Shown piece after piece: positions 1 to 64,000 of a DNA stretch of 64,000 nt. Origin of the DNA: Fusobacterium ulcerans (GTDB lineage Bacteria; Fusobacteriota; Fusobacteriia; Fusobacteriales; Fusobacteriaceae). Positions within the stretch are counted from its first letter, which is position 1. Each line of letters begins with the position of its first letter. Location of the stretch: positions 512,282 through 576,281 of the forward strand of contig NZ_CP028105.1 of assembly GCF_003019675.1 (NCBI RefSeq), in the 5' to 3' direction. Position numbers and translations under genes: made by a program. The notes under the pieces are model-generated. The model saw only the letters and a list, made by a program, of their open reading frames with translations, ran no database searches and was not told the origin of the DNA.

Positions 1-1
1 T

Positions 2-3000
2 GATTCTTTTCTCCCATTAGAAAATGAAGAAATAAAAGTAACTAGAAAACTTTATGCCACTGGTGATAATGAATACTATATAAATGATGTAAAAACAAGA
101 TTAAAAGATATAGGAAATCTGTTTCTTGATACTGGAGTAGGAAAAAGTGCCTATTCAGTTATTGGACAGGGAAAAGTAGAGCGTATTATAGGCTCATCTT
201 CAAAAGAGATAAAGGGAATCATTGAAGAAGCTGCTGGAATAAAAAAGTTTCAGATCAAAAAAAATGAAGCTGTAAAAAACCTCAGCAATGTAGAACTTGA
301 ATTAGAAAAGATAGATTTAGTTTTAAGAGAAGTAAAAGAAAACAGAGACAGAGTGGAAAAGCAGGCTGGAAAAGCTCAGGAATACCTCAATCTCAAAGAT
401 GAAAGAGATAAGCTGGCAAAAGGTATATACCTCAGTGAATTTAATGAGAAGCAGGCTCAGATAGATGATGGAGATGCAGTAAAGGAAAAACTTACATCTG
501 AAGCTGTGGAACTGGAAAGAGAATTTAACTCTATTGAAAATAGACTTGATGAAATAGACAGAGAAAAGCTGGTACTGAAAAAAGAAATTGAAGAGTTAAG
601 TGGAAAAAATCAGGAACTGAAAAGAGAGATTGAACTTAAAGAGAGAGAAAAAGTAAGAATAAGCGAGAGAGTAGAGGGATATAAAAGAGAGGTCAGCGAC
701 AGACATGAAAGAATGAAAAGCAGCGATCTCAAAATATCTGAAAAACTCAAATCTCTTGATATGCTTGTTGAAGAAAGAGAGACTTTAAAGGAAAAAATAG
801 AAAAACTTTCAGAGGAAAATTTAAAATTTGAATCACAGCTGAAAGAACTGGAAAACACAAAAAAAGAATTTGATCTGGGAATGGAACTTAAAAAGAAAAA
901 AGTTATGGAGCTGGAACTGGAAAAGTTAAAGCTTTTAAACGAAATAGAAAGTTCAAGCAGAAGAGTAAAAGGAAGCAACACTAAAATTGCAAATCTTAGA
1001 GAAGAGCTTTCATCCTATGATATAAAATTGAACTCTGCTGTAACTGAACTGGGAAAAGCTGAAATTTCAAAAATTGAAAAAGAGAAAAAACTTATTGAAA
1101 TTGAAGAGAGAGGAACATTTCTGGAAGAAGAGATAAGTAAACTCAGTCAGAGAAGCAACAAACTTTCTGAAATTGTGAGAACTGCTGAATATGATGAAAA
1201 AAGACATTCAGCTAAACTTCAGGCTCTTGTGAGAATGGAAGAAAATAATGAAGGATTCTTCAAAGGAGTAAAGGAAGTCCTCAATAGTAAAATTATTGGA
1301 ATAGAAGGTGTATTTATTTCTCTTGTAACCATTCCTGAGAAATTAGAAAAGGCAATTGAAGCTGGAATACCGGGAAATATACAGGATATTGTTGTTGATA
1401 CTGGAGATACAGCTAAAAAAGCAATCAATTTCCTTAAAGAAAGAAAAGCTGGAAGAGCTTCATTTCTTGCTCTTGATACTATCAAAGTTCCTGCAAAAAG
1501 AGATATAAAAATAAATATCCCCGGAGTAATAGGAAGAGCTGCTGAACTGGTAACAGCTGATGAGAGATATAGGAGTGTTGTAGAATTTGTACTTGGAAAT
1601 CTCCTTATAGTTGAAAATCTGGATACAGCGTTAAAAATAGTAAAAAATAATATGTTTATGGGAAATGTAGTAACTCTTTCTGGAGAACTTATGAGTTCAA
1701 GAGGAAGAATAACTGGAGGAGACTCTGGTAACTCTACAGCCAGTCAGATATTTGAAAGAAAGAAAGAGATAAGAACTCTCAAAGAAACTGTGGAAAAACT
1801 TACCAGCACTATAAAAAATGCTTCTGCTGAACAAAACGAAATAAGCAAAAATCTGGAAAATTTTGAAAATGAAATAGACAAAATAGATTCTTTGGAAGAT
1901 GGAGTTAGAAAACAACTTAAACTTGCTGAAGAACTATATAATGATTACATTTTGAAAAAAGAAAGAATAGAAAAAGACAGAAGAGTTGTAAAAGTAGAAC
2001 TAGAAGAGGAAGAAAAATACAGTCAGGAATTTGAAAAAAGAATAAACAGCTCTAAAGATGAAAGAGAAAGAGTTGATCAGGTTATTGCTGAAATCAAAGC
2101 TGATGAAGAGCATGAAACTGAAAGAATCAGAGAAATAAACAGTAACATTGAAAAGAAAAAAGAGGAGTTTTCAGATGTAAGAATTCTCTTTATGAATAGT
2201 CAGGACAGGCTTGGACAGCTGGACAGAGAAGAGGAAAGAGAAAAGAAAGAGTATGAATTCCTTGTAGATGAAAAAAGAAACATGGAGGAAAAGACTGCTT
2301 TTCTTGAAAATGAAATAATTTCTCTGGAAGAAAAAGAAAAGATATTAAAGTCAGAAATTGAAGAGAGAATAAATAAATATGAAAGTGAAAATACAGAAGT
2401 CCAAGAAAGAAAAGTAAAAAATGAAGCTCTTACAGAAGAGGAAAGAGCTCTCAACAAGAAAAGAAAAGAAACTGAAAGTTATCTGCTTCATAAGAGAGAC
2501 AGCTTAAACAGAGTAGAAGAAAGTCTGGAAAGAACTAAGATTGATTTGGAAAGACTGAAAGATATTCTGAGTACTCTTGAAGAAGTAGAAGCTATAGAAG
2601 TTGAAGAAGAAAAACTAAAAGAGTTAAAAGACAGATTAAAAATTCTAGACAACAGATTAAAAAATTTCCAAGCAGTAAATCTGCTGGCAATAGAAGAATT
2701 TAAAGAATTGAATAATAAATACATTTTCCTTACTACTCAAAAGGACGACCTTGTTAAAGGGAAAGATGTACTGATGGAATTAATCAAAGAAATTGATGAT
2801 ACTATTCATGAAAAATTCTTTACTGCCTACAAAGAGATAGATGCTAACTTTAATCAAATGTGTATGGAAACTCTTAATAACTCTGAAGGTAAACTTCTTG
2901 TTATTAATCCTGAAAACTTTGATGAATGTGGTGTTGAAATATTTGTAAAATTCAAAAATAAAAAAAGACAGACACTGTCTCTTCTTTCAGGAGGAGAAAA

Positions 3001-3259
3001 ATCTATGGTAGCTATAGCATTTATTATGTCTATCTTTATGTACAAGCCTAGTCCGTTTACATTCCTTGATGAAATAGAAGCGGCACTGGACGAAAAAAAT
3101 ACTAGAAAACTTATTGGAAAATTAAAAGAATTTACTGAAAAATCTCAGTTTATCCTTATCACTCATAATAAAGATACTATGAGAGAATCAGAATCTATAT
3201 TTGGGGTAACTATGAATAAAGAGATAGGTATCTCTAAAATAGTTCCTGTTAAATTCTAA
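2..3259 (+). CDS. smc: Chromosome segregation protein SMC (5' end outside window)
   Basis: This is the C-terminal ~1,085 residues of SMC, the ATPase core of the bacterial condensin that compacts and resolves chromosomes with ScpA/ScpB. The frame is open from base 2, and the first in-window ATG at 353 is internal. At about 150-190 the translation reads YSVIGQGKVERII, the Q-loop region of the N-terminal ATPase head. A long Glu/Lys-rich coiled coil follows, then a globular hinge at about 1230-1700 (GFFKGVKEVLNS...), a second coiled coil, and the C-terminal head with signature SLLSGGEKSMVAIAF and Walker B FTFLDEIEAALDE. The Walker A motif lies upstream of the window. The gene ends two bases before a terminator-bearing repeat. 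Confidence 0.97.
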   Translation, partial: DSFLPLENEEIKVTRKLYATGDNEYYINDVKTRLKDIGNLFLDTGVGKSAYSVIGQGKVERIIGSSSKEIKGIIEEAAGIKKFQIKKNEAVKNLSNVELELEKIDLVLREVKENRDRVEKQAGKAQEYLNLKDERDKLAKGIYLSEFNEKQAQIDDGDAVKEKLTSEAVELEREFNSIENRLDEIDREKLVLKKEIEELSGKNQELKREIELKEREKVRISERVEGYKREVSDRHERMKSSDLKISEKLKSLDMLVEERETLKEKIEKLSEENLKFESQLKELENTKKEFDLGMELKKKKVMELELEKLKLLNEIESSSRRVKGSNTKIANLREELSSYDIKLNSAVTELGKAEISKIEKEKKLIEIEERGTFLEEEISKLSQRSNKLSEIVRTAEYDEKRHSAKLQALVRMEENNEGFFKGVKEVLNSKIIGIEGVFISLVTIPEKLEKAIEAGIPGNIQDIVVDTGDTAKKAINFLKERKAGRASFLALDTIKVPAKRDIKINIPGVIGRAAELVTADERYRSVVEFVLGNLLIVENLDTALKIVKNNMFMGNVVTLSGELMSSRGRITGGDSGNSTASQIFERKKEIRTLKETVEKLTSTIKNASAEQNEISKNLENFENEIDKIDSLEDGVRKQLKLAEELYNDYILKKERIEKDRRVVKVELEEEEKYSQEFEKRINSSKDERERVDQVIAEIKADEEHETERIREINSNIEKKKEEFSDVRILFMNSQDRLGQLDREEEREKKEYEFLVDEKRNMEEKTAFLENEIISLEEKEKILKSEIEERINKYESENTEVQERKVKNEALTEEERALNKKRKETESYLLHKRDSLNRVEESLERTKIDLERLKDILSTLEEVEAIEVEEEKLKELKDRLKILDNRLKNFQAVNLLAIEEFKELNNKYIFLTTQKDDLVKGKDVLMELIKEIDDTIHEKFFTAYKEIDANFNQMCMETLNNSEGKLLVINPENFDECGVEIFVKFKNKKRQTLSLLSGGEKSMVAIAFIMSIFMYKPSPFTFLDEIEAALDEKNTRKLIGKLKEFTEKSQFILITHNKDTMRESESIFGVTMNKEIGISKIVPVKF

Positions 3260-3260
3260 A

Positions 3261-3380
3261 GACAAAAAAATAGGACTCTCACAAAATGTGAAGTCCTATT
3301 TTTTTATCTATATATTAAAACATCTTGGGGAAAGATTTATAAGATAATAGTACCAAGCTTTTATGTCAGTTATGTTACAA
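3261..3380. repeat. 120-bp direct repeat, copy 1, containing the smc terminator
   Basis: This copy begins just after the smc stop codon. It contains a hairpin with arms ATAGGACT and AGTCCTAT followed by a T-run (about 3264-3306), a good intrinsic terminator, then about 75 more bases ending TTATGTTACAA. It matches 4921-5041 except for one substitution in the stem and one extra A. The repeat therefore extends well past the terminator itself. Confidence 0.9.
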
Positions 3381-3470
3381 TCATATTAAAAAACTATTCA
3401 ATAATAAATTAGCTTTTAAAGAAAAATAAAGCTATAATATAGTATAAAACATATGACAGAAAGGAGAATT

Positions 3471-4916
3471 ATGGGAAAAAAAGTAATTAAAGATTTAATA
3501 CACAGCTATATCACAATAGATATTGATGTTCAAAAAATTGTAGATACTCCATCTTTTCAGAGATTGAAAAGGATAAAACAGCTTACTTGCGAATATCTTT
3601 TCCCTTCTCTCAACCACACAAGATATGAGCACTCCCTCGGAGTAATGAAACTGGCTTGTGATTTTTTCGACTCTTTAAATAAAAATATGGATAATTTTGG
3701 AATCTCTAAAGAACAGATAGAAAATTATAGATTTCATATAAAATTTGCTGCTCTTCTGCATGATGTAGGACATGCTCCCCTTTCTCATCTGGGAGAATCT
3801 TTTTATGACAAGGAAGAAATTTACAAGTCATTAATTGAAAACCTTTCAAGTGAAAAAGAAGCTGACAAAATATTTAAAGATAAAAAGGGAAATATTGTAG
3901 GAAGCCCTCATGAATTAATGTCATGTCTATGTATTATAAGAAAATTGAGACCTGCTCTTACAGAAATGAATCCCAATATAAATATAGAATTAATTTGCAG
4001 AATAATAATAGGTAATCAGTATCATGATAAAAATTTATGGCTGGAAAATATTCTCATAGAAATAGTCAATTCTAAAACAATAGATGTAGATAAGCTTGAT
4101 TATTTAATCAGAGACAATCATATGAGTGGATACATAGCTCCTAGAATTGATATTGAAAGACTTTTCTCATGTACTTTCATAGGTGAAGATAAAAAATTAA
4201 AATACAGTTCTAAAGCTATCCCTGCTATGCAGTCTGTTGTTGATTCAAGAGATTTGCTCTATCTTTGGGTATATAACCACCATATCTCTGTTTACACTGA
4301 ATTTATCATAAGAGATATACTTGGTCATTTTATGAAGCTCTATGAGGAGCAAAATGGAAAATATCCTGAAGAGATGAATAAAAAAGAGTTCTTCTCTACT
4401 GAAGCAATAATAGATAATTTAGTAATAGATGATGATATCTACTCTCATTTAAGAAAAGCATACTTGGCTTCTCTCAAAGGAAAAACTGTTGAATACACTT
4501 CTGTTGTTATGAAGCAGCTAATGGAAAGAAAATTCTTAAAACCTCTATGGAAAACTATTTATGAATATGAATGTCTGGAAGATGAGCTGGAACTGGAAAA
4601 GTTGGTAACAGACAGATTAGATGCAATATTAAAAGATAATGAAAAAATAAAAAAAATAGTTGGAGAAATAGGAGAAGCTCTTAACCTAAAAAAAGGCGAA
4701 ATATTTATAATAACAAGATACAATAAATTTTATCATGCAGTATCTGAAGCTAAAATATATGTATCTCTTAATGGAGAAGATAAACTTCTCTCAGATCTTC
4801 TCCCACAAAAAAGTTTCAAAAGATTCAGTAATATATCATTTTATATATTTGGTCCTGGAGAAAAGAAAGAAGAAATTAAAAAGTTATTTCTGAAAATAAT
4901 AAAAAATGAATTGTAA
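3471..4916 (+). CDS. HD-domain phosphohydrolase (dGTPase-like, COG1078 type)
   Basis: A 481-residue HD-superfamily metal-dependent phosphohydrolase, resembling dNTP triphosphohydrolases; the substrate is not evident from sequence. The metal-binding signature is seen as RYEHSLGV (His about 54) and LLHDVGHAPLSH (His97-Asp98), with a later acidic motif VDKLDYLIRD. I chose the ATG at 3471 because AAAGGAG lies just upstream. An in-frame ATG at 3453 precedes that ribosome binding site and has none of its own. A TATAAT at 3433 is a candidate -10 with a weak -35. The gene stands alone between two copies of a 120-bp repeat, which suggests insertion or local duplication next to smc. Confidence 0.85.
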   Translation: MGKKVIKDLIHSYITIDIDVQKIVDTPSFQRLKRIKQLTCEYLFPSLNHTRYEHSLGVMKLACDFFDSLNKNMDNFGISKEQIENYRFHIKFAALLHDVGHAPLSHLGESFYDKEEIYKSLIENLSSEKEADKIFKDKKGNIVGSPHELMSCLCIIRKLRPALTEMNPNINIELICRIIIGNQYHDKNLWLENILIEIVNSKTIDVDKLDYLIRDNHMSGYIAPRIDIERLFSCTFIGEDKKLKYSSKAIPAMQSVVDSRDLLYLWVYNHHISVYTEFIIRDILGHFMKLYEEQNGKYPEEMNKKEFFSTEAIIDNLVIDDDIYSHLRKAYLASLKGKTVEYTSVVMKQLMERKFLKPLWKTIYEYECLEDELELEKLVTDRLDAILKDNEKIKKIVGEIGEALNLKKGEIFIITRYNKFYHAVSEAKIYVSLNGEDKLLSDLLPQKSFKRFSNISFYIFGPGEKKEEIKKLFLKIIKNEL

Positions 4917-4920
4917 TTTA

Positions 4921-5041
4921 GACAAAAAAAATAGGGCTCTCACAAAATGTGAAGTCCTATTTTTTTATCTATATATTAAAACATCTTGGGGAAAGATTTA
5001 TAAGATAATAGTACCAAGCTTTTATGTCAGTTATGTTACAA
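4921..5041. repeat. 120-bp direct repeat, copy 2, containing the HD gene terminator
   Basis: Near-identical to 3261-3380. One A is inserted in the A-run and one A becomes G in the left stem arm, which still pairs with U as a wobble. It starts four bases after the stop codon of the HD gene and provides the same terminator hairpin (about 4924-4967). Confidence 0.9.
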
Positions 5042-5145
5042 AGAAAAAAATAATAATTCATAATAAAATTTATTGTAAATTAACTCAAAATTCATCAACT
5101 ATTAATTTTGCTAATCTGTGATTATACAGTATTCTTTTTAACATT

Positions 5146-5173
5146 TTGACTTTTTATAGATTTATGTTATAAT
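5146..5173 (+). promoter_or_regulatory. Strong sigma70-type promoter for the structured RNA
   Basis: TTGACT at 5146-5151, a 16-nt spacer, and TATAAT at 5168-5173. Transcription would start near 5180, immediately before the structured leader. Confidence 0.8.
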
Positions 5174-5319
5174 TAAGTTGAAAGACCCTTTGGGGCACTT
5201 GTAAATTGAGATAAAAACGTGATGAGTTCGGCTCTCTCTTTTGAGGGAGCCTTTCTTATGCTTATGAGTAAGTCACGTTTCTCGTAGGTAGTAGATCTCA
5301 ATTTACAAGGAGGTACTAT

Positions 5320-5436
5320 ATGTACATCTATATTCACACACTTTCAATTAATGGAGGAATAGCTATAGCTTTCTTCATTTTGCTTGGTGGTGGTATAAGA
5401 ACAAATAGTAGCCTCAGCCCCTTAGGGGCTTTTTAA
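5320..5436 (+). CDS. 38-residue hydrophobic peptide inside the structured RNA
   Basis: The ATG at 5320 has a near-perfect AAGGAGG six bases upstream. The peptide starts MYIYIHTLSINGG, continues with a hydrophobic stretch (GIAIAFFILLGGG) and ends SLSPLGAF. Its last codons and stop lie within the transcription terminator hairpin, so ribosomes translating to the end would melt the terminator. This arrangement suggests either a leader peptide coupled to termination or a small membrane-active toxin. The next gene (CcdA-TlpA, 5683) starts about 250 bases downstream. The function is unknown, and no antisense promoter was convincingly seen. Confidence 0.5.
   Translation: MYIYIHTLSINGGIAIAFFILLGGGIRTNSSLSPLGAF
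5416..5434 (+). terminator. Intrinsic terminator overlapping the end of the 38-codon ORF
   Basis: A 6-bp GC-rich stem AGCCCC/GGGGCT with loop TTA, followed by TTTT and then a further T-run. The stop codon of the small ORF (5434-5436) lies at the T-run. Confidence 0.8.
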
Positions 5437-5682
5437 TTTTTCTAAACTTTTATTTCTCCACTTTCTATTAAAAATATTTAATTTTTTCTTACAAAATATA
5501 TACAATAAGATTTAATGGTTATTTTAACAATCAGCGACACTTTAAATCACATATTCCTTATATATTTACAAAATATTTTTTCATGTCTATAAAGGAATTG
5601 AGTAATTTTTCACTAAATGATTAAATATATTTAATATTTATAGGATATAATAAGTTCTATCTATACAACTAAGGAGGACCAT

Positions 5683-6927
5683 ATGTTTAATGATATACTT
5701 TTAACAGATAACATTAATTTTATTTTAGTTTTTTTAGGAGGAATATTTTCATTCTTTTCTCCCTGTATTATTCCACTTTTACCTGTTTATATGAGCTATC
5801 TCTCAGGAAATACTGCTGTGACAGATGAAAATGGAAATCTTTCTTATAATCAGAAAAAGGTATTCATTCACACTATTTTCTTTATTCTTGGTATATCAGC
5901 AGCTTTCTTTATTCTAGGGCTCTCTTTTTCTAAATTAGGAGGTTTCTTTAATTCCAATAGAGTTCTTTTCACTAGAATAAGTGGAGTACTTATTTTATTT
6001 CTAGGTCTATTCCAAATAGGTTTATTAAAAAATAATTTCATGGAAAGAGAACATAGAATAGGTTTTGACTCTAAAGAAATAAATCCACTAATTGCTTTTA
6101 TTATAGGCTTTACTTTTAGCTTTGCATGGACACCATGCATAGGACCAGTGCTGTCTACTGTTCTTATTATGGCATCTGGAGCTAAAACTGCTTTTATGGG
6201 TAATATGCTCATATTAGTATACACTTTAGGATTTGTTATTCCATTTTTACTTCTAGGAGTATTTACAACAAAAATTTTAAACTTTTTAAAAGCAAAAAAA
6301 TCTTTCTTAAAATACAGTATAAAAATCAGTGGAGCTATTTTAATAATAATTGGAATTATGACTTTAAGCGGATTTAATTTGAATATATTAGCTGCTGGAC
6401 AGCAGCCACAAAATGCAAATGCAGACTATATTGCTAAAGCAGAAGAACCAGCCAAAGAAGCTAAGGAAGAAAAACTTCCAGCTTTTGATTTTGAGCTGAA
6501 AGATCAATATGGAAATACTCATAAACTTTCAGACTATAAGGGAAAAGTTGTTTTTCTTAATTTCTGGGCTACATGGTGCCCTCCTTGCAGAGAAGAAATG
6601 CCTCATATAGAAGAAATCTATAAGGAATATGGCTACAATAAAAATGATGTTGTTATATTAGGAGTTGCAAGTCCAGCAACTGCTGAAAATCCTTCACCCC
6701 AAGATGAATCAGAAGAAAAAATAAAAGCTTTTCTTACTAAAAATAATTATACATTTCCTGTAGTATTTGATGTAAAAGGAGAGATTTTAAGAAATTATTA
6801 TATCAATGCTTTTCCTACTACTTTTATGATAGATAGAGAAGGAAATATAATGGGATATGTTGCAGGTGGTCTATCTAAAGAAAATATGAAAAAAATAATC
6901 GAAATGACATTAAATAACGAAAAATAA
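5683..6927 (+). CDS. CcdA-type membrane thiol transporter fused to a TlpA-like thioredoxin
   Basis: A 414-residue fusion. Residues 1-~240 form a CcdA/DsbD-like bundle of about six membrane segments with the paired motifs SPCIIPLLP and TPCIGPVLS, which carry reducing equivalents across the inner membrane. After a charged linker (~245-265), residues ~266-414 form a periplasmic thioredoxin/TlpA domain with active site WCPPC at 298-302. The predicted role is to deliver electrons from cytoplasmic thioredoxin to periplasmic disulfide substrates such as methionine sulfoxide reductase. No msr gene lies beside it here. AAGGAGGACC supports the ATG. It appears to be a single-gene unit. Confidence 0.88.
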   Translation: MFNDILLTDNINFILVFLGGIFSFFSPCIIPLLPVYMSYLSGNTAVTDENGNLSYNQKKVFIHTIFFILGISAAFFILGLSFSKLGGFFNSNRVLFTRISGVLILFLGLFQIGLLKNNFMEREHRIGFDSKEINPLIAFIIGFTFSFAWTPCIGPVLSTVLIMASGAKTAFMGNMLILVYTLGFVIPFLLLGVFTTKILNFLKAKKSFLKYSIKISGAILIIIGIMTLSGFNLNILAAGQQPQNANADYIAKAEEPAKEAKEEKLPAFDFELKDQYGNTHKLSDYKGKVVFLNFWATWCPPCREEMPHIEEIYKEYGYNKNDVVILGVASPATAENPSPQDESEEKIKAFLTKNNYTFPVVFDVKGEILRNYYINAFPTTFMIDREGNIMGYVAGGLSKENMKKIIEMTLNNEK

Positions 6928-7022
6928 TAATTAAAAAAAAGAAATGATAGTTTCTACTTGAATAATATAATATACAAATTGTAAGTTAGTGTATTAATAG
7001 TATATTAATAAGGAGGACTATT

Positions 7023-7622
7023 ATGAGTAATAAAAGTTTTATGGATGTGTTGAAAAACAGAAGGACTATATATACTCTTTCTAAAGAAACAACTATTCCT
7101 AATGAAAAAATAGAAGAAATAATAAAAGATGCAGTAAAACATGTTCCATCTGCATTTAATAATCAAAGTGCAAGAGTTATGATACTTTATGGGGAAAACC
7201 ACAAAAAATTATGGGAAATTGTTATGAATACTCTTCGTAAAGTAGTACCCGCTGGAAATTTTGAAACAACTGAAAATAAGATTAAAGGATTGGCTAATTC
7301 TTATGGAACAGTTCTTTTCTTTGACTCTACTAGAACAACAAAAGAACTTATGGAGAAATTCCCTTTATATAGAGATAATTTTCCAGTGTGGGCTGAACAA
7401 TCTAATGGAATGTTGCAGTTTGCTATATGGGCTCTTCTTGAAGAACAAGGATTAGGAGCAAGTCTTCAACATTACAATCCTTTGATTGATGATGAAGTAA
7501 AAGATGTCTTTGGAATACCTAAATCTTGGAAACTTATAGCACAAATGCCTTTTGGAAAACCAACTGCTCCTGCAACTGGTAAAGAGTTTCTTCCAATAGA
7601 AAAAAGAGTTATAATTTTATAA
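7023..7622 (+). CDS. Nitroreductase-family protein (Frm2/HBN1-like)
   Basis: A 199-residue FMN-dependent nitroreductase-fold protein. It begins FMDVLKNRRTIYTL, continues with PSAFNNQSAR (expected FMN phosphate/ring contact region), and ends in a PFGKPTAP segment typical of the short Frm2-like subgroup. The expected reaction is NAD(P)H-dependent reduction of nitro or quinone compounds; the physiological substrate is not known. AAGGAGGACTATT precedes the ATG. The gene is monocistronic, with a strong terminator at 7637-7668. Confidence 0.82.
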   Translation: MSNKSFMDVLKNRRTIYTLSKETTIPNEKIEEIIKDAVKHVPSAFNNQSARVMILYGENHKKLWEIVMNTLRKVVPAGNFETTENKIKGLANSYGTVLFFDSTRTTKELMEKFPLYRDNFPVWAEQSNGMLQFAIWALLEEQGLGASLQHYNPLIDDEVKDVFGIPKSWKLIAQMPFGKPTAPATGKEFLPIEKRVIIL

Positions 7623-7636
7623 TATACCAACATTAT

Positions 7637-7668
7637 GAGACGAAATCATTCATTTCGTCTCTTTTTTT
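7637..7668 (+). terminator. Intrinsic terminator after the nitroreductase gene
   Basis: Stem GAGACGAAAT/ATTTCGTCTC with a short loop and a run of eight Ts. Confidence 0.88.
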
Positions 7669-7670
7669 TA

Positions 7671-7699
7671 TTGTCAAAGTATGAAATTTAAGTTATAAT
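7671..7699 (+). promoter_or_regulatory. Promoter of the FMN/FAD reductase gene
   Basis: TTGTCA at 7671-7676 and TATAAT at 7694-7699 with a 17-nt spacer, about 40 bases before the 7738 start codon. Confidence 0.75.
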
Positions 7700-7737
7700 T
7701 ATAACAGCGAAATAAAATATCTTGGAGGAGGACAAAT

Positions 7738-9501
7738 ATGAATAAAAAAAGAATTTTAGCTCTTATGCTATGTGCAGCTTTGAGTATTTCAGCTTTTGGA
7801 GTTGAATTCAAAGAAGGAACATATGTAGGTGAAGCTAAAGGATACAGAGGAGAGGTAAAAGTTGAAGTAAAAACTTCTAAAAATAAAATTGAAGAAGTAA
7901 AGGTAATAAAAAATACTGATACTCCTATAATCTCTGAATCAGCAGCAAAAAAAGTTCCTGAACAAATAGTAAAATATCAATCTTTAAGAGTAGACGGAGT
8001 CTCTGGTGCTACTGGTACAAGCAGAGCTCTTACTTCAGCTGTAAGAAATGCTCTTAAAAATTCTGGAGCTGATCTTAAAGAATTAAATAAAAAACCTGTT
8101 ATAGAAGCTAAAAAATTAGTAAAAGAAACTCAAAATAAAGATGTAGTTGTAATTGGAGCAGGGGGAGCAGGTCTTGTTGCTGCTATTGAAGCTAAAAATA
8201 ATGGTGCTAAAAATGTAATTGTACTTGAAAAAATGGCTTTTGCTGGAGGAAATACTCTTATATCTGGTGGAGAATATGCTGCCCCTAACAACTGGGTACA
8301 GGTTAAAAAAGGATTAAAAGACAGCAATGATGCTTTCTATAATGATATACTAAAAGGTGGAGACAACGAAGGTGATCCTAAATTAGTAAGAGTTCTAGCT
8401 GATAATGCCCTAAGCGGTGCTGAATGGTTAAAGGACTACATCAACATGACTTTTGAAGACAGACAGATGTTCTTTGGTGGACACTCTGTAGAGAGAAGTC
8501 TTGTTCCTCAAGGGGCTACTGGAGTTGAAATGATATCTAAGCTTCTTGCTAAAGCTGAAGAATTAAATATTCCTGTATTATATGAAACTCCTGCTACAGA
8601 ACTTATAGTTGATAAGGGAAGAGTTACAGGAGTAAAAGCAGTAAGTGAAGATAAAGAATATACTTTCCTTGCTAAAGATGGAGTTATCCTAGCTACTGGT
8701 GGATTTGGTTCTAATCTTGAAATGAGAGTTAAATACAACAAAGATGTAGATGAAAATATTCTTTCTACAAACACAGTTGGAATAACTGGTGATGGAATAA
8801 CTATGGCTGAAAAAATAGGTGCACAGCTTGAAGATATGCCGTTTATCCAAACTTACCCTACTTGTGATCCTATAAGTGGAGCTCTTCTTTACTTTGGAGA
8901 TGTAAGACTTGTTGGTGGAAGTATTCTTGTTAATCAGGAAGGAAAACGTTTTGTTGAAGAATTAGAAAGAAGAGACGTTATCTCTATGGCTATAAAAAAC
9001 CAAACTGGAAATGCTGCTTACCAATTCTGTGATGAAGCACAGGTAAAATTAAGCGGAGTAGCTGAGCACCATGCTGATGAAGTAAACTACTTATTTAATA
9101 ATAAACTTTTAGTTAAAGCTGATACTATCAAAGAAGCTGCTGATTTCTTTGGAATAGATGCTGCTGAACTTGAAAAAACTGTAGCAAAGTATAATCAATA
9201 TGCTAAAGATGGAAAAGATCTTGAATTTAATAAAAGAGGAAAACTTACTCCATTTGAAGCAAAAGGGCCTTTCTATATTATGAAAGCTGTTCCTGCTGTA
9301 CATCATACAATGGGTGGAGTAAAAATTGATGAGAATGCAAGAGTTATAAATACTAAAGGTAAAGTAATAAAAGGACTTTATGGAGCTGGAGAAGTTACTG
9401 GAGATATCCATGGAACTAATCGTCTAGGTAGTGATGCAATTGCTGATATTACAGTATTTGGAAGAATTGCTGGACAAAATGTAGTTAAAGATAATAAATA
9501 A
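7738..9501 (+). CDS. Exported FMN-binding flavocytochrome c/fumarate reductase-like flavoprotein
   Basis: 587 residues. A signal peptide (MNKKRILALMLCAALSISAFG) is followed by an FMN_bind domain with motif DGVSGAT; Thr92 matches the residue that ApbE flavinylates in this family. An FAD_binding_2 domain begins at VIGAGGAG (~138-145). Active-site-like segments match soluble fumarate reductase: an Arg in ERRDVISMAI (~411), VHHTMGG (~521-527) and HGTNRLGSDAI (~558-568). Predicted: a periplasmic reductase of fumarate or a related enoate (urocanate is another possibility) used as a terminal electron acceptor. No haem-binding CXXCH is present, so electrons must come from a partner. It has its own promoter and a terminator-like hairpin after it. 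Confidence 0.9.
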   Translation: MNKKRILALMLCAALSISAFGVEFKEGTYVGEAKGYRGEVKVEVKTSKNKIEEVKVIKNTDTPIISESAAKKVPEQIVKYQSLRVDGVSGATGTSRALTSAVRNALKNSGADLKELNKKPVIEAKKLVKETQNKDVVVIGAGGAGLVAAIEAKNNGAKNVIVLEKMAFAGGNTLISGGEYAAPNNWVQVKKGLKDSNDAFYNDILKGGDNEGDPKLVRVLADNALSGAEWLKDYINMTFEDRQMFFGGHSVERSLVPQGATGVEMISKLLAKAEELNIPVLYETPATELIVDKGRVTGVKAVSEDKEYTFLAKDGVILATGGFGSNLEMRVKYNKDVDENILSTNTVGITGDGITMAEKIGAQLEDMPFIQTYPTCDPISGALLYFGDVRLVGGSILVNQEGKRFVEELERRDVISMAIKNQTGNAAYQFCDEAQVKLSGVAEHHADEVNYLFNNKLLVKADTIKEAADFFGIDAAELEKTVAKYNQYAKDGKDLEFNKRGKLTPFEAKGPFYIMKAVPAVHHTMGGVKIDENARVINTKGKVIKGLYGAGEVTGDIHGTNRLGSDAIADITVFGRIAGQNVVKDNK

Positions 9502-9521
9502 TAATATAATATGAATAATTA

Positions 9522-9618
9522 AGAATGACCTAAAATTATATTATATGAATAACTTAAAAACTAGATTAAGTTTTAAAAGTTATTTATGTATATTTTTCTA
9601 AAAGGTCATTCTTTTTTT
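9522..9618 (+). terminator. Long nested terminator hairpin after the reductase gene
   Basis: Outer arms AGAATGACCT (9522-9531) and AGGTCATTCT followed by a T-run enclose an inner AT-rich stem (AATAACTT/AAGTTATT). The wide loop is unusual, but the outer stem plus T-tract fits intrinsic termination. Confidence 0.7.
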
Positions 9619-9678
9619 ATTGAATTTATTTTTTAAAATATTTTTTGAAAAAAATAGATTTTTTCGCTACAATTGCTA

Positions 9679-9707
9679 TTGATATTATACACTTTTTAAA
9701 GTATAAT
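9679..9707 (+). promoter_or_regulatory. Glycogen operon promoter with operator-like inverted repeat
   Basis: TTGATA at 9679-9684, a 17-nt spacer, and TATAAT at 9702-9707. The imperfect palindrome ATTATACACTTT/AAAGTATAAT spans 9684-9707, filling the spacer and the -10. It is a plausible binding site for the TrmB-type regulator encoded next, though this is an inference from position. Confidence 0.7.
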
Positions 9708-9763
9708 TAAATTAAGAATAGTAGTACATGAATGGACTACTTAAAATTCAGAGGGAGGAAGTT

Positions 9764-10549
9764 ATGCAAGATGTGGTAGACAAATTAATGAATTTTGGAT
9801 TTACCAGAACAGAAGCTATAGTCTATATAACCTTGCTGAAATCAGGAAAAACAAATGGTTATAAGTTAGCTAAGGAACTAAATCTCTCAAGATCCACTGT
9901 GTATCAGGCTTTAGAGTCTTTATATAAAAATGGATATATATTCATGATCCCTAATGGAAGTAAAGAATATGAGGCAAAAGAACCAGAAAAGATCTTTGAA
10001 GAAATAGAAAAAAAATTTCATAAAAATGCTGAAAGTATAAAAAAGCAGCTTAAAAATATAGAAAGACCTTTAAAGAAAGATTATTATCTAAGAATAGAAG
10101 GTTATGAAAACATTATTCATACTCTTCATAATGTAATAAAAGACGCTAAAAAAGAAATATATTTAAATACAGACTTCAACCTTGAAATAATGGAAGCTGA
10201 TTTAAAAGAAGCAGTTAAAAGAGGAGTTAGAATTATAATATTTTCTTTTAATAAACTAGAAGATATTGGGGAAGATATAGAGTATTATCACAAAACTGAA
10301 TTGAAAGAAACTCATAAAAATCCAAAAAGAATAATGATGGTAACAGATCTTCATAACAGTTTCGTAGTGACCAATACTGGCGATAAAATGATAGGTACTC
10401 TCACAGACAATGAAGTCTATGTACAAATAATCTCTGAGCATATACATAGTGATATCTACATGGCAAGACTAGCTGAAATATATGAAAAATCTTTCGAAAA
10501 GAAAATCAGTATAAACAGCCTTCATGAAAAGAAAAACTTTATTCAGTAA
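9764..10549 (+). CDS. TrmB-family sugar-responsive transcriptional regulator
   Basis: 261 residues from the ATG at 9764, which has GAGGGAGGAAG just upstream. An in-frame ATG at 9728 lacks a ribosome binding site. The N-terminal ~70 residues form a TrmB winged helix (FGFTRTEAIVYITLLKSG, then LSRSTVYQALESL). The C-terminal part resembles the TrmB phospholipase-D-like/sugar-sensing region (LRIEGYENIIHTL). It is the first gene of the glycogen operon and ends 11 bases before malQ, so it probably controls that operon, and perhaps itself, in response to a maltodextrin or glucose-type ligand. Activator or repressor cannot be decided from sequence. Confidence 0.85.
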   Translation: MQDVVDKLMNFGFTRTEAIVYITLLKSGKTNGYKLAKELNLSRSTVYQALESLYKNGYIFMIPNGSKEYEAKEPEKIFEEIEKKFHKNAESIKKQLKNIERPLKKDYYLRIEGYENIIHTLHNVIKDAKKEIYLNTDFNLEIMEADLKEAVKRGVRIIIFSFNKLEDIGEDIEYYHKTELKETHKNPKRIMMVTDLHNSFVVTNTGDKMIGTLTDNEVYVQIISEHIHSDIYMARLAEIYEKSFEKKISINSLHEKKNFIQ

Positions 10550-10560
10550 CAGGGGGAACA

Positions 10561-12075
10561 ATGTTTGAAAGAAGCAGCGGTATATTAATGCATATAACTT
10601 CTCTTCCTAGTAAATATGGAATAGGAGACTTTGGAAAAAAAGCATATGAATTTGTAGATTTTCTTGAAAGATCTGAACAGAAATTATGGCAGATACTTCC
10701 TATGGGGCCTACAGGATATGGAGATTCACCTTATCAATCTTTCTCAGCCTTTGCAGGAAATCCCTATTTTATAGATTTGGAAGAATTTGTAGAGCTTGAA
10801 TATATAGATGATAATGATCTTACTCCTTTAAGAGAGATCAATTATGATGATAATCTCGACTATGAACAGGTAAATGAAAGAAAAACTAAACTTTTAAAAA
10901 ATATTTTTGAAATTTTCTTGAAAAAAATAGAAAAAAATGTTGAAATAGAGGGAGACTTCAAAAGTTTTAAAGAAAAAAATGCTTACTGGTTGGACAACTA
11001 TGTTTTGTATATGGCATTGAAAGAAAAATTTTCTGGAAAATCATGGCAGAACTGGCCTAAATATTACAAATATAGAAATTTAAAAAAAATTGAAAAAAAT
11101 GATGAAAAAATGAAAAAAAATATAGATTATTTTTCATTTGTGCAATATACTTTCTATAATCAATGGTTTAGATTGAAATCTTATGCAAATTCCAAAGGAA
11201 TAAGCATAATTGGAGATATTCCTATTTTCGTAGCAACAGATAGTGCTGATACATGGAGTGAATCAAAAATATTCCAATTTGATAAATATAAAAGACCAAA
11301 AAGAGTATCAGGATGTCCTCCAGACTATTTCAGCAAAGATGGACAGTTGTGGGGAAATGTACTGTATGATTGGAAATATCTTAAAAAAACAAATTATGAC
11401 TGGTGGATAAAAAGAATAGCTTACTGTTTTGAGATATATGACATTGTCAGAATAGATCATTTCAGAGGATTTGAAGCTTATTGGAGTATTCCAGCAAAAG
11501 ATGCTACTGCTGTGAGAGGACACTGGGAAAAAGGTCCTGGAATGGATTTCTTCAGAGCAGTTGAAAGAAGACTTGGAAAACTTCCAATAATAGCTGAGGA
11601 TTTAGGACTTCTTACTGAAAGAGTAAAAAAACTTTTAAAAAGGAGTGGTTTTCCTGGAATGAAAGTGCTTGAATTCGCTTTCGATTCAGAAGACAGCGAT
11701 TACCTGCCTCATAAATATGAAGAAAATTGTGTAGCATATACTGGAACTCACGATAATAATACTGTAACTGGATGGTATGAAACTATCTCACCAGAAACTA
11801 AAAACTATTGTGATGAATACTTAAAAAAATATCTTAGTAAATTTGAAAGTGATTACTGGCTTCCTATCAATTTAAGATTCATTGATGCTATTTGGGCATC
11901 AAAAGCAAATATAGTAATAGCTCAGATGCAGGACTTTATTGGTCTGGGAGAAAATGGAAGAATGAATGCTCCATCTACATTAGGAAAAAACTGGAAATGG
12001 AGACTTGATGAAAAATATATTACTGATGAATTGTGCAATGGGATAAAAATGGTGACTAGAAAATTTAAAAGATAA
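10561..12075 (+). CDS. malQ: 4-alpha-glucanotransferase (amylomaltase, GH77)
   Basis: A 504-residue GH77 enzyme that transfers alpha-1,4-glucan segments between maltodextrins, supplying chains for synthesis and breakdown. It is full length for the family. Family features are the N-terminal SSGILMHITSLPS, the nucleophile region VRIDHFRGFEAYW, the acid/base region IIAEDLGLLT and YTGTHDNNTV near the C-terminus. It lies 11 bases after the TrmB gene and 23 before glgP, inside the co-transcribed glycogen operon. AGGGGGAAC precedes the ATG. Confidence 0.95.
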   Translation: MFERSSGILMHITSLPSKYGIGDFGKKAYEFVDFLERSEQKLWQILPMGPTGYGDSPYQSFSAFAGNPYFIDLEEFVELEYIDDNDLTPLREINYDDNLDYEQVNERKTKLLKNIFEIFLKKIEKNVEIEGDFKSFKEKNAYWLDNYVLYMALKEKFSGKSWQNWPKYYKYRNLKKIEKNDEKMKKNIDYFSFVQYTFYNQWFRLKSYANSKGISIIGDIPIFVATDSADTWSESKIFQFDKYKRPKRVSGCPPDYFSKDGQLWGNVLYDWKYLKKTNYDWWIKRIAYCFEIYDIVRIDHFRGFEAYWSIPAKDATAVRGHWEKGPGMDFFRAVERRLGKLPIIAEDLGLLTERVKKLLKRSGFPGMKVLEFAFDSEDSDYLPHKYEENCVAYTGTHDNNTVTGWYETISPETKNYCDEYLKKYLSKFESDYWLPINLRFIDAIWASKANIVIAQMQDFIGLGENGRMNAPSTLGKNWKWRLDEKYITDELCNGIKMVTRKFKR

Positions 12076-12098
12076 ACAAACTGTTAAGGGGAGAAAAT

Positions 12099-14480
12099 AT
12101 GAAAATTGAAAAGAACGAACTGAAGAAGCAAATTGAAAAATATGTAAAAATAAGTTTTGGTAAAGACATAACTGAAGCCAACGAATTTGAAATTTACAGA
12201 GCTTTAGGGCAGGCTATTATTGAAGAGATTTCTGAAGACTGGTTTGAAACTAAAAAACTTTATTCACAAAAGAAGCAGGCATTTTATCTTTCAGCTGAAT
12301 TTCTTATGGGTAGAGCATTAGGAAATAACCTTATCAACCTTGGATTATTAAATGAGGTAAAAGAAGTGCTGGCAGAATATGGTATTGATTACAATAAGGT
12401 AGAAGATGAGGAAGAAGATTCAGCTTTAGGAAATGGAGGGCTGGGAAGACTGGCTGCATGTTTCTTAGATTCCCTTGCAACTCTTAACCTACCTGGACAA
12501 GGGTATGGTATCAGATATAGAAATGGTATCTTTAACCAGACTTTCAAAGATGGATATCAAGTAGAAAAACCTGAAACTTGGTTAAAATATGGAGATGTAT
12601 GGTCTATAGAAAGACCAGCTGATGAAGTAATCGTAAGTTTTGGAGATGAAGATGTAAGAGCTGTTCCTTATGATATGCCTATAATAGGATATGGAACTAA
12701 AAATATAAATACTTTGAGACTTTGGGAAGCTCATTCAATAGTAGACCTTGATCTTGGAAAATTTAATCAGCAGGATTATCTTCATGCTACTCAGGAAAAA
12801 ACAAGAGCAGAAGATATATCAAGAGTCCTTTATCCTAATGACTCAACTGATGAAGGTAAAAAACTGAGACTGAAGCAGCAGTATTTCTTTGTATCTGCTT
12901 CATTGCAGGATATCCTAAGGAAATTCAAAAAAATCCATGGAAGAGATTTTGATAAATTTGCTGAATTTACAGCTATTCAATTAAATGATACTCATCCTGT
13001 TATAGCTATTCCTGAATTAATGAGACTTCTTTTAGATGTAGAGGGAGTGTCTTGGGAAAAGGCATGGGGAATAGTTGAAAAAACTTTCTCATATACTAAC
13101 CATACAATACTTGCAGAAGCTCTTGAAAAATGGTGGGTTGGACTTTATGAGCAGGTTGTACCAAGAGTATATCAGATAACTCAGGGGATAAATGATCAAC
13201 TAAAAGGATTCCTTGCTGAAAAATTTCCTAATGATCCAGCTAGACAAGGAAGAATGGCTGTCATACAGGGAAATATGATTCATATGGCATGGCTTGCTAT
13301 TTATGGAAGCCACACAATAAATGGAGTTGCTGCTCTTCATACAGAAATTCTTAAAAAGAAAGAATTAAAAGACTGGTATGAAATATATCCTGAGAAATTC
13401 CAAAATAAGACTAATGGGATAACACAAAGAAGATGGCTTCTTCAATCAAATCCACAACTAGCAAAGCTGATAACTGAACTCCTTGGAGATGGATGGATCA
13501 CTGATTTGAGCCAGTTAAAAAGATTAGAAGAATATATTGATGATGAGGGAATTTTAAGAAGAATCCTTGAAATCAAACATGATAAAAAAATAGAATTAGT
13601 TAATTATTTAAGAGAAACTCAAGGAATAGAAATTAATCCAAACTCAATATTTGACATGCAGATAAAGAGACTTCATGAATATAAAAGACAGCTTTTAAAT
13701 ATATTCCATGTTATTGGACTGTATCATAAATTAAAATTAAATCCATCTATGGAATTTAATCCAGTTACTTATATCTATGGAGCAAAGGCTGCCCCAGGAT
13801 ATTTGATGGCTAAAGGTATAATCAGGCTTATCAATGAAGTAGCTCAAGTTGTAAACAGAGACCCTGATGTAAATGGAAAATTAAAAATAGTTTTTGTTGA
13901 AAACTATAGAGTATCAGTAGCAGAGAAATTATTCCCAGCAGCTGATATCTCTGAACAGATATCTACAGCTGGAAAAGAAGCTTCTGGAACTGGAAATATG
14001 AAATTTATGCTGAATGGTGCTTTAACTATTGGAACTTTAGATGGTGCCAATGTGGAAATAGTAGAAGAAGCAGGAATAGAAAATAACTATATCTTCGGAT
14101 TAAAAGTTAATGAAATAGAAGAAATGAGAACTAAAGGATATGACCCTCATGTTCCGTACAATAATGTACAAGGGTTGAAAAGAATAGTGGATTCATTGAT
14201 TGATGGTACTTTTAACGATCTTGGAACTGGAATCTATGGAAATATTCATAGATCTCTTATGGAAAATGCTCCTTGGCAGCAAGCTGACCAATACTTTGTA
14301 TTAGAAGATTTTGAAGCTTACAGAAAGGCTCATAAAACTATCAATAAAGAATACAGAGATAGAATAGGATGGGCTAAAAAACAGCTTATGAATATTGCTA
14401 ATGCAGGAAAATTCTCATCTGACAGAACTATAAAAGAATATGCAGACGAAATATGGCATATAGAACCAGCTAAACTATAG
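12099..14480 (+). CDS. glgP: Glycogen/maltodextrin phosphorylase (GT35)
   Basis: 793 residues, full length. It releases glucose-1-phosphate from the non-reducing ends of alpha-1,4-glucans using pyridoxal phosphate. The PLP site is seen as GTGNMKFMLNG with Lys about 635. Other family landmarks are AYYLSAEFLMGR-like FYLSAEFLMGRAL near the N-terminus, EDSALGNGGLGRLAACF, and QIKRLHEYKRQLLN. GGGGAG precedes the ATG, 23 bases after malQ. In this operon it supplies the degradative arm, so synthesis and mobilisation are co-expressed. Confidence 0.96.
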   Translation: MKIEKNELKKQIEKYVKISFGKDITEANEFEIYRALGQAIIEEISEDWFETKKLYSQKKQAFYLSAEFLMGRALGNNLINLGLLNEVKEVLAEYGIDYNKVEDEEEDSALGNGGLGRLAACFLDSLATLNLPGQGYGIRYRNGIFNQTFKDGYQVEKPETWLKYGDVWSIERPADEVIVSFGDEDVRAVPYDMPIIGYGTKNINTLRLWEAHSIVDLDLGKFNQQDYLHATQEKTRAEDISRVLYPNDSTDEGKKLRLKQQYFFVSASLQDILRKFKKIHGRDFDKFAEFTAIQLNDTHPVIAIPELMRLLLDVEGVSWEKAWGIVEKTFSYTNHTILAEALEKWWVGLYEQVVPRVYQITQGINDQLKGFLAEKFPNDPARQGRMAVIQGNMIHMAWLAIYGSHTINGVAALHTEILKKKELKDWYEIYPEKFQNKTNGITQRRWLLQSNPQLAKLITELLGDGWITDLSQLKRLEEYIDDEGILRRILEIKHDKKIELVNYLRETQGIEINPNSIFDMQIKRLHEYKRQLLNIFHVIGLYHKLKLNPSMEFNPVTYIYGAKAAPGYLMAKGIIRLINEVAQVVNRDPDVNGKLKIVFVENYRVSVAEKLFPAADISEQISTAGKEASGTGNMKFMLNGALTIGTLDGANVEIVEEAGIENNYIFGLKVNEIEEMRTKGYDPHVPYNNVQGLKRIVDSLIDGTFNDLGTGIYGNIHRSLMENAPWQQADQYFVLEDFEAYRKAHKTINKEYRDRIGWAKKQLMNIANAGKFSSDRTIKEYADEIWHIEPAKL

Positions 14481-14525
14481 GCTGGTTCATGTAACATCTT
14501 TGTTATCAAGGAGGTGCGTTTTAAA

Positions 14526-16496
14526 ATGGAGCAAGAATTAGATGTGTATCTTTTTCATAGAGGAGAGCACAGAGAAGTATATAATTACATGGGAGCACAT
14601 TTAACTAAAAATTCAGTTATATTCAGAGTATGGGCTCCTCATGCTAAATCAGTGGCTGTTGTTGGAGATTTTAATAACTGGACTGGCTATGACCATATGA
14701 TGAAAAAAATAAATAATGAAGGTATATGGGAGCTTGAAATACCAAACCTAAAAAAATTAGAGAAATATAAGTACAGAGTGGAAAGTACTGATGGAAGAGT
14801 AGAGATGAAAGCTGACCCTTATGCTTTCTATTCTGAAATGAGACCTAATACAGCTTCTATTGTCTATGATATCCCTAAATTTAAATGGGCTGACAAAAGA
14901 TGGCTGAATAAGAGAACTACTGGATTGAATAAACCAATTAATATATATGAAGTACATTTAGGATCTTGGAAAAGAGGAATCCATGGAGAATGGCTGAACT
15001 ATAAAGATTCTGCTGTTATGCTTGCTGAATATCTAAAAGAAATGAATTATACTCACATTGAGATAATGCCTATAAATGAATATCCCCTTGATGCTTCTTG
15101 GGGATATCAGGCTACTGGATATTACTCAGTTACAAGCAGATATGGAACACCTGAAGATTTCATGTTCCTTGTAAACCTTATGCATAAAAATAATATTGGA
15201 GTTATTTTAGACTGGGTACCTGGACACTTCTGTAAAGATGCTCATGGACTCTACAGATTTGATGGAACTCCAACTTATGAATATTTAGATTCTAGAATTG
15301 GAGAAAATAAAGAATGGGGAACTTGTAATTTCGATGTTACAAGAAATGAAGTAAAAAGTTTTTTAATATCTAATCTTACTTACTGGTTTAAAGAATTCCA
15401 TATAGATGGTGTAAGAATGGATGCAGTAGCTAATATGCTTTACCTTTCATATGGAAAAGACGGAGAAGATGATTTAAGAAATAAATATGGCGGAAAAGAA
15501 AATTTAGGTGCTGTAGATTTCTTCAAAGAACTAAATTCTGTTGTACATGATGATTTTCCAGATGTTTTAGTAGTGGCTGAAGATTCAACTGCATGGCCTA
15601 ATGTTACTAAACACCCCATTGATGGCGGACTGGGATTTGACAGCAAATGGAATATGGGATGGATGAATGATACACTTAAATATTTTAGTATAGATCCTAT
15701 ATTCAGATATCAGCATCATGGAAAGCTGACTTTCTCTTTTATGTATGCTTTCTCTGAAAATTATGTACTTCCTTTGTCTCATGATGAAGTGGTACATGGT
15801 AAAAAATCAATAATTGAAAAGATGCCTGGATACTATGAAGACAAGCTGGCTCACACTAGATCTCTTTATTCTTATCAAATGGCTCATCCTGGAAAAAAAT
15901 TAAATTTTATGGGTAATGAATTTGCTCATGGACTTGAATGGAGATTTTATGAATCTCTTGAATGGCATTTATTAGATCAGAATAATGGAAATAAAGAAGT
16001 GCAGGCTTATGTAAAAGCTTTAAATACACTTTACCTTGAGGATAAATCTCTATGGGAAGACAGTTGGGATACTTTTGAATGGATAGAGCATGAAAACTAT
16101 ACTGAAAATATGCTTGCCTTTCTTAGAAAAACAAAAGATTTCAAAGAACATTTAGTAGTTGTTTTTAACTTTTCTGGTGAAGACAAAAAGAAGTACAAGA
16201 TCGGTGTACCAGAAAATAAAGTATATAATATTATCTTAAACAGTGATGACAAAAAATTCGGTGGAAATGGAACTGTTAAAAAGAAGAAGTACAAACCTAT
16301 TGACAAAAGCTGGAACTATAGAGAGCAACATATAGAATTGGATATTCCTAAAAACACAGTAATTTTTTTAAAAACTGAAAAGGTTGAAAAGAAAAAAGGA
16401 GGAGCAAAGGGAAAAGGGACTGGGAAAGAAGAAAAAATAGAAACAACTGTAACAAAATCATCAACTAAAAAAGAAAATAAAAAGTTAGCCAAATAG
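14526..16496 (+). CDS. glgB: 1,4-alpha-glucan branching enzyme (GH13) with lysine-rich tail
   Basis: 656 residues. It forms alpha-1,6 branches in glycogen. An N-terminal CBM48 (VFRVWAPHAKSVAVVGDFN) precedes the GH13 barrel, with nucleophile region DGVRMDAVANM, acid/base Glu in VVAEDSTAWP and LPLSHDEVVHG. The ATG at 14526 is chosen because AAGGAGG lies at 14508-14514; an upstream in-frame GTG at 14514 overlaps that site and cannot be the start. After the normal C-terminal beta domain comes an extra ~40-residue Lys/Thr/Ser-rich, low-complexity tail (KKKGGAKGKGTGKEEK...). The tail is unusual for GlgB and its role is unknown. Confidence 0.95.
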   Translation: MEQELDVYLFHRGEHREVYNYMGAHLTKNSVIFRVWAPHAKSVAVVGDFNNWTGYDHMMKKINNEGIWELEIPNLKKLEKYKYRVESTDGRVEMKADPYAFYSEMRPNTASIVYDIPKFKWADKRWLNKRTTGLNKPINIYEVHLGSWKRGIHGEWLNYKDSAVMLAEYLKEMNYTHIEIMPINEYPLDASWGYQATGYYSVTSRYGTPEDFMFLVNLMHKNNIGVILDWVPGHFCKDAHGLYRFDGTPTYEYLDSRIGENKEWGTCNFDVTRNEVKSFLISNLTYWFKEFHIDGVRMDAVANMLYLSYGKDGEDDLRNKYGGKENLGAVDFFKELNSVVHDDFPDVLVVAEDSTAWPNVTKHPIDGGLGFDSKWNMGWMNDTLKYFSIDPIFRYQHHGKLTFSFMYAFSENYVLPLSHDEVVHGKKSIIEKMPGYYEDKLAHTRSLYSYQMAHPGKKLNFMGNEFAHGLEWRFYESLEWHLLDQNNGNKEVQAYVKALNTLYLEDKSLWEDSWDTFEWIEHENYTENMLAFLRKTKDFKEHLVVVFNFSGEDKKKYKIGVPENKVYNIILNSDDKKFGGNGTVKKKKYKPIDKSWNYREQHIELDIPKNTVIFLKTEKVEKKKGGAKGKGTGKEEKIETTVTKSSTKKENKKLAK

Positions 16497-16523
16497 TATT
16501 ACATCGAATATTAGGAGGAAGTT

Positions 16524-17669
16524 ATGAAGAAAAAACAAATAATAGCTATGATACTAGCTGGAGGACAAGGAAGCCGTTTATTAGATTTAACTGAAAAAAT
16601 AGCTAAACCTGGAGTTCCTTTTGGAGGAAAGTATAGAATCATAGACTTTACTTTAAGTAATTGTTCTAACTCAGGAATAGACACAGTAGGAGTACTTACT
16701 CAATATGAACCTCATATCCTTAATGATCACATTGGAAGAGGATCATCTTGGGACTTGGATAGAATGGATGGAGGGGTAACTGTACTACAGCCTCATACTA
16801 AAAAGAATGATGAGGGCGGATGGTATAAAGGAACTGCCAATGCCATTTATCAAAATATGCAGTTCATTGATAAATATGATCCTGAAAATGTATTAATTCT
16901 TTCAGGAGACCATATCTACAAGATGGACTATGAAAAAATGCTTAAATTTCATAAAGAAAAAGATGCTGATGTAACTATTGGTGTATTTAATGTTCCAATG
17001 AAAGATGCACCAAGCTTTGGTATTATGAATGCCAATGAAGATTATTCAATATATGAATTTGAAGAAAAACCAAAACAGCCAAAGAGTACTCTTGCTTCAA
17101 TGGGAATCTATATTTTTAAATGGAGCGTATTAAAAGAATACCTTCTTGAAGATGAAAAAGATCCTACTTCAAGTAATGACTTTGGTAAAAATATAATTCC
17201 TAATCTATTAAATGACCACAAAAAATTATTTGCATATCCATTTGAAGGATATTGGAAAGATGTTGGAACTATAGAAAGTTTCTGGGATGCTCATATGGAT
17301 CTTTTAAAACCAGATAATGAACTGAATATATTTGATAAAGACTGGAAAATTAATACTCGTCAAGGAGTTTATCCTCCTCTATATGTAAGTGATGATGCTG
17401 TAATTACGACTTCATTAGTTGATAAGGGTTGTGAAATAGAAGGTGTAGTTAAAAATTCTGTTATTTTCCCTGGTGTTAAAATCGGAAAAAATAGTAAAGT
17501 CATTAACTCTGTAATAATGCAGGATACAGTTATCGAAGAAAATGTTATTATAAATAAAGCAATCATAGCTGATGAAGTAGTTATCAAGAAAAATACAGTT
17601 ATTGGAGACGATACTGAAATTGCTATTATCGGTCATGGAAGAATAGTAAAAAGCGAAGTTATAAAATAA
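16524..17669 (+). CDS. glgC: Glucose-1-phosphate adenylyltransferase, catalytic subunit
   Basis: 381 residues. It makes ADP-glucose from glucose-1-phosphate and ATP, the committed step of glycogen synthesis. The nucleotidyltransferase signature is intact ([19 protein letters not shown]), followed by GGKYRIIDF, and the C-terminal half is a left-handed beta-helix of hexapeptide repeats ([19 protein letters not shown]). AGGAGGAAG precedes the ATG. It is followed 19 bases later by glgD, so the active enzyme is probably a GlgC-GlgD heteromer, as in Firmicutes such as Geobacillus. Confidence 0.95.
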
Positions 17670-17688
17670 GCTTACAAGGGAGGACTTT

Positions 17689-18858
17689 ATGCTAAATAAT
17701 TATATGGCTATAATATTTTTAGCCGAATCTCTAGATAATATCAGATCTCTTACTAAAATGAGACCTCTGGCATCTGTTCCAGTAGGAGGAACTTACAGAA
17801 TAATAGATTTTGCTTTATCAAATCTGGTTAATGCAGGAATAAGAAACGTTGGTATTTTTGGTGGAAATGATGATATGAACTCACTTACTGACCATATTGG
17901 AAGAGGTACTGAGTGGGATTTAGATAGAAAAAAAGATGGTATATTTATTTTTAAACAAATGGCTGATTCTACATATTCAACTAATATAAAAAGAGTTAAA
18001 AAGAATATGGAATATTTCTTCCGCAGCAAACAGCAAAATGTAGTTGTTTTAAGCTCTCATATGGTATGCAACATTGATATTGCTGATGTTGTAAAAAAAC
18101 ATGAGGAAAGCGGAAAAGATGTTACTCTGGTATACAAAAAAGTTGATAATGCAAATGAAAGATTTGATAATTGTGACAGTGTAAAAGTTGGAGAAAATGG
18201 AGAAATATTAGGAATCGGACAAAATCTTTTCTTTAAAAAGGATGAAAATATTTCTATGGAAGCTTTCGTTCTGAAGAAAGAACTTCTAATAAAGCTGATC
18301 TGTGATGGAATACAAGATGGGGCTTACTATACAGTAAAAGACCTTATCTCTAGAAACATTGCCAGATTGAGTATCAATGGATATGAATTCAAAGGATATT
18401 TAGCTTGTATCAACTCAACTAAAGAATACTTTGACTTCAACATGGATCTTCTAAATAAAGAAACTAGAGAAGATATCTTTAATAAAGATGGAAGAAAAGT
18501 TTACACTAAAACAAAAGATACCCCTCCATCAATGTTTAAAGAAAAAGCTGAAATAGTAAATTCCGTTATAGCTAATGGATGTATTTTAGGTGGAAAAGTT
18601 AAAAACTCTATTTTAGCTAGAGGAGCTACAGTTGAAGAGGGAGCTATAGTTGAAGACAGTATCCTTTTACAAGATAGTGTTGTCAAATCTGGAGCTGTAT
18701 TGAAAAATATAATTGTAGATAAAAATAATGTAATCAAATGTAATGAAAGACTAAGTGCTTCTAGAAATTACCCTCTAGTTATTGAAAAGAGCATCAAATG
18801 GGATAAAGAACACTACAGAGATCTTTTAGAATACCTAAAAGGGAAGGGTAGAGACTAG
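17689..18858 (+). CDS. glgD: ADP-glucose pyrophosphorylase regulatory subunit GlgD
   Basis: 389 residues, homologous to GlgC (PVGGTYRIIDFALSNLVNAG, DHIGRGTEWDLDR) but with the catalytic GGxGxRL loop replaced by AESLDNIRSL near residue 10. That is the expected pattern for the non-catalytic GlgD subunit that raises GlgC activity. The C-terminus keeps the hexapeptide beta-helix. GGGAGGAC lies upstream. It sits between glgC and glgA. Confidence 0.93.
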   Translation: MLNNYMAIIFLAESLDNIRSLTKMRPLASVPVGGTYRIIDFALSNLVNAGIRNVGIFGGNDDMNSLTDHIGRGTEWDLDRKKDGIFIFKQMADSTYSTNIKRVKKNMEYFFRSKQQNVVVLSSHMVCNIDIADVVKKHEESGKDVTLVYKKVDNANERFDNCDSVKVGENGEILGIGQNLFFKKDENISMEAFVLKKELLIKLICDGIQDGAYYTVKDLISRNIARLSINGYEFKGYLACINSTKEYFDFNMDLLNKETREDIFNKDGRKVYTKTKDTPPSMFKEKAEIVNSVIANGCILGGKVKNSILARGATVEEGAIVEDSILLQDSVVKSGAVLKNIIVDKNNVIKCNERLSASRNYPLVIEKSIKWDKEHYRDLLEYLKGKGRD

Positions 18859-18881
18859 TTCTTCATAAAGGAGTGATGAAG

Positions 18882-20261
18882 ATGAAAGTACTTTTTGCAG
18901 CAGGAGAAGCATGGCCTTTTGTGAAAACTGGAGGGCTTGGAGATGTAGCTTACTCTCTGCCAAAAGCATTAAAAAAAGAAAAAATAGATGTAAGAGTGAT
19001 AATGCCTAAATATAGTTCTATTCCTGATAAGTATAAGGAAATGATGCAGCATTTAGGAGATAAGCAAATATGGGTAGCTCATCATAATGAGTATGTTGGA
19101 ATAGATTATTGTGAACTTGATGGGGTAACTTACTATTTCGTTGATAACGAAAGATACTTCAACAGAAGTAAAGTCTATGGTGAAGGAGATGACTGTGAAA
19201 GATTTGCATTCTTTGCCAAAGCTATCATAGAAACTTTCTATATCACAGGTTTTGAACCAGATATAATTCACTGTAATGACTGGCACACTGGACTGGTACC
19301 CATCTACTTAAAAGAAAGAGGAATGTACAATATAAAAACTATCTTCACTATTCATAATCTGAGATTCCAAGGTTTCTTTTACAATGATGTCATAGAAAAA
19401 ACTTTAGAGCTAGATAGAGGAAGATATTTTGTTGAAGATGGAATCAAGTATTATGATATGATTTCTTTCTTGAAAGGAGGAGTTGTGTATTCTGACTATA
19501 TCACTACTGTTAGTGATTCATATGCAGAAGAAATCAAAACTCCTGAACTTGGTGAAGGTTTAGATGGACTATTCAGAAAATTTGATTACAAACTGAATGG
19601 TATAGTCAATGGAATAGATGGAACTGTGTATAAGGTTCCTAGAAAAGGAAAGAAAAGATTAAAGGCTGAACTTCAGGAAAGTTTAGGACTTAATCAGGAC
19701 CCTGATGTTCCTTTAGTGTCTATCATTACTAGATTAGACAGACAAAAGGGAATAGATTTGATTATAGACAGCTTTGATAGATTGATGAAATTAGGTATCC
19801 AGTTTGTTCTTCTTGGAAATGGTGAGCCTAAATATGAAGATTTCTTTAAATGGAAAGAAAGACAATATCCTGGAAGAGTCTGCTCATATATTGGATTTAA
19901 CCAGCCTTTATCTATGGAGATATACAGTGGGTCAGATATGTTTTTAATGCCTTCTATCTTTGAACCTTGCGGCCTTTCTCAAATGATTGCTATGAGATAC
20001 AGCTGTGTCCCTATAGTCAGAGAAACAGGTGGTTTAAAAGATACAGTCACTCCTTACAATGAATATACTGGAGAAGGAGATGGATTTGGTTTTAAAAATA
20101 TAAGCAGTGATGAATTATATCAAACTCTGGAATATGCAATTTCTATTTATAAAGATAAAGATAAGTGGGAAAAAATTGTAAAAAGTGCTAAAGCTAGAGA
20201 TAATAACTGGAATACATCTGCTAAAAAATATATTTCACTTTATAACGAAATTACAAAATAG
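18882..20261 (+). CDS. glgA: Glycogen synthase (GT5, ADP-glucose-dependent)
   Basis: 459 residues from the ATG at 18882, eight bases after AAAGGAG; the GTG/ATG at 18873/18876 are too close to that site. It elongates alpha-1,4-glucan from ADP-glucose. The N-terminal KTGGLGDV (Lys15) is the ADP-glucose motif. HCNDWHTGLVP and the C-terminal SIFEPCGLSQMIAMRY carry the expected catalytic and nucleotide contacts. It is the last gene of the glycogen operon, closed by a terminator two bases downstream. Confidence 0.95.
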   Translation: MKVLFAAGEAWPFVKTGGLGDVAYSLPKALKKEKIDVRVIMPKYSSIPDKYKEMMQHLGDKQIWVAHHNEYVGIDYCELDGVTYYFVDNERYFNRSKVYGEGDDCERFAFFAKAIIETFYITGFEPDIIHCNDWHTGLVPIYLKERGMYNIKTIFTIHNLRFQGFFYNDVIEKTLELDRGRYFVEDGIKYYDMISFLKGGVVYSDYITTVSDSYAEEIKTPELGEGLDGLFRKFDYKLNGIVNGIDGTVYKVPRKGKKRLKAELQESLGLNQDPDVPLVSIITRLDRQKGIDLIIDSFDRLMKLGIQFVLLGNGEPKYEDFFKWKERQYPGRVCSYIGFNQPLSMEIYSGSDMFLMPSIFEPCGLSQMIAMRYSCVPIVRETGGLKDTVTPYNEYTGEGDGFGFKNISSDELYQTLEYAISIYKDKDKWEKIVKSAKARDNNWNTSAKKYISLYNEITK

Positions 20262-20262
20262 A

Positions 20263-20299
20263 AAAAAAGGGAGAATACTTACAGGTAAGCTCCCTTTTA
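20263..20299. terminator. Bidirectional terminator between glgA and the O-antigen locus
   Basis: Outer stem AAAAGGGAG/CTCCCTTTT with an inner stem CTTAC/GTAAG around loop AG. It is flanked by A-rich sequence on the left and T-rich on the right, so it can stop the + strand glycogen operon and the convergent minus-strand O-antigen operon. Confidence 0.85.
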
Positions 20300-20365
20300 C
20301 TATTTTTATTCTTGTACTCTGATTAGTAATTTTTAATTTAATTACTAATAGACTGTTATAAATTA

Positions 20366-20452
20366 CTAACTATTTGTATTCTTTAAGTAATCTTCTTTTG
20401 TGTCCATTTCTTTATTGTATCTTTTATACTTTTTAGAAAATGGTTTTTTCAT
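20366..20452 (-). CDS. Possible 28-residue lysine-rich small protein or gene remnant
   Basis: An ATG-initiated minus-strand frame just downstream of the flippase gene encodes a very basic, hydrophilic peptide (MKKPFSKKYKRYNKEMDTKE...). It has no clear Shine-Dalgarno and no relative that I recognise. It could be the remnant of a lost operon gene or chance. It is listed because it is the only coding-like frame in the 200-base gap. Confidence 0.2.
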   Translation of the reverse strand: MKKPFSKKYKRYNKEMDTKEDYLKNTNS

Positions 20453-20469
20453 CTTAAAATACTTTTTAT

Positions 20470-21966
20470 TTATGTTTTAAATCTATTTTTATTTAAAATT
20501 TTTCTAAAATCATTGTTCAATATAAATATAATAGTTACAATTATTAATGAAATTATTCCAACACTTATAGCTTTATAAAACCAAATTATCCAATTATTAA
20601 TATTATTCAAACTTAATTTAAATACTTTACTTACAAAATAATCAATTGATATCATACTCAGTATAGATAAAGAAAAATATTTCATTAATGTTTTTAAATA
20701 TTTTATTCCCTTTTGTTCAAAACATCTTTTAAATACTAATATAGGTTTTAAAATTAAAATTATAACTAAATTTGAAATTAAAGTTCCAATTATAACTCCA
20801 TTCAACTGCATTTTTTGAACCATTATTAATGAAAATATTAAGTTTAATATCCCTTCTAAAAAAGGAGCATAAATGTCATCAAAAAAACCAGAAACAGTTT
20901 TAAAGATATCGGTTACTCCTCTTATCATTTGTATAAAAAGATTTATCAATATTAAAATTACACTTATCTTAGGTAACACATATTCTTCGCCTAACCAAAG
21001 TTTTATAAAAGGTGTTATTAAATAATATGTGCAAATAATTAAAAAAGTTGATATATAAAAATAAATTATGTATATTTCATTCCATTTTTTATAAATATCT
21101 TCTTTGGTATTTTCAGCTACATATTTTCCCATAATAGGAGTTAAAGCATCAGTAATTATTCCAATTAATATTATCAACATTTGATATATCATTAAATAAC
21201 TTGAATATATACCAATTATACTTAAAGAAACAAATTTAGACAATACTATATAATCTGTATTAAAAACTATTACTCCTGCCAATTTATGCCAAAATAAATT
21301 TTTAGTATCCTTAATTAAGTTTTTATCAATTATTTTAACTTTATCAATTTTATAGTTAATTTTATAATTATAATTATAAAAAATATAAAGATATAAATTT
21401 TCTAAAATCATGATTAAAATAAAAATCAAAAAAGATTGAGTTTTTATCATAAAAATTATTTGTAAAATTTGAAAAACAATTCTTCCTGAGCCTTGTATCA
21501 TTCTAACTTTATTAAATTCTTGGTTTGCAGTAAACAATATTGGATATTTTGCATAAAGATATGAAATTGAAGTATTTATAACATACAAACTCCAAAATAT
21601 ATATAACATATGACCATAACTATTAACTTTGATAAAATTATGTAGCATCACATTTAATAATAAACCCACTAATAATATTACTAAAGCAACTCTTTTATAA
21701 AAATAATTTATTGTTGCTATAATTATATTTATTTGATCTTGATTTCTCTCTGATAGAGGTCTATACAATGCATATGCAGATGCCATACCTATTCCCATAT
21801 CAGCCAAATTTAAATATGCAATTATCTGGGTAAATAATCTCATTAATCCAAGAGTTTCTAAGCCCATATATTTACTAAAATAACCATTCAAAATAAAACC
21901 AGATATACTTGTTCCTAATGTAATTATCAAATTTAATTTCAAGTTTTGCTTCAAAATTTTTTTCAT
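20470..21966 (-). CDS. Wzx-type O-antigen/polysaccharide flippase (MOP superfamily)
   Basis: 498 residues with about 12-14 hydrophobic membrane segments and the N-terminal pattern of polysaccharide flippases (LIITLGTSISGFILNGYFSKYMGLETLGLMR split over helices 1-2). Predicted to flip undecaprenyl-linked O-repeat units across the inner membrane for polymerisation. It is the last gene of the 33161-to-20470 operon, six bases after the GT4 gene. AAAGGAT precedes the ATG. Confidence 0.88.
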   Translation of the reverse strand: MKKILKQNLKLNLIITLGTSISGFILNGYFSKYMGLETLGLMRLFTQIIAYLNLADMGIGMASAYALYRPLSERNQDQINIIIATINYFYKRVALVILLVGLLLNVMLHNFIKVNSYGHMLYIFWSLYVINTSISYLYAKYPILFTANQEFNKVRMIQGSGRIVFQILQIIFMIKTQSFLIFILIMILENLYLYIFYNYNYKINYKIDKVKIIDKNLIKDTKNLFWHKLAGVIVFNTDYIVLSKFVSLSIIGIYSSYLMIYQMLIILIGIITDALTPIMGKYVAENTKEDIYKKWNEIYIIYFYISTFLIICTYYLITPFIKLWLGEEYVLPKISVILILINLFIQMIRGVTDIFKTVSGFFDDIYAPFLEGILNLIFSLIMVQKMQLNGVIIGTLISNLVIILILKPILVFKRCFEQKGIKYLKTLMKYFSLSILSMISIDYFVSKVFKLSLNNINNWIIWFYKAISVGIISLIIVTIIFILNNDFRKILNKNRFKT

Positions 21967-21972
21967 AATTAA

Positions 21973-23130
21973 TTATCCTTTTATTTTAATAATTTTTTCA
22001 AATTTTTCTAAAAAGTTTTCATCTCCAAATGTTTTATTTATATCTAAATCTTCTTTTTCTTTCTCTTTTAGATTAAGTATTGCAAATTTTATTTTTTCTA
22101 CAAAATCATTTTTTGAATCTAATGAGACAAAATATTTTTTTTTATAATTTTCTAAAACTTCACAACTTCCCAGAATTTTAGTAGCAACAATCATTTTATT
22201 AAAAATCATTGCTTCTATTAACGTTGTTGGCAGTCCTTCATAAAGAGAAGAGGATACATATATATTTGATTCTTTTAAATAAGGATAAGGATTTTCTTTA
22301 AATCCTAAAAGATATATTTTCTTTTCTAACTTTAATTTTTTTATTAAAGTTTCTATTTTATACATTTCTTCTCCTTTACCAATTATATATAATTTTACAT
22401 TTTTATATTCTTTTAGAACTTCACTTATAACCTCTATTAAGTTTAAATACCCTTTCTCTGGAGATAATCTTCCTATTGTCAGAATATTTATATCATCTTC
22501 ATTATATAATTTATTTTGCATTTTTGATTCTTCTTTTATTTTTTTTATATTTATTGGATTATATAAAACTTTTATTTTAGGGAAAAGAAAGGAATATTTT
22601 TTTTCAGCTAATTCCTTTACTGATTTAGATACTGCTATAATTATTTCTAATTTTTCATAAACATTTTTTTCCATTTTAGTTTGAATTTTACTTAATTTAT
22701 TGATATCTGAATGTAACCAACCTATTTTTACAGATTTTAATTTTAGATTTGCTGCAATAAAATTAGATGGTCCTTCTTGAAATCCAATTATATATTTATA
22801 TTCTTTTCCTTTTAAAATTTGATTAGACTTCATTTTTAAATACCACAAATAAATGTTTCTTCTAAATATTCCTTTAAAAAATATGCCTAACAACTTTTCT
22901 TTCAAACTATAATTTAAAAATAAAAGTTCTCTTAAAGGAATTTGTTTATATTTTGGAAAAATATTCATTATTTTTATATTTTCTTTAACATATTTTCTAT
23001 ATATACCATAATCATTAATCAATAGCAGCTCTACTTCATACTTTGTTCCAAAAATATTCAAGCATTCTATTAATATCTTTTGACTCCCTCCACTCCCGAG
23101 TGTATCCATAATAAAAAGTACTTTATTCAT
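21973..23130 (-). CDS. GT4-family glycosyltransferase
   Basis: 385 residues with a GT-B fold. The N-terminus MDTLGSGGSQKILIECLN is a typical acceptor-side GT4 start, and the C-terminal half carries LTIGRLSPEKGYLNLIEV and SSSLYEGLPTTLIEAM, the nucleotide-sugar E-x7-E region. Expected to add one sugar to the lipid-linked O-repeat at the cytoplasmic face. Donor and linkage cannot be read from sequence. It lies between the polymerase and flippase genes. Confidence 0.88.
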   Translation of the reverse strand: MNKVLFIMDTLGSGGSQKILIECLNIFGTKYEVELLLINDYGIYRKYVKENIKIMNIFPKYKQIPLRELLFLNYSLKEKLLGIFFKGIFRRNIYLWYLKMKSNQILKGKEYKYIIGFQEGPSNFIAANLKLKSVKIGWLHSDINKLSKIQTKMEKNVYEKLEIIIAVSKSVKELAEKKYSFLFPKIKVLYNPINIKKIKEESKMQNKLYNEDDINILTIGRLSPEKGYLNLIEVISEVLKEYKNVKLYIIGKGEEMYKIETLIKKLKLEKKIYLLGFKENPYPYLKESNIYVSSSLYEGLPTTLIEAMIFNKMIVATKILGSCEVLENYKKKYFVSLDSKNDFVEKIKFAILNLKEKEKEDLDINKTFGDENFLEKFEKIIKIKG

Positions 23131-23150
23131 TTATTCTCATTCCTTTATTT

Positions 23151-24557
23151 TTATTGATTTTCTATAATATCTTTTTTAATTTTCTTATTCATAATAGATT
23201 TTAAAAATTTTATAAACAATAAAAAAACACAATATATTAAAAAAAATTGTATTATTTCTGATAATACTGGGAAAAAAGAAGCTCTTGGACTTATATATAA
23301 ATTTTTTATAATAGGAATCATCATATATAGTTTAAATCTTGATGAAAGAAGGCTTTTTTCTATATTTGGAAAGGTATAACCTAATAAAACATTTATAAAA
23401 AATATAAAAATAATTCCTCCAAAATTATATAATTCTGCTAAATAATTTCCTCCTACACCAAATCCTAATAAATAGTATTCTTTATTTATCTGATATGATA
23501 AATGTGCTGAAATATTTGTTGTATGTAATAGTACTTCTAAAGATTGTTTTTTTGAATCATAGTTTTCAAACAAAAATACTATATAGTCTCTAATTGGTGA
23601 AAATAGCATTAATGTTGGATTTACTAAATATTTATCAATAAAAAGTTTATTTAAACCTATTATTCCTACACTTCCCCCCTGCTCTTTAAAAAATTTAATT
23701 ATAGAATTTACTATACTCATACTTGAATTTATGCTACTTCTCATATTAGAAATTAACTGAAAAAAAAGTATTAGTGGAATAAATATTAATATCATTTTCT
23801 TAGTTACTTGTTTCTTAAATAAGATAATATAATATGTTAAGATAAGAAGTAAATTTATACCCAAAATTGTTCTTCCACCTTTAAGACTTTGAATTAAATT
23901 TATAATAACAAAAATAAAACTACACTTTAAAAAGTTCTTATGAGACGGTTTTGAGGCTAAAAATAAATAATAACTAAAAAAAAATAAAATATTCCATCCT
24001 TTTGTCCAAATTGGTAAAGAATAATTAAAGAATTCTCCATTATAAAGACCTGCATAACCTATCATTTTTATAATTTTTATTTCTAAAATTAACCTCATTA
24101 ACAAAGGTAAAAATGAAATATAAATAATAACTTGAGATACTTTTTCCCAAATCTTATCTTCTTTTATTTTTACAACATATTTTTTTTTACAATTTTTATA
24201 TAAAGTCATCCCTGTATATAGTCCTAAAATTGCAATAATTAATATTTTCAATGTATAGATTACTGTTTCGATATTTAAATAGCCATAATTAAAGATTTCA
24301 AGATTCCACCAATATTGTTTTGAAAATTTTGAAAAAAATATATTGCTTAAATTAAAAACTCCAAATGATAGTATAAAAAAGAAAATTATTGAAATTCCAT
24401 TATTTATTTTGTAAGAATAATATAATATATATACATATATCATTAATAAAAAAGTTTCATTTGCCTTCAGTTCAGGCATAACTATAAGAAGAAACAAATA
24501 AATAATAGAAAATAATATTATACAAATAATTTCATTTAACAAATCTTTTATTTTCAT
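23151..24557 (-). CDS. Wzy-like O-antigen polymerase
   Basis: 468 residues, almost wholly hydrophobic with 10-12 predicted membrane segments and a larger loop around NSIIKFFKEQGGSVGIIG and SPIRDYIVFLFENYDS. Size, topology and position between glycosyltransferases and the flippase fit a Wzy-type oligosaccharide repeat-unit polymerase. Wzy proteins have little sequence conservation, so the call rests mainly on topology and context. It overlaps the upstream GT4 gene by 26 bases and has no good ribosome binding site, so translation is probably coupled. Confidence 0.75.
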   Translation of the reverse strand: MKIKDLLNEIICIILFSIIYLFLLIVMPELKANETFLLMIYVYILYYSYKINNGISIIFFFILSFGVFNLSNIFFSKFSKQYWWNLEIFNYGYLNIETVIYTLKILIIAILGLYTGMTLYKNCKKKYVVKIKEDKIWEKVSQVIIYISFLPLLMRLILEIKIIKMIGYAGLYNGEFFNYSLPIWTKGWNILFFFSYYLFLASKPSHKNFLKCSFIFVIINLIQSLKGGRTILGINLLLILTYYIILFKKQVTKKMILIFIPLILFFQLISNMRSSINSSMSIVNSIIKFFKEQGGSVGIIGLNKLFIDKYLVNPTLMLFSPIRDYIVFLFENYDSKKQSLEVLLHTTNISAHLSYQINKEYYLLGFGVGGNYLAELYNFGGIIFIFFINVLLGYTFPNIEKSLLSSRFKLYMMIPIIKNLYISPRASFFPVLSEIIQFFLIYCVFLLFIKFLKSIMNKKIKKDIIENQ

Positions 24558-25761
24558 TTTCTATTGATGAACTTAAAATCTTATTGCAAATATTTTCTAC
24601 TGAAAATATTTGCTCATAATATCTTCGCCCATTTTCTCCTTTCTTATTTCTATCTTCTTCATCAAATACTATTTTTAAAGCATTCTGGAGTAACGATTTT
24701 TCATCTCCTGCTATTGAAGCATAGCCTCCCTTTATTTCATTTTCTAATATATTTCCATAATCAGTAAATTTATCAATTGAAGCTATTATTGGCAATCCTA
24801 CTTTTAAATAATCTAAACTTTTAGAAGGAAAACTTGGAACAGTTAATTTAGAAGATAAGCTAACTATCCCTATATCAAAACTAGCAATTATTTCTTCATA
24901 TTTTTCTCTTGGAATATAATCTAAAAATTTTATATTTACTATTTTTTGATCATTAACTATCTTTTTTAATCGTTCTTTGTCTGTCCCTTTTCCTATAAAA
25001 ATAAATTTAATCCTTTCATAACTCAATAATTTTTTTGCCAAATTAATAATATTATCTAATTCTTGAACTATACTATGGGCTCCACCATATACAAAAATAA
25101 TATCATCTTTTTTATATCCTAATATTTCCCTTGTTTGACTTCTTGAGTATTCTTTTCTCGAAGATATTTTAGCCCATATTGGGATTATCTTTAACTTCAA
25201 TGGATCTATCCCTTTATAATTCATTAATAAAAACTCTTTGTTTCTCTTAGTCATACATCCTATCTTTTTATAAATTAAATAACTTCTATTTTCTAATATC
25301 TTCAAAATTTGAAAAAATAATTTAGATTTTAATAAATTTAGATCTAATAAATAATAAGGAAAAAAATCCCATAAAATTAAATAAGATGTTCCAGTAGATA
25401 GTTTTTGATAATATTTTACTATTTTGCTTGTTAGTAATGCTGGTGTAAATCCTATTATTAAATCAAATTTTATTTTTTTTAGATGTTTTTTAGTACTTCT
25501 TAAGGCCAATATTTGAAATATAAATTGTTTAATAAATTTTATAATTATAAAATCTGAAAAAAATAATTTTGGTAATTTATATCTATAAACTTTTATTTCA
25601 TTTTCTTCTTTATATGAAGTTTCAGGGTCATCTTTTAACCATGATAAAGCTATCACATATACTTTATAATCTCTAGATTTAAGTTCATTAGCTAATTCAT
25701 TTGTTAACCATTGATTACCTTGAATGCCATATTTTGTTGTTACTAACAATATATTTTTCAT
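24532..25761 (-). CDS. GT4-family glycosyltransferase (WbuB/FucNAc-transferase-like)
   Basis: 409 residues from the ATG at 25761, which overlaps the stop of the 2-epimerase gene as TAATG and has GAAAGGAAG upstream. A longer start at 25779 lacks a ribosome binding site. The N-terminal half contains YLILWDFFPYYLLDL, like WbuB-type L-FucNAc transferases. The C-terminal half has IFVYGGAHS, FIFIGKGTDKERLKK and PSFPSKSLDYLKVGLPI. It resembles the 29043-30257 gene and may transfer L-FucNAc or a similar sugar. Confidence 0.85.
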   Translation of the reverse strand: MKNILLVTTKYGIQGNQWLTNELANELKSRDYKVYVIALSWLKDDPETSYKEENEIKVYRYKLPKLFFSDFIIIKFIKQFIFQILALRSTKKHLKKIKFDLIIGFTPALLTSKIVKYYQKLSTGTSYLILWDFFPYYLLDLNLLKSKLFFQILKILENRSYLIYKKIGCMTKRNKEFLLMNYKGIDPLKLKIIPIWAKISSRKEYSRSQTREILGYKKDDIIFVYGGAHSIVQELDNIINLAKKLLSYERIKFIFIGKGTDKERLKKIVNDQKIVNIKFLDYIPREKYEEIIASFDIGIVSLSSKLTVPSFPSKSLDYLKVGLPIIASIDKFTDYGNILENEIKGGYASIAGDEKSLLQNALKIVFDEEDRNKKGENGRRYYEQIFSVENICNKILSSSIENENKRFVK

Positions 25762-26891
25762 TAAACTTCCTTTCTCCATACTACTCTATTTATATAATCT
25801 GTATAAGATAATATTATTCTTAAAACTTTATCTGATACATTTGGCATAGAGTAATCATCTACTTTTCTTAAAGTAGTTTTATCTTGTGTTTCTAGAATAC
25901 TTAATCCTTGCATTATTCTTTCTTTTTTCAATCCTACCATCATTACTGATGTTTCTTCCATAGCTTCTGGTCTTTCATGAGCTTCTCTTATATTCAATGC
26001 TGGAAAGTTTAATACAGAGGATTCCTCACTTATTGTTCCTGAATCACTAAGTACTGCTTTAGCCTCTTTTTGAAGTTTTACATAATCATTAAATCCAAGT
26101 GGTTTCATCAAATTTATTAAAGGATTAAAAATTATTCCTAATTCTTCTATCCTCTTTCTTGTTCTTGGGTGTGTGGATACTATTATTGGTAAATTATATT
26201 TTTCTGCTACCGCGTTTAAGCTTTCTACTAAGCTTAAAAAATTTCTATCAGAACCTACATTTTCTTCCCTATGAGCTGAAACAACAAAAAATTTTCCTTT
26301 TTCTAAATTTAATTTATCTAAGATATTTGAATCTTCAATATCTTTTAATTTCATATTTATTACTTCAAATATTGGACTTCCTGTTTTTATAATTCTATCT
26401 GCTGGTAATCCTTCTCTTAGTAGATATTCCCTAGCTATATCACTATATGTTAAATTGATATCTGCTATATGGTCTACTATCTTTCTATTAGTTTCCTCTG
26501 GAACTCTTTGATCGAAGCATCTGTTACCTGCTTCCATATGAAAGATAGGTATTTTCTTTTTTTTAGCAACTATTGCTGCTAAACATGAATTTGTATCTCC
26601 AAGAACTAAAAATGCATCAGGCTTTACTACATCTAGTAAAGAATCCATTTTTATTAAAATATTTCCTATTGTTTCGCTTGGTTTTCCAGTAGCCGTTTCT
26701 AAAAAATAATCTGGTTTTCTTATATTAAAATCTTTAAAAAAAATTTCATTTAGCTCATAATCATAGTTTTGACCTGTATGTACTATTGTGTGATCTATTG
26801 CATCTGATTTCTCTAGTTTGGCTATTACTGCTGAAAGCCTTATTATCTCTGGTCTTGTTCCTACTATTGTCATTACTTTTATTTTTTTCAT
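25761..26891 (-). CDS. fnlC: UDP-N-acetylglucosamine 2-epimerase-type enzyme (FnlC/CapG)
   Basis: 376 residues of the non-hydrolysing 2-epimerase family (VMTIVGTRPEIIRLSAVI, HTGQNYDYELNEIFF, VLGDTNSCLAAIVAKK, FHMEAGNRCFDQRVPEE). On its own it could be called WecB. Immediately after FnlA- and FnlB-type genes, however, the better call is the third enzyme of UDP-L-FucNAc synthesis, 2-epimerising the talose- or pneumosamine-type intermediate. AGAGGTG precedes the ATG, 3 bases after the fnlB stop. Confidence 0.85.
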   Translation of the reverse strand: MKKIKVMTIVGTRPEIIRLSAVIAKLEKSDAIDHTIVHTGQNYDYELNEIFFKDFNIRKPDYFLETATGKPSETIGNILIKMDSLLDVVKPDAFLVLGDTNSCLAAIVAKKKKIPIFHMEAGNRCFDQRVPEETNRKIVDHIADINLTYSDIAREYLLREGLPADRIIKTGSPIFEVINMKLKDIEDSNILDKLNLEKGKFFVVSAHREENVGSDRNFLSLVESLNAVAEKYNLPIIVSTHPRTRKRIEELGIIFNPLINLMKPLGFNDYVKLQKEAKAVLSDSGTISEESSVLNFPALNIREAHERPEAMEETSVMMVGLKKERIMQGLSILETQDKTTLRKVDDYSMPNVSDKVLRIILSYTDYINRVVWRKEV

Positions 26892-26894
26892 TCA

Positions 26895-28007
26895 TTACAC
26901 CTCTAAGTAGTATGTATCTGGATTTTCTTTATCAAATAATTCATTTGCCCATATCACAAGTATCATTTCTCCAGTACCTATGTTCGTTATATTATGTGTA
27001 TATCCAACTGGTATATCCACCACTTCTAATTTTTTATCAGATACATGATATTCAATCACTTTATCACTGTATATATTTCTAAATCTAATAACAGCTTCTC
27101 CCTTTATTACTAAAAATTTTTCATTTTTAGTATTATGATAATGATTTCCTCTTGTTATTCCAGGTTTTGAAGTTGAAATTGAGAATTGTCCACTATCCAC
27201 TGTTCTTAATATTTCAACAAAAGCTCCTCTATTATCCTTGTGTTCTGTAAGCCCATATGAAAAGTTATCTTTTGAAAGATATGATAGATAAGTTGAATAT
27301 AGTGCTCTTTCAAATCCTTTTCCTACTTTTTCTATTACAAGAGTTTTTCTATTATTTTTAAATGAATGAATAAGATCTGAAATCTCTCCAAGAGTTTTAC
27401 TGTATACTGTTGGTATCTCGTAATATTCTTTAATTTCTATCTTTTCATGCAAATGAGAAACGAAAGTATTTACAACATCATCTATATATACAAAATTTAA
27501 TTTTACATTTCTATCTGATATAGTTATATCTATATTATTTGCTATATTGTAACACCAAGTAGCAATTACAGAGTTGTAGTTTGGTCTGCACCATTTTCCA
27601 AAGACATTTGGAAGTCTGTAAATATATATTTGTGCATTATTTCTTTTACTATATTCTCTTAGAAAAATTTCTCCTTCTAACTTACTCTTTCCATAATCAT
27701 TATCTTTTTCTGCCTGAATTGATGAAGTAACAAGAATTGGTATTTTTAATTCTTTTTTTTCTATTACATCTATCAGTTCTTTTATGGTATCTCTATTTCC
27801 TTTATAGAATTCTTCTGGATTCTCTGGTCTGTTTATTCCTGCAAGATGAAAGATAAAATCTATTTTTTCTATATATTCCTCAATTTCATCTATAGTATTT
27901 TCTTTATCAAATTGATGAATAACAATCCCATCTATCCTCAATAATCTTTCCACAAGGTTTTTTCCTATAAATCCTTTTGCTCCTGTTACAAGAACTTCCA
28001 TAGTCAT
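26895..28007 (-). CDS. fnlB: Bifunctional UDP-sugar reductase with C-terminal cupin (FnlB/CapF)
   Basis: 370 residues. An N-terminal short-chain dehydrogenase domain (VLVTGAKGFIGKNLVERLL, NAD(P) binding) is followed from about residue 250 by a cupin domain with metal-type histidines (GITRGNHYHNTKNEKFLVI, YTHNITNIG). This two-domain layout is diagnostic of CapF/FnlB, which epimerises at C3 and reduces at C4 in UDP-L-FucNAc synthesis. The ATG at 28007 overlaps the fnlA stop (ATGA); an ATG two codons on, at 28001, is also possible. Confidence 0.9.
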   Translation of the reverse strand: MTMEVLVTGAKGFIGKNLVERLLRIDGIVIHQFDKENTIDEIEEYIEKIDFIFHLAGINRPENPEEFYKGNRDTIKELIDVIEKKELKIPILVTSSIQAEKDNDYGKSKLEGEIFLREYSKRNNAQIYIYRLPNVFGKWCRPNYNSVIATWCYNIANNIDITISDRNVKLNFVYIDDVVNTFVSHLHEKIEIKEYYEIPTVYSKTLGEISDLIHSFKNNRKTLVIEKVGKGFERALYSTYLSYLSKDNFSYGLTEHKDNRGAFVEILRTVDSGQFSISTSKPGITRGNHYHNTKNEKFLVIKGEAVIRFRNIYSDKVIEYHVSDKKLEVVDIPVGYTHNITNIGTGEMILVIWANELFDKENPDTYYLEV

Positions 28008-29029
28008 TTCACCCCAAACTCTTTTAATTCATCTTGTATTTCATATAGATTCAAAATCATCTTCTTTAATTCTTCTTCATTTAGTCTATATGTATTATGA
28101 GAATTATATTCATCTGCTTGAGTGATTACTTCCTGTCCATCTTCAAAGTATTTCGAATAATTAAGATCTCTTCCATCTGCTGGAACTCTAAAATATTCTC
28201 CCATATCTATTGCCCTTACTTTTTCTTCTTTAGTCATTAGAACTTCATAAAGTTTTTCTCCATGTCTTGTTCCTATTATTTTTACTTCATGTTCTGGTTT
28301 TCCTAATATATCTTTCATTGCATAAGCAAGAACTTCAATTGTTGCTGCTGGTGATTTTTGAATAAATAGATCTCCATTCTTTCCATTTTTAAATGCAAAT
28401 AATACTAAATCTACTGCCTGATCTAAACTCATCATAAATCTTGTCATATTTGGATCTGTTATTGTTATTGGTTTTCCATTTCTTACTTGATCTATAAATA
28501 AGGGAATAACTGAACCACGTGATGCCATTACATTTCCATATCTTGTAAGGCATATTGTAGTTTCTTCTTCATTAATATTTCTTCCTTTTGCTACTATTAC
28601 TTTTTCCATAAGAGCTTTTGACATTCCCATTGCATTTATTGGATAAGCTGCTTTATCAGTACTTAAGCAAACTACTTTCTTAACTTTTGATGCTATTGCT
28701 GCATTTAAAACATTTTCTGTTCCTAATATGTTAGTATAAACAGCCTGTACTGGATAGAATTCACATGATGGTACCTGCTTAAGTGCTGCTGCATGAAATA
28801 CAAAGTCTACTCCTCTCATCACATCCATTACTGAGTTGTAGTCTCTTACATCTCCAATATAGAACTTCAACTTAGGATTATTATATGCTTTTCTCATATC
28901 ATCCTGTTTTTTTTCATCTCTTGAAAAAATTCTTATTTCTCCAATATCAGTTTTTAAAAATCTTCTAAGTACAGCATTTCCAAATGATCCTGTTCCTCCT
29001 GTTATCAGTAAAACCTTATCTTTAAACAT
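28004..29029 (-). CDS. fnlA: UDP-GlcNAc 4,6-dehydratase/5-epimerase (FnlA/CapE)
   Basis: 341 residues with an SDR fold: LLITGGTGSFGNAVLRRFL nucleotide site, then LSTDKAAYPINAMGMSKALM with the catalytic Asp-Lys pair and Met in the usual Tyr position, as in CapE. It is the first step from UDP-GlcNAc towards UDP-L-FucNAc. Its order with fnlB and fnlC matches capE-capF-capG in Staphylococcus and fnlA-C in enterics. Confidence 0.92.
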   Translation of the reverse strand: MFKDKVLLITGGTGSFGNAVLRRFLKTDIGEIRIFSRDEKKQDDMRKAYNNPKLKFYIGDVRDYNSVMDVMRGVDFVFHAAALKQVPSCEFYPVQAVYTNILGTENVLNAAIASKVKKVVCLSTDKAAYPINAMGMSKALMEKVIVAKGRNINEEETTICLTRYGNVMASRGSVIPLFIDQVRNGKPITITDPNMTRFMMSLDQAVDLVLFAFKNGKNGDLFIQKSPAATIEVLAYAMKDILGKPEHEVKIIGTRHGEKLYEVLMTKEEKVRAIDMGEYFRVPADGRDLNYSKYFEDGQEVITQADEYNSHNTYRLNEEELKKMILNLYEIQDELKEFGVK

Positions 29030-29042
29030 AAAATCTATCTCC

Positions 29043-30257
29043 TTAATCTTTTTTTATTATATTCATTATTGTTTTATATGCCTTATCTACTCCTAAATGT
29101 TCTTCATAATATCTTCTTCCATTATTTCCTAACTGCTTTCTTAAATCTTTACCATTGTATAAAATTAAAAATTTTTCATATAAATCTTCAACATTTCCAG
29201 CCTCAGCAAAAATTCCTCCCTTTACCTCTTCTTCAAGAAATTTTCCATAGTCCGCTGCTGAACATTTATCTAAACTTGCTAAAATTGGAAGCGATAATTT
29301 AAAATAATCTGTTGTCTTTGAAGGAAAATTTGGCACTGTAAATCTTTCATCAAGGCTTACAAGACCAATATTACAAGCACTTGTAAATTTTTCATAGTCT
29401 TCTCTTGGCAGCTGATCTATAAATCTGATATTTTTTAACTTCTTATCCATGGCTATTTTTTTCAACCTTTCTCTTTCTGAACCATTACCTACAAATATGA
29501 ATTTCACCTCTGGTAATTCTAAGCATTTTTCAGCTAAAGATAGTATATTTTCTAATTTTTGTGGTTTTCCCATATTTCCACCAAATATAGCTAAAAAATC
29601 TTTTTTGGGATATCCATATTTTTTTCTTATTTCTTCTTTATTTATTTCTAATTTAGGTTTTAGATATGCCCAATTTTTTAATAATTTTATCTTATTTTTA
29701 TCTAAACATTCATATTTCTCTTGTAAATATTTAATATTTCCATTTGACATACACCAAATTTGATCATATGCTAAAAACATTTTCTTTTCTTTTTGTTTAA
29801 AAAAATTAAATATTATATTATTTTTCATCATTCCAATGTCTTTTGCATTTTGTGGAAAAATATCCCATAAAATTAAATGTGCTGGACATTTAAAATACCT
29901 TTTTAAAGGATTGATTAGTGATGCATCTGATAAAAATGGTGTATGAGTTATTATTAAATCATATTTTTTATCTCCTAAATATTTTAAAATACCTCTTTTT
30001 AATTTAGGTATCATTGTTAATGTTGTTATTCCTTTTTCTATTTTGTTCCCTACATTAAAATAGTTTCCAGTTTTAACTCTTAAAACTTCATATCCATTTT
30101 CTATTTTATATTCTGTTTCTCTTTTAAATTTTTTTTCTAAAATTGTTACTACAGTAATATTATTTCCATTTCTTGAAAATTCATCTGATAAATCTTTTGT
30201 CAATGTTGAATCATTTTCACTTCTTGAATGTCTTAAATAAAGAAATAGTATATTCAT
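29043..30257 (-). CDS. GT4-family glycosyltransferase, WbuB-like (L-FucNAc transferase candidate)
   Basis: 404 residues from the ATG at 30257; the preceding TTG is not needed, and GGTGAG lies upstream. N-terminal ILFLYLRHSRSEN and AHLILWDIFPQNAKDIGMM, then AIFGGNMGKPQKLENIL, FIFVGNGSERERLKK and PSKTTDYFKLSLPI. It sits directly upstream (in transcription order) of fnlABC, the usual place of the L-FucNAc transferase. It is similar in layout to the 24532 gene, suggesting two related sugars or two FucNAc residues per repeat. Confidence 0.87.
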   Translation of the reverse strand: MNILFLYLRHSRSENDSTLTKDLSDEFSRNGNNITVVTILEKKFKRETEYKIENGYEVLRVKTGNYFNVGNKIEKGITTLTMIPKLKRGILKYLGDKKYDLIITHTPFLSDASLINPLKRYFKCPAHLILWDIFPQNAKDIGMMKNNIIFNFFKQKEKKMFLAYDQIWCMSNGNIKYLQEKYECLDKNKIKLLKNWAYLKPKLEINKEEIRKKYGYPKKDFLAIFGGNMGKPQKLENILSLAEKCLELPEVKFIFVGNGSERERLKKIAMDKKLKNIRFIDQLPREDYEKFTSACNIGLVSLDERFTVPNFPSKTTDYFKLSLPILASLDKCSAADYGKFLEEEVKGGIFAEAGNVEDLYEKFLILYNGKDLRKQLGNNGRRYYEEHLGVDKAYKTIMNIIKKD

Positions 30258-30308
30258 CAATTCTCACCCATTTATTGTTGATTAAATTTAAAAAATTTTA
30301 TTTTTTAA

Positions 30309-30989
30309 TCAATACTCAACTCCTATTTTTTCTACCAATTCACTCTTTTTATTTAAAAGTATTTCATCTTTTACTATCCACTGAATTTTTGCTTTATCTA
30401 CTATTTTTAAGAAAGTAGCTATTATCAGATAAATATCATTCCAAAAGTTTCTATTTTCTATATAATATAGATTAAGTTCTATCTTATATGGCATTATCTG
30501 TTCTATATAGAATTTCTCTGGATCTGAAACCTGATTCATCAGATACTCCTCATCTGAAAACACTATGCTTGCTGGAGATGATATTCCACTTCTTACTTTA
30601 AAGATTCCTTTGCCTCTTTCAGAATAATATTTTAATCTTCTTGGAAGTTCTGGCCTTGGTCCTATAAAGCTCATATCTCCAACAAGGATATTAAACAACT
30701 GCGGAAGTTCATCAATCTTTGTCTTTCTGATAAATTTTCCTATTGGTGTTATTGCACTGCTATTTCCTTTTACTTGTATCCCTTTAGCATCTTTATCAAA
30801 ATCTGTCCTCATACTTCTAAATTTATATATAGTAAATTCTCTTGCTCCTTTTGTCAGTCTTTTCTGCTTAAATAATATCGGACCAGAAGAAGTCAACTTT
30901 ATAATTAATCCTATTAATATCATTAAAGGTAAAAAAAATATTATTCCTAAAAATGATACTGTTATGTCAAATACTCTTTTTAAAAACAT
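30309..30989 (-). CDS. Initiating polyprenyl-phosphate sugar-1-phosphate transferase (short WcaJ/PglC type)
   Basis: 226 residues with one N-terminal membrane hairpin (FDITVSFLGIIFFLPLMIL) and the catalytic core of bacterial sugar transferases: FKQKRLTKGAREFTIYKFRS, TKIDELPQLFNILVGDMSF and IGPRPELPRRL. It loads the first sugar phosphate, probably a UDP-diNAcBac, QuiNAc or FucNAc-type sugar, onto undecaprenyl phosphate. It is preceded by GGGGGAAAG and lies 15 bases after the PglF-like dehydratase, which may make its substrate. Confidence 0.92.
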   Translation of the reverse strand: MFLKRVFDITVSFLGIIFFLPLMILIGLIIKLTSSGPILFKQKRLTKGAREFTIYKFRSMRTDFDKDAKGIQVKGNSSAITPIGKFIRKTKIDELPQLFNILVGDMSFIGPRPELPRRLKYYSERGKGIFKVRSGISSPASIVFSDEEYLMNQVSDPEKFYIEQIMPYKIELNLYYIENRNFWNDIYLIIATFLKIVDKAKIQWIVKDEILLNKKSELVEKIGVEY

Positions 30990-31004
30990 TTTTTCTTTCC
31001 CCCA

Positions 31005-33161
31005 TTACAAATAACTTACTTCTTTATATGAAACAACTAACTTTTTCATTATATCTTTGATTTCATCTATGTTTGCATGTTGTCCTGCTTCCCATAGCCT
31101 TTCAAAGAATTGTGTTATATCTACTTCTCCATCTTCAATTTTTGTTATGAAGATTTTTTTATTTTCTGTCTTTATCGCTGAATTTATATCATAGAGAAGT
31201 TCTTCAAATAACTTTTCCCCTGGTCTAAGTCCTACTATATCTATTCCTACATTTGAGTTTGAAAGTTTTATCATTGTTTGTGCAAGATCATAAATTTTTA
31301 CTGGCTTTCCCATATCAAGAATAAATATTTCTCCACCATTTCCTAACGATCCTGCTTCTATTACTAATTGTGCTGCTTCTGGTATTGTCATAAAATATCT
31401 TGTTATATCTTTATGGGTAAGAGTTAGATTTTTTCCTTCCTCTAATAGTTTTCTAAATATCGGAATAACAGAACCATTACTTCCAAGTACATTTCCGAAT
31501 CTTACTGCCATATATTTTGTATGTTTAGCAACTTTATTCATATGCTGAATTACAAGTTCACATGCTCTTTTACTAGCTCCCATGAGATTTGTTGGATTTA
31601 CTGCTTTATCTGTTGAGATAAGAACCATTCTTTCAACTCTGTATTTATCTGCACATTCAGCTACATTTTTAGTTCCAAATATATTGTTCTTTATCGCTTC
31701 CTCCGGATTATGCTCCATCAGAGGTACATGTTTATGCGCTGCTGCATGGAATACTATATTTGGTCTATATTTTTCAAAAAGTATTTCAAGTTTTTTCTTT
31801 TCCCTTACATTGCATATTTCTGATATAAGTTCAAGATTTGGGTACTTTCTCTTCATTTCAAGTTCAAGAAAATATATTGAATTTTCATTGATATCAATAT
31901 TTACAAGCTGCTTGGGAGAATATCTAGCTATCTGTCTTGAAAGTTCAGAACCTATACTTCCTGCTCCACCAGTTACAAAAATAACTTTTCCTTCAATTAA
32001 ATTTCTAATATTTTCATCATTAATCACTATTTCATCTCTTCCCAATAGATCTTCTATTCTTACTTTTCTTAATTGAGAAGCCAATTCTCTATTTTCAAGT
32101 ATCTCTGCTATAGTTGGAACTGTTTTAATCTCCACATTTCCAACTGACTTTATTCTATCCACAATATTTCTCATTTCTGAACTATGAAGAGAAGGCAGTG
32201 CTAAAAGTACTTCAGAGACTTTTTCTCTTTTAATTATTTCTTCTAAATTTTCCTTATCCCCCAAAACTTTTATATTATATATATATGTATCTTTTTTCTT
32301 TGGATCATCATCTAAAAATCCAACTATATGATAGGGAAATATTGGATTTGTCATTGATTCCTGAGCTAATATTGCTCCTGCTTCTCCTGCACCATATACT
32401 AAAACCCTCTCTTCTGGAACTAATCCTCTATTTTTACTTTTATAGAATCTCTTTAATCTAAATAAATATCTACAAAATAATTGAAAAGAAATTGAAAGTA
32501 TTAAAGAAACTAAAACAGTAGATACTGGATAATCAATTATTCTTGTATATATAATTATTAAAAAAGCAATTGTTGATATACTGTTTAAAAAGATAAGGTT
32601 CAAAACATCTAATATATTTGTATAACTCCAGCTCTTATCATTCATTCTTGTATAAAAATATCCAATCAAAAATATCCCTAGATAAGTGAATAGGTACTCT
32701 GTCTCTAATTTTTCTTCCCATTCTAAACCATACTTCGATATAAAAGCACCTACCATTCCAAAAATTATTCCTAAAGAATCTATTCCAAATTTTATAAAAC
32801 TTCGCTCATTTATTAATTTAGGAGTTTCATTTTTATTTTTTTCTTTAAATTTTACTATTAATCTATAAATAAATAATTGAAAAAGCGAAAATACTATAAA
32901 TACTGTAAAAATTGAAAGAATTTTATAAAATAAAAAGAAAATTCCAAATATTAAACTATTAATAAAAATTGTATTACAGCCCACTTTTTCTTCATTAAAA
33001 TTTAAATTTCCTGTCATAGAATAGAAGAAAACTAAAATAATAAATAGGCCATATACAGCAGTATTTATACTAAATCCTGTTATTCTAAGCATCATTTCAT
33101 AAACTATGAATAACAAAGCTATATATATTATTCCTAAAAGACTTATTTTTTTTCTCTCCAT
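31005..33161 (-). CDS. Membrane-bound nucleoside-diphosphate-sugar 4,6-dehydratase (WbpM/PglF/CapD-like)
   Basis: 718 residues. The N-terminal ~230 contain four or more membrane segments, followed by a CoA-binding-like Rossmann domain (VLVYGAGEAGAILAQES) and the catalytic SDR domain (VIFVTGGAGSIGSELSRQIA; ISTDKAVNPTNLMGASKRA, with Met in place of the usual Tyr as in long-form members). Such enzymes convert UDP-GlcNAc to a UDP-4-keto-6-deoxy sugar used for bacillosamine, QuiNAc or FucNAc. It is first in the operon; GGGAGGA precedes the ATG. Confidence 0.92.
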   Translation of the reverse strand: MERKKISLLGIIYIALLFIVYEMMLRITGFSINTAVYGLFIILVFFYSMTGNLNFNEEKVGCNTIFINSLIFGIFFLFYKILSIFTVFIVFSLFQLFIYRLIVKFKEKNKNETPKLINERSFIKFGIDSLGIIFGMVGAFISKYGLEWEEKLETEYLFTYLGIFLIGYFYTRMNDKSWSYTNILDVLNLIFLNSISTIAFLIIIYTRIIDYPVSTVLVSLILSISFQLFCRYLFRLKRFYKSKNRGLVPEERVLVYGAGEAGAILAQESMTNPIFPYHIVGFLDDDPKKKDTYIYNIKVLGDKENLEEIIKREKVSEVLLALPSLHSSEMRNIVDRIKSVGNVEIKTVPTIAEILENRELASQLRKVRIEDLLGRDEIVINDENIRNLIEGKVIFVTGGAGSIGSELSRQIARYSPKQLVNIDINENSIYFLELEMKRKYPNLELISEICNVREKKKLEILFEKYRPNIVFHAAAHKHVPLMEHNPEEAIKNNIFGTKNVAECADKYRVERMVLISTDKAVNPTNLMGASKRACELVIQHMNKVAKHTKYMAVRFGNVLGSNGSVIPIFRKLLEEGKNLTLTHKDITRYFMTIPEAAQLVIEAGSLGNGGEIFILDMGKPVKIYDLAQTMIKLSNSNVGIDIVGLRPGEKLFEELLYDINSAIKTENKKIFITKIEDGEVDITQFFERLWEAGQHANIDEIKDIMKKLVVSYKEVSYL

Positions 33162-33246
33162 AAGAAAATCCTCCCAAGATTTTTCGTATCTTTATTTTTT
33201 ATTTTTTTATTCTTAATAAATGTCGAAAATATAGTTTTCAAACTAA

Positions 33247-33275
33247 ATTATACATCATTATTTTATTTTTTTCTA
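33247..33275 (-). promoter_or_regulatory. Candidate promoter of the O-antigen operon
   Basis: On the minus strand, TAGAAA (33275-33270), a 17-nt spacer and TATAAT (33252-33247), 85 bases before the 33161 start. The -35 matches consensus at four of six positions. Confidence 0.45.
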
Positions 33276-33423
33276 CATGATTATAAAAACCATTACACAA
33301 AGAAAACTTTTAAACTTGTCATAATAATCTTTAAAATTAGAAACTTCTTTTTTTTATAATTATATTTTTTTTATATTTTTTTAAAATCAAATTTCATTTT
33401 CTATTTTATTTAATTTTTAATGT

Positions 33424-33454
33424 TTGACAACATATTTTACGTTTTTTATATAAT
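33424..33454 (+). promoter_or_regulatory. Orphan + strand promoter in the LPS spacer
   Basis: Perfect TTGACA (33424-33429), then TATATA at 33447 (17-nt spacer) or TATAAT at 33449 (19-nt spacer). It points away from the adjacent minus-strand genes and would give a transcript of only ~65 nt, ending at the 33487-33523 terminator. Confidence 0.5.
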
Positions 33455-33486
33455 ATAAATATGTTAATTATGTGTTTTAAAGAAAT

Positions 33487-33523
33487 AAAAAAGAGATCAT
33501 TCCTAAAATATGATCTCTTTTTT
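33487..33523. terminator. Bidirectional terminator after the 42069-33717 operon
   Basis: Arms AAAAAAGAGATCAT and ATGATCTCTTTTTT around a short loop give T-runs on both strands. Confidence 0.8.
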
Positions 33524-33716
33524 ATTTAAATATAATTTTAATCGTTTTTATTCTTTAATTCTATAACATATCTAAAACATATTTTTATTTGAAAAAATAT
33601 GTTTTTATTTTTTAATATTATTTTAATAATTTTTTAAATTTAATTTTTATTTTTCTAAATTATTTAATAATATAGCACTACTCTAGAATGTACAAATATT
33701 AGAATTTGCTTATAAA

Positions 33717-34742
33717 TTATAATAAATTTTTTATTTTTTTCTCAATTATTCTTCTTAATATTTTTTTAGTAAAAACTTTATTCTTCCAATAAGATTTATT
33801 AAATAAAGATATTTTATAATACATGATTGTTTTTAAAACTTCTTTTACATCTACCTTAATTATTTCCATCTCTTCTTTTGAATATTTTTCTTCAAAAATA
33901 TTTTTTAATTTTATTTCAAATTCTCTCGTTTCTGATAAAGAAATATCCATATTTTGTGCTTTATAACTCAATGCTTTATAATATGTCATTACTAAATATA
34001 CTCTAGTTTTTTTGAAATCATTATTTTCTATTTTTTCCATAATTTTTTCCAAATATATTATAATTTTTTTATATGCTTCTATCTCTTTCGTTTTATCTGG
34101 ATTAGTTGTAGTACTCCCATTTCTATTTTGTCTATAATAATAATGGAATTTATTTATATATTTTACATTATTTGATGTAATAAATGCTGTAAAATTAAAT
34201 GGAACATCCTCAGTTATAATTTTTTCTATAAATAATATATGATTTTCTTTTAAAAAACTTCGTTTATATAATTTAGAGGTCACACATTTGAATTTAAGCA
34301 ACTGATTAGTCCAAATCATACTCCCTATTCTTGTCTTTTTCTCATAATTAATTTCTCTTCTTTTACATTTACTTAAATTATCATATAAAATAAAATCAGA
34401 AAACACTATATCTGCATCTTCAGCATCTTTATATAAATCCTCTATCATTGTTAATTCAATAAAATCATCAGGATCAACAAAAGAAATGTATTCTCCTTTT
34501 GCTATCTCCATTCCTGTATTTCTTGCTGATGAAACTCCACCATTTTCTTTATTTACTATAGTTATTCTTTCATCTGAGAAAAATCTTTCTATTTTTTTCA
34601 TAGAGTTATCTTGTGTTCCATCATTTACTATTATTATTTCTATTTCTTCCAATGTTTGATTCACTACTGACTCCATACATTCTTCTATATATTTCTCTAC
34701 ATTATAGACTGGTATAATTATACTTACTTTTATTTCATTCAT
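33717..34742 (-). CDS. GT2-family glycosyltransferase
   Basis: 341 residues. A classic GT-A start (VSIIIPVYNVEKYIEECM), ENGGVSSARNTGMEIAKGEYISFVDPDD containing the DxD-like metal site, and a less conserved C-terminal half with basic end. It adds a sugar to core or O-chain at the cytoplasmic face; specificity is unknown. Its start overlaps the stop of the ligase-like gene by 8 bases, implying translational coupling. It is the last gene of its operon. Confidence 0.9.
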   Translation of the reverse strand: MNEIKVSIIIPVYNVEKYIEECMESVVNQTLEEIEIIIVNDGTQDNSMKKIERFFSDERITIVNKENGGVSSARNTGMEIAKGEYISFVDPDDFIELTMIEDLYKDAEDADIVFSDFILYDNLSKCKRREINYEKKTRIGSMIWTNQLLKFKCVTSKLYKRSFLKENHILFIEKIITEDVPFNFTAFITSNNVKYINKFHYYYRQNRNGSTTTNPDKTKEIEAYKKIIIYLEKIMEKIENNDFKKTRVYLVMTYYKALSYKAQNMDISLSETREFEIKLKNIFEEKYSKEEMEIIKVDVKEVLKTIMYYKISLFNKSYWKNKVFTKKILRRIIEKKIKNLL

Positions 34743-35916
34743 TTATATTTTCCTTTCTCACTTTACATAAAGCTAAAGCAAATGTAAAGAATACTAATTG
34801 ATTAACTTTACTAAAGTATATATTACAATCTGTTAAGCCAGTTAGATTTAAAAAAACTACTAAACTAATAGAAAGATAAATCAATATTTCTTGACTTTTT
34901 ATTTGTGTTGATTTTAATTTTTTTATAAACTCCAAAAATAAAAAAATATTAAAACAAATATAAAATGTTAATGCACCTATCCCTTGAGTTACCATTATTT
35001 CTAAAAAATTATTATGAAGATGTGGATTTTTTTCCCAAGAAATAGCTCCTAATTCATGATTTTTATAATAACAGAACCCTAATGCCTTGTACTTATTTTC
35101 TTTAAAATCGTTAATTCCTTTTTTCCAAATTTTTATCCTTGTTTCTTTTTCCAAGTTTTCTATCGATGTCAATTGTTTTACTCTATATAGATATTTATTT
35201 ACATGTGGTTCTTTAATAAAACAAATACCTAAAATAAAAAAAACAATTAAATATTTAAATTTTATTTTAAATTTAATTAAAAGTGTTATCGCTATTATTA
35301 AAGGAATTACTAAAAGAGTTATTCTGCTATTTGTACTAATTAATACTAAAAAAGATAATACAAAAATAATAAAGGAAATGGCCTTAACAATAATTTTCTT
35401 TGAATATAGTAAAGAAAAAAAGCTCATTAAAACATAAATTCCTACTTCAATGGTCAATATTGTCGGTTCTGTTCTCATTTTTACTCTATAGTATGGTGAA
35501 AATTTATTTAAATGCCATTCTTCTAATCCTTTTATTGTCACTATTAGTGAACATAATATAAAGAAAAGTAAAAAATTTTTATAATATTTCTCATTTAATT
35601 CTAATTGGGTCAAGCATAAAAATAATATATAATTATGAAATACTACTTTAAAAAATAACTCAATATTATAATTTATAGAATCACTTTTAAAAAAACTCAA
35701 AGCCATAAAAAAAATATACCCAACTATACTAACAATTAATCCCATAGATATTTTATTATATTTTCTCTTATATAAACAAAAAAATATAGTTATTCCCATT
35801 AAAATACAATCTACAACATATCTTTCGCTTCCTTTTCTAATTATAAAGAAAATAATTACCATTGTTAATATACTTAATATTTCAGTGTTTTTACTTAAAA
35901 AAAAATTTTTCACCAT
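34735..35916 (-). CDS. O-antigen ligase-like membrane protein (WaaL/Wzy_C family)
   Basis: 393 residues with about 10-12 membrane segments and the family's large periplasmic loop containing KNPHLHNNFLEIMVTQG, the His-containing motif of WaaL/Wzy_C enzymes. Expected to join undecaprenyl-linked glycan to lipid A-core. A polymerase role is an alternative. AAAGGGGATA precedes the ATG. A second member of this family lies at 47832. Confidence 0.8.
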   Translation of the reverse strand: MVKNFFLSKNTEILSILTMVIIFFIIRKGSERYVVDCILMGITIFFCLYKRKYNKISMGLIVSIVGYIFFMALSFFKSDSINYNIELFFKVVFHNYILFLCLTQLELNEKYYKNFLLFFILCSLIVTIKGLEEWHLNKFSPYYRVKMRTEPTILTIEVGIYVLMSFFSLLYSKKIIVKAISFIIFVLSFLVLISTNSRITLLVIPLIIAITLLIKFKIKFKYLIVFFILGICFIKEPHVNKYLYRVKQLTSIENLEKETRIKIWKKGINDFKENKYKALGFCYYKNHELGAISWEKNPHLHNNFLEIMVTQGIGALTFYICFNIFLFLEFIKKLKSTQIKSQEILIYLSISLVVFLNLTGLTDCNIYFSKVNQLVFFTFALALCKVRKENINE

Positions 35917-35932
35917 TATCCCCTTTATTAAT

Positions 35933-37036
35933 TCATAGATTTAAAAGTTCAATGAAAGATTTTTCAAACTCATCTATACTTATATTATTTATTTCCAAAT
36001 TTGAATATTTTTCATCTTTTACTTCATTTAAATTCTCTTTTTTTCCTTCTAATATTTTAGTAAATTTTTCATTATGAACATATGGAACCTTCTTGCTCCT
36101 GAATAGAGCTATTTGTTTTTTTCTTAGTGTATATCTAAAATTATATAAACCAGAATCAAATCCAATAAAAATTTTTGCCTTTGCCACTATTTCCAAAACA
36201 CTTTGTAAATTAGTTTTATTTACTAAGTTTACTATGTTTTCATTTGAACATAACTCAATTATTTTTTTTGAATATATTTCCTGAGACTTCCCACCACCTA
36301 CTAAATAAATTTTCTCTTCTGGACAAATACTTACCATCGCCTTTATATATTCACTCATTTTATAGGGATTACAAACTCTATTTTTATCAGTTGCTCCTAC
36401 CCCAATCACAATACCTTCATTACAAAAAGAAGTGTAAAATTTATCTTTTAAATTTGGAATTAATTCTTCTTTTTCTATTGATTTATCAAATAAAAATATT
36501 GCTATCTCCTTTAGAAAATCAATTATATTTTTCTCTTCCTCATTAAAAATTTTTTTTGTTCTTAATTTTAAACTCTTTGTATAACATTTATTATTTTTTT
36601 TATCCTCTTCTTCTAAAGCTTCTATTCCTAATTTTTCTTTTGAATAAATATTTCGTATAAGATCATCATTGCTCCATTCAAGATTAATAAATTTTTTTAT
36701 TCCAATTTTATTAATCTGATACATTTTTTTTATTCTTCTAATTAAATTATATCTTTCTTTTCTTGAAATAGTAATAATCGGAAACTCTAAAGCTTTTCCA
36801 AGAAAATTATATTCTTCTCTTACTAAAAAAAATACATTTTCATATCCATATTTTTCAATAATCTTTTCTATTAATTTACTTCTTATTACAATATCTCCCA
36901 GTCCATCAGTCATTTTAACTATTATTTTTTGAGGGTTTTTAATTTTTTTTTTGAAAAAGCAAAGAAAAAAATTGGTAAAAAAAACATTTACTTCATCTCT
37001 CACATATGATTTTTTAAAAAAAAATTTCTTTTTCAT
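35933..37036 (-). CDS. GT9-family (heptosyltransferase-like) glycosyltransferase
   Basis: 367 residues from the ATG at 37036, which overlaps the kinase stop as ATGA and has AAGGATGG upstream; the ATG at 37045 is too close to that site. GT9 features: KMTDGLGDIVIRSKLIEKI near the N-terminus and IVIGVGATDKNRVCNPYKMS followed by IFIGFDSGLYNFRYTL. The D-S/T-G motif is retained, but the usual nearby His is missing. It may transfer heptose or another sugar in the LPS core. Confidence 0.82.
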   Translation of the reverse strand: MKKKFFFKKSYVRDEVNVFFTNFFLCFFKKKIKNPQKIIVKMTDGLGDIVIRSKLIEKIIEKYGYENVFFLVREEYNFLGKALEFPIITISRKERYNLIRRIKKMYQINKIGIKKFINLEWSNDDLIRNIYSKEKLGIEALEEEDKKNNKCYTKSLKLRTKKIFNEEEKNIIDFLKEIAIFLFDKSIEKEELIPNLKDKFYTSFCNEGIVIGVGATDKNRVCNPYKMSEYIKAMVSICPEEKIYLVGGGKSQEIYSKKIIELCSNENIVNLVNKTNLQSVLEIVAKAKIFIGFDSGLYNFRYTLRKKQIALFRSKKVPYVHNEKFTKILEGKKENLNEVKDEKYSNLEINNISIDEFEKSFIELLNL

Positions 37037-37782
37037 ATTTTCCATCCTTTTTTTCTCAACTCTTTTTTCTTTGATTTTATTTTTTCTATAAATTTTAGCT
37101 TTTTTATTTTTCTTATAAGTAAAATTACATAGTATGAAAAATCCTTGTTTTTTTTATAATATTTTTCTTCTACTTTATATTCTTTTTCTATTACTAACAA
37201 ATCATTCTTCATTATAAAAAGATCATTCCATCTCTTAAAATAAAAAAACTTTTCCTTCTTCCCCTGAGTATCTATTATTTTTATTCCATTTAAGCTTTTT
37301 ATGAAGTTTGAAGTATTTAAATCTCCATGATATATTTTTATTTTATGTAATTTATTAACTATTTCCATTATTTCATCTATATCAGAAATACTCTTTATTG
37401 AATTTCCTTCTACACACTCCATTAATATGTAGCTTTCTTTTATGAAAAACTTTTTTTTCACTATAGCTAAAAAGGGAACTGCATATTCTGTAATTCCTTC
37501 TGCTATTCTTTCTCTCACATTTATTAAAGTATTTAATGCTTCTCCTTTTTTTATAAATGTTTGTATTTTTCTCTGAGGTATTATTGTTTCCGACTTAGGA
37601 GACTTCAATATATACTTCTTTCCTTCTATTTCTATTTTTGCTACATAATTTCTCTCTGTGTTTTTATATACTTCTAACTCTTTATATTCTTTATCAATTA
37701 TTTTTTTTCCTAATTCCTCATAGAATATTTCTTCTTCTGGATAATATATATTATATTCTTTATACTTTTCATTTTTTATCAT
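37033..37782 (-). CDS. LPS core kinase (WaaP/RfaY-like)
   Basis: 249 residues of the protein-kinase-like fold. Lys in the KYILKSPKSE strand, a hinge YILMECVEG, the catalytic loop HGDLNTSNFI (Asp as base) and the metal motif IIDTQGKK are visible. Family members phosphorylate heptose or Kdo in the inner core. The gene lies between a GT4 and a GT9 gene, which fits core modification. GAGGATAATT precedes the ATG. Related kinases occur at 51490 and 54988, with a fragment at 54002. Confidence 0.82.
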   Translation of the reverse strand: MIKNEKYKEYNIYYPEEEIFYEELGKKIIDKEYKELEVYKNTERNYVAKIEIEGKKYILKSPKSETIIPQRKIQTFIKKGEALNTLINVRERIAEGITEYAVPFLAIVKKKFFIKESYILMECVEGNSIKSISDIDEIMEIVNKLHKIKIYHGDLNTSNFIKSLNGIKIIDTQGKKEKFFYFKRWNDLFIMKNDLLVIEKEYKVEEKYYKKNKDFSYYVILLIRKIKKLKFIEKIKSKKKELRKKGWKI

Positions 37783-37799
37783 TTCAATTATCCTCTACT

Positions 37800-38987
37800 C
37801 TAAATTTCTTCTATTAATTTTTCATATTCTTTTATAACTTTATTTTTATTAAATTCTTCTTTCCTTAAAATTACATTCTTTTCATATAGTTCTCTATTAT
37901 TTTTATTAGTCAAAAATTCAATTAGATAATCTCCTAATTCCTTTATATTCCCTACTTCAAATAATTTTCCACAGTTTTCATTTTTTAATATCTCTTTAGG
38001 TCCTGTTGGACAATTTGAAGATATTATCATTTTATTGCATATCAATGCTTCTATTAAAACAGTTGGCAATCCCTCATATTTTGAGCTATGTACAAATAAT
38101 TTAGAATTCTTTAGCCATATATATGGATTCTTTGAAAGTCCTATTAATTTAATATTTTCTTCTAAACTTAATTTTTTTATTTCATTAATTATTTCTTCTT
38201 TTGAAGGTCCATCTCCTATGATATATAATTTATCTTGTATTCCGCTTTCTTTAATAAACTTATATGCTCTTACAAGCGTTAGAAAATCCTTTTGGACATT
38301 ATCCAATCTTGCTATTGCAATACAATAATCTTCATTTAGCATTTTTTTTTGTTCTTTTGTTAACTCTCTTTCATCTTCCATTAACTTTTCTATTCTTTCA
38401 AAATTAAATGGATTATATATTCTGCTTACTTTCCCTTTCAAATTTGGATATATATTTTCTATCTCTTCTTTCATTTCATCACATATAGCCACTACTCTGT
38501 CATATTTTTCTAATCTCTTTCCAAATCTTTTTATCTTACCTTCTTTCTTCTTTAAATTAGGTATAGAGTTATGGATCCATACAATTTTCTTTTTTATATC
38601 TAATTTCTCTATATACTTTGAAGCTCCTGCATCAAAGTCTACTATTACATCTATTTTCCCTATATCTTTTAATATTTTCTGCATATTTCTATACATAACT
38701 TTATTTTCTTTTTCCATCATTAAGTTATACATCAATTTATATATAATATTTTTCTTTTTTTCTTTATATTTTTCCGTTTCTCTTATCAATTTTTCTGGTT
38801 TAAGAAAAAAGTAGGGAATATCTTTAGGTATATCCTTTTCAAATATATTTTCTTTTCCACAATCATCATCTATTACAAGATAAATATCAAATTTTTCTTT
38901 ATCAATAGTTTGAAGAACTTCTATTAAGACTCTTTCAAGCCCTCCCATCCTTAAACTTCCACTTCTGAATATTACTTTCTTCTTCAT
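37800..38987 (-). CDS. GT4-family glycosyltransferase
   Basis: 395 residues. N-terminal FRSGSLRMGGLERVLIEVL, mid-protein CIAIARLDNVQKDFLTLV, LYIIGDGPSKEEIINEI and C-terminal HSSKYEGLPTVLIEALICNK with the E-x7-E pair. It is clearly a paralogue of the 46657 gene in the second cluster (same order of motifs and length), suggesting equivalent or alternative sugar additions. It is preceded by the GT9 gene with no intergenic bases. Confidence 0.9.
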   Translation of the reverse strand: MKKKVIFRSGSLRMGGLERVLIEVLQTIDKEKFDIYLVIDDDCGKENIFEKDIPKDIPYFFLKPEKLIRETEKYKEKKKNIIYKLMYNLMMEKENKVMYRNMQKILKDIGKIDVIVDFDAGASKYIEKLDIKKKIVWIHNSIPNLKKKEGKIKRFGKRLEKYDRVVAICDEMKEEIENIYPNLKGKVSRIYNPFNFERIEKLMEDERELTKEQKKMLNEDYCIAIARLDNVQKDFLTLVRAYKFIKESGIQDKLYIIGDGPSKEEIINEIKKLSLEENIKLIGLSKNPYIWLKNSKLFVHSSKYEGLPTVLIEALICNKMIISSNCPTGPKEILKNENCGKLFEVGNIKELGDYLIEFLTNKNNRELYEKNVILRKEEFNKNKVIKEYEKLIEEI

Positions 38988-40076
38988 CTATACCTTCCAT
39001 TTTAATTTCTCTATTATTTCTTCTATGTATTTTTTCATCTCTTCTTTATCAAAATCTCTTATCCAATTTCTGTCTTCACACTTTATTACATAACTTAACT
39101 CTGATTTTGGTGAAAAATATTCTATACTATTTTCATTATTTGGAAATATTGAAATTACTGGTATATTATACACAGAAGCTATATGTACTACTCCTGTATC
39201 TACACTTACCAATATATCTGCATACTTTATCATTGCTGCTGCTTCTAATATATCTTTTGTTTTTTCACAAATTTTTATTCTTTCTTCTTTCAATTCATTT
39301 ATTTCTTTTTTCAATTCTTCATATTTATCTGGTAATGTCATCACATATACAATTATTCTTTTATCTATTTTTATAAGCTTTTTACAGCTTTCTTTTACTT
39401 CTTCTAATGACAAATTTTTCTTTATATTTCCACCTGTATAATTAAATATTATATTTATATTTTCTTTGGAATAATAATCCTTATACTTTTCTTCCATCTC
39501 TCCTAAAAATAATTCATATTTTCTATTCTCTACTTTCTTCCCCAATACTTCTATTCCTGCTAAGCTGATATCTCTCATATGATTACTTTTCTTTGTTTCT
39601 ATATATCTATCAAAAATAGTTAATTCATCTTTTTTTATTCCATGTTTTTCTTCCCTATATACCCCTATACTATATCTTGGTTTCATTATTTTTAAAGCAA
39701 ATACACTATAGAATCTTAATCCACTAGTAAATTCAAAATATAAATCATATTTCTTTCTTTTCAAAAATGCATCATACCATGAAGATATTATCCTTAATAT
39801 TTTTACTCTATGTACAAATCTGCTTCCCCTTTTTGTTTCTATAACATTTAAATATGGACAATTTTTAAACAATGGTGTTACTATCTTATCTAAATAAACA
39901 TCTATCTCTGCTTCTGGAAAAAACTCATGTAATTCTCTGATCAATGGTGTTTCACATACCATATCTCCTATTCTTCCACCTGGAACTAATATTCTTCTTA
40001 TATTTTCCAACTCTATATTTTTTTCTTTATTTTTCATTCCCACTAGTCTTATGAAAAGGCCTCTAAACTTACTCAT
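38988..40076 (-). CDS. GT9-family (heptosyltransferase-like) glycosyltransferase
   Basis: 362 residues. RRILVPGGRIGDMVCETPLIREL at the N-terminus (split GT9 signature) and ILVSVDTGVVHIASVYNIPVI near the C-terminus, the conserved D-T-G-x-x-H motif that binds the NDP-heptose donor. Likely an ADP-heptose:LPS heptosyltransferase of the inner or outer core. It heads the 40076-33717 gene run, about 115 bases after licD. GGGGGAAAAG precedes the ATG. Confidence 0.88.
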   Translation of the reverse strand: MSKFRGLFIRLVGMKNKEKNIELENIRRILVPGGRIGDMVCETPLIRELHEFFPEAEIDVYLDKIVTPLFKNCPYLNVIETKRGSRFVHRVKILRIISSWYDAFLKRKKYDLYFEFTSGLRFYSVFALKIMKPRYSIGVYREEKHGIKKDELTIFDRYIETKKSNHMRDISLAGIEVLGKKVENRKYELFLGEMEEKYKDYYSKENINIIFNYTGGNIKKNLSLEEVKESCKKLIKIDKRIIVYVMTLPDKYEELKKEINELKEERIKICEKTKDILEAAAMIKYADILVSVDTGVVHIASVYNIPVISIFPNNENSIEYFSPKSELSYVIKCEDRNWIRDFDKEEMKKYIEEIIEKLKWKV

Positions 40077-40190
40077 TCTTTTCCCCCATAATTCTCAAGA
40101 TAATTTTTTACACTACTTCATTTATTACTTTTTTTATTCATTACAATAATTTTTTTATTATTTTATACTCTTTTGGTCATCTCATATTTT

Positions 40191-40934
40191 TTATATGATT
40201 TTATTTATCAAATGATGGTATTCTCTTTCAGATTCAGGTGGAATTTTCAAATAATCTCCATATATTTCTTTTAAATAAGTGTCATAATTATTAGGGACAG
40301 TATATGTTTCCCCTTCAAATTTTAATGTTTTTAATGGATAAAAATCATCAAATGGCAAAAGTACTAAATTAAAATGTGCCTCTAGACCTCTTCCTATATA
40401 CAAAGGTTTTTTGTTTGAAATTATAAAATTTAAAAATAATTTTTTTCTAAATATCTTTCTTAAAATTTGTGAACGCCAAAATTTAGAGATATTTCTTAAA
40501 TTAAATTTCTTTTTTCCTTTTTCATTTCTTTCCTGAGTTAAATTAACAAAGTATTTGTCTATGAACCTCATTAATTTTATATTAGAATAATAATCAAAAG
40601 GAAAAATATCTATAGCTATTTTCTTTTTTTCTAATTTATCATTAATAATATAATTTTTTTTACTAAATACATTTAAGTTTCTATTTCTTAAAAATTCTAT
40701 TGAAATTTCTGGATGATCTTCATAATTTTTATAAATAGAAAGTAGTTTATTATAATTTTTTCTATCCATTCCTATATCAATATCATCATCCCATGGAATA
40801 AATCCTTTATGTCTTACTGCACCTAATAAAGTTCCAAAATCTAACCAGTATTCTATGCCATTTTCATTACAAATCTCTACAAATTTATCCAACATATTCT
40901 TTTCTATTAATTGTAATTTTCTAAGCTCACTCAT
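40191..40934 (-). CDS. LicD-family phosphotransferase
   Basis: 247 residues with the full LicD signature YWLDFGTLLGAVRHKGFI followed by PWDDDIDIGM (metal-binding Asp triplet). LicD proteins transfer phosphocholine or similar phospho-groups to surface glycans. No choline uptake or activation genes (licABC) are in the window, so the donor is uncertain. GGAGGAAAA precedes the ATG, which overlaps the end of the upstream GT9 gene by 8 bases. A paralogue lies at 53200. Confidence 0.88.
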   Translation of the reverse strand: MSELRKLQLIEKNMLDKFVEICNENGIEYWLDFGTLLGAVRHKGFIPWDDDIDIGMDRKNYNKLLSIYKNYEDHPEISIEFLRNRNLNVFSKKNYIINDKLEKKKIAIDIFPFDYYSNIKLMRFIDKYFVNLTQERNEKGKKKFNLRNISKFWRSQILRKIFRKKLFLNFIISNKKPLYIGRGLEAHFNLVLLPFDDFYPLKTLKFEGETYTVPNNYDTYLKEIYGDYLKIPPESEREYHHLINKII

Positions 40935-42069
40935 TTTTCCTCCAAGAATATTTGCATAACTTTTTTATTTCTTTTTCTATTTCTTTTACATCAAACTTAT
41001 TTATATCTGCTTCTTCTCCATTTGTAATCTCAAAATCTTTAGAAAATATTTGTACAGATCCTTCATAATTAGGTGCCCATAAATATCTATTTATTTTATT
41101 TTCTTCCTTATTATCCAACCTATAAATTGCTATCAATTTTCTTTTAAAGGCTGCTGCTATATGTACTATTGAAGTATCTGGTGTTATTACTAAATCAGCT
41201 TTACTTATCAAATATGATGTCTCCATTATATTTTCTAATTCTGGAAAAACTGCTTCTTTTCCTAATTCTTTTATTACATTTTCAAGTTCTTTCTTTCTTC
41301 TTTTTTCTCCTATAAAAATCAAAATATTATTTTCATCTTCAAGAACTATTTTTCCTATTTTTAATATGTTTTCTAAATTTAGGTCTCTATGTTTACTTGC
41401 TGCAAATGGATTGAATACAACTATTTTTTTATGACTAATCTCCCTTAGTAAATCATCAACTTTATTTTTTTGCTCTTCATCGAAAAACAATTCATAGCCT
41501 ATTGTGATATCTGTTATTCCTAATTTCTCTAATATTCTTCTATAGATTTCTGTTATATGAATATATCCTTCTGGTTTTGAATATGATATATCAAATAGAC
41601 TCCACTCTTCTTTATTTAATCCCATATTAAATCTTGCTCTACACAAATTTATTAGCATCATTTGATTTACTCTCAATATTTCTGAAAAATCTATTACTAA
41701 ATCATATTTTTCTTCTGTTATTTTAGAAGCTAATTTTTTTATACTTTTTCTATCTTTTTGATATTCATATATTTTATCTACATTTGGATTATTTTCTATT
41801 ATTATTCTTGCTCCACCTTTTGTTACTACTCCTATTTCAATATGTGGATACTTTTTCTTTATTTCTCTAAACATTAAGGTATTTATTACCATATCTCCTA
41901 TTTTTCCATCATATCTCATAAATAATATTTTTTTTATATTATTATTTTCTATAAAATTTCCTACTTTTATTTCTTCTTTAATCTTTTTTTTATCATATAA
42001 ATATCTTCCTAACTTTAACCTCTTTTCTCTCATACAATCTTGAAATATTCTGTTTAATTTTCTCAGCAT
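40927..42069 (-). CDS. GT9-family (heptosyltransferase-like) glycosyltransferase
   Basis: 380 residues. ILFMRYDGKIGDMVINTLMF is the N-terminal GT9 signature, and VVFNPFAASKHRDLNLENIL and LVITPDTSIVHIAAAFKRKL form the donor site. Predicted heptosyl- or related sugar transferase of LPS core. It is the first gene of its operon, starting after a 728-base AT-rich spacer, with GGGGGAATT before the ATG. Confidence 0.88.
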   Translation of the reverse strand: MLRKLNRIFQDCMREKRLKLGRYLYDKKKIKEEIKVGNFIENNNIKKILFMRYDGKIGDMVINTLMFREIKKKYPHIEIGVVTKGGARIIIENNPNVDKIYEYQKDRKSIKKLASKITEEKYDLVIDFSEILRVNQMMLINLCRARFNMGLNKEEWSLFDISYSKPEGYIHITEIYRRILEKLGITDITIGYELFFDEEQKNKVDDLLREISHKKIVVFNPFAASKHRDLNLENILKIGKIVLEDENNILIFIGEKRRKKELENVIKELGKEAVFPELENIMETSYLISKADLVITPDTSIVHIAAAFKRKLIAIYRLDNKEENKINRYLWAPNYEGSVQIFSKDFEITNGEEADINKFDVKEIEKEIKKLCKYSWRKNE

Positions 42070-42458
42070 AATTCCCCCACAATTTTATAAAAATTAATCA
42101 TATATTCATTTTTTTATTTACTTTAAAAGATAATGAAATTGTTTTTTCAAACAAAATTATACATTAAATACATTATTTTTACCACTATTCATTTTTTTAA
42201 ATTAATTTAGTTTTAGTAAATACAGTTCTTTAATTTTAAAAATAAAATATAAAATTATTATTTTTTTAAAAAATAATTAAATAAAATTTGTTACATTACA
42301 ATAATAACCTTTAAGATTAATTTTAAACTTTTTTTGCAATATAATTATGTTTAAATTGTGTTTTAAAATAATTCAACATTTGTTGTTAAAAATTAAAATT
42401 CCTATTTTTAATTTATTTAGTTTTTTACTTTTAACTACAGCAACATTTTTTCACTACT

Positions 42459-42691
42459 GTTCGCTTTTATTTAAAAAGGCGTCCTGTTTCATTATTATCT
42501 TATATTCTTATTTATATAAAATAAAATTTATATGAAGAAAATTTTTAAAAATTGACAATTTCACATAGAAAGAGTATAATTTATATTAATATAATCTTTA
42601 TTCCTAGTTTTTAATTTGTATTTTTAAATTTCATTTTTAAAGCAAATCGTTCTATAAATATAAAAGTTCGCCTTTTTAAATAAAAGCGAAC
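42459..42691. repeat. 23-nt perfect inverted repeat pair, 187 bases apart
   Basis: The left copy at 42459-42481 starts GTTCGCTTTTATT. The right copy at 42669-42691 is its exact reverse complement, starting CGCCTTTTTAAAT. The right copy is also part of a terminator hairpin. No target-site duplication flanks the pair. Confidence 0.85.
42552..42580 (+). promoter_or_regulatory. Consensus + strand promoter for a putative small RNA
   Basis: Perfect TTGACA (42552-42557), 17-nt spacer and perfect TATAAT (42575-42580). No + strand gene follows. Transcription would start near 42587 and end at the hairpin 42662-42697, giving ~110 nt. Confidence 0.7.
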
Positions 42692-42697
42692 TTTTTT
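42662..42697. terminator. Hairpin terminator of the putative small RNA
   Basis: Arms AAAAGTTCGC/GCGAACTTTT with a 14-base AT loop, then Ts. It may act on both strands. Confidence 0.75.
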
Positions 42698-42742
42698 ATC
42701 TTATTTATTTTTCTTCAATACCATTAAAAAAACTCTAAAAAC

Positions 42743-42776
42743 AAAAAAAGACTGGATTTTACTCCAATCTCTTTTT
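42743..42776 (-). terminator. Terminator after the rml operon
   Basis: On the minus strand, GATTGGA and TCCAGTC pair (one G-U) and are followed by a T-run, 20-50 bases past the rmlB stop. Confidence 0.7.
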
Positions 42777-42797
42777 TAATTAAATATTTTATTTTTA

Positions 42798-43958
42798 TTA
42801 TCTACTTAAAGCTTCCCCTACCCATTTTTGATTTTCCAGGTACCATCTTATTGTTTGTTCTATTCCTTTATCAAATGATGTCTCTGGATACCATCCTAAT
42901 TCTGTTACTATTTTCTCTGGATCTATTGCATATCTTGCATCATGTCCCAGTCTATCCTGCACATAACTTATCAAAGCATATGATATATTTTCTACATCAG
43001 TTTTTAATACTCTTCTATACTCTGGTTCTTCTTTCATTATTTTAGCTATAGTATCTATTGTCAGTTTTACTATATTGATGTTTTTCTCTTCATTGAATCC
43101 ACCAATATTATATACTTCTCCTAATCTTCCATTATTAATTACCATATCCACTGCTTTATTATGATCTTTTACATACAACCAGTCTCTTACATTACTTCCA
43201 TCTCCATATACTGGAAGATTCTTTCCTTCTAATATATTTTTTATAATAAGTGGTATCAGCTTTTCTGGAAATTGATATGGTCCATAATTATTAGAGCATC
43301 TTGTTATGTTCATTGGAAATTTATATGTCTCTGCATATGCTCTTACTATCATATCACTTGATGTTTTTGAAGCTGAGTATGGTGATCTTGGGTCTAGTGG
43401 CGTCTCTTCTGTAAAGAATTTATCTCCATATGTTTTTAAATTCTTTCTTCCTTCTGCTACTTTTTTTACTTTATCATTAAGTACAAGTTCTTTTGCTTCT
43501 GTATAGTCTTTTGAAAGCGATCCATACACTTCATCTGTGGATATATGCAGAAATTTCTTTCCTTCTTTATACACTGGATATCCATTTTCATCTTTTCCTA
43601 TGCTCCAGAATTTTTTAGATACTTCTAACAGGTTTTGTGTTCCTAATATATTTGTCTCTAAAAATATCTGTGGATTTGATATACTTCTATCTACATGAGA
43701 TTCAGCTGCAAAGTTTACTACATAGTCTATTTCATATCTAGAAAATATATCCTCTACTAATTCTCTGTTACAGATATCTCCTTTTACAAAATCTATCTTT
43801 TTAGAGTCTATTTCTTTTTGTATATTTTCAATATTTCCTGCATAAGTTAGTTTGTCTAGAACTACTATTTTTATATATTCTCCATATTTTTCAAGCATAT
43901 ACTTCACAAAATTTGTTCCTATGAATCCTGCTGCTCCTGTTACAAGATATGTTTTCAT
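42798..43958 (-). CDS. rmlB: dTDP-glucose 4,6-dehydratase
   Basis: 386 residues. Second step of dTDP-L-rhamnose synthesis. SDR features: YLVTGAAGFIGTNFVKYML, HISTDEVYGSL (catalytic Thr-Asp-Glu) and SPYSASKTSSDMI (YxxxK). At 386 residues it is slightly longer than common RmlB proteins because of an insertion after EVYGSL (EAKELVLNDKVKK...). It follows the rmlCD fusion directly, with its ribosome binding site inside the end of that gene. Confidence 0.95.
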   Translation of the reverse strand: MKTYLVTGAAGFIGTNFVKYMLEKYGEYIKIVVLDKLTYAGNIENIQKEIDSKKIDFVKGDICNRELVEDIFSRYEIDYVVNFAAESHVDRSISNPQIFLETNILGTQNLLEVSKKFWSIGKDENGYPVYKEGKKFLHISTDEVYGSLSKDYTEAKELVLNDKVKKVAEGRKNLKTYGDKFFTEETPLDPRSPYSASKTSSDMIVRAYAETYKFPMNITRCSNNYGPYQFPEKLIPLIIKNILEGKNLPVYGDGSNVRDWLYVKDHNKAVDMVINNGRLGEVYNIGGFNEEKNINIVKLTIDTIAKIMKEEPEYRRVLKTDVENISYALISYVQDRLGHDARYAIDPEKIVTELGWYPETSFDKGIEQTIRWYLENQKWVGEALSR

Positions 43959-45386
43959 CTATATCTCTCCCTTTTCTTTCATCTCTTCTAAAAATCTATC
44001 TATTCCTGTTTTCCAGTGTGGTATTTTTCTATCAATTATTTTCTCTATTTTACTGCTGTCTAGTTTAGAATATTGAGCTCTTTTAGCTGACAATGGAAAC
44101 TCTTCTGTTTTTCCTCTTTCAAGTACTCCAGTCCATCCTATTTTTTTTAATATATATTGCGCTTGTTCAAATTTAGAAGCTTCTCCATCATTTGACAGAT
44201 GATACAATCCATATTTACCTGTCTGAATAAGTTCCCATGAGTATTCTGCTAAATCTTTTGAATATGTTGGAGATGATATCTGATCATCTACTATCCTTAA
44301 TTTATCTTTTCCTTTGCTCCAATTTATTACCTGCTTGCAGAAGTTATTATTCCCCATTCCAAATACCCATGATGTTCTTATTACAAAACTTTTGTCATAA
44401 CCAAGAGAATATTTTTCTCCTTCTAGCTTTGCTTTTGAATATATTGATAATGGATTTGTAATATCTTCTTCTGTATATGGTATTTCTTTTTCTCCGTCAA
44501 ATACAAAATCTGTTGAATATGTTACAAATGCTATATTTTTTTCTTTACATATCTCTACCAGATACTTAGGAACATGTGAATTTAGAGCATAGCATTTCTC
44601 CAGTTCTTCTTCTGCCTTATCTACATTATTGTATGCAGCACAGTTTATTATCATTGTAAAATCATGGTTATCTACAAATTCTTTTACTTTTTCTTTATCA
44701 GTTACATCTAATTCTCTATAGTCTGTAGCTGTATATTTTATACTTAATTTATCAAAAAGTTTTTGAAAGTCCTGACCTAGCTGTCCATCTGCTCCTGTAA
44801 GCAATACATTTTCTCCACTATATTTTTCTGTGTATTCCTTAAAAGATTGATGCTTTTTATCTTTTTCAGATAAAATTATATTCTCTTCTTTTAATCCATT
44901 TTTTTCAAAATTCCAGTCAATAGCTATATCTTTATCATTCCACATTATTCCAGAATCATAATGTGGTGCATAATATTCATCACACTTATACTCTATTTCA
45001 GTATCATCTTCCAGCGCTAAAAATCCATGTGCAAAGCCTTTTGCTATATACAGCATCTTCCTATTTTCTGCACTTAACTCAGTTCCACACCATTTTCCAT
45101 ATGTGCTGCTGCCTTTTCTTATATCAACTACAATATCCAATATTTTTCCTTTTATTACTCTTATAAGTTTCGCTTGAGAATGCTTAATTTGAAAATGAAG
45201 TCCTCTAAGTGTACCTTTTTTAGACTTAGAATGATTATCCTGTATAAAATTTGTTGTTATTCCTATTTTTTCGAATTCAGCTTTATTATATGACTCAAGA
45301 AAAAAACCTCTACTATCTTCAAATACTAAAGGCTCAATTATGTATATTCCCTGTAAGTTTATTTCTAGTTTTTTTAATTTATTCAT
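43959..45386 (-). CDS. Fused dTDP-4-dehydrorhamnose 3,5-epimerase and reductase (RmlC-RmlD)
   Basis: 475 residues with two enzymes in one chain. Residues 1-~185 are an RmlC cupin (EPLVFEDSRGFFLESYNKAE, GTLRGLHFQ with the catalytic His, IAKGFAHGFLAL). From about residue 190 an RmlD SDR domain follows (NVLLTGADGQLGQDFQKLF, YSTDFVFDGE, NPLSIYSKAKLEGE). It thus catalyses the last two steps to dTDP-L-rhamnose. rmlA is not in the window. GGAGAGATT precedes the ATG; an extended -10 promoter lies at 45419-45427. Confidence 0.93.
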   Translation of the reverse strand: MNKLKKLEINLQGIYIIEPLVFEDSRGFFLESYNKAEFEKIGITTNFIQDNHSKSKKGTLRGLHFQIKHSQAKLIRVIKGKILDIVVDIRKGSSTYGKWCGTELSAENRKMLYIAKGFAHGFLALEDDTEIEYKCDEYYAPHYDSGIMWNDKDIAIDWNFEKNGLKEENIILSEKDKKHQSFKEYTEKYSGENVLLTGADGQLGQDFQKLFDKLSIKYTATDYRELDVTDKEKVKEFVDNHDFTMIINCAAYNNVDKAEEELEKCYALNSHVPKYLVEICKEKNIAFVTYSTDFVFDGEKEIPYTEEDITNPLSIYSKAKLEGEKYSLGYDKSFVIRTSWVFGMGNNNFCKQVINWSKGKDKLRIVDDQISSPTYSKDLAEYSWELIQTGKYGLYHLSNDGEASKFEQAQYILKKIGWTGVLERGKTEEFPLSAKRAQYSKLDSSKIEKIIDRKIPHWKTGIDRFLEEMKEKGEI

Positions 45387-45693
45387 AATCTCTCCAAATA
45401 ATTAAAGTTCTATTTGATATTATATCACATTATTACAATAAGCTGAATAAAGCTATTAAAATCTTAAAATTTAAAATCATAAAACTAAATAAAATACTAA
45501 AAAAATTCATAACCTTTTATAAATAAGTATAATTTATTTATCAATAAAAAAACTTGACTTATAGAATATATTGTAGTCAAATATCAATTAAAAATAATTA
45601 CAGTTTTCTATGATAAATTTAAAATTCACAGAAAACTATTCAAATCACTCTTTATTTAATTTACAAAATTTTTTCTCCACACTTTTTATACAA
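45387..45693. other. AT-rich spacer with the rmlCD promoter
   Basis: 307 bases. The only clear features are the extended -10 near 45419-45427 and an 8-bp inverted repeat AGTTTTCT/AGAAAACT (45602-45637) downstream of the acyltransferase gene. No coding frame is credible. Confidence 0.5.
45419..45427 (-). promoter_or_regulatory. Extended -10 promoter of rmlCD
   Basis: The minus strand reads TGATATAAT, a TGnTATAAT extended -10, with only a weak -35 (TTCAGC, 17-nt spacer). The same nonamer precedes genes at 53029 and 53940. Confidence 0.55.
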
Positions 45694-46368
45694 TTAATTT
45701 TTTATGAAATCCTTCTTCCATATTATATCCTTTCTTACTATCTTATTATTTCCTACAACAATGGAATTTTTATTTAATATATTTTTTGTTATTATAGAAT
45801 TTAGACCGATTACATTACCACTTTCAATAGTTACTCCTTTTAAGATTTTAGCTCCTTGACCAATCCATACCTTATCCTTTATCACAACATCTTTACTTTG
45901 ATTAATTCTTTTTCCTGTTTTTAGTTCATAAATTGGGTGAGAATCCGTATTTCTAATTTCAATATTATAAGATAATAGGCAACTATTTCCTATTGAAATT
46001 ATTCCATCGTTTTCAAATTGCCATACTCGTATTCCATAGATACTGTTTTCATATCCAAAATTTGTAATATTATTATTCCCTTCTACAGTAATAGTACTAT
46101 TTTGGATAAAGGAATTTCTTTCTATTTGTAGTATATTATTGTTTCCTGAAAGTTGGATATTTAAATTTTTTAGTTTTACATTATTTTTAATTATAATTTT
46201 ATTATTTATTCCATTTATTTTTAGATCAAGATTTTTTATATCTTCACTCTCTATATTTAAAGAATTATTAGTATTAAAAATTCTAATTTTATTATTATAA
46301 AAAGAATTTTTTATTGTTTTAAATATTCCAAAGATTTTAAAATTATTTATCAAAAATTTTATTTTCAT
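45694..46368 (-). CDS. Left-handed beta-helix (hexapeptide) acyltransferase
   Basis: 224 residues from the ATG at 46368, which has GGAGAT upstream; an in-frame ATG at 46380 precedes that site. The C-terminal half has standard hexapeptide-acyltransferase features: IEIRNTDSHPIYELKTGKRI with the catalytic-type His, then VIKDKVWIGQGAKILKGVTI. The N-terminal ~100 residues are Asn/Ile-rich repeats that could be an extended beta-helix. Probably an O-acetyltransferase for a surface sugar. It is the last gene of the second cluster. Confidence 0.8.
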   Translation of the reverse strand: MKIKFLINNFKIFGIFKTIKNSFYNNKIRIFNTNNSLNIESEDIKNLDLKINGINNKIIIKNNVKLKNLNIQLSGNNNILQIERNSFIQNSTITVEGNNNITNFGYENSIYGIRVWQFENDGIISIGNSCLLSYNIEIRNTDSHPIYELKTGKRINQSKDVVIKDKVWIGQGAKILKGVTIESGNVIGLNSIITKNILNKNSIVVGNNKIVRKDIIWKKDFIKN

Positions 46369-46656
46369 TTTAATCTCCATTTCTTAAATTTCAATATCAT
46401 TTATTATTTCATAGGGTCAGAAAACTTCACATTCTTTATATATAATATATAATTTTTTATAATAAAAGATTTAAATTATTATTTAATAGAAATATATAAT
46501 TAAATATCATTTAACTTTTTCTGCATTTGGTTATATGACATTTTAATATAAACTTAATTTAATTTTTTTATTAAAAGAAACTCTATTATACACAACTAAA
46601 AAATATACAAATTCTTAGATTATATTTTTTATTTAATTTTAAATCCAACTTATAAA

Positions 46657-47823
46657 TTATTTTTCTTCTAATAATTTTTTGTATTCTATTAATATATTTT
46701 TCATAGAAAATTTCTTTATCATTTTTTTTGCTTTTAGAATATATTTTTGTCTTCTATCATTATCAAATAATAACTTCTCTATTTTTTGTGCTAATTCTTC
46801 AAAATTTCCTACTTCAAATAATTCACCATATTCTCCATTTAATAAAATTTCTTTTGCCCCACATTTAAAATCAGATGATATTATTGGAACTCCACAATAC
46901 ATTGCTTCAACTAATACAAGTCCAAACCCTTCCAATTTAGAACTGTGAATAAACATATCTGCATTTTTCATCCAAATATATGGATTATTCTTTTGCCCCA
47001 ACAAAAAAATTTGATTTTCTAATCTATTTACTTTTATCATCTTTTCTAAATTCTCTCTATTATTCCCATCACCTATTATATATAGTTTTTCATTTATACC
47101 TTTTTCATTTAAAATTTTAAATGCATTTATTATTGTTTCATAATCTTTAACAGTTGCTAATCTTCCTACAGAAATACAGTAGTTTTCTTTTAGCATTTTT
47201 TCCTCTTGTATATTTAAGTTAAATTTACTCAATTTTTCTTCTATCTTTTCAAAATTTATAAAATTATATATTTTTATAATTTTTTCTTCTAAAATTGGAA
47301 AAAGTTTTCTAACTTCTTCTTCCATTTCATCACAAATAGTAACAATTCTATCAAAATTTTGAAATCTTTTTTCTAATTTTTTTCTTTTATTTTCTTTTAT
47401 TCCTAAAAAGCTTAAATGAATCCACATAACTTTTTTTATATTTTTTATTTTATGAATATATTTTCCTGCTTCTCCGTTATAATCTATAAAAATTTCTGCT
47501 TCTTTATTGTTCTCTATATAATTGTTTATACTTTTTGATAATATTATTTTTTCACAACTCATTAAAATATTATATAACAATTTATAAAAAATATTTTTCT
47601 TTCTTGATTTTATTTTAACAAGAAATGGATTGAACCAATCCGGTTTTAAATATACCTTTTCTACATTCTTATCCAATTGATCTTCTAAAAAATTTTCCTC
47701 TTTATTTTCAATCAATAAAACAATTTTTTTATCTTCTAGCTTTAGATTATTTAAAATATCTATTGCTAACCTTTCTATTCCACCTATTCCAAGCCCTTTT
47801 ACTTTAAATAAAATTTTTTTCAT
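46657..47823 (-). CDS. GT4-family glycosyltransferase
   Basis: 388 residues from the ATG at 47823 (GAGGAAAG upstream; the earlier in-frame TTG is not needed). FKVKGLGIGGIERLAIDIL at the N-terminus, CISVGRLATVKDYETIINAF, LYIIGDGNNRENLEKMI and HSSKLEGFGLVLVEAMYCG. It is a paralogue of the 37800 gene. Donor and acceptor are unknown. It sits directly downstream of a ligase-like gene, as in the first cluster where ligase, kinase and GT4 are close. Confidence 0.9.
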   Translation of the reverse strand: MKKILFKVKGLGIGGIERLAIDILNNLKLEDKKIVLLIENKEENFLEDQLDKNVEKVYLKPDWFNPFLVKIKSRKKNIFYKLLYNILMSCEKIILSKSINNYIENNKEAEIFIDYNGEAGKYIHKIKNIKKVMWIHLSFLGIKENKRKKLEKRFQNFDRIVTICDEMEEEVRKLFPILEEKIIKIYNFINFEKIEEKLSKFNLNIQEEKMLKENYCISVGRLATVKDYETIINAFKILNEKGINEKLYIIGDGNNRENLEKMIKVNRLENQIFLLGQKNNPYIWMKNADMFIHSSKLEGFGLVLVEAMYCGVPIISSDFKCGAKEILLNGEYGELFEVGNFEELAQKIEKLLFDNDRRQKYILKAKKMIKKFSMKNILIEYKKLLEEK

Positions 47824-47831
47824 CTTTCCTC

Positions 47832-49058
47832 TCAAAATTCCTCTTTTTTTAATTCACTTGCTACTATCATCATACTTAATAAAATTTGAAAAAAGTTTTG
47901 GACAACTCCATAATATCCCCATACACTCCATGTTATTCCATAAAGTAAAAAACAAACTCCACCAAAAAAACATCCTGATAAAATTTCATTCCTTTGAGAT
48001 TTTAAAAATCTTTTAGGAATTAAATAAAATAATAAATATAAATAACCTATAATTAATAATCCAGTTTGAGATAAAAAATTAAAATATATACTGTGAGCCT
48101 CACCAAAAGCTTTTCTTCTTATAAAAGCATCATTTAAATTCTTGCTTCTATTCATTTTTTCTGCTGCTTTTATCACAAATGGCTGAGTATCACTTACCGC
48201 ACTTCCTACTCCTATTATAGGTGAAGAATAAAAAGCATCTAAACTTCCTTGCCACATTATTAATCTCGCCTCATTTGAAAAATTATTTTTAGTTTGAAAT
48301 GAAGTCTTTATCTCACTTTTAAATTGAGGAGGTGCTACAACATAGAAAAGAGATAAAATTATACATCCAGCCAAAAATATTCCTACAATTTTTTTAAAAT
48401 CAAATTTCAATTTCCATATTATATATAACAAATATATTCCAACAGTTCCTATTATAACTAAAAAGCCCATTCTAGAATCTGAATACCCAACACCTTTTAA
48501 TAAATATAAGTTTATAAAAAAACAGATAATTATTTCTCCCCATTTTTTTTTATCCTTATAATTTTTTAATATTTCCAACCAATAAGAAATTGTAAATCCT
48601 GTTGCTACTGTTAATATTCCTCTTTTTCTTATGAAATCTAATTTTACATATTTTGAATTATTTATAATATCAAAACTTAACAATAAACTTCCTACTATGA
48701 TTATATAGAGAAGATTTTTTAATTTTTTCCAATTATCTATGAATAATATAAGCATTATTCCATTAAAAAATTTCAAATTACGATCCATAAATTTATTTAC
48801 TCCATCACCATTAGTTGAAATAAAATTAAATATAATTCCTATTATCAAAATAATTATAAATGTTAAGTAAATTTCTTTCCCCTTTAATTTTATATTTTTA
48901 TAATCTAAACCTATTTTTATTAAACTTAATCCCTGCAAAACATATCCAATTTTCATAGTTAATTTACTGTCTATAAACATAGAGAATGCAAATAAATAAA
49001 TTATTATTTCTCCTGCAATATTTACTTTTTTCAAAATATTTCCTTTTGATACTTCCAT
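47832..49058 (-). CDS. O-antigen ligase/polymerase-family membrane protein (Wzy_C)
   Basis: 408 residues with about 10 membrane segments and a large outer loop that contains GEAHSIYFNFLSQTGLLII, the His motif of the WaaL/Wzy_C family. It is the second ligase-like gene in the window (other at 34735). One may attach the Wzy-made O-chain and the other a different glycan, or one may be a polymerase. It sits between a GT2 and a GT4 gene in the same orientation. Confidence 0.78.
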   Translation of the reverse strand: MEVSKGNILKKVNIAGEIIIYLFAFSMFIDSKLTMKIGYVLQGLSLIKIGLDYKNIKLKGKEIYLTFIIILIIGIIFNFISTNGDGVNKFMDRNLKFFNGIMLILFIDNWKKLKNLLYIIIVGSLLLSFDIINNSKYVKLDFIRKRGILTVATGFTISYWLEILKNYKDKKKWGEIIICFFINLYLLKGVGYSDSRMGFLVIIGTVGIYLLYIIWKLKFDFKKIVGIFLAGCIILSLFYVVAPPQFKSEIKTSFQTKNNFSNEARLIMWQGSLDAFYSSPIIGVGSAVSDTQPFVIKAAEKMNRSKNLNDAFIRRKAFGEAHSIYFNFLSQTGLLIIGYLYLLFYLIPKRFLKSQRNEILSGCFFGGVCFLLYGITWSVWGYYGVVQNFFQILLSMMIVASELKKEEF

Positions 49059-49070
49059 TTTATTCTCCTA

Positions 49071-49976
49071 TTATTTTATAATTTTAATTTTACATTCATC
49101 TTTATCCTTTGAATTATCATATCCATATTCACATCTATAATCTTTTTTTCTAAAAATTTCATCCTTTCTTTTATAGTAATACTTTTCATTTAAACTAATT
49201 TTTTTAGTTATATCTTCTCCATGATACATATGAACTAAAATATTCTTATAGTTTAATGGAATTACTTTTAATCCATAACAATAAATTCTATTACATAAAT
49301 CATCATCCTCATATCCCCACCCTATATAATTCTCATCAAATCCATTGAGTTCAATAAGATTTTTTTTAAATATACCTATTCCTAACCCTATTATTTTAGC
49401 TCCCCTTTTAGCAAGATTTAAATTATATAATAAATTTTTAATTATATCCTTTTTATATTTTTTCTCTATTATTTTTTTTTCATCTTTAGTTATATATTTT
49501 TCTATTATTTTATAATCAAATTTTTTTTGCCTACCTAGCTCTGTTTTTATTTTTTCTGTTTCTTTTTCATTTAAAGAAATAGCATCCATTTTTATTACTA
49601 TTCCTTCTTTAATAACTTCTTTTATATTTTTTATAAAAAAATTATCAAATAATATATCCTGATCTAAAAATAATAAAAATTCTCCCTCTGAAAACTTAAT
49701 TGCATTATTTCTTGATCTAGATAATCTAAAACCAATATCTTGCTGATAAACATGTTTCAATCTATATGAAATTTGAGGAATAATTTTTTCAATAACCTTT
49801 TCTAAATTTTCAGAAGATCCATCATCTGCAATTATCACTTCAAAGGGTTTTTCAATTTGAGATTCCAAAGCTAATAAAATATTTTTCAAATATTCTAATC
49901 TATTGTAAACTGCTACTATGACAGATATTTTCATTCTTGTCCTTGTATGATAAAAGCGTAGTAAATTATTTATCAT
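49071..49976 (-). CDS. GT2-family glycosyltransferase
   Basis: 301 residues. MKISVIVAVYNRLEYLKNIL, IIADDGSSENLEKVI, LSRSRNNAIKFSEGEFLLFL with the DQD metal site, and GWGYEDDDLCNRIY near the C-terminus (galactosyltransferase-like GT2_7 tail). Two starts are possible: 49976 with a perfect AAGGAGG but short spacing, or 49934, which begins at the conserved MKISV and has AAGGA. It is a paralogue of the 52175 gene. An IS110 element lies immediately upstream. Confidence 0.87.
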   Translation of the reverse strand: MINNLLRFYHTRTRMKISVIVAVYNRLEYLKNILLALESQIEKPFEVIIADDGSSENLEKVIEKIIPQISYRLKHVYQQDIGFRLSRSRNNAIKFSEGEFLLFLDQDILFDNFFIKNIKEVIKEGIVIKMDAISLNEKETEKIKTELGRQKKFDYKIIEKYITKDEKKIIEKKYKKDIIKNLLYNLNLAKRGAKIIGLGIGIFKKNLIELNGFDENYIGWGYEDDDLCNRIYCYGLKVIPLNYKNILVHMYHGEDITKKISLNEKYYYKRKDEIFRKKDYRCEYGYDNSKDKDECKIKIIK

Positions 49977-50005
49977 ACATCCTCCTTCTTTAATTCATTT
50001 TGGTA

Positions 50006-50203
50006 TATAATTAATTATTGAAACTGTGGACTTTTTACTTTTGCCTAAAGATTCTTTTGAATACTTTTACTAGGAGATTATTGCCACTGTTTTTTCTCAA
50101 ACACTTATAGTTGGTTAAAATTCTTTTGATTTTTTATGTTTGCAAGGATGTGTTGATTAAAACTTTGTGGATGCGCAGTTTCTTATCTCTTTTAAAGGAT
50201 GTG
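50006..50203 (+). ncRNA. Candidate bridge-RNA region at the left end of the IS110 element
   Basis: IS110-group elements encode a bridge RNA in the noncoding end before the recombinase gene; it guides target and donor recognition. Here ~195 noncoding bases follow a TATAAT (50006-50011). I could not fold the two-loop structure by eye, so this is positional inference only. Confidence 0.3.
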
Positions 50204-51379
50204 ATGTTTATGTTATTGTTAGGTATTGATATCGCTAAATTAAATCATGTGGCTTCTCTTGTTGATTCTGATTCTGGGGAACTTATTTTTTCTAATTTTA
50301 AATTCCAGAATAATATGCCTGGATTCCTCTCCCTTTATGAAAAAATTGTAGATTTTCCAATTAAAGACATTATTATTGGTTTAGAATCAACTGCCCATTA
50401 TGGAGAAAATTTTATTAATTTTTTCTTTCAAAAAGGATTTAAAATTGCTGTAATCAACCCTTTACAAACTTCACATTTACGTAAAGCTAATATTAGAGAT
50501 ACTAAAAATGATCATTTAGACTCTATTACTGTTGCTAAAGCTTTACTTTTTGATAATTTCAAATTTGTTTCTCAAAACAATGTTTCTAATTTTGCGCTAA
50601 AAAAACTTACTCGTTTTAGAAAAAGTCTAGTTAAACAAAGATCTAGAAGTAAAATTCAGCTTGTTTCTTTACTAGATATTATTTTTCCTGAACTACAATA
50701 TGTTTTTAAAGCTGGTATCCATACTAAGGCTCTTTATGCCCTTCTTAAGAAATATCCTTCTACAGAAAAAATAGCTGCTTTAAGAGAAAAATCATTATTT
50801 TCTATTTTAAGCAAAGCTTCTAAAGGCCATTATGACATGGCAAATGCTTTACTTTTAAAAAGTCATGCTAAATCTTCTGTAGGTGTCAAGGATACATCTA
50901 TATCTATACATATCCCTCAATTAATTGAATTAATTGAGCTGTTAGATAAGCAAATTAAATCAATAGAAGAAGAAATTGAAGCTTCTCTTGATAATGGATC
51001 ACCAATTCTTTCTATTCCAGGAATTAGTAATGTTGCAGCTGCCAGCATAATTGGAGAAATTAATGATATTTCTAATTTTGATTCCCCATCTAAATTACTT
51101 GCATATGCAGGACTTGATCCTAAGATAAGGCAGTCAGGAAATTTCAATGCTTCTTCATGTAGGATGTCTAAAAAAGGGTCTCCATATTTGCGCTATGCTT
51201 TAATTTACACTGCTTGGAATTTAGTAAGAAACAGCAAAATATTTAAAGACTATTATTTAATTAAAAGAGCACAGGGAAAATCTCATTACAATGCTTTAGG
51301 GCATGTTGCGCACAAATTGGTGAGAGTGATTTATGCTTTATTTAAGAAAAATTTAATCTATCAAGAATTTCAACTCTAA
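50204..51379 (+). CDS. IS110-family transposase (DEDD recombinase)
   Basis: 391 residues. The N-terminal RuvC-like DEDD domain shows LLLGIDIAKLNH, IIGLESTAHYG and TKNDHLDSITVAKAL. The C-terminal Transposase_20 domain has SIPGISNVAAASIIGEI and SSCRMSKKGSPYLRYAL, which holds the conserved Ser region. AAAGGA lies before the ATGs at 50204 and 50210; either may be used. The frame stays open further upstream, but that is the noncoding left end. It looks intact and possibly active. Confidence 0.9.
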   Translation: MFMLLLGIDIAKLNHVASLVDSDSGELIFSNFKFQNNMPGFLSLYEKIVDFPIKDIIIGLESTAHYGENFINFFFQKGFKIAVINPLQTSHLRKANIRDTKNDHLDSITVAKALLFDNFKFVSQNNVSNFALKKLTRFRKSLVKQRSRSKIQLVSLLDIIFPELQYVFKAGIHTKALYALLKKYPSTEKIAALREKSLFSILSKASKGHYDMANALLLKSHAKSSVGVKDTSISIHIPQLIELIELLDKQIKSIEEEIEASLDNGSPILSIPGISNVAAASIIGEINDISNFDSPSKLLAYAGLDPKIRQSGNFNASSCRMSKKGSPYLRYALIYTAWNLVRNSKIFKDYYLIKRAQGKSHYNALGHVAHKLVRVIYALFKKNLIYQEFQL

Positions 51380-51489
51380 CATTCTTAGATTAAAAATATT
51401 TTAAAGAGTTTTCAAACTCTAATTTTGTAATGCAGAAATATTAAGATGAAATTTATTTATTTTTATCTTGACTTTTCATAGTTGGTCTC

Positions 51490-52164
51490 CTACAATTTCT
51501 TTAGTTTTTTTACAGCTAAAGCAATATAATAATATATATTTTTTGAATATGGATATTTCATATTAGAATATGAGTCTAATTGCATCGTAAGCATATCATA
51601 ATGAGCCCTATAATTTCCTAATATCATCTTTTTCATTTTACTGTCTATTATTTTTACTTCTTTATTTTTTTTCTCTTCAATAAAATTATATGGATTACAA
51701 TCTCCATGATATCTCTTAATAAAGTGTAATTTTTTTACTACTTCTATAGCCTTATCTTTAAGAAAATCCTCTTCGCATACTCTTCCTTCTACTTTTTCCA
51801 TAATTACAAAGGATTTTTTTAAAACTCTAAATTTTCTTTTTTCAATAATACCAATTATTTTGGCAAAATTATTAAATCCTTCTTCCCTTACCTTTATACT
51901 ATTCTTTAAAATTTGGACTCCATCGCTATTTAAAAATATTTTTTTAATAATATAAAAAAATTTTTTATATTCATTTTTATTATCTTTTAATATATAGTTT
52001 TGATTGTCAACAACTATATCTGCAACATAATTTCTTTCACTATTTTTAAATTCTTTTTTTATTTTAAATTCCTCTTTAGAAATTTTTTCTAATATTTTTA
52101 ATTTTTTTTCATCTATATAGTAAAAGTCAAAATCATTATTTTTTACTTTAAATATTTTTTTCAT
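51490..52164 (-). CDS. LPS core kinase (RfaY/WaaP-like)
   Basis: 224 residues from the ATG at 52164, with AAAGGAAAAA upstream; the longer start at 52200 lies inside the preceding gene. Kinase-like features: NYILKDNKNEYKKFF with a candidate ATP-binding Lys, SFVIMEKVEGRVCEED, catalytic loop RYHGDCNPYNFI and metal motif VKIIDSK. Probably phosphorylates a core sugar. The stop codon is about 17 bases from the proposed right end of the IS110 element, so the insertion seems to have spared it. Confidence 0.78.
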   Translation of the reverse strand: MKKIFKVKNNDFDFYYIDEKKLKILEKISKEEFKIKKEFKNSERNYVADIVVDNQNYILKDNKNEYKKFFYIIKKIFLNSDGVQILKNSIKVREEGFNNFAKIIGIIEKRKFRVLKKSFVIMEKVEGRVCEEDFLKDKAIEVVKKLHFIKRYHGDCNPYNFIEEKKNKEVKIIDSKMKKMILGNYRAHYDMLTMQLDSYSNMKYPYSKNIYYYIALAVKKLKKL

Positions 52165-52174
52165 TTTTTCCTTT

Positions 52175-53029
52175 CTAAATTTCTTCAAAATAATATCCAT
52201 CTAAATCTTTTCTATTTTCTATTCCATAAGTACATTTATAATTTCCTTTTATAATTTTTTCTTTTTTTTCACTGTATATTTTCTTATTCTGATTTCCTGT
52301 CTTAGTGGGATCTAATGGATGGCACATATGAATTGATGGTATTTTTGTAGAAAATGTTACTGATTTTAACCCTAAAGCATAAAGTCTCAAACCTAAATCA
52401 GCATCTTCTCCTCCCCATCCTTTATAGTCTTCATCATATCCATTTATTTCTATATAGTCTTTTTTAAACAGAGCAAATCCAATTCCCATAAGACCTGTGC
52501 CTCTATCTCTTAATCCTATTTTATATCTAAAGTTATTATATTTATCTCTCCAAAGATATTTTTTCAATACTTTAAAATGACTGAATGAAACTTTTGATAT
52601 TACTTCCTCATATCTCCATTTGTTCTTCACTAATGTTTTCTGAATATCTATTCTTTCATCATTTTCAGACCATATTACTCTAAGAATAGAAAATTTATTT
52701 TCTTTTTTATTTTGTATAAAAGTTTCAATTAGATTATTAGGAAAAATAGCATCTTGATCTAGAAAAATTAAATAATCTCCTTTGCTTTCTATAACTGCGT
52801 TATTACAAGCTTTTGATTTCCGAAACCCTAAATCTTCTTGATAAATATATTTTATCTTAAACTCACATTTATCTTTGTATTTTTTCAATATTTCTTTCAA
52901 GTCCTCTTTTGACCCATCATCTGTAAAAATCACTTCATAAGGTTGAACACTCTGTTTTATCAAACACTTCAGTATATTTTCTACATATTCAAATCTGTTA
53001 TATACAGTTATTATCAATGATATTTTCAT
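52175..53029 (-). CDS. GT2-family glycosyltransferase with galactosyltransferase-like tail
   Basis: 284 residues from the ATG at 53029 (AAAGGTG upstream); a longer in-frame start is not supported. MKISLIITVYNRFEYVENIL, VIFTDDGSKEDLKEIL, GFRKSKACNNAVIESKGDYL plus a DQD site, and the C-terminal GYDEDYKGWGGEDADLGLRL typical of GT2_7 domains. Same architecture as 49071. It has its own extended -10 promoter. Confidence 0.88.
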   Translation of the reverse strand: MKISLIITVYNRFEYVENILKCLIKQSVQPYEVIFTDDGSKEDLKEILKKYKDKCEFKIKYIYQEDLGFRKSKACNNAVIESKGDYLIFLDQDAIFPNNLIETFIQNKKENKFSILRVIWSENDERIDIQKTLVKNKWRYEEVISKVSFSHFKVLKKYLWRDKYNNFRYKIGLRDRGTGLMGIGFALFKKDYIEINGYDEDYKGWGGEDADLGLRLYALGLKSVTFSTKIPSIHMCHPLDPTKTGNQNKKIYSEKKEKIIKGNYKCTYGIENRKDLDGYYFEEI

Positions 53030-53060
53030 TTTTTCACCTTTCTTTTTTGTTTTCATCATA

Positions 53061-53069
53061 ATTATATCA
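53061..53069 (-). promoter_or_regulatory. Extended -10 promoter of the GT2 gene
   Basis: Minus strand TGATATAAT, about 30 bases before the 53029 start; no recognisable -35. Confidence 0.5.
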
Positions 53070-53150
53070 CATAACAATCACTTTATAATAAGTTTTTATC
53101 TAAAAATCGGAAAAAATTTTCTATTTTTCTATATAATTCATTTCAAACAT

Positions 53151-53190
53151 AAAAAAATAACTATCCCTCAATTTTGAAGTATAGTTATTT
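53151..53190 (-). terminator. Terminator after licD-like gene (repeat type A)
   Basis: Stem AAATAACTAT/ATAGTTATTT with inner TCAA/TTGA, then Ts on the minus strand. Nearly the same sequence recurs at 54935-54974. Confidence 0.78.
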
Positions 53191-53199
53191 CTGTAGTTC

Positions 53200-53940
53200 T
53201 TATTTATTTTCAATTTTTATTATATCTTTAATATGTTTATGATGTAAAGGTTTTTGATTTTCAGGTGGAGTCATATAGTCTCCATATAATAATGTAAGAA
53301 AACTATCATAATCTTTTGGTGCTTTATATTTTCTGTCTTCAAATTCAATTTCTGTTAAAGGAAAGAATTTTTCTACAAGATTCAATTTAATTTTAAATCC
53401 AGTTTCCACACCTCTTCCTATGTATGGTCCTTTAGTTTTTGAAATAAATTTCTTCTTGAAAAAACTGTTTGATAATATTTTTAAATGTATCTCTCTTTTA
53501 AAATGAGTTTTCCATTTTCTCCATAGAGAACTCCTATCCTTACTTAATTCTAAATATCCATTCAGAAAATTTACTTTTTCTACATCATCATAGTAATCTA
53601 AAGGAAAAATATCAATATCAATTTCTGATTTACTTCCATCTTCATTTAATATATAGTGATTATTATCTTTCAATTTATAGAAAGCTCCTCTTTTATACGT
53701 CTCTAAAGAAAATCTTCCATTATTTGTATACTTATCAAATATCTTTAAAAATTTTTCATAATCTTCTCTAGGCATTCCCAGATCAACATCATCATCCCAT
53801 GGGATGAAGCCTTTATGTCTTGCTGCACCTAATAAAGTTCCAAAGTCTAATATATATTCAAGATTATTTTCTTCACATATTTTCACAAAAAAATCTAAAC
53901 AGTCTTTTTCTACTAACTGTAATTTTCTTAATTTATCCAT
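53200..53940 (-). CDS. LicD-family phosphotransferase
   Basis: 246 residues from the ATG at 53940 (GGAGGAAATT upstream; the in-frame TTG is not used). LicD signature YILDFGTLLGAARHKGFI followed by PWDDDVDLGM. It is a paralogue of the 40191 gene, with the same core motif and similar length, but they are diverged elsewhere. Likely decorates a glycan with phosphocholine or a related group. It has its own extended -10 promoter and a terminator, so it is probably a single-gene unit. Confidence 0.88.
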   Translation of the reverse strand: MDKLRKLQLVEKDCLDFFVKICEENNLEYILDFGTLLGAARHKGFIPWDDDVDLGMPREDYEKFLKIFDKYTNNGRFSLETYKRGAFYKLKDNNHYILNEDGSKSEIDIDIFPLDYYDDVEKVNFLNGYLELSKDRSSLWRKWKTHFKREIHLKILSNSFFKKKFISKTKGPYIGRGVETGFKIKLNLVEKFFPLTEIEFEDRKYKAPKDYDSFLTLLYGDYMTPPENQKPLHHKHIKDIIKIENK

Positions 53941-53974
53941 AATTTCCTCCAAGTTTATTATAAATATTAAGGAA

Positions 53975-53983
53975 ATTATATCA
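53975..53983 (-). promoter_or_regulatory. Extended -10 promoter of the second licD-like gene
   Basis: Minus strand TGATATAAT, about 35 bases before the 53940 start, within an AT-rich tract. Confidence 0.5.
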
Positions 53984-54001
53984 TATTTAAAATATTTTTA
54001 C

Positions 54002-54361
54002 TTACTTATTTTCTAATTCTTTTTCTATTTGCTCATATATTTTTTCACCATTAAGACAATCATTAATCTTATTAAGAAGCTTTTCCATATATATTAATTT
54101 TTCTCTTAATCTTTTCATCATTTTATTTTTTCTAAAAATAAAAAAAATATCTTTTCTATAATCTTCAAGATCAATTACAAACAATTCTCCATTATTCACA
54201 ATAAAATTATAATAATTAAAATCTCCATAATAAATTCCTAATTTTATGATTTTCGCTACTATTTCTACATATTTATTTATGAGAATTTTTACTTTTTCTT
54301 TTTCTTTTGTTTCTAATATTTCTACCAATAAAGAATTCCCTTGAATCTCTTTTGTTACCAC
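54002..54361 (-). pseudogene. N-terminally truncated kinase (RfaY-like) fragment
   Basis: About 119 residues matching only the C-terminal two-thirds of the 54988 kinase: VTKEIQGNSLL versus VTSEIEGRSLM, YYGDFNYYNFI versus YYGDFNFNNFI, VIDLEDYRKD, and nearly identical ends (KIYEQIEKELE). The catalytic loop is kept, but the ATP-binding N-lobe is gone. In frame, the only start is a GTG at 54361 without a ribosome binding site, overlapping the last codons of the acyltransferase gene. Homology begins exactly at that junction, so this is most likely a leftover of recombination. A coupled short protein is possible but unlikely to be an active kinase. Confidence 0.72.
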
Positions 54362-54804
54362 TTCATAAAAGGTTTAGCTGGATTTCCACCAGCTATAGCT
54401 AATGATGGAATATCAAAAATAACCACTGATCCTGCTTGAATAATTGCTCCTTCACCAATTGTAACTCCACCTAAAATAGTCACATTTTGACCTATCCAAA
54501 CATTATCTTCTATTATAACATCTTTATATATATCATTGTCACTGTATGGAAGTCCAGTTTTATAGTCATGATTTCCTGTTAAAATTAAACAACCTTTTGC
54601 AAAAGAAATATTGTTTCCTATAGTTACATTTCCATTTTCTCTTATTATTACTCCATTAAGTAGAACATTACTTCCAATAATTGTATTTTTATTGATCTTT
54701 ACTCTATCATTTATAACTATATTTTTTCCTAATTTTTTAGCCTTGGCAATAATTTTCTTTTTTGAAGTATATATATCTATCATTCTTTGAATTCTTCTTA
54801 ACAT
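54355..54804 (-). CDS. Hexapeptide-repeat O-acyltransferase (WcaF/maltose-acetyltransferase type)
   Basis: 149 residues, a compact left-handed beta-helix: NTIIGSNVLLNGVIIRENG, ISFAKGCLILTGNHDY with the catalytic-type His, DVIIEDNVWIGQNVTIL, and the C-terminal AIAGGNPAKPFMKW. Likely O-acetylates a surface sugar. GGGGGAGAA precedes the ATG, and a TTGACT/TAAAAT promoter lies at 54894-54922. Its 3' end overlaps the kinase fragment by seven bases; it appears to have replaced that gene's 5' half. Confidence 0.87.
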   Translation of the reverse strand: MLRRIQRMIDIYTSKKKIIAKAKKLGKNIVINDRVKINKNTIIGSNVLLNGVIIRENGNVTIGNNISFAKGCLILTGNHDYKTGLPYSDNDIYKDVIIEDNVWIGQNVTILGGVTIGEGAIIQAGSVVIFDIPSLAIAGGNPAKPFMKW

Positions 54805-54893
54805 TTCTCCCCCAAGATAATAATTAAATATTCATTTTTTAAACAACATACTTGAATTCTATAATTTTCTTAAAACCAAATATATTCAAAGTA

Positions 54894-54922
54894 ATTTTAC
54901 ATTTTAAATTTGAAAAAGTCAA
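54894..54922 (-). promoter_or_regulatory. Promoter of the acyltransferase gene
   Basis: On the minus strand, TTGACT (54922-54917), 17-nt spacer, TAAAAT (54899-54894), about 90 bases before the 54804 start. Confidence 0.6.
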
Positions 54923-54934
54923 TTATATTTTAAT

Positions 54935-54974
54935 AAAAAAATAACTATCCTCAAATCTTGAAGTATAGTTATTT
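54935..54974 (-). terminator. Terminator after the 54988 kinase (repeat type A)
   Basis: Same hairpin as 53151-53190, stem AAATAACTAT/ATAGTTATTT, with T-rich flank on the minus strand. Confidence 0.78.
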
Positions 54975-54987
54975 CAATATATTATAT

Positions 54988-55560
54988 TTATTTTTCTAAT
55001 TCTTTTTCTATTTGCTGATATATTTTTTCACCATTAAAATATTCATGCATTTTTATTAAAACTTCTTCTTTTTCTAAAAGTTGTCTTTTTAGTCTCTTCA
55101 TTGTAGATTTTTTTCTAAACTTAGTAAGAAAGTCTTTTCGATAGTCTTCTAAATCTATTGCATACACTTCACCATTAGAAACTATGAAATTATTAAAATT
55201 AAAATCCCCATAATACACATTTAAATTTATAATTTTAGTAACTATACTTACAAATTTATCTATCAATATTTGAGCTTCTTCTTTACTTTTAGTTTCCAGT
55301 ATTTCATCCATTAAACTTCTGCCTTCTATTTCACTTGTTACAACTGAATGTTTCGAATATTCCAGTACATTAAAAGTTTTAATTCCATTTTTTTGAAATA
55401 TTTCAGCAATATATTTAATATTTTCTCCTGGATATTTCCTTAAACCTAAAATACATTTTATTTTCTTTTTCCATTTTAATTTTATTGTCTTAGTATATGT
55501 TTTTGCTTCGGTATCATATACAACCTTTCGTAAAACTCCATCAATTATAATTTTCTGCAT
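54988..55560 (-). CDS. Small LPS kinase (RfaY/WaaY-like)
   Basis: 190 residues, short for the kinase-like fold. N-terminal VVYDTEAKTYTKTIKLKWKK, then VVTSEIEGRSLMDEIL, catalytic loop YYGDFNFNNFI and metal motif AIDLEDYRKD. Probably phosphorylates a core heptose or related sugar. GGGGGAAAG precedes the ATG. It is the first gene of the minus-strand cluster and diverges from dagK. Its C-terminal two-thirds are duplicated as the fragment at 54002. Confidence 0.75.
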   Translation of the reverse strand: MQKIIIDGVLRKVVYDTEAKTYTKTIKLKWKKKIKCILGLRKYPGENIKYIAEIFQKNGIKTFNVLEYSKHSVVTSEIEGRSLMDEILETKSKEEAQILIDKFVSIVTKIINLNVYYGDFNFNNFIVSNGEVYAIDLEDYRKDFLTKFRKKSTMKRLKRQLLEKEEVLIKMHEYFNGEKIYQQIEKELEK

Positions 55561-55685
55561 CTTTCCCCCATGTATTTTTTATTAAATTTTTATATTTTCA
55601 AACTTTTGTAGCTAGAATTTTTCTGCCATATCTGTTAAACTAAAATTATATAATAAACATTAAAAGTTAAAAAAGGAGTTCTACT

Positions 55686-56564
55686 ATGAAAAAAGTTAAA
55701 TTTATTTATAACCCCTTTTCAGGTGAAAATGAAATTCTGAAACATCTTGATACTATTATTCACCTTTATCAACAACAATCTATGGAAATAGTCCCCTTTA
55801 GAATAAGTATGGAAACTCCATTGGAAAATGCCTTTACAACCTTAGATGAAAGTTATGATCATATTTTAGCTGCTGGTGGTGATGGTACTATCAATCAAGT
55901 TGTAAATATTATAAAGAACAAAAATATTGATCTGCCGCTTGCTATTCTTCCTGTTGGAACAGCAAATGATTTTGCTAAACATATTGGAATGTCTTCTAAT
56001 ATTGAAGATTCATGTAAAAAAATACTAAAAGGAACTCCAAAAGATGTCGATTTAGGATTTGCCAATGGTAAATATTTTATTAATGTATTTAGTTATGGGC
56101 TTTTTACTGATATTTCTCAAAAAACTCCTACTCATTTAAAAAATACTATTGGAAAATTAGCATATTATTTTAATGGTATTATGGAACTTCCTACATTTAA
56201 AAAAATGAATATTTCTGTAGAATCATCTGAATTCAACTATGATGGAAGTGCCCTTATATTTTTTGCTTTTAATGGAAGAACCGCAGGAAATATCAATATT
56301 GCTTACAAAAGTGAAATAGATGATGGACTTTTAGATATAATAATTGTAAAAGGAGATACTCTTACAAAAACTCTTACTTCCCTATTTCAATTTTTTAAGA
56401 GTGAACATCTTGAGATCCCTGGAAGTTTTATTCACTTTAGAACATCTGATCTCAAAGTATCTTGTGAAGATAAGTCTATTGTTACAGATATAGATGGTGA
56501 ACCTGGACCAAGTTTTCCATTAAATATTTCTTGTATAAAAAGTGGTATAAAAATAATTTATTAG
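55686..56564 (+). CDS. Diacylglycerol/lipid kinase family protein (YegS/DagK)
   Basis: 292 residues. The DAG-kinase catalytic motif AAGGDGTINQVVNII, then LPVGTANDFAKHIGM, and the C-terminal beta-sandwich domain (NGRTAGNINIAYKSEIDDGL) are all present. It phosphorylates a lipid such as diacylglycerol, recycling it for phospholipid synthesis; exact substrate unproven. AAAGGAG precedes the ATG. It is transcribed divergently from the LPS cluster and stands alone. Confidence 0.9.
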   Translation: MKKVKFIYNPFSGENEILKHLDTIIHLYQQQSMEIVPFRISMETPLENAFTTLDESYDHILAAGGDGTINQVVNIIKNKNIDLPLAILPVGTANDFAKHIGMSSNIEDSCKKILKGTPKDVDLGFANGKYFINVFSYGLFTDISQKTPTHLKNTIGKLAYYFNGIMELPTFKKMNISVESSEFNYDGSALIFFAFNGRTAGNINIAYKSEIDDGLLDIIIVKGDTLTKTLTSLFQFFKSEHLEIPGSFIHFRTSDLKVSCEDKSIVTDIDGEPGPSFPLNISCIKSGIKIIY

Positions 56565-56713
56565 ATTTGAAATTGATTCAAATTTCTAAAATTTTTCAAA
56601 CATTTTTTCAACACATTTTAATCACTTTAAAAGTTTTCTTTTTTATATGAATACCAAAATTTAAATTATATATTTAAACTTTGTTTTTATACACCTTAAA
56701 GCAAACAAATTTT

Positions 56714-56742
56714 ATTGTATATTTAATTTAAAAAAATGTCAA
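56714..56742 (-). promoter_or_regulatory. Minus-strand promoter antisense to dagK
   Basis: Perfect TTGACA (56742-56737), 17-nt spacer, TACAAT (56719-56714). The transcript would start near 56707 and run antisense into dagK towards the LPS cluster. Confidence 0.5.
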
Positions 56743-56840
56743 TTCCATTTTTTATTTGTAATATTTTCATAAAAAATATTTTTAGCCCATTTTAAAGGAA
56801 GAATGTATTATATATTGGACAAAAGTATTCAATATTTTAG

Positions 56841-56878
56841 AAAAACAGAAAATTTTGAAAAAAAATTTCTGTTTTTTT
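56841..56878. terminator. Hairpin terminator downstream of dagK
   Basis: Arms AAAAACAGAAA and TTTCTGTTTTT with a run of Ts; it can act on the + strand and, less clearly, on the minus strand. Confidence 0.65.
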
Positions 56879-57141
56879 AATTTATGTTTTTTTTTATTTT
56901 TTCTGAATATAAATTATATATTTTATAAATTATTATTATTATTTTCATTCTCTTTTCTAATAAAATCATTTCTATTTTAGTATGTGTGTTTTGTTTTTTA
57001 TATTAATCGTTCTTTTTTAGAAAACTATATATTTAAAAAAAACTATATTTTTTATTTTTTACCTATTAAAAAAAATATAATCAATTCTATTCTATTCTTT
57101 TTATATATTTTAAACATTACTGGAGTATATTATATGAACTA

Positions 57142-57169
57142 TTGACTATTTGAAAATATAAGGTACTAT
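57142..57169 (+). promoter_or_regulatory. gltS-murI promoter
   Basis: TTGACT (57142-57147), 16-nt spacer, TACTAT (57164-57169), about 50 bases before the gltS start. Confidence 0.55.
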
Positions 57170-57216
57170 TAATAATATAGGGTATCATGACAAAAATATT
57201 TTTAGGAGGTTCAAAA

Positions 57217-58437
57217 ATGTTTGAGTACAAATTTAACATGGCTGAAACGCTGGCCATAGCTGCAGTCTTACTTTTCTTGGGAAGATGGATAAAGAATAAA
57301 AGTGAATTTTTACAAAAATTCTTTATACCTGCACCAGTTGTTAGTGGATTGATTTTTTCTATTTTCGTTTTTATAGGACGTCAAACTAATGCTTTTCAAT
57401 TTGATTTTGATTTAACACTTCAAAATTTCTTGATGATTGCATTCTTTACTACTGTTGGGTTCATGGCAAGTTTCAAGCTGTTGGCTCAAGGGGGAGTTGG
57501 AGTTGCTATATTCTTAGTTGTTGCTACAGGATTGGTAATCTGCCAAGATGCAATTGGAGTTACATTATCTAAAGTTTTAGGAATGAATCCATTATTTGGT
57601 CTTATAGTAGGATCTGTACCTCTTACAGGAGGACATGGTACTGCGGGAGCTTTTGGAGCTACAATAGAAGAATTAGGAGTAGTTGGAGCTAGAACAGCAG
57701 GATTTGCTGCTGCTACATATGGACTTGTTATGGGATGTTTAATTGGTGGTCCAGTTGCTAGAAGACTTATGATTAAACATAACTTAAAAGGTGAAGATAA
57801 TAAAGCTCAAGATCCTGATTTAAAAGCTGAAAAAGTTGAAGTAACAGAAGAAAAAATATTAAATGCTGTTATTATTATAGCTGTTGCAATGGGAATAGGG
57901 GCATCTATACCTCCATTTGTTAAAGCACATACTGGTTGGTTAATCAAAGGTGGACTAGCTCTTCCTGCGTATATCGGACCAATGCTTGTTGCTGCGGTAT
58001 TAAGAAATATTGCTGACTCAATTAAAAAACCTCTTCCTATGAAAGAGATTGATATTGTTGGAAGCATATCTCTATCTGTATTTTTATCAATGGCATTAAT
58101 GACAATGAAACTATGGGAACTAGTAGAACTAGCTGTTCCTATGATCATTATCTTAGCTGTACAAACAATCTTTGTTATACTATATACTTATTTTGTAACT
58201 TACAATGTTATGAGACTTCCATTTATAGCAACTAAATATGACGCTGCTGTAATGGTTACAGGACACTGTGGTTTTGGTATGGGAGCTACTCCAACAGCTA
58301 TTGCTAACATGGAATCTTTTACTTCTGTAAATGGTTTCTCTACAAAGGCTTTCTTCATCGTACCTCTTGTAGGAGCACTATTTATTGACTTTACAAATGC
58401 TGCTGTAATAACTTTCTTTATAAACATGTTTCAATAA
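57217..58437 (+). CDS. gltS: Sodium/glutamate symporter
   Basis: 406 residues from the ATG at 57217 (TAGGAGG upstream; the ATG at 57187 lies before it). About 10-12 membrane segments, with GltS-family motifs AAVLLFLGRWIKNKS, FFIPAPVVSGLIFS, SVPLTGGHGTAGAFGATIEE and TGHCGFGMGATPTAIANM, the paired re-entrant-loop sequences. Imports glutamate with sodium, relevant for amino-acid-fermenting fusobacteria. It is followed by murI, so uptake and racemisation of glutamate are linked. Confidence 0.95.
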   Translation: MFEYKFNMAETLAIAAVLLFLGRWIKNKSEFLQKFFIPAPVVSGLIFSIFVFIGRQTNAFQFDFDLTLQNFLMIAFFTTVGFMASFKLLAQGGVGVAIFLVVATGLVICQDAIGVTLSKVLGMNPLFGLIVGSVPLTGGHGTAGAFGATIEELGVVGARTAGFAAATYGLVMGCLIGGPVARRLMIKHNLKGEDNKAQDPDLKAEKVEVTEEKILNAVIIIAVAMGIGASIPPFVKAHTGWLIKGGLALPAYIGPMLVAAVLRNIADSIKKPLPMKEIDIVGSISLSVFLSMALMTMKLWELVELAVPMIIILAVQTIFVILYTYFVTYNVMRLPFIATKYDAAVMVTGHCGFGMGATPTAIANMESFTSVNGFSTKAFFIVPLVGALFIDFTNAAVITFFINMFQ

Positions 58438-58475
58438 ATATTAATGTAAATTTTTATTTCAGGGGGGCTTGAATC

Positions 58476-59267
58476 ATGAAAAAAAACTATAACATCGGAG
58501 TTTTTGACTCTGGAGTTGGAGGAACAACAGTATTAAAAAGAATTATTGAATTATTACCTAATGAAAATATTATATATTATGGTGATAATGGTAACGCACC
58601 TTATGGTGAAAAGACAATCAAAGAGATTCAAGGATTTTGTCTAGATATTATGGATTTTTTCATGATGAACAACTGCAAAGCTGTTGTTATTGCTTGTAAT
58701 ACTGCAACTGCTGCTTCATTAGAATTAATAAAGGAAAAATATACAGTTCCTGTTATTGGAGTTATCTCACCTGGGGCTAAGTCAGCTGTTGAAGCAAGTA
58801 CAAATAAATGTATTGGTGTTTTATCTACTCCATTTACAGCTGCATCAAATGCTTATGCTGATGAAATAGCTAAGTATTCAAAAACTGCTAAAGTATATCA
58901 AGAAGGATGTCCAGAATTATGTCCTATGATAGAAGCAGGTTGGGAAACTTTTGAAGACAGAGAAACTATTATTAAAAATCATATTTCTAAATTTCCTAGA
59001 AATGTAGATACAGTTGTTTTAGGATGTACACATTATCCTATAGCAAGAGAAGATATTGCAAGAAACTTCTGTGGAAACATTGTTGATCCAGCAAGAGAAA
59101 CTTCAGTTGCTTTATACAACACACTAAAAAATTCTAACCTTTTATCTGATTCTGATACTAAAGGAAAAATTGATTTCTTTGTTAGTGGAGATAAAGATAA
59201 GTTTAGAAAAGTAGCAGAACAGTTTTTAGGCTTTGAAATAAAAACTCTTTATAGAATTGAAAAATAA
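58476..59267 (+). CDS. murI: Glutamate racemase
   Basis: 263 residues. Converts L-glutamate to D-glutamate for peptidoglycan. The two catalytic cysteines are in VIACNTATAASLE and VVLGCTHYPIA, with IGVFDSGVGGTTVL and YYGDNGNAPYGEK at the N-terminus. GGGGGGC precedes the ATG, 38 bases after gltS, and a strong terminator follows at 59292. Co-transcription with the glutamate carrier is very likely. Confidence 0.97.
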   Translation: MKKNYNIGVFDSGVGGTTVLKRIIELLPNENIIYYGDNGNAPYGEKTIKEIQGFCLDIMDFFMMNNCKAVVIACNTATAASLELIKEKYTVPVIGVISPGAKSAVEASTNKCIGVLSTPFTAASNAYADEIAKYSKTAKVYQEGCPELCPMIEAGWETFEDRETIIKNHISKFPRNVDTVVLGCTHYPIAREDIARNFCGNIVDPARETSVALYNTLKNSNLLSDSDTKGKIDFFVSGDKDKFRKVAEQFLGFEIKTLYRIEK

Positions 59268-59291
59268 AAATTGAATAGAAATTACTAAGCT

Positions 59292-59317
59292 AGAGTGGTC
59301 TTAGACCACTCTTTTTT
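59292..59317 (+). terminator. Terminator after murI
   Basis: Perfect stem AGAGTGGTC/GACCACTCT with loop TTA and six Ts. Confidence 0.93.
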
Positions 59318-59470
59318 ATTTGGATATAACACATAAAAGGATTTTTCAATATTTTTCTAATATTAATATTGAGATTTTTTTTAATTATTTTAATCTAAAT
59401 ACTTACCAAATTTTAATCTTAGTTTGTTATTATCATATTAAATAACATTTTTATTCTATGAGGTGCTTCT

Positions 59471-60508
59471 ATGAAAATACTAATAATTCGATTCAAACAA
59501 ATAGGAGATGCTGTTTTATCTTCTGTTCTTTGTAATACATTAAAGAAATCTTTTCCTAATGCTGAGATTGATTATGTTTTATATGAACATATCTCTCCAC
59601 TTTTTCAGAATCATAAATATATTGATAATGTAATTTCTATAACTAAGGAGGAGCAAAAAAATCCATTAAAATATATTTTAAAAGTATGGAAAGTCACAAG
59701 AAAAAAATATGATATTATTATTGATATTATGTCTACTCCTAAAAGTGAAATTTTTTCTCTTTTTTCTATGGATAGTAAATACAGAATAGGAAGAGCAAAA
59801 AAATACAGAGGCTTTATTTATACAGATAAAGTAGAAGAGCCTGAATATGCAAAGGATAAAGTTGATAAGTTTTTAAAATTATTGGATCCATTAAAAAAAG
59901 AATATAACTTGATATATGACAATCAATATATTATTTCTGTAACAGACAAAGAAAAAAAGTTAATGAGAGAAAGAATGGTTGAAGCTGGAATAGATTTTTC
60001 ACGTCCTGTATTTGCATGTGCCATAAATTCCAGAAGGCCTGAAAAAGTTTATGATACAGAAAAAATGAAAGTTATTATTGAGCAGTTAATAAAAGATTTG
60101 AATGCTCAGATTATATTCTATTATTGCTCCAGCGAAAAAGAATTTGTTAAAAATATTCATAAAAAATTAAATAACAATATCAATATTTTTTCAAATATAA
60201 AAACTAATTCTATTAGAGAGCTTGCAATGCTTTTAGCTAATTGTGATCTGTTTTTTGGAAATGAAGGAGGACCCAGACATATAGCACAAAGTTTGGATAT
60301 TCCAAGTTTTGCTATTTTCAGTCCAAGTGCTTCTAAAAAAGAATGGCTTTCTAATGCCTGTGAAAGACATCAGGGGGTAGAATCAAAAGATATGCCTTCA
60401 TATACTTCTTCTCTTTCCAGAGAGGAAAAATATGCTCTTATAATTCCTGAATATGTTATTACTAAAATAAAAGAAATATACAATAAGTTTGTAAAAAAAC
60501 CTGAGTAA
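59471..60508 (+). CDS. GT9-family (heptosyltransferase-like) glycosyltransferase
   Basis: 345 residues. N-terminal MKILIIRFKQIGDAVLSSVL, the standard heptosyltransferase signature, and C-terminal LFFGNEGGPRHIAQSLDIPSF with the conserved G-x-x-H. Probably transfers heptose to the LPS inner core. It stands apart from the LPS clusters, between murI and nhaC, and has less AT-extreme coding sequence than the cluster GT9 genes, so it may be the core, conserved heptosyltransferase. GAGGTGC precedes the ATG; a terminator follows. Confidence 0.9.
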   Translation: MKILIIRFKQIGDAVLSSVLCNTLKKSFPNAEIDYVLYEHISPLFQNHKYIDNVISITKEEQKNPLKYILKVWKVTRKKYDIIIDIMSTPKSEIFSLFSMDSKYRIGRAKKYRGFIYTDKVEEPEYAKDKVDKFLKLLDPLKKEYNLIYDNQYIISVTDKEKKLMRERMVEAGIDFSRPVFACAINSRRPEKVYDTEKMKVIIEQLIKDLNAQIIFYYCSSEKEFVKNIHKKLNNNINIFSNIKTNSIRELAMLLANCDLFFGNEGGPRHIAQSLDIPSFAIFSPSASKKEWLSNACERHQGVESKDMPSYTSSLSREEKYALIIPEYVITKIKEIYNKFVKKPE

Positions 60509-60531
60509 TTATTTTATACTCAGGTTTTTTA
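60494..60531. terminator. Bidirectional terminator between GT9 gene and nhaC
   Basis: AAAAAACCTGAGTA and TACTCAGGTTTTTT arms around an AT loop; serves both convergent genes and overlaps the end of the GT9 gene. Confidence 0.9.
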
Positions 60532-60532
60532 T

Positions 60533-61924
60533 CTATTTATCTTCTTTTTTTATTTTCTCAATTGTAAATCCTGTAAATCCATATATTATAGATAAAACAG
60601 GAGAGATAAGATTAAAGAAACAGTATGGTACATATACCCATGGTCCTACTCCTAAGGCTCCCATCATGAAGGCCCCACATGTATTCCAAGGGACAAGAGG
60701 AGATGTCATTGTTCCAGAGTCCTCTAAAGCTCTGGAAAGGTTTTTTGCAGCCAATCCTCTCTCCTCATAACTTTCTTTAAACATTCTTCCAGGTATAACT
60801 ATTGAAAGATACTGATCTCCAGCTACCAGATTAACAAATATAGGTGTAAGTATAGTTGAAAGAATTAATTTTCCATTTGTATTGGCAAATTTAAGAATCT
60901 CTTGTGCAATCCTTCCAAGCATTCCAGATTTTTCCATTATTCCACCAAATGTCATAGCACAAAGTATCAGGGAAACTGTCCACATCATTGAATCCAGTCC
61001 TCCCCTTGTAAGAAGCTCATCTACCATGGGCATTCCAGTATGGCCTACATATCCATAATGAAGTGAGTAAAGTGCTTCCTTCAAGCTAGAATCCTGCACA
61101 ACTATTGCTGTAGCAGCTCCTATTAATGATCCAACAAAGAGTCCAGGAATTGCTGGCACTTTCATTATAACCATTCCAATAACAAATACTGGTATCAGCA
61201 GAAGGAAAGGATTTATTTTAAACGAACCTGTAAGAGCATTTAAAATCTCATTTATCTGAGCTGTATCCACTTCCCCACCAGATGTCTTCCTCAATCCAAC
61301 CACTACAAATCCAATCAAAGTCAAAATATATGATGGTACTGTTGTGTACAGCATATGTTTTATATGATCAAATAAATTAGATCCCGCCATTGCTGGTGCC
61401 AAAGTTGTTGTATCTGACATAGGTGAAAGTTTATCTCCAAAATATGCTCCTGAGATAATAGCCCCTGCTATTATAGGTCTGGGAAGCCCCAATCCTTCTC
61501 CTATACCTACTAATGCTATTCCCACTGTAGAAGCAGTACTCCAAGAGCTCCCAGTAGATATAGATACTATAGAACATATTATTACAGTTACTGGCAAAAA
61601 TACTGAAGGCTCTATTATTTTCAATCCATAATATATCATTGTTGGAACTACTCCTGATAGTATCCAGCTTCCTATTACCATTCCTATTATTATTAAAATC
61701 AGTATAGCTCTCATAGACATCTTTATAGTGTCTACCACACCATCTTCCAATTCATTCCAAGTTGCACATCCAGATATTTTTGCTATTAATGCTGCAAAAA
61801 TTGCTGAAATAAAAATTGGAATATGCACATCAAGTTTAGCTACTTGAACAGCGTAATAAAGTGTTACTACCAAAAATATTACTGGCAGCAGTGCATAATA
61901 AAGTGATACCTGTTTCTTTTTCAT
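60533..61924 (-). CDS. nhaC: NhaC-family Na+/H+ antiporter
   Basis: 463 residues with about 11-12 membrane segments. NhaC-family motifs: STGSSWSTASTVGIALVGIG, SGAYFGDKLSPMSDTTTLAP and VAGDQYLSIVIPGRMF, and the C-terminal PLVPWNTCGAFM. Exports sodium (or exchanges malate/lactate in some relatives) for proton entry; Na+/H+ exchange is the default call. A TTGACT/TATATT promoter lies at 61970-61999. Confidence 0.92.
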   Translation of the reverse strand: MKKKQVSLYYALLPVIFLVVTLYYAVQVAKLDVHIPIFISAIFAALIAKISGCATWNELEDGVVDTIKMSMRAILILIIIGMVIGSWILSGVVPTMIYYGLKIIEPSVFLPVTVIICSIVSISTGSSWSTASTVGIALVGIGEGLGLPRPIIAGAIISGAYFGDKLSPMSDTTTLAPAMAGSNLFDHIKHMLYTTVPSYILTLIGFVVVGLRKTSGGEVDTAQINEILNALTGSFKINPFLLLIPVFVIGMVIMKVPAIPGLFVGSLIGAATAIVVQDSSLKEALYSLHYGYVGHTGMPMVDELLTRGGLDSMMWTVSLILCAMTFGGIMEKSGMLGRIAQEILKFANTNGKLILSTILTPIFVNLVAGDQYLSIVIPGRMFKESYEERGLAAKNLSRALEDSGTMTSPLVPWNTCGAFMMGALGVGPWVYVPYCFFNLISPVLSIIYGFTGFTIEKIKKEDK

Positions 61925-61969
61925 TTCTCTCCTATCATCTCCCTCTTAATATTGATTTATTTGCAAATT

Positions 61970-61999
61970 TAATATACTTTATGTTGAGGTAAAAGTCAA
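61970..61999 (-). promoter_or_regulatory. nhaC promoter
   Basis: Minus strand TTGACT (61999-61994), 18-nt spacer, TATATT (61975-61970), 45 bases before the start codon. Confidence 0.65.
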
Positions 62000-62016
62000 C
62001 ATAATTATCAAATTAT

Positions 62017-62469
62017 TTATTTTGCCTCTTCCTCTGTATTTTTCTTGATTTTTTCAATTGCTTTTCCATCATGATTATCTTCTATATAAGTATCCTTTAG
62101 ATTATCCATAAGTTCATCATATTTTTCATCAGTTAATTTCAAATCTTTAACAATATACTCTAAAGAATATTTTTTAGAATAATTAAATTCTGTTGCATAA
62201 AAATCTGCACTTATTTCAGTTTCTGTATTAGTTATTATAATTTGAAAATCTGACTCTTCTTTATTTTTACAACTAAATAAATATTTTAATGAACCAAATC
62301 TATATCGTTCTATTTCATATTTGATCCATTCTATATCCCCAGCATACCTGTAGTAGATCCTTATTTCATCTTTGTTCTCTTCTCTTTCTTTTTTCCCAGA
62401 AAATTTAAAAAGTATTAGCAGCCCTATAACAATAACAGCTCCTACTGCTCCAAATGTTAAGTTGTCCAT
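62017..62469 (-). CDS. Unknown membrane-anchored protein
   Basis: 150 residues. One N-terminal membrane segment (FGAVGAVIVIGLLILFKF) is followed by a Lys/Glu-rich hydrophilic domain with an Ile/Tyr-rich beta-strand pattern (IRIYYRYAGDIEWIKYEIE) and an acidic end. I recognise no family. A short basic segment after the helix suggests the soluble part is cytoplasmic. AAAGGAG precedes the ATG, and a TTGAAA/TATAAT promoter lies at 62506-62533. It is a single gene between nhaC and the feo genes. Confidence 0.75.
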   Translation of the reverse strand: MDNLTFGAVGAVIVIGLLILFKFSGKKEREENKDEIRIYYRYAGDIEWIKYEIERYRFGSLKYLFSCKNKEESDFQIIITNTETEISADFYATEFNYSKKYSLEYIVKDLKLTDEKYDELMDNLKDTYIEDNHDGKAIEKIKKNTEEEAK

Positions 62470-62505
62470 ATCAATTCTCCTTTATTGTTATTTATACAAT
62501 GAGTT

Positions 62506-62533
62506 ATTATAGCATTCTCACATGATTTTTCAA
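62506..62533 (-). promoter_or_regulatory. Promoter of the unknown membrane-anchored gene
   Basis: Minus strand TTGAAA (62533-62528), 16-nt spacer, TATAAT (62511-62506). Confidence 0.6.
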
Positions 62534-62590
62534 GTAAAAATATTCTTTTCCTTTTATTAATTATCTTTATTTCACTTTAAAAAATGAAAT

Positions 62591-62630
62591 AAAAAAAACA
62601 GACCTGAATAAAAGATTTTACTCAAGTCTG
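62591..62630 (-). terminator. Terminator of the feoB operon
   Basis: Minus strand stem CAGACTTGAGTA/ATTCAGGTCTG (with a wobble) followed by eight Ts, 15 bases after the Cys-rich peptide gene. Confidence 0.85.
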
Positions 62631-62644
62631 CCTGTATTTATAAT

Positions 62645-62806
62645 TTATTTATGATCATGAGCATGGTCACTGCATTTTCCGCCACAGCCCTTGCATCCTC
62701 CACCACATCCACAACTGCTCTCTTCTCCTTTGAACATTCTATATACACTTCTAAGAGAATAAAAAGCTATAACTGCTACTATTGCTATCAATATCACTGT
62801 TTTCAT
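62645..62806 (-). CDS. FeoB-associated Cys-rich membrane protein
   Basis: 53 residues. A single N-terminal membrane helix (TVILIAIVAVIAFYSLRSVY) is followed by a Cys/Gly cluster (SSCGCGGGCKGCGGKC) and a His-rich end (DHAHDHK). The layout matches the small Cys-rich proteins encoded beside feoB; they may help iron binding or delivery at the transporter. The gene starts 52 bases after the feoB stop with AAAAGGAG upstream and ends before the operon terminator, so it is co-transcribed with feoB. Confidence 0.85.
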   Translation of the reverse strand: MKTVILIAIVAVIAFYSLRSVYRMFKGEESSCGCGGGCKGCGGKCSDHAHDHK

Positions 62807-62857
62807 TTATTTTCATCTCCTTTTTTCAGAAAATAAACCTTTCCCAAAAGAACTAAA

Positions 62858-64000
62858 TTAGAAGAACAAGCTTCCTATTTGGAATATCAATACTGAAACA
62901 ACATATGGTACTACAAGCATTATTGATACTACAAAACCTAAATATTTCCATCCAAACTCTTGTTTAATTGCTGCCAGAGTTGCTACACATGGTACTACAA
63001 GAAGTATAAATGCCATAAATGAATATGCTCTTAATGGAGCTAAATTATCATTTGGCCATAAGTTTGCTGTAGCCTGTACAATTCCTCTTCCTTCTTCTTC
63101 TATTTCTTCTTCATCAGGAGTTACGAAAAGTCCTTCTAAATCAAAACTAAGCATACCTACTACTGAATCTTTCACTGCTATTCCTAAACCTTTTACCTGC
63201 TCAATAGTATCTTCTGCAAATGTTGTTGCCTCTTCTTCCTCATCACCTTCACCAGCATCCTCTAATGGAAGTACCTGAGCCATAAATCCAACTACTATTT
63301 CCTTAGCTGCGATACTTGGGGGGATAGCTGCAACAGTTTCCCATCTGTCTCCAAATCCAGTAGGTCTCATTATTGGAGCAAATGCATGTCCAAACTTAGC
63401 TATATATGATACACTTGCATCTCCTTTTCCAGGGAAATAAGTAAGTGTCCAAAGAATTATCAAAATTCCCATAATTATAGTTGTTGCTCTTTTTAAATAT
63501 TCAGATACTCTCATCCAAGTTGAATTCAAAATAACTTTTAAACTTGGAACTCTATATGGAGGAAGCTCTATTAATAAAGCTTTATTATCTGTTTTAAATC
63601 CTTTTACATTTTTAAGAGCAAGCCCTACAAGAATAGCTACAACTATTCCTAAAACATATAAAGACATAACTATTATTCCTGCTTTAGCTCCAAAGAAAGC
63701 TGCTGTAAACAGCCCATATACTGGAAGTCTAGCTCCACATGACATAAACGGCGCCATTGCTGCTGTCATTTTTCTTGAGCTTTCATCTTCCAATGTTCTT
63801 GTTGCATAAATAGCTGGTACAGAACATCCAAATCCTACTACCATAGGTACAAAAGCTTTACCATTCAATCCAAGTTTTCTCATTATTTTATCCATTAAGA
63901 AAGCTACTCTTGACATATATCCACTTTCTTCCAGTATTGCAAGGAAGAAATAAAGGAATACCATAACAGGAACGAATACTAAAACTCCTCCTACTCCTCC
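62858..64000 (-). CDS. feoB: Ferrous iron transporter FeoB, C-terminal part (5' end outside window)
   Basis: The frame is open to the window edge, about 380 residues. It contains the FeoB Gate/nucleoside-recognition core: LEESGYMSRVAFLMDKIMRK, LGLNGKAFVPMVVGFGCSVP, ATRTLEDESSRKMTA, MSCGARLPVYGLF, then the later membrane helices. The GTPase domain lies beyond the window. An unusual acidic loop (EDAGEGDEEEEATTFAEDT and PDEEEIEEEGRGI) sits between the late helices, where many FeoB proteins have only a short link. Imports Fe(II). Confidence 0.95.
   Translation of the reverse strand, partial: GGVGGVLVFVPVMVFLYFFLAILEESGYMSRVAFLMDKIMRKLGLNGKAFVPMVVGFGCSVPAIYATRTLEDESSRKMTAAMAPFMSCGARLPVYGLFTAAFFGAKAGIIVMSLYVLGIVVAILVGLALKNVKGFKTDNKALLIELPPYRVPSLKVILNSTWMRVSEYLKRATTIIMGILIILWTLTYFPGKGDASVSYIAKFGHAFAPIMRPTGFGDRWETVAAIPPSIAAKEIVVGFMAQVLPLEDAGEGDEEEEATTFAEDTIEQVKGLGIAVKDSVVGMLSFDLEGLFVTPDEEEIEEEGRGIVQATANLWPNDNLAPLRAYSFMAFILLVVPCVATLAAIKQEFGWKYLGFVVSIMLVVPYVVSVLIFQIGSLFF

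What the first reader, a model, noticed from the sequence alone, without database searches (positions are those of the whole stretch)
49988..51473. IS110-family element inside the LPS cluster with a possible bridge RNA and circle-junction promoter
The transposase looks intact, and ~200 noncoding bases precede it. If the ends are the CT dinucleotides at 49988 and 51472, circularisation would join TTGACT of the right end to TATAAT of the left end at 16-nt spacing, the reported way such elements drive their bridge RNA. Insertion is just behind the ribosome binding site of a GT2 gene, so it could also alter that gene's expression.
Basis: partly seen in the sequence, partly recalled or inferred. 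Interest (0 to 1): 0.55.

Follow-up and report, generated by a model that had tools for sequence, protein, structure and literature searches.

The report
Jumping gene aimed at ribosome-binding sites
An intact IS110-type jumping gene sits in a sugar-coat gene cluster; its real ends differ from those first proposed, and sequence comparison suggests that it uses a small guide RNA to insert itself into the ribosome-binding signals in front of genes.

Summary
The finding is a real, probably active IS110-group insertion sequence, but its ends were misplaced. Three identical copies in the same genome, homologues in other genomes and an empty site in a relative put the core CT at 49942-49943 and 51487-51488, not 49988 and 51472; the element with one core is 1545 bp. 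With these ends the circle junction carries TTGACT-17 nt-TATGAT, and the 17-nt spacing holds in 10 of 10 elements compared. A left-end RNA of about 165 nt (about 50018-50185) is supported by a closing stem found in 12 of 12 sequences; it carries words that match the element's ends (AUAGUUGGU, GCAAG) and the right side of the targets (UAGGAG). The target is the Shine-Dalgarno sequence of genes on the opposite strand: 25 of 31 left junctions of this lineage have an ATG frame 5-14 nt away, against 4.5% of background AG positions. At the window site the element split the Shine-Dalgarno sequence of a GT2 gene and left AAGGA in front of it. IS900 of Mycobacterium is a published precedent for this address, so this is a new member of a known kind. 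Transcription, circle formation and RNA binding were not testable.

The parts
49942..51486 (+). IS110-group element with one copy of the core CT (1545 bp)
   Evidence: three identical genomic copies, empty site in G008, conserved outer ends in homologues
49942..49943 (+). left core CT
51487..51488 (+). right core CT; bases from 51489 (CCTACAA) are target
51468..51473 (+). TTGACT, -35 of the promoter formed at the circle junction
   Evidence: spacing 17 in 10 of 10 elements
49946..49951 (+). TATGAT, -10 of the circle-junction promoter
   Evidence: spacing 17 in 10 of 10 elements
49945..49980 (.). left-end inverted repeat TGTATGATAAA/TTTATCATACA, part of the element
   Evidence: read; nowhere else in the genome at up to 3 mismatches; related in G006 and G036/G037 homologues
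   Evidence: no conserved -35
50018..50185 (+). predicted bridge-type RNA, limits approximate
   Evidence: closing stem 50020-50028 with 50174-50182, present in 12 of 12 sequences
50037..50046 (+). candidate left target guide ACUUUUGC-CU; weak match to own targets
   Evidence: 3, 3 and 1 of 7 matches in the three own copies
50071..50076 (+). right target guide UAGGAG, complement of CT-CCTA
   Evidence: pairs with the right target of 3 of 3 own copies
50107..50115 (+). left donor guide AUAGUUGGU, identical to the 9 bases before the right core
   Evidence: 11 of 1000 shuffles reach 9
50142..50146 (+). candidate right donor guide GCAAG, complement of CTTGT with one G-T
   Evidence: conserved in 9 of the 10 rows of alignment A2, not in G042
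50210..51379 (+). transposase, 389 aa; D7, E59, D101, D104, S309
49071..49934 (-). GT2 gene whose Shine-Dalgarno sequence is split by the element
51490..52200 (-). WaaY-like gene upstream of GT2; its TAG stop remains intact beside the right end

Best explanation
This is an intact IS110-group insertion sequence of 1545 bp (49942-51486). It leaves as a circle joined at one CT; the joint makes a promoter (TTGACT-17-TATGAT) that reads the left-end RNA and the transposase. One loop of the RNA pairs with the element's own ends. The other, mainly through the right guide UAGGAG, pairs with Shine-Dalgarno sequences (CT-CCTA on the top strand), so that the element goes in just upstream of start codons with its transposase antisense to the gene. 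At the window site it split TAGG-AG-GACAAGAATG of a GT2 gene. Shown by sequence: copies, ends, empty site, position of targets, matches between RNA words and ends or targets. Inferred: circle, promoter activity, existence of the RNA, its pairing and its role in targeting.
For: Three identical copies and shared limits; uninterrupted MerR site in G008 and G010 and uninterrupted paralogues of the coding-sequence site; IS110 domains, NCBIfam equivalog and IS621/ISCro4 similarity; junction spacing 17 in 10 of 10 elements; closing stem in 12 of 12 sequences; 25 of 31 left junctions 5-14 nt from an ATG frame of at least 40 aa against 162 of 3569 background AG positions; guides fit own targets better than permuted guides (24 copies: left p 0.0008, right 0 of 20000).
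Against: The RNA does not fold better than shuffles on its own and Rfam has no match. The consensus fold pairs the guides with each other. The left target guide fits the three own targets poorly (3, 3, 1 of 7). Within a clade own guides are only a little better than those of other lineages (4.63 v 3.99 left, own mean over all 24; 4.33 v 3.68 right), so the permutation p largely reflects the difference between two clades. Left and right donor matches are not found at the expected place in G006, G082 and G083 by the simple test. One of three own copies is in a coding stretch, not at a start. No empty counterpart of the window site itself was found.
Confidence: 0.85

Rival explanations
1. One reading: ends at 49988 and 51472, with TTGACT-16-TATAAT at the joint; the shared flanks would then be a 60-70 bp repeat that the element uses as target.
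For: TTGACT and TATAAT are really there and would stand 16 nt apart; all three copies have the same immediate flanks.
Against: The flanking hairpin piece is not found without the element in this genome; the empty MerR site lacks it; homologues in other genera carry the same outer pieces beside unrelated flanks.
Confidence: 0.02
2. Targeting of Shine-Dalgarno sites is not RNA-guided: the transposase itself or accessibility of start regions chooses AGGAG-like DNA, and the words in the left end resemble the targets by common composition.
For: The left guide is weak and AT-rich; within-clade specificity is modest; no RNA was measured.
Against: Right guide and right target change together (UAGGAG with CCTA, UAAGGAG with CCTTA, AAAGGAG with CCTTT); IS110 relatives are shown to be RNA-guided (PMC11208160).
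Confidence: 0.1
3. The RNA is mainly made from an internal promoter with the TATAAT at 50006-50011 in the integrated element, and the circle joint matters little.
For: The box lies 8 nt ahead of the closing stem and TATAT (50004-50008) is invariant in the nine rows of A1.
Against: No conserved -35; in this AT-rich stretch the promoter scan finds no more sites than shuffles (9 against 11.5); the junction boxes are closer to consensus and keep their spacing in 10 of 10 elements.
Confidence: 0.3

Closest known systems
IS621 and the IS110 group with bridge RNA (PMC11208160; abstract, outline, sections 5, 6, 7, 12 and passages seen)
   Same: DEDD plus serine transposase, long left noncoding end with an RNA, CT core, junction promoter, guides to donor and target
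   Different: about 30% or less protein similarity by phmmer alignment; RNA here closed by one long-range stem; target is a Shine-Dalgarno sequence instead of REP elements; right target guide does most of the work in the window's clade
IS900 of Mycobacterium avium subsp. paratuberculosis (PMC8141618; passages seen; Doran 1997 seen only as a title in its reference list)
   Same: IS110-family element whose target CATGNNNNNNTCTCCTT is a Shine-Dalgarno sequence plus start codon on the opposite strand
   Different: IS900 has the opposite-strand frame hed over its length; here only 8 codons follow the right-end ATG; no RNA analysis of IS900 was seen
ISEc11 / ISEc21 seekRNA elements (PMC11187229; passages and section 13 seen)
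   Same: noncoding-region RNA sets the target, circle joint makes a promoter, no target duplication, recorded ends are often wrong
   Different: IS1111 types carry subterminal inverted repeats; here the longest inverted match between the outer 60 bases is 7 and AT-rich

Membership tests
IS110 family | DEDD RuvC-like domain (PF01548) and C-terminal domain with serine (PF02371) | tested here: met
   (residue roles recalled from IS621)
IS110 family | no target duplication, scarless join at a short core | tested here: met
   single CT at the empty MerR site; paralogues of the coding-sequence site agree
IS110 group (not IS1111) | left noncoding end longer than right; no 7-17 bp subterminal inverted repeats | tested here: met
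   266 against 107 bases from the ends and the transposase frame; longest inverted match 7, AT-rich
bridge-RNA system | structured left-end RNA | tested here: inconclusive
   closing stem in 12 of 12 sequences, but no excess folding energy; no transcript data
bridge-RNA system | loop complementary to the donor ends | tested here: met
   9-base match in the window element; weaker in relatives and not seen in G006, G082, G083 by that test
bridge-RNA system | loop complementary to the target | tested here: inconclusive
   right guide fits (4, 4 and 5 of 6), left guide poorly (3, 3 and 1 of 7) in own copies
bridge-RNA system | promoter re-formed at the circle junction | tested here: met
   sequence only: TTGACT-17-TATGAT, spacing kept in 10 of 10 elements
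bridge-RNA system | circle formation, RNA binding, guided recombination | not testable with these tools
   needs experiments
IS900-like address | insertion at Shine-Dalgarno plus start codon in one orientation | tested here: met
   25 of 31 left junctions against 4.5% background; one own copy is in a coding stretch
IS900-like address | long opposite-strand frame hed | tested here: not met
   only 8 codons after the right-end ATG

The most novel reading that the evidence does not exclude
A lineage-wide strategy: the RNAs of this IS110 lineage carry Shine-Dalgarno or anti-Shine-Dalgarno words as target guides, so that a signal nearly every gene needs becomes the insertion address. Two clades use different registers (CT-CCTA or CT-CCTTA against TTCCTC-CT). 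The left end rebuilds an AAG beside the gene, and in the window's clade the right end offers an ATG 7 nt from the stranded half of the signal, so that both neighbours stay translatable: selection for abundant but nearly harmless sites.
Probability: 0.35. Interest if true: 0.6.

Novelty: new member of a known kind. Interest (0 to 1): 0.42.

Why it matters
It gives exact ends, core, guides and empty sites for an IS110 lineage, so that circle, RNA and retargeting can be tested directly. It also offers an RNA-guide reason for the older observation that IS900 lands on translation starts; in the listing (25 of 151 papers from 2024 on, those with more terms first) no listed paper held IS900 together with bridge RNA or seekRNA.

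Tried and rejected
A right core at 51490-51491, which I considered first: rejected because the empty site keeps CTCCTA and the junction spacing would be 20 instead of 17. Rfam: only one chance match below threshold. Folding the RNA alone: uninformative. The MAFFT alignment shifts the 3' stem between rows, so the closing stem was tested by script. Plasmid and phage collections: no match. An opposite-strand gene like IS900 hed: 8 codons only, rejected. The genome contigs protein scan gave three relatives of about 30% identity, not used further. A frame from the element into GT2 (14 added residues) is probably chance: by reading, the MerR copy meets a stop in the same frame.

Full report
What is there. 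The transposase frame 50210-51379 (389 aa) is intact. It matches PF01548 and PF02371, the NCBIfam equivalog for IS110 RNA-guided transposases and the solved IS621 and ISCro4 transposases. D7, E59, D101, D104 and S309 stand where the IS621 residues are expected (residue roles recalled). The seven neighbouring proteins scanned are a group 1 glycosyltransferase, an O-antigen ligase, two GT2 proteins, a WaaY-like protein, LicD and a hexapeptide transferase, so LPS or surface-polysaccharide cluster is a fair label.

Ends. The genome holds three copies that are 100% identical. The left extra piece occurs nowhere else in the genome at up to 3 mismatches. Homologues with 66% to 38% protein identity in other genera of the phylum have the same kind of outer ends beside unrelated flanks. 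The copy in front of a MerR-like gene (label by reading) has an uninterrupted counterpart in G008: the left flank, 151 of 160 identical, ends at base 1641 and the right flank starts at base 1640. That leaves a single CT and fixes the right core at 51487-51488. G010 also has the intact AGGAGG site there. The copy at 3.447 Mb lies in a coding stretch reading ATAGG-AG-CAGTAG; 15 of the 30 loci listed read ATAGGAGCAGT without the element (counted by eye). For the window site no uninterrupted relative was found; its former sequence TAGGAGGACAAGAATG is deduced.

Circle junction. With these ends the circle reads TTGACT-tttcatagttggtcttg-TATGAT, spacing 17. TTGAC[TA]-17-TAT[GA]AT is found in 10 of 10 elements for which I had both ends (G000, G006, G036, G037a, G075, G078, G058, G060, G082, G083; for G006 the right end comes from two other contig ends). 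The bases TATAT at 50004-50008 are invariant in nine aligned left ends, but no -35 goes with them; a second start there is possible, not shown.

RNA. Alone, 50018-50205 folds no better than shuffles. Across 12 sequences from eight lineages, the first 17 and last 20 bases of the region pair in every one: mean score 19.75 against 14.8 for 122 cross-lineage pairings; shuffle fraction 0.033 or less in 11 of 12, 0.06 in G006. The RNAalifold consensus of seven sequences shows the closing stem and a second stem CCAC/GUGG, with 4 of 31 pairs changed on both sides, but also pairs the guides with each other. AUAGUUGGU in the RNA equals the 9 bases before the right core; 11 of 1000 shuffles reach 9. The shared word is 8 in G036 and G037a and 7 in G075, G078, G058 and G060 (where 96 to 246 of 1000 shuffles reach it); in G006, G082 and G083 the longest shared word is not at the guide.

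Target. On the gene strand the core AG sits in a Shine-Dalgarno sequence. Of 31 left junctions, 25 have an ATG frame of at least 40 aa that starts 5-14 nt from the core, against 162 of 3569 AG positions in the same flanks. The six without are L061, L062, L065, L069, L066 and L059; one of the 25 (L034) is inside a coding sequence. Not counted: elements of which I had only a right end (L042, L045, L048, L053, L057, L030, L037, L039, L060), and L064, L067 and L070, whose left end my motif did not find. The right guide follows the target: UAGGAG with CT-CCTA in 3 of 3 own copies; UAAGGAG with CT-CCTTA in both G036 copies and in L058; AAAGGAG with CT-CCTTT in 4 of 4 G075 copies. L041 and the G078 copy depart by one base; of the two G006 right ends one reads CCTTTT and the other CCATTG. 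In G058 the left guide UUCCUCCU equals the left target in 3 of 3 copies. Permuting guides among types gives 0.0008 (left) and 0 of 20000 (right), largely because the two clades differ.

Effect at the window site. The WaaY-like gene keeps its TAG stop, and GT2 keeps its ATG with ACAAGGACAAGAATG in place of TAGGAGGACAAGAATG. The left end also brings AAGGAGG-ATGT-ATG, from which a frame runs into GT2 with a 14-residue extension. Expression effects are untested.

Known or new. Bridge RNA and junction promoters are established for IS110 and for seekRNA elements. IS900 has the target CATGNNNNNNTCTCCTT, and the title of Doran 1997 says that it targets translation initiation signals. Searches for IS110 with Shine-Dalgarno, IS110 family with ribosome binding site, IS110 with Fusobacterium and bridge RNA, seekRNA or IS900 from 2024 on showed no description of this lineage or of guide-directed Shine-Dalgarno targeting in the listings seen; most subscription papers are not held.

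Noticed in passing
L127, L129, L132, L135 (G001, G007, G010 and G000:C1:3433554): GGAGACCAACTATGAAAA, which equals the element's right end plus the stranded half of the Shine-Dalgarno sequence, also stands at the start of unrelated genes in genomes without this element nearby. In 12 genomes the 14-mer CATAGTTGGTCTCC occurs exactly 6 times outside the three own copies (two of them true G006 ends), against 10 times for all 42 one-mismatch neighbours. Relics of right ends or a favoured start region; unexplained.
   Followed up: partly
L015 (G008:C1:2023070): A left end with the same TGTATGAT and hairpin region stands in front of a reading frame without a transposase behind it: a probable remnant of a related element.
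   Followed up: no
window 49934-49987, minus strand: The left end supplies AAGGAGG-ATGT-ATG and an open frame that adds 14 residues to the GT2 protein.
   Followed up: partly
window 51395-51420: AGAGTTTTCAAACTCTAATTTTG hairpin behind the transposase stop, with a near copy in the G036/G037 homologues; the terminator scan did not report it.
   Followed up: no
L034 / G000:C1:3446.7-3448.2 kb: The third copy interrupts the signal-peptide-like start of one member of a large paralogous surface-protein family.
   Followed up: partly
G037 copies L041, L051, L055, L058: Four related copies in one genome carry stop codons in the transposase (1 to 2 each), a decayed population beside intact ones in G036.
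   Followed up: no
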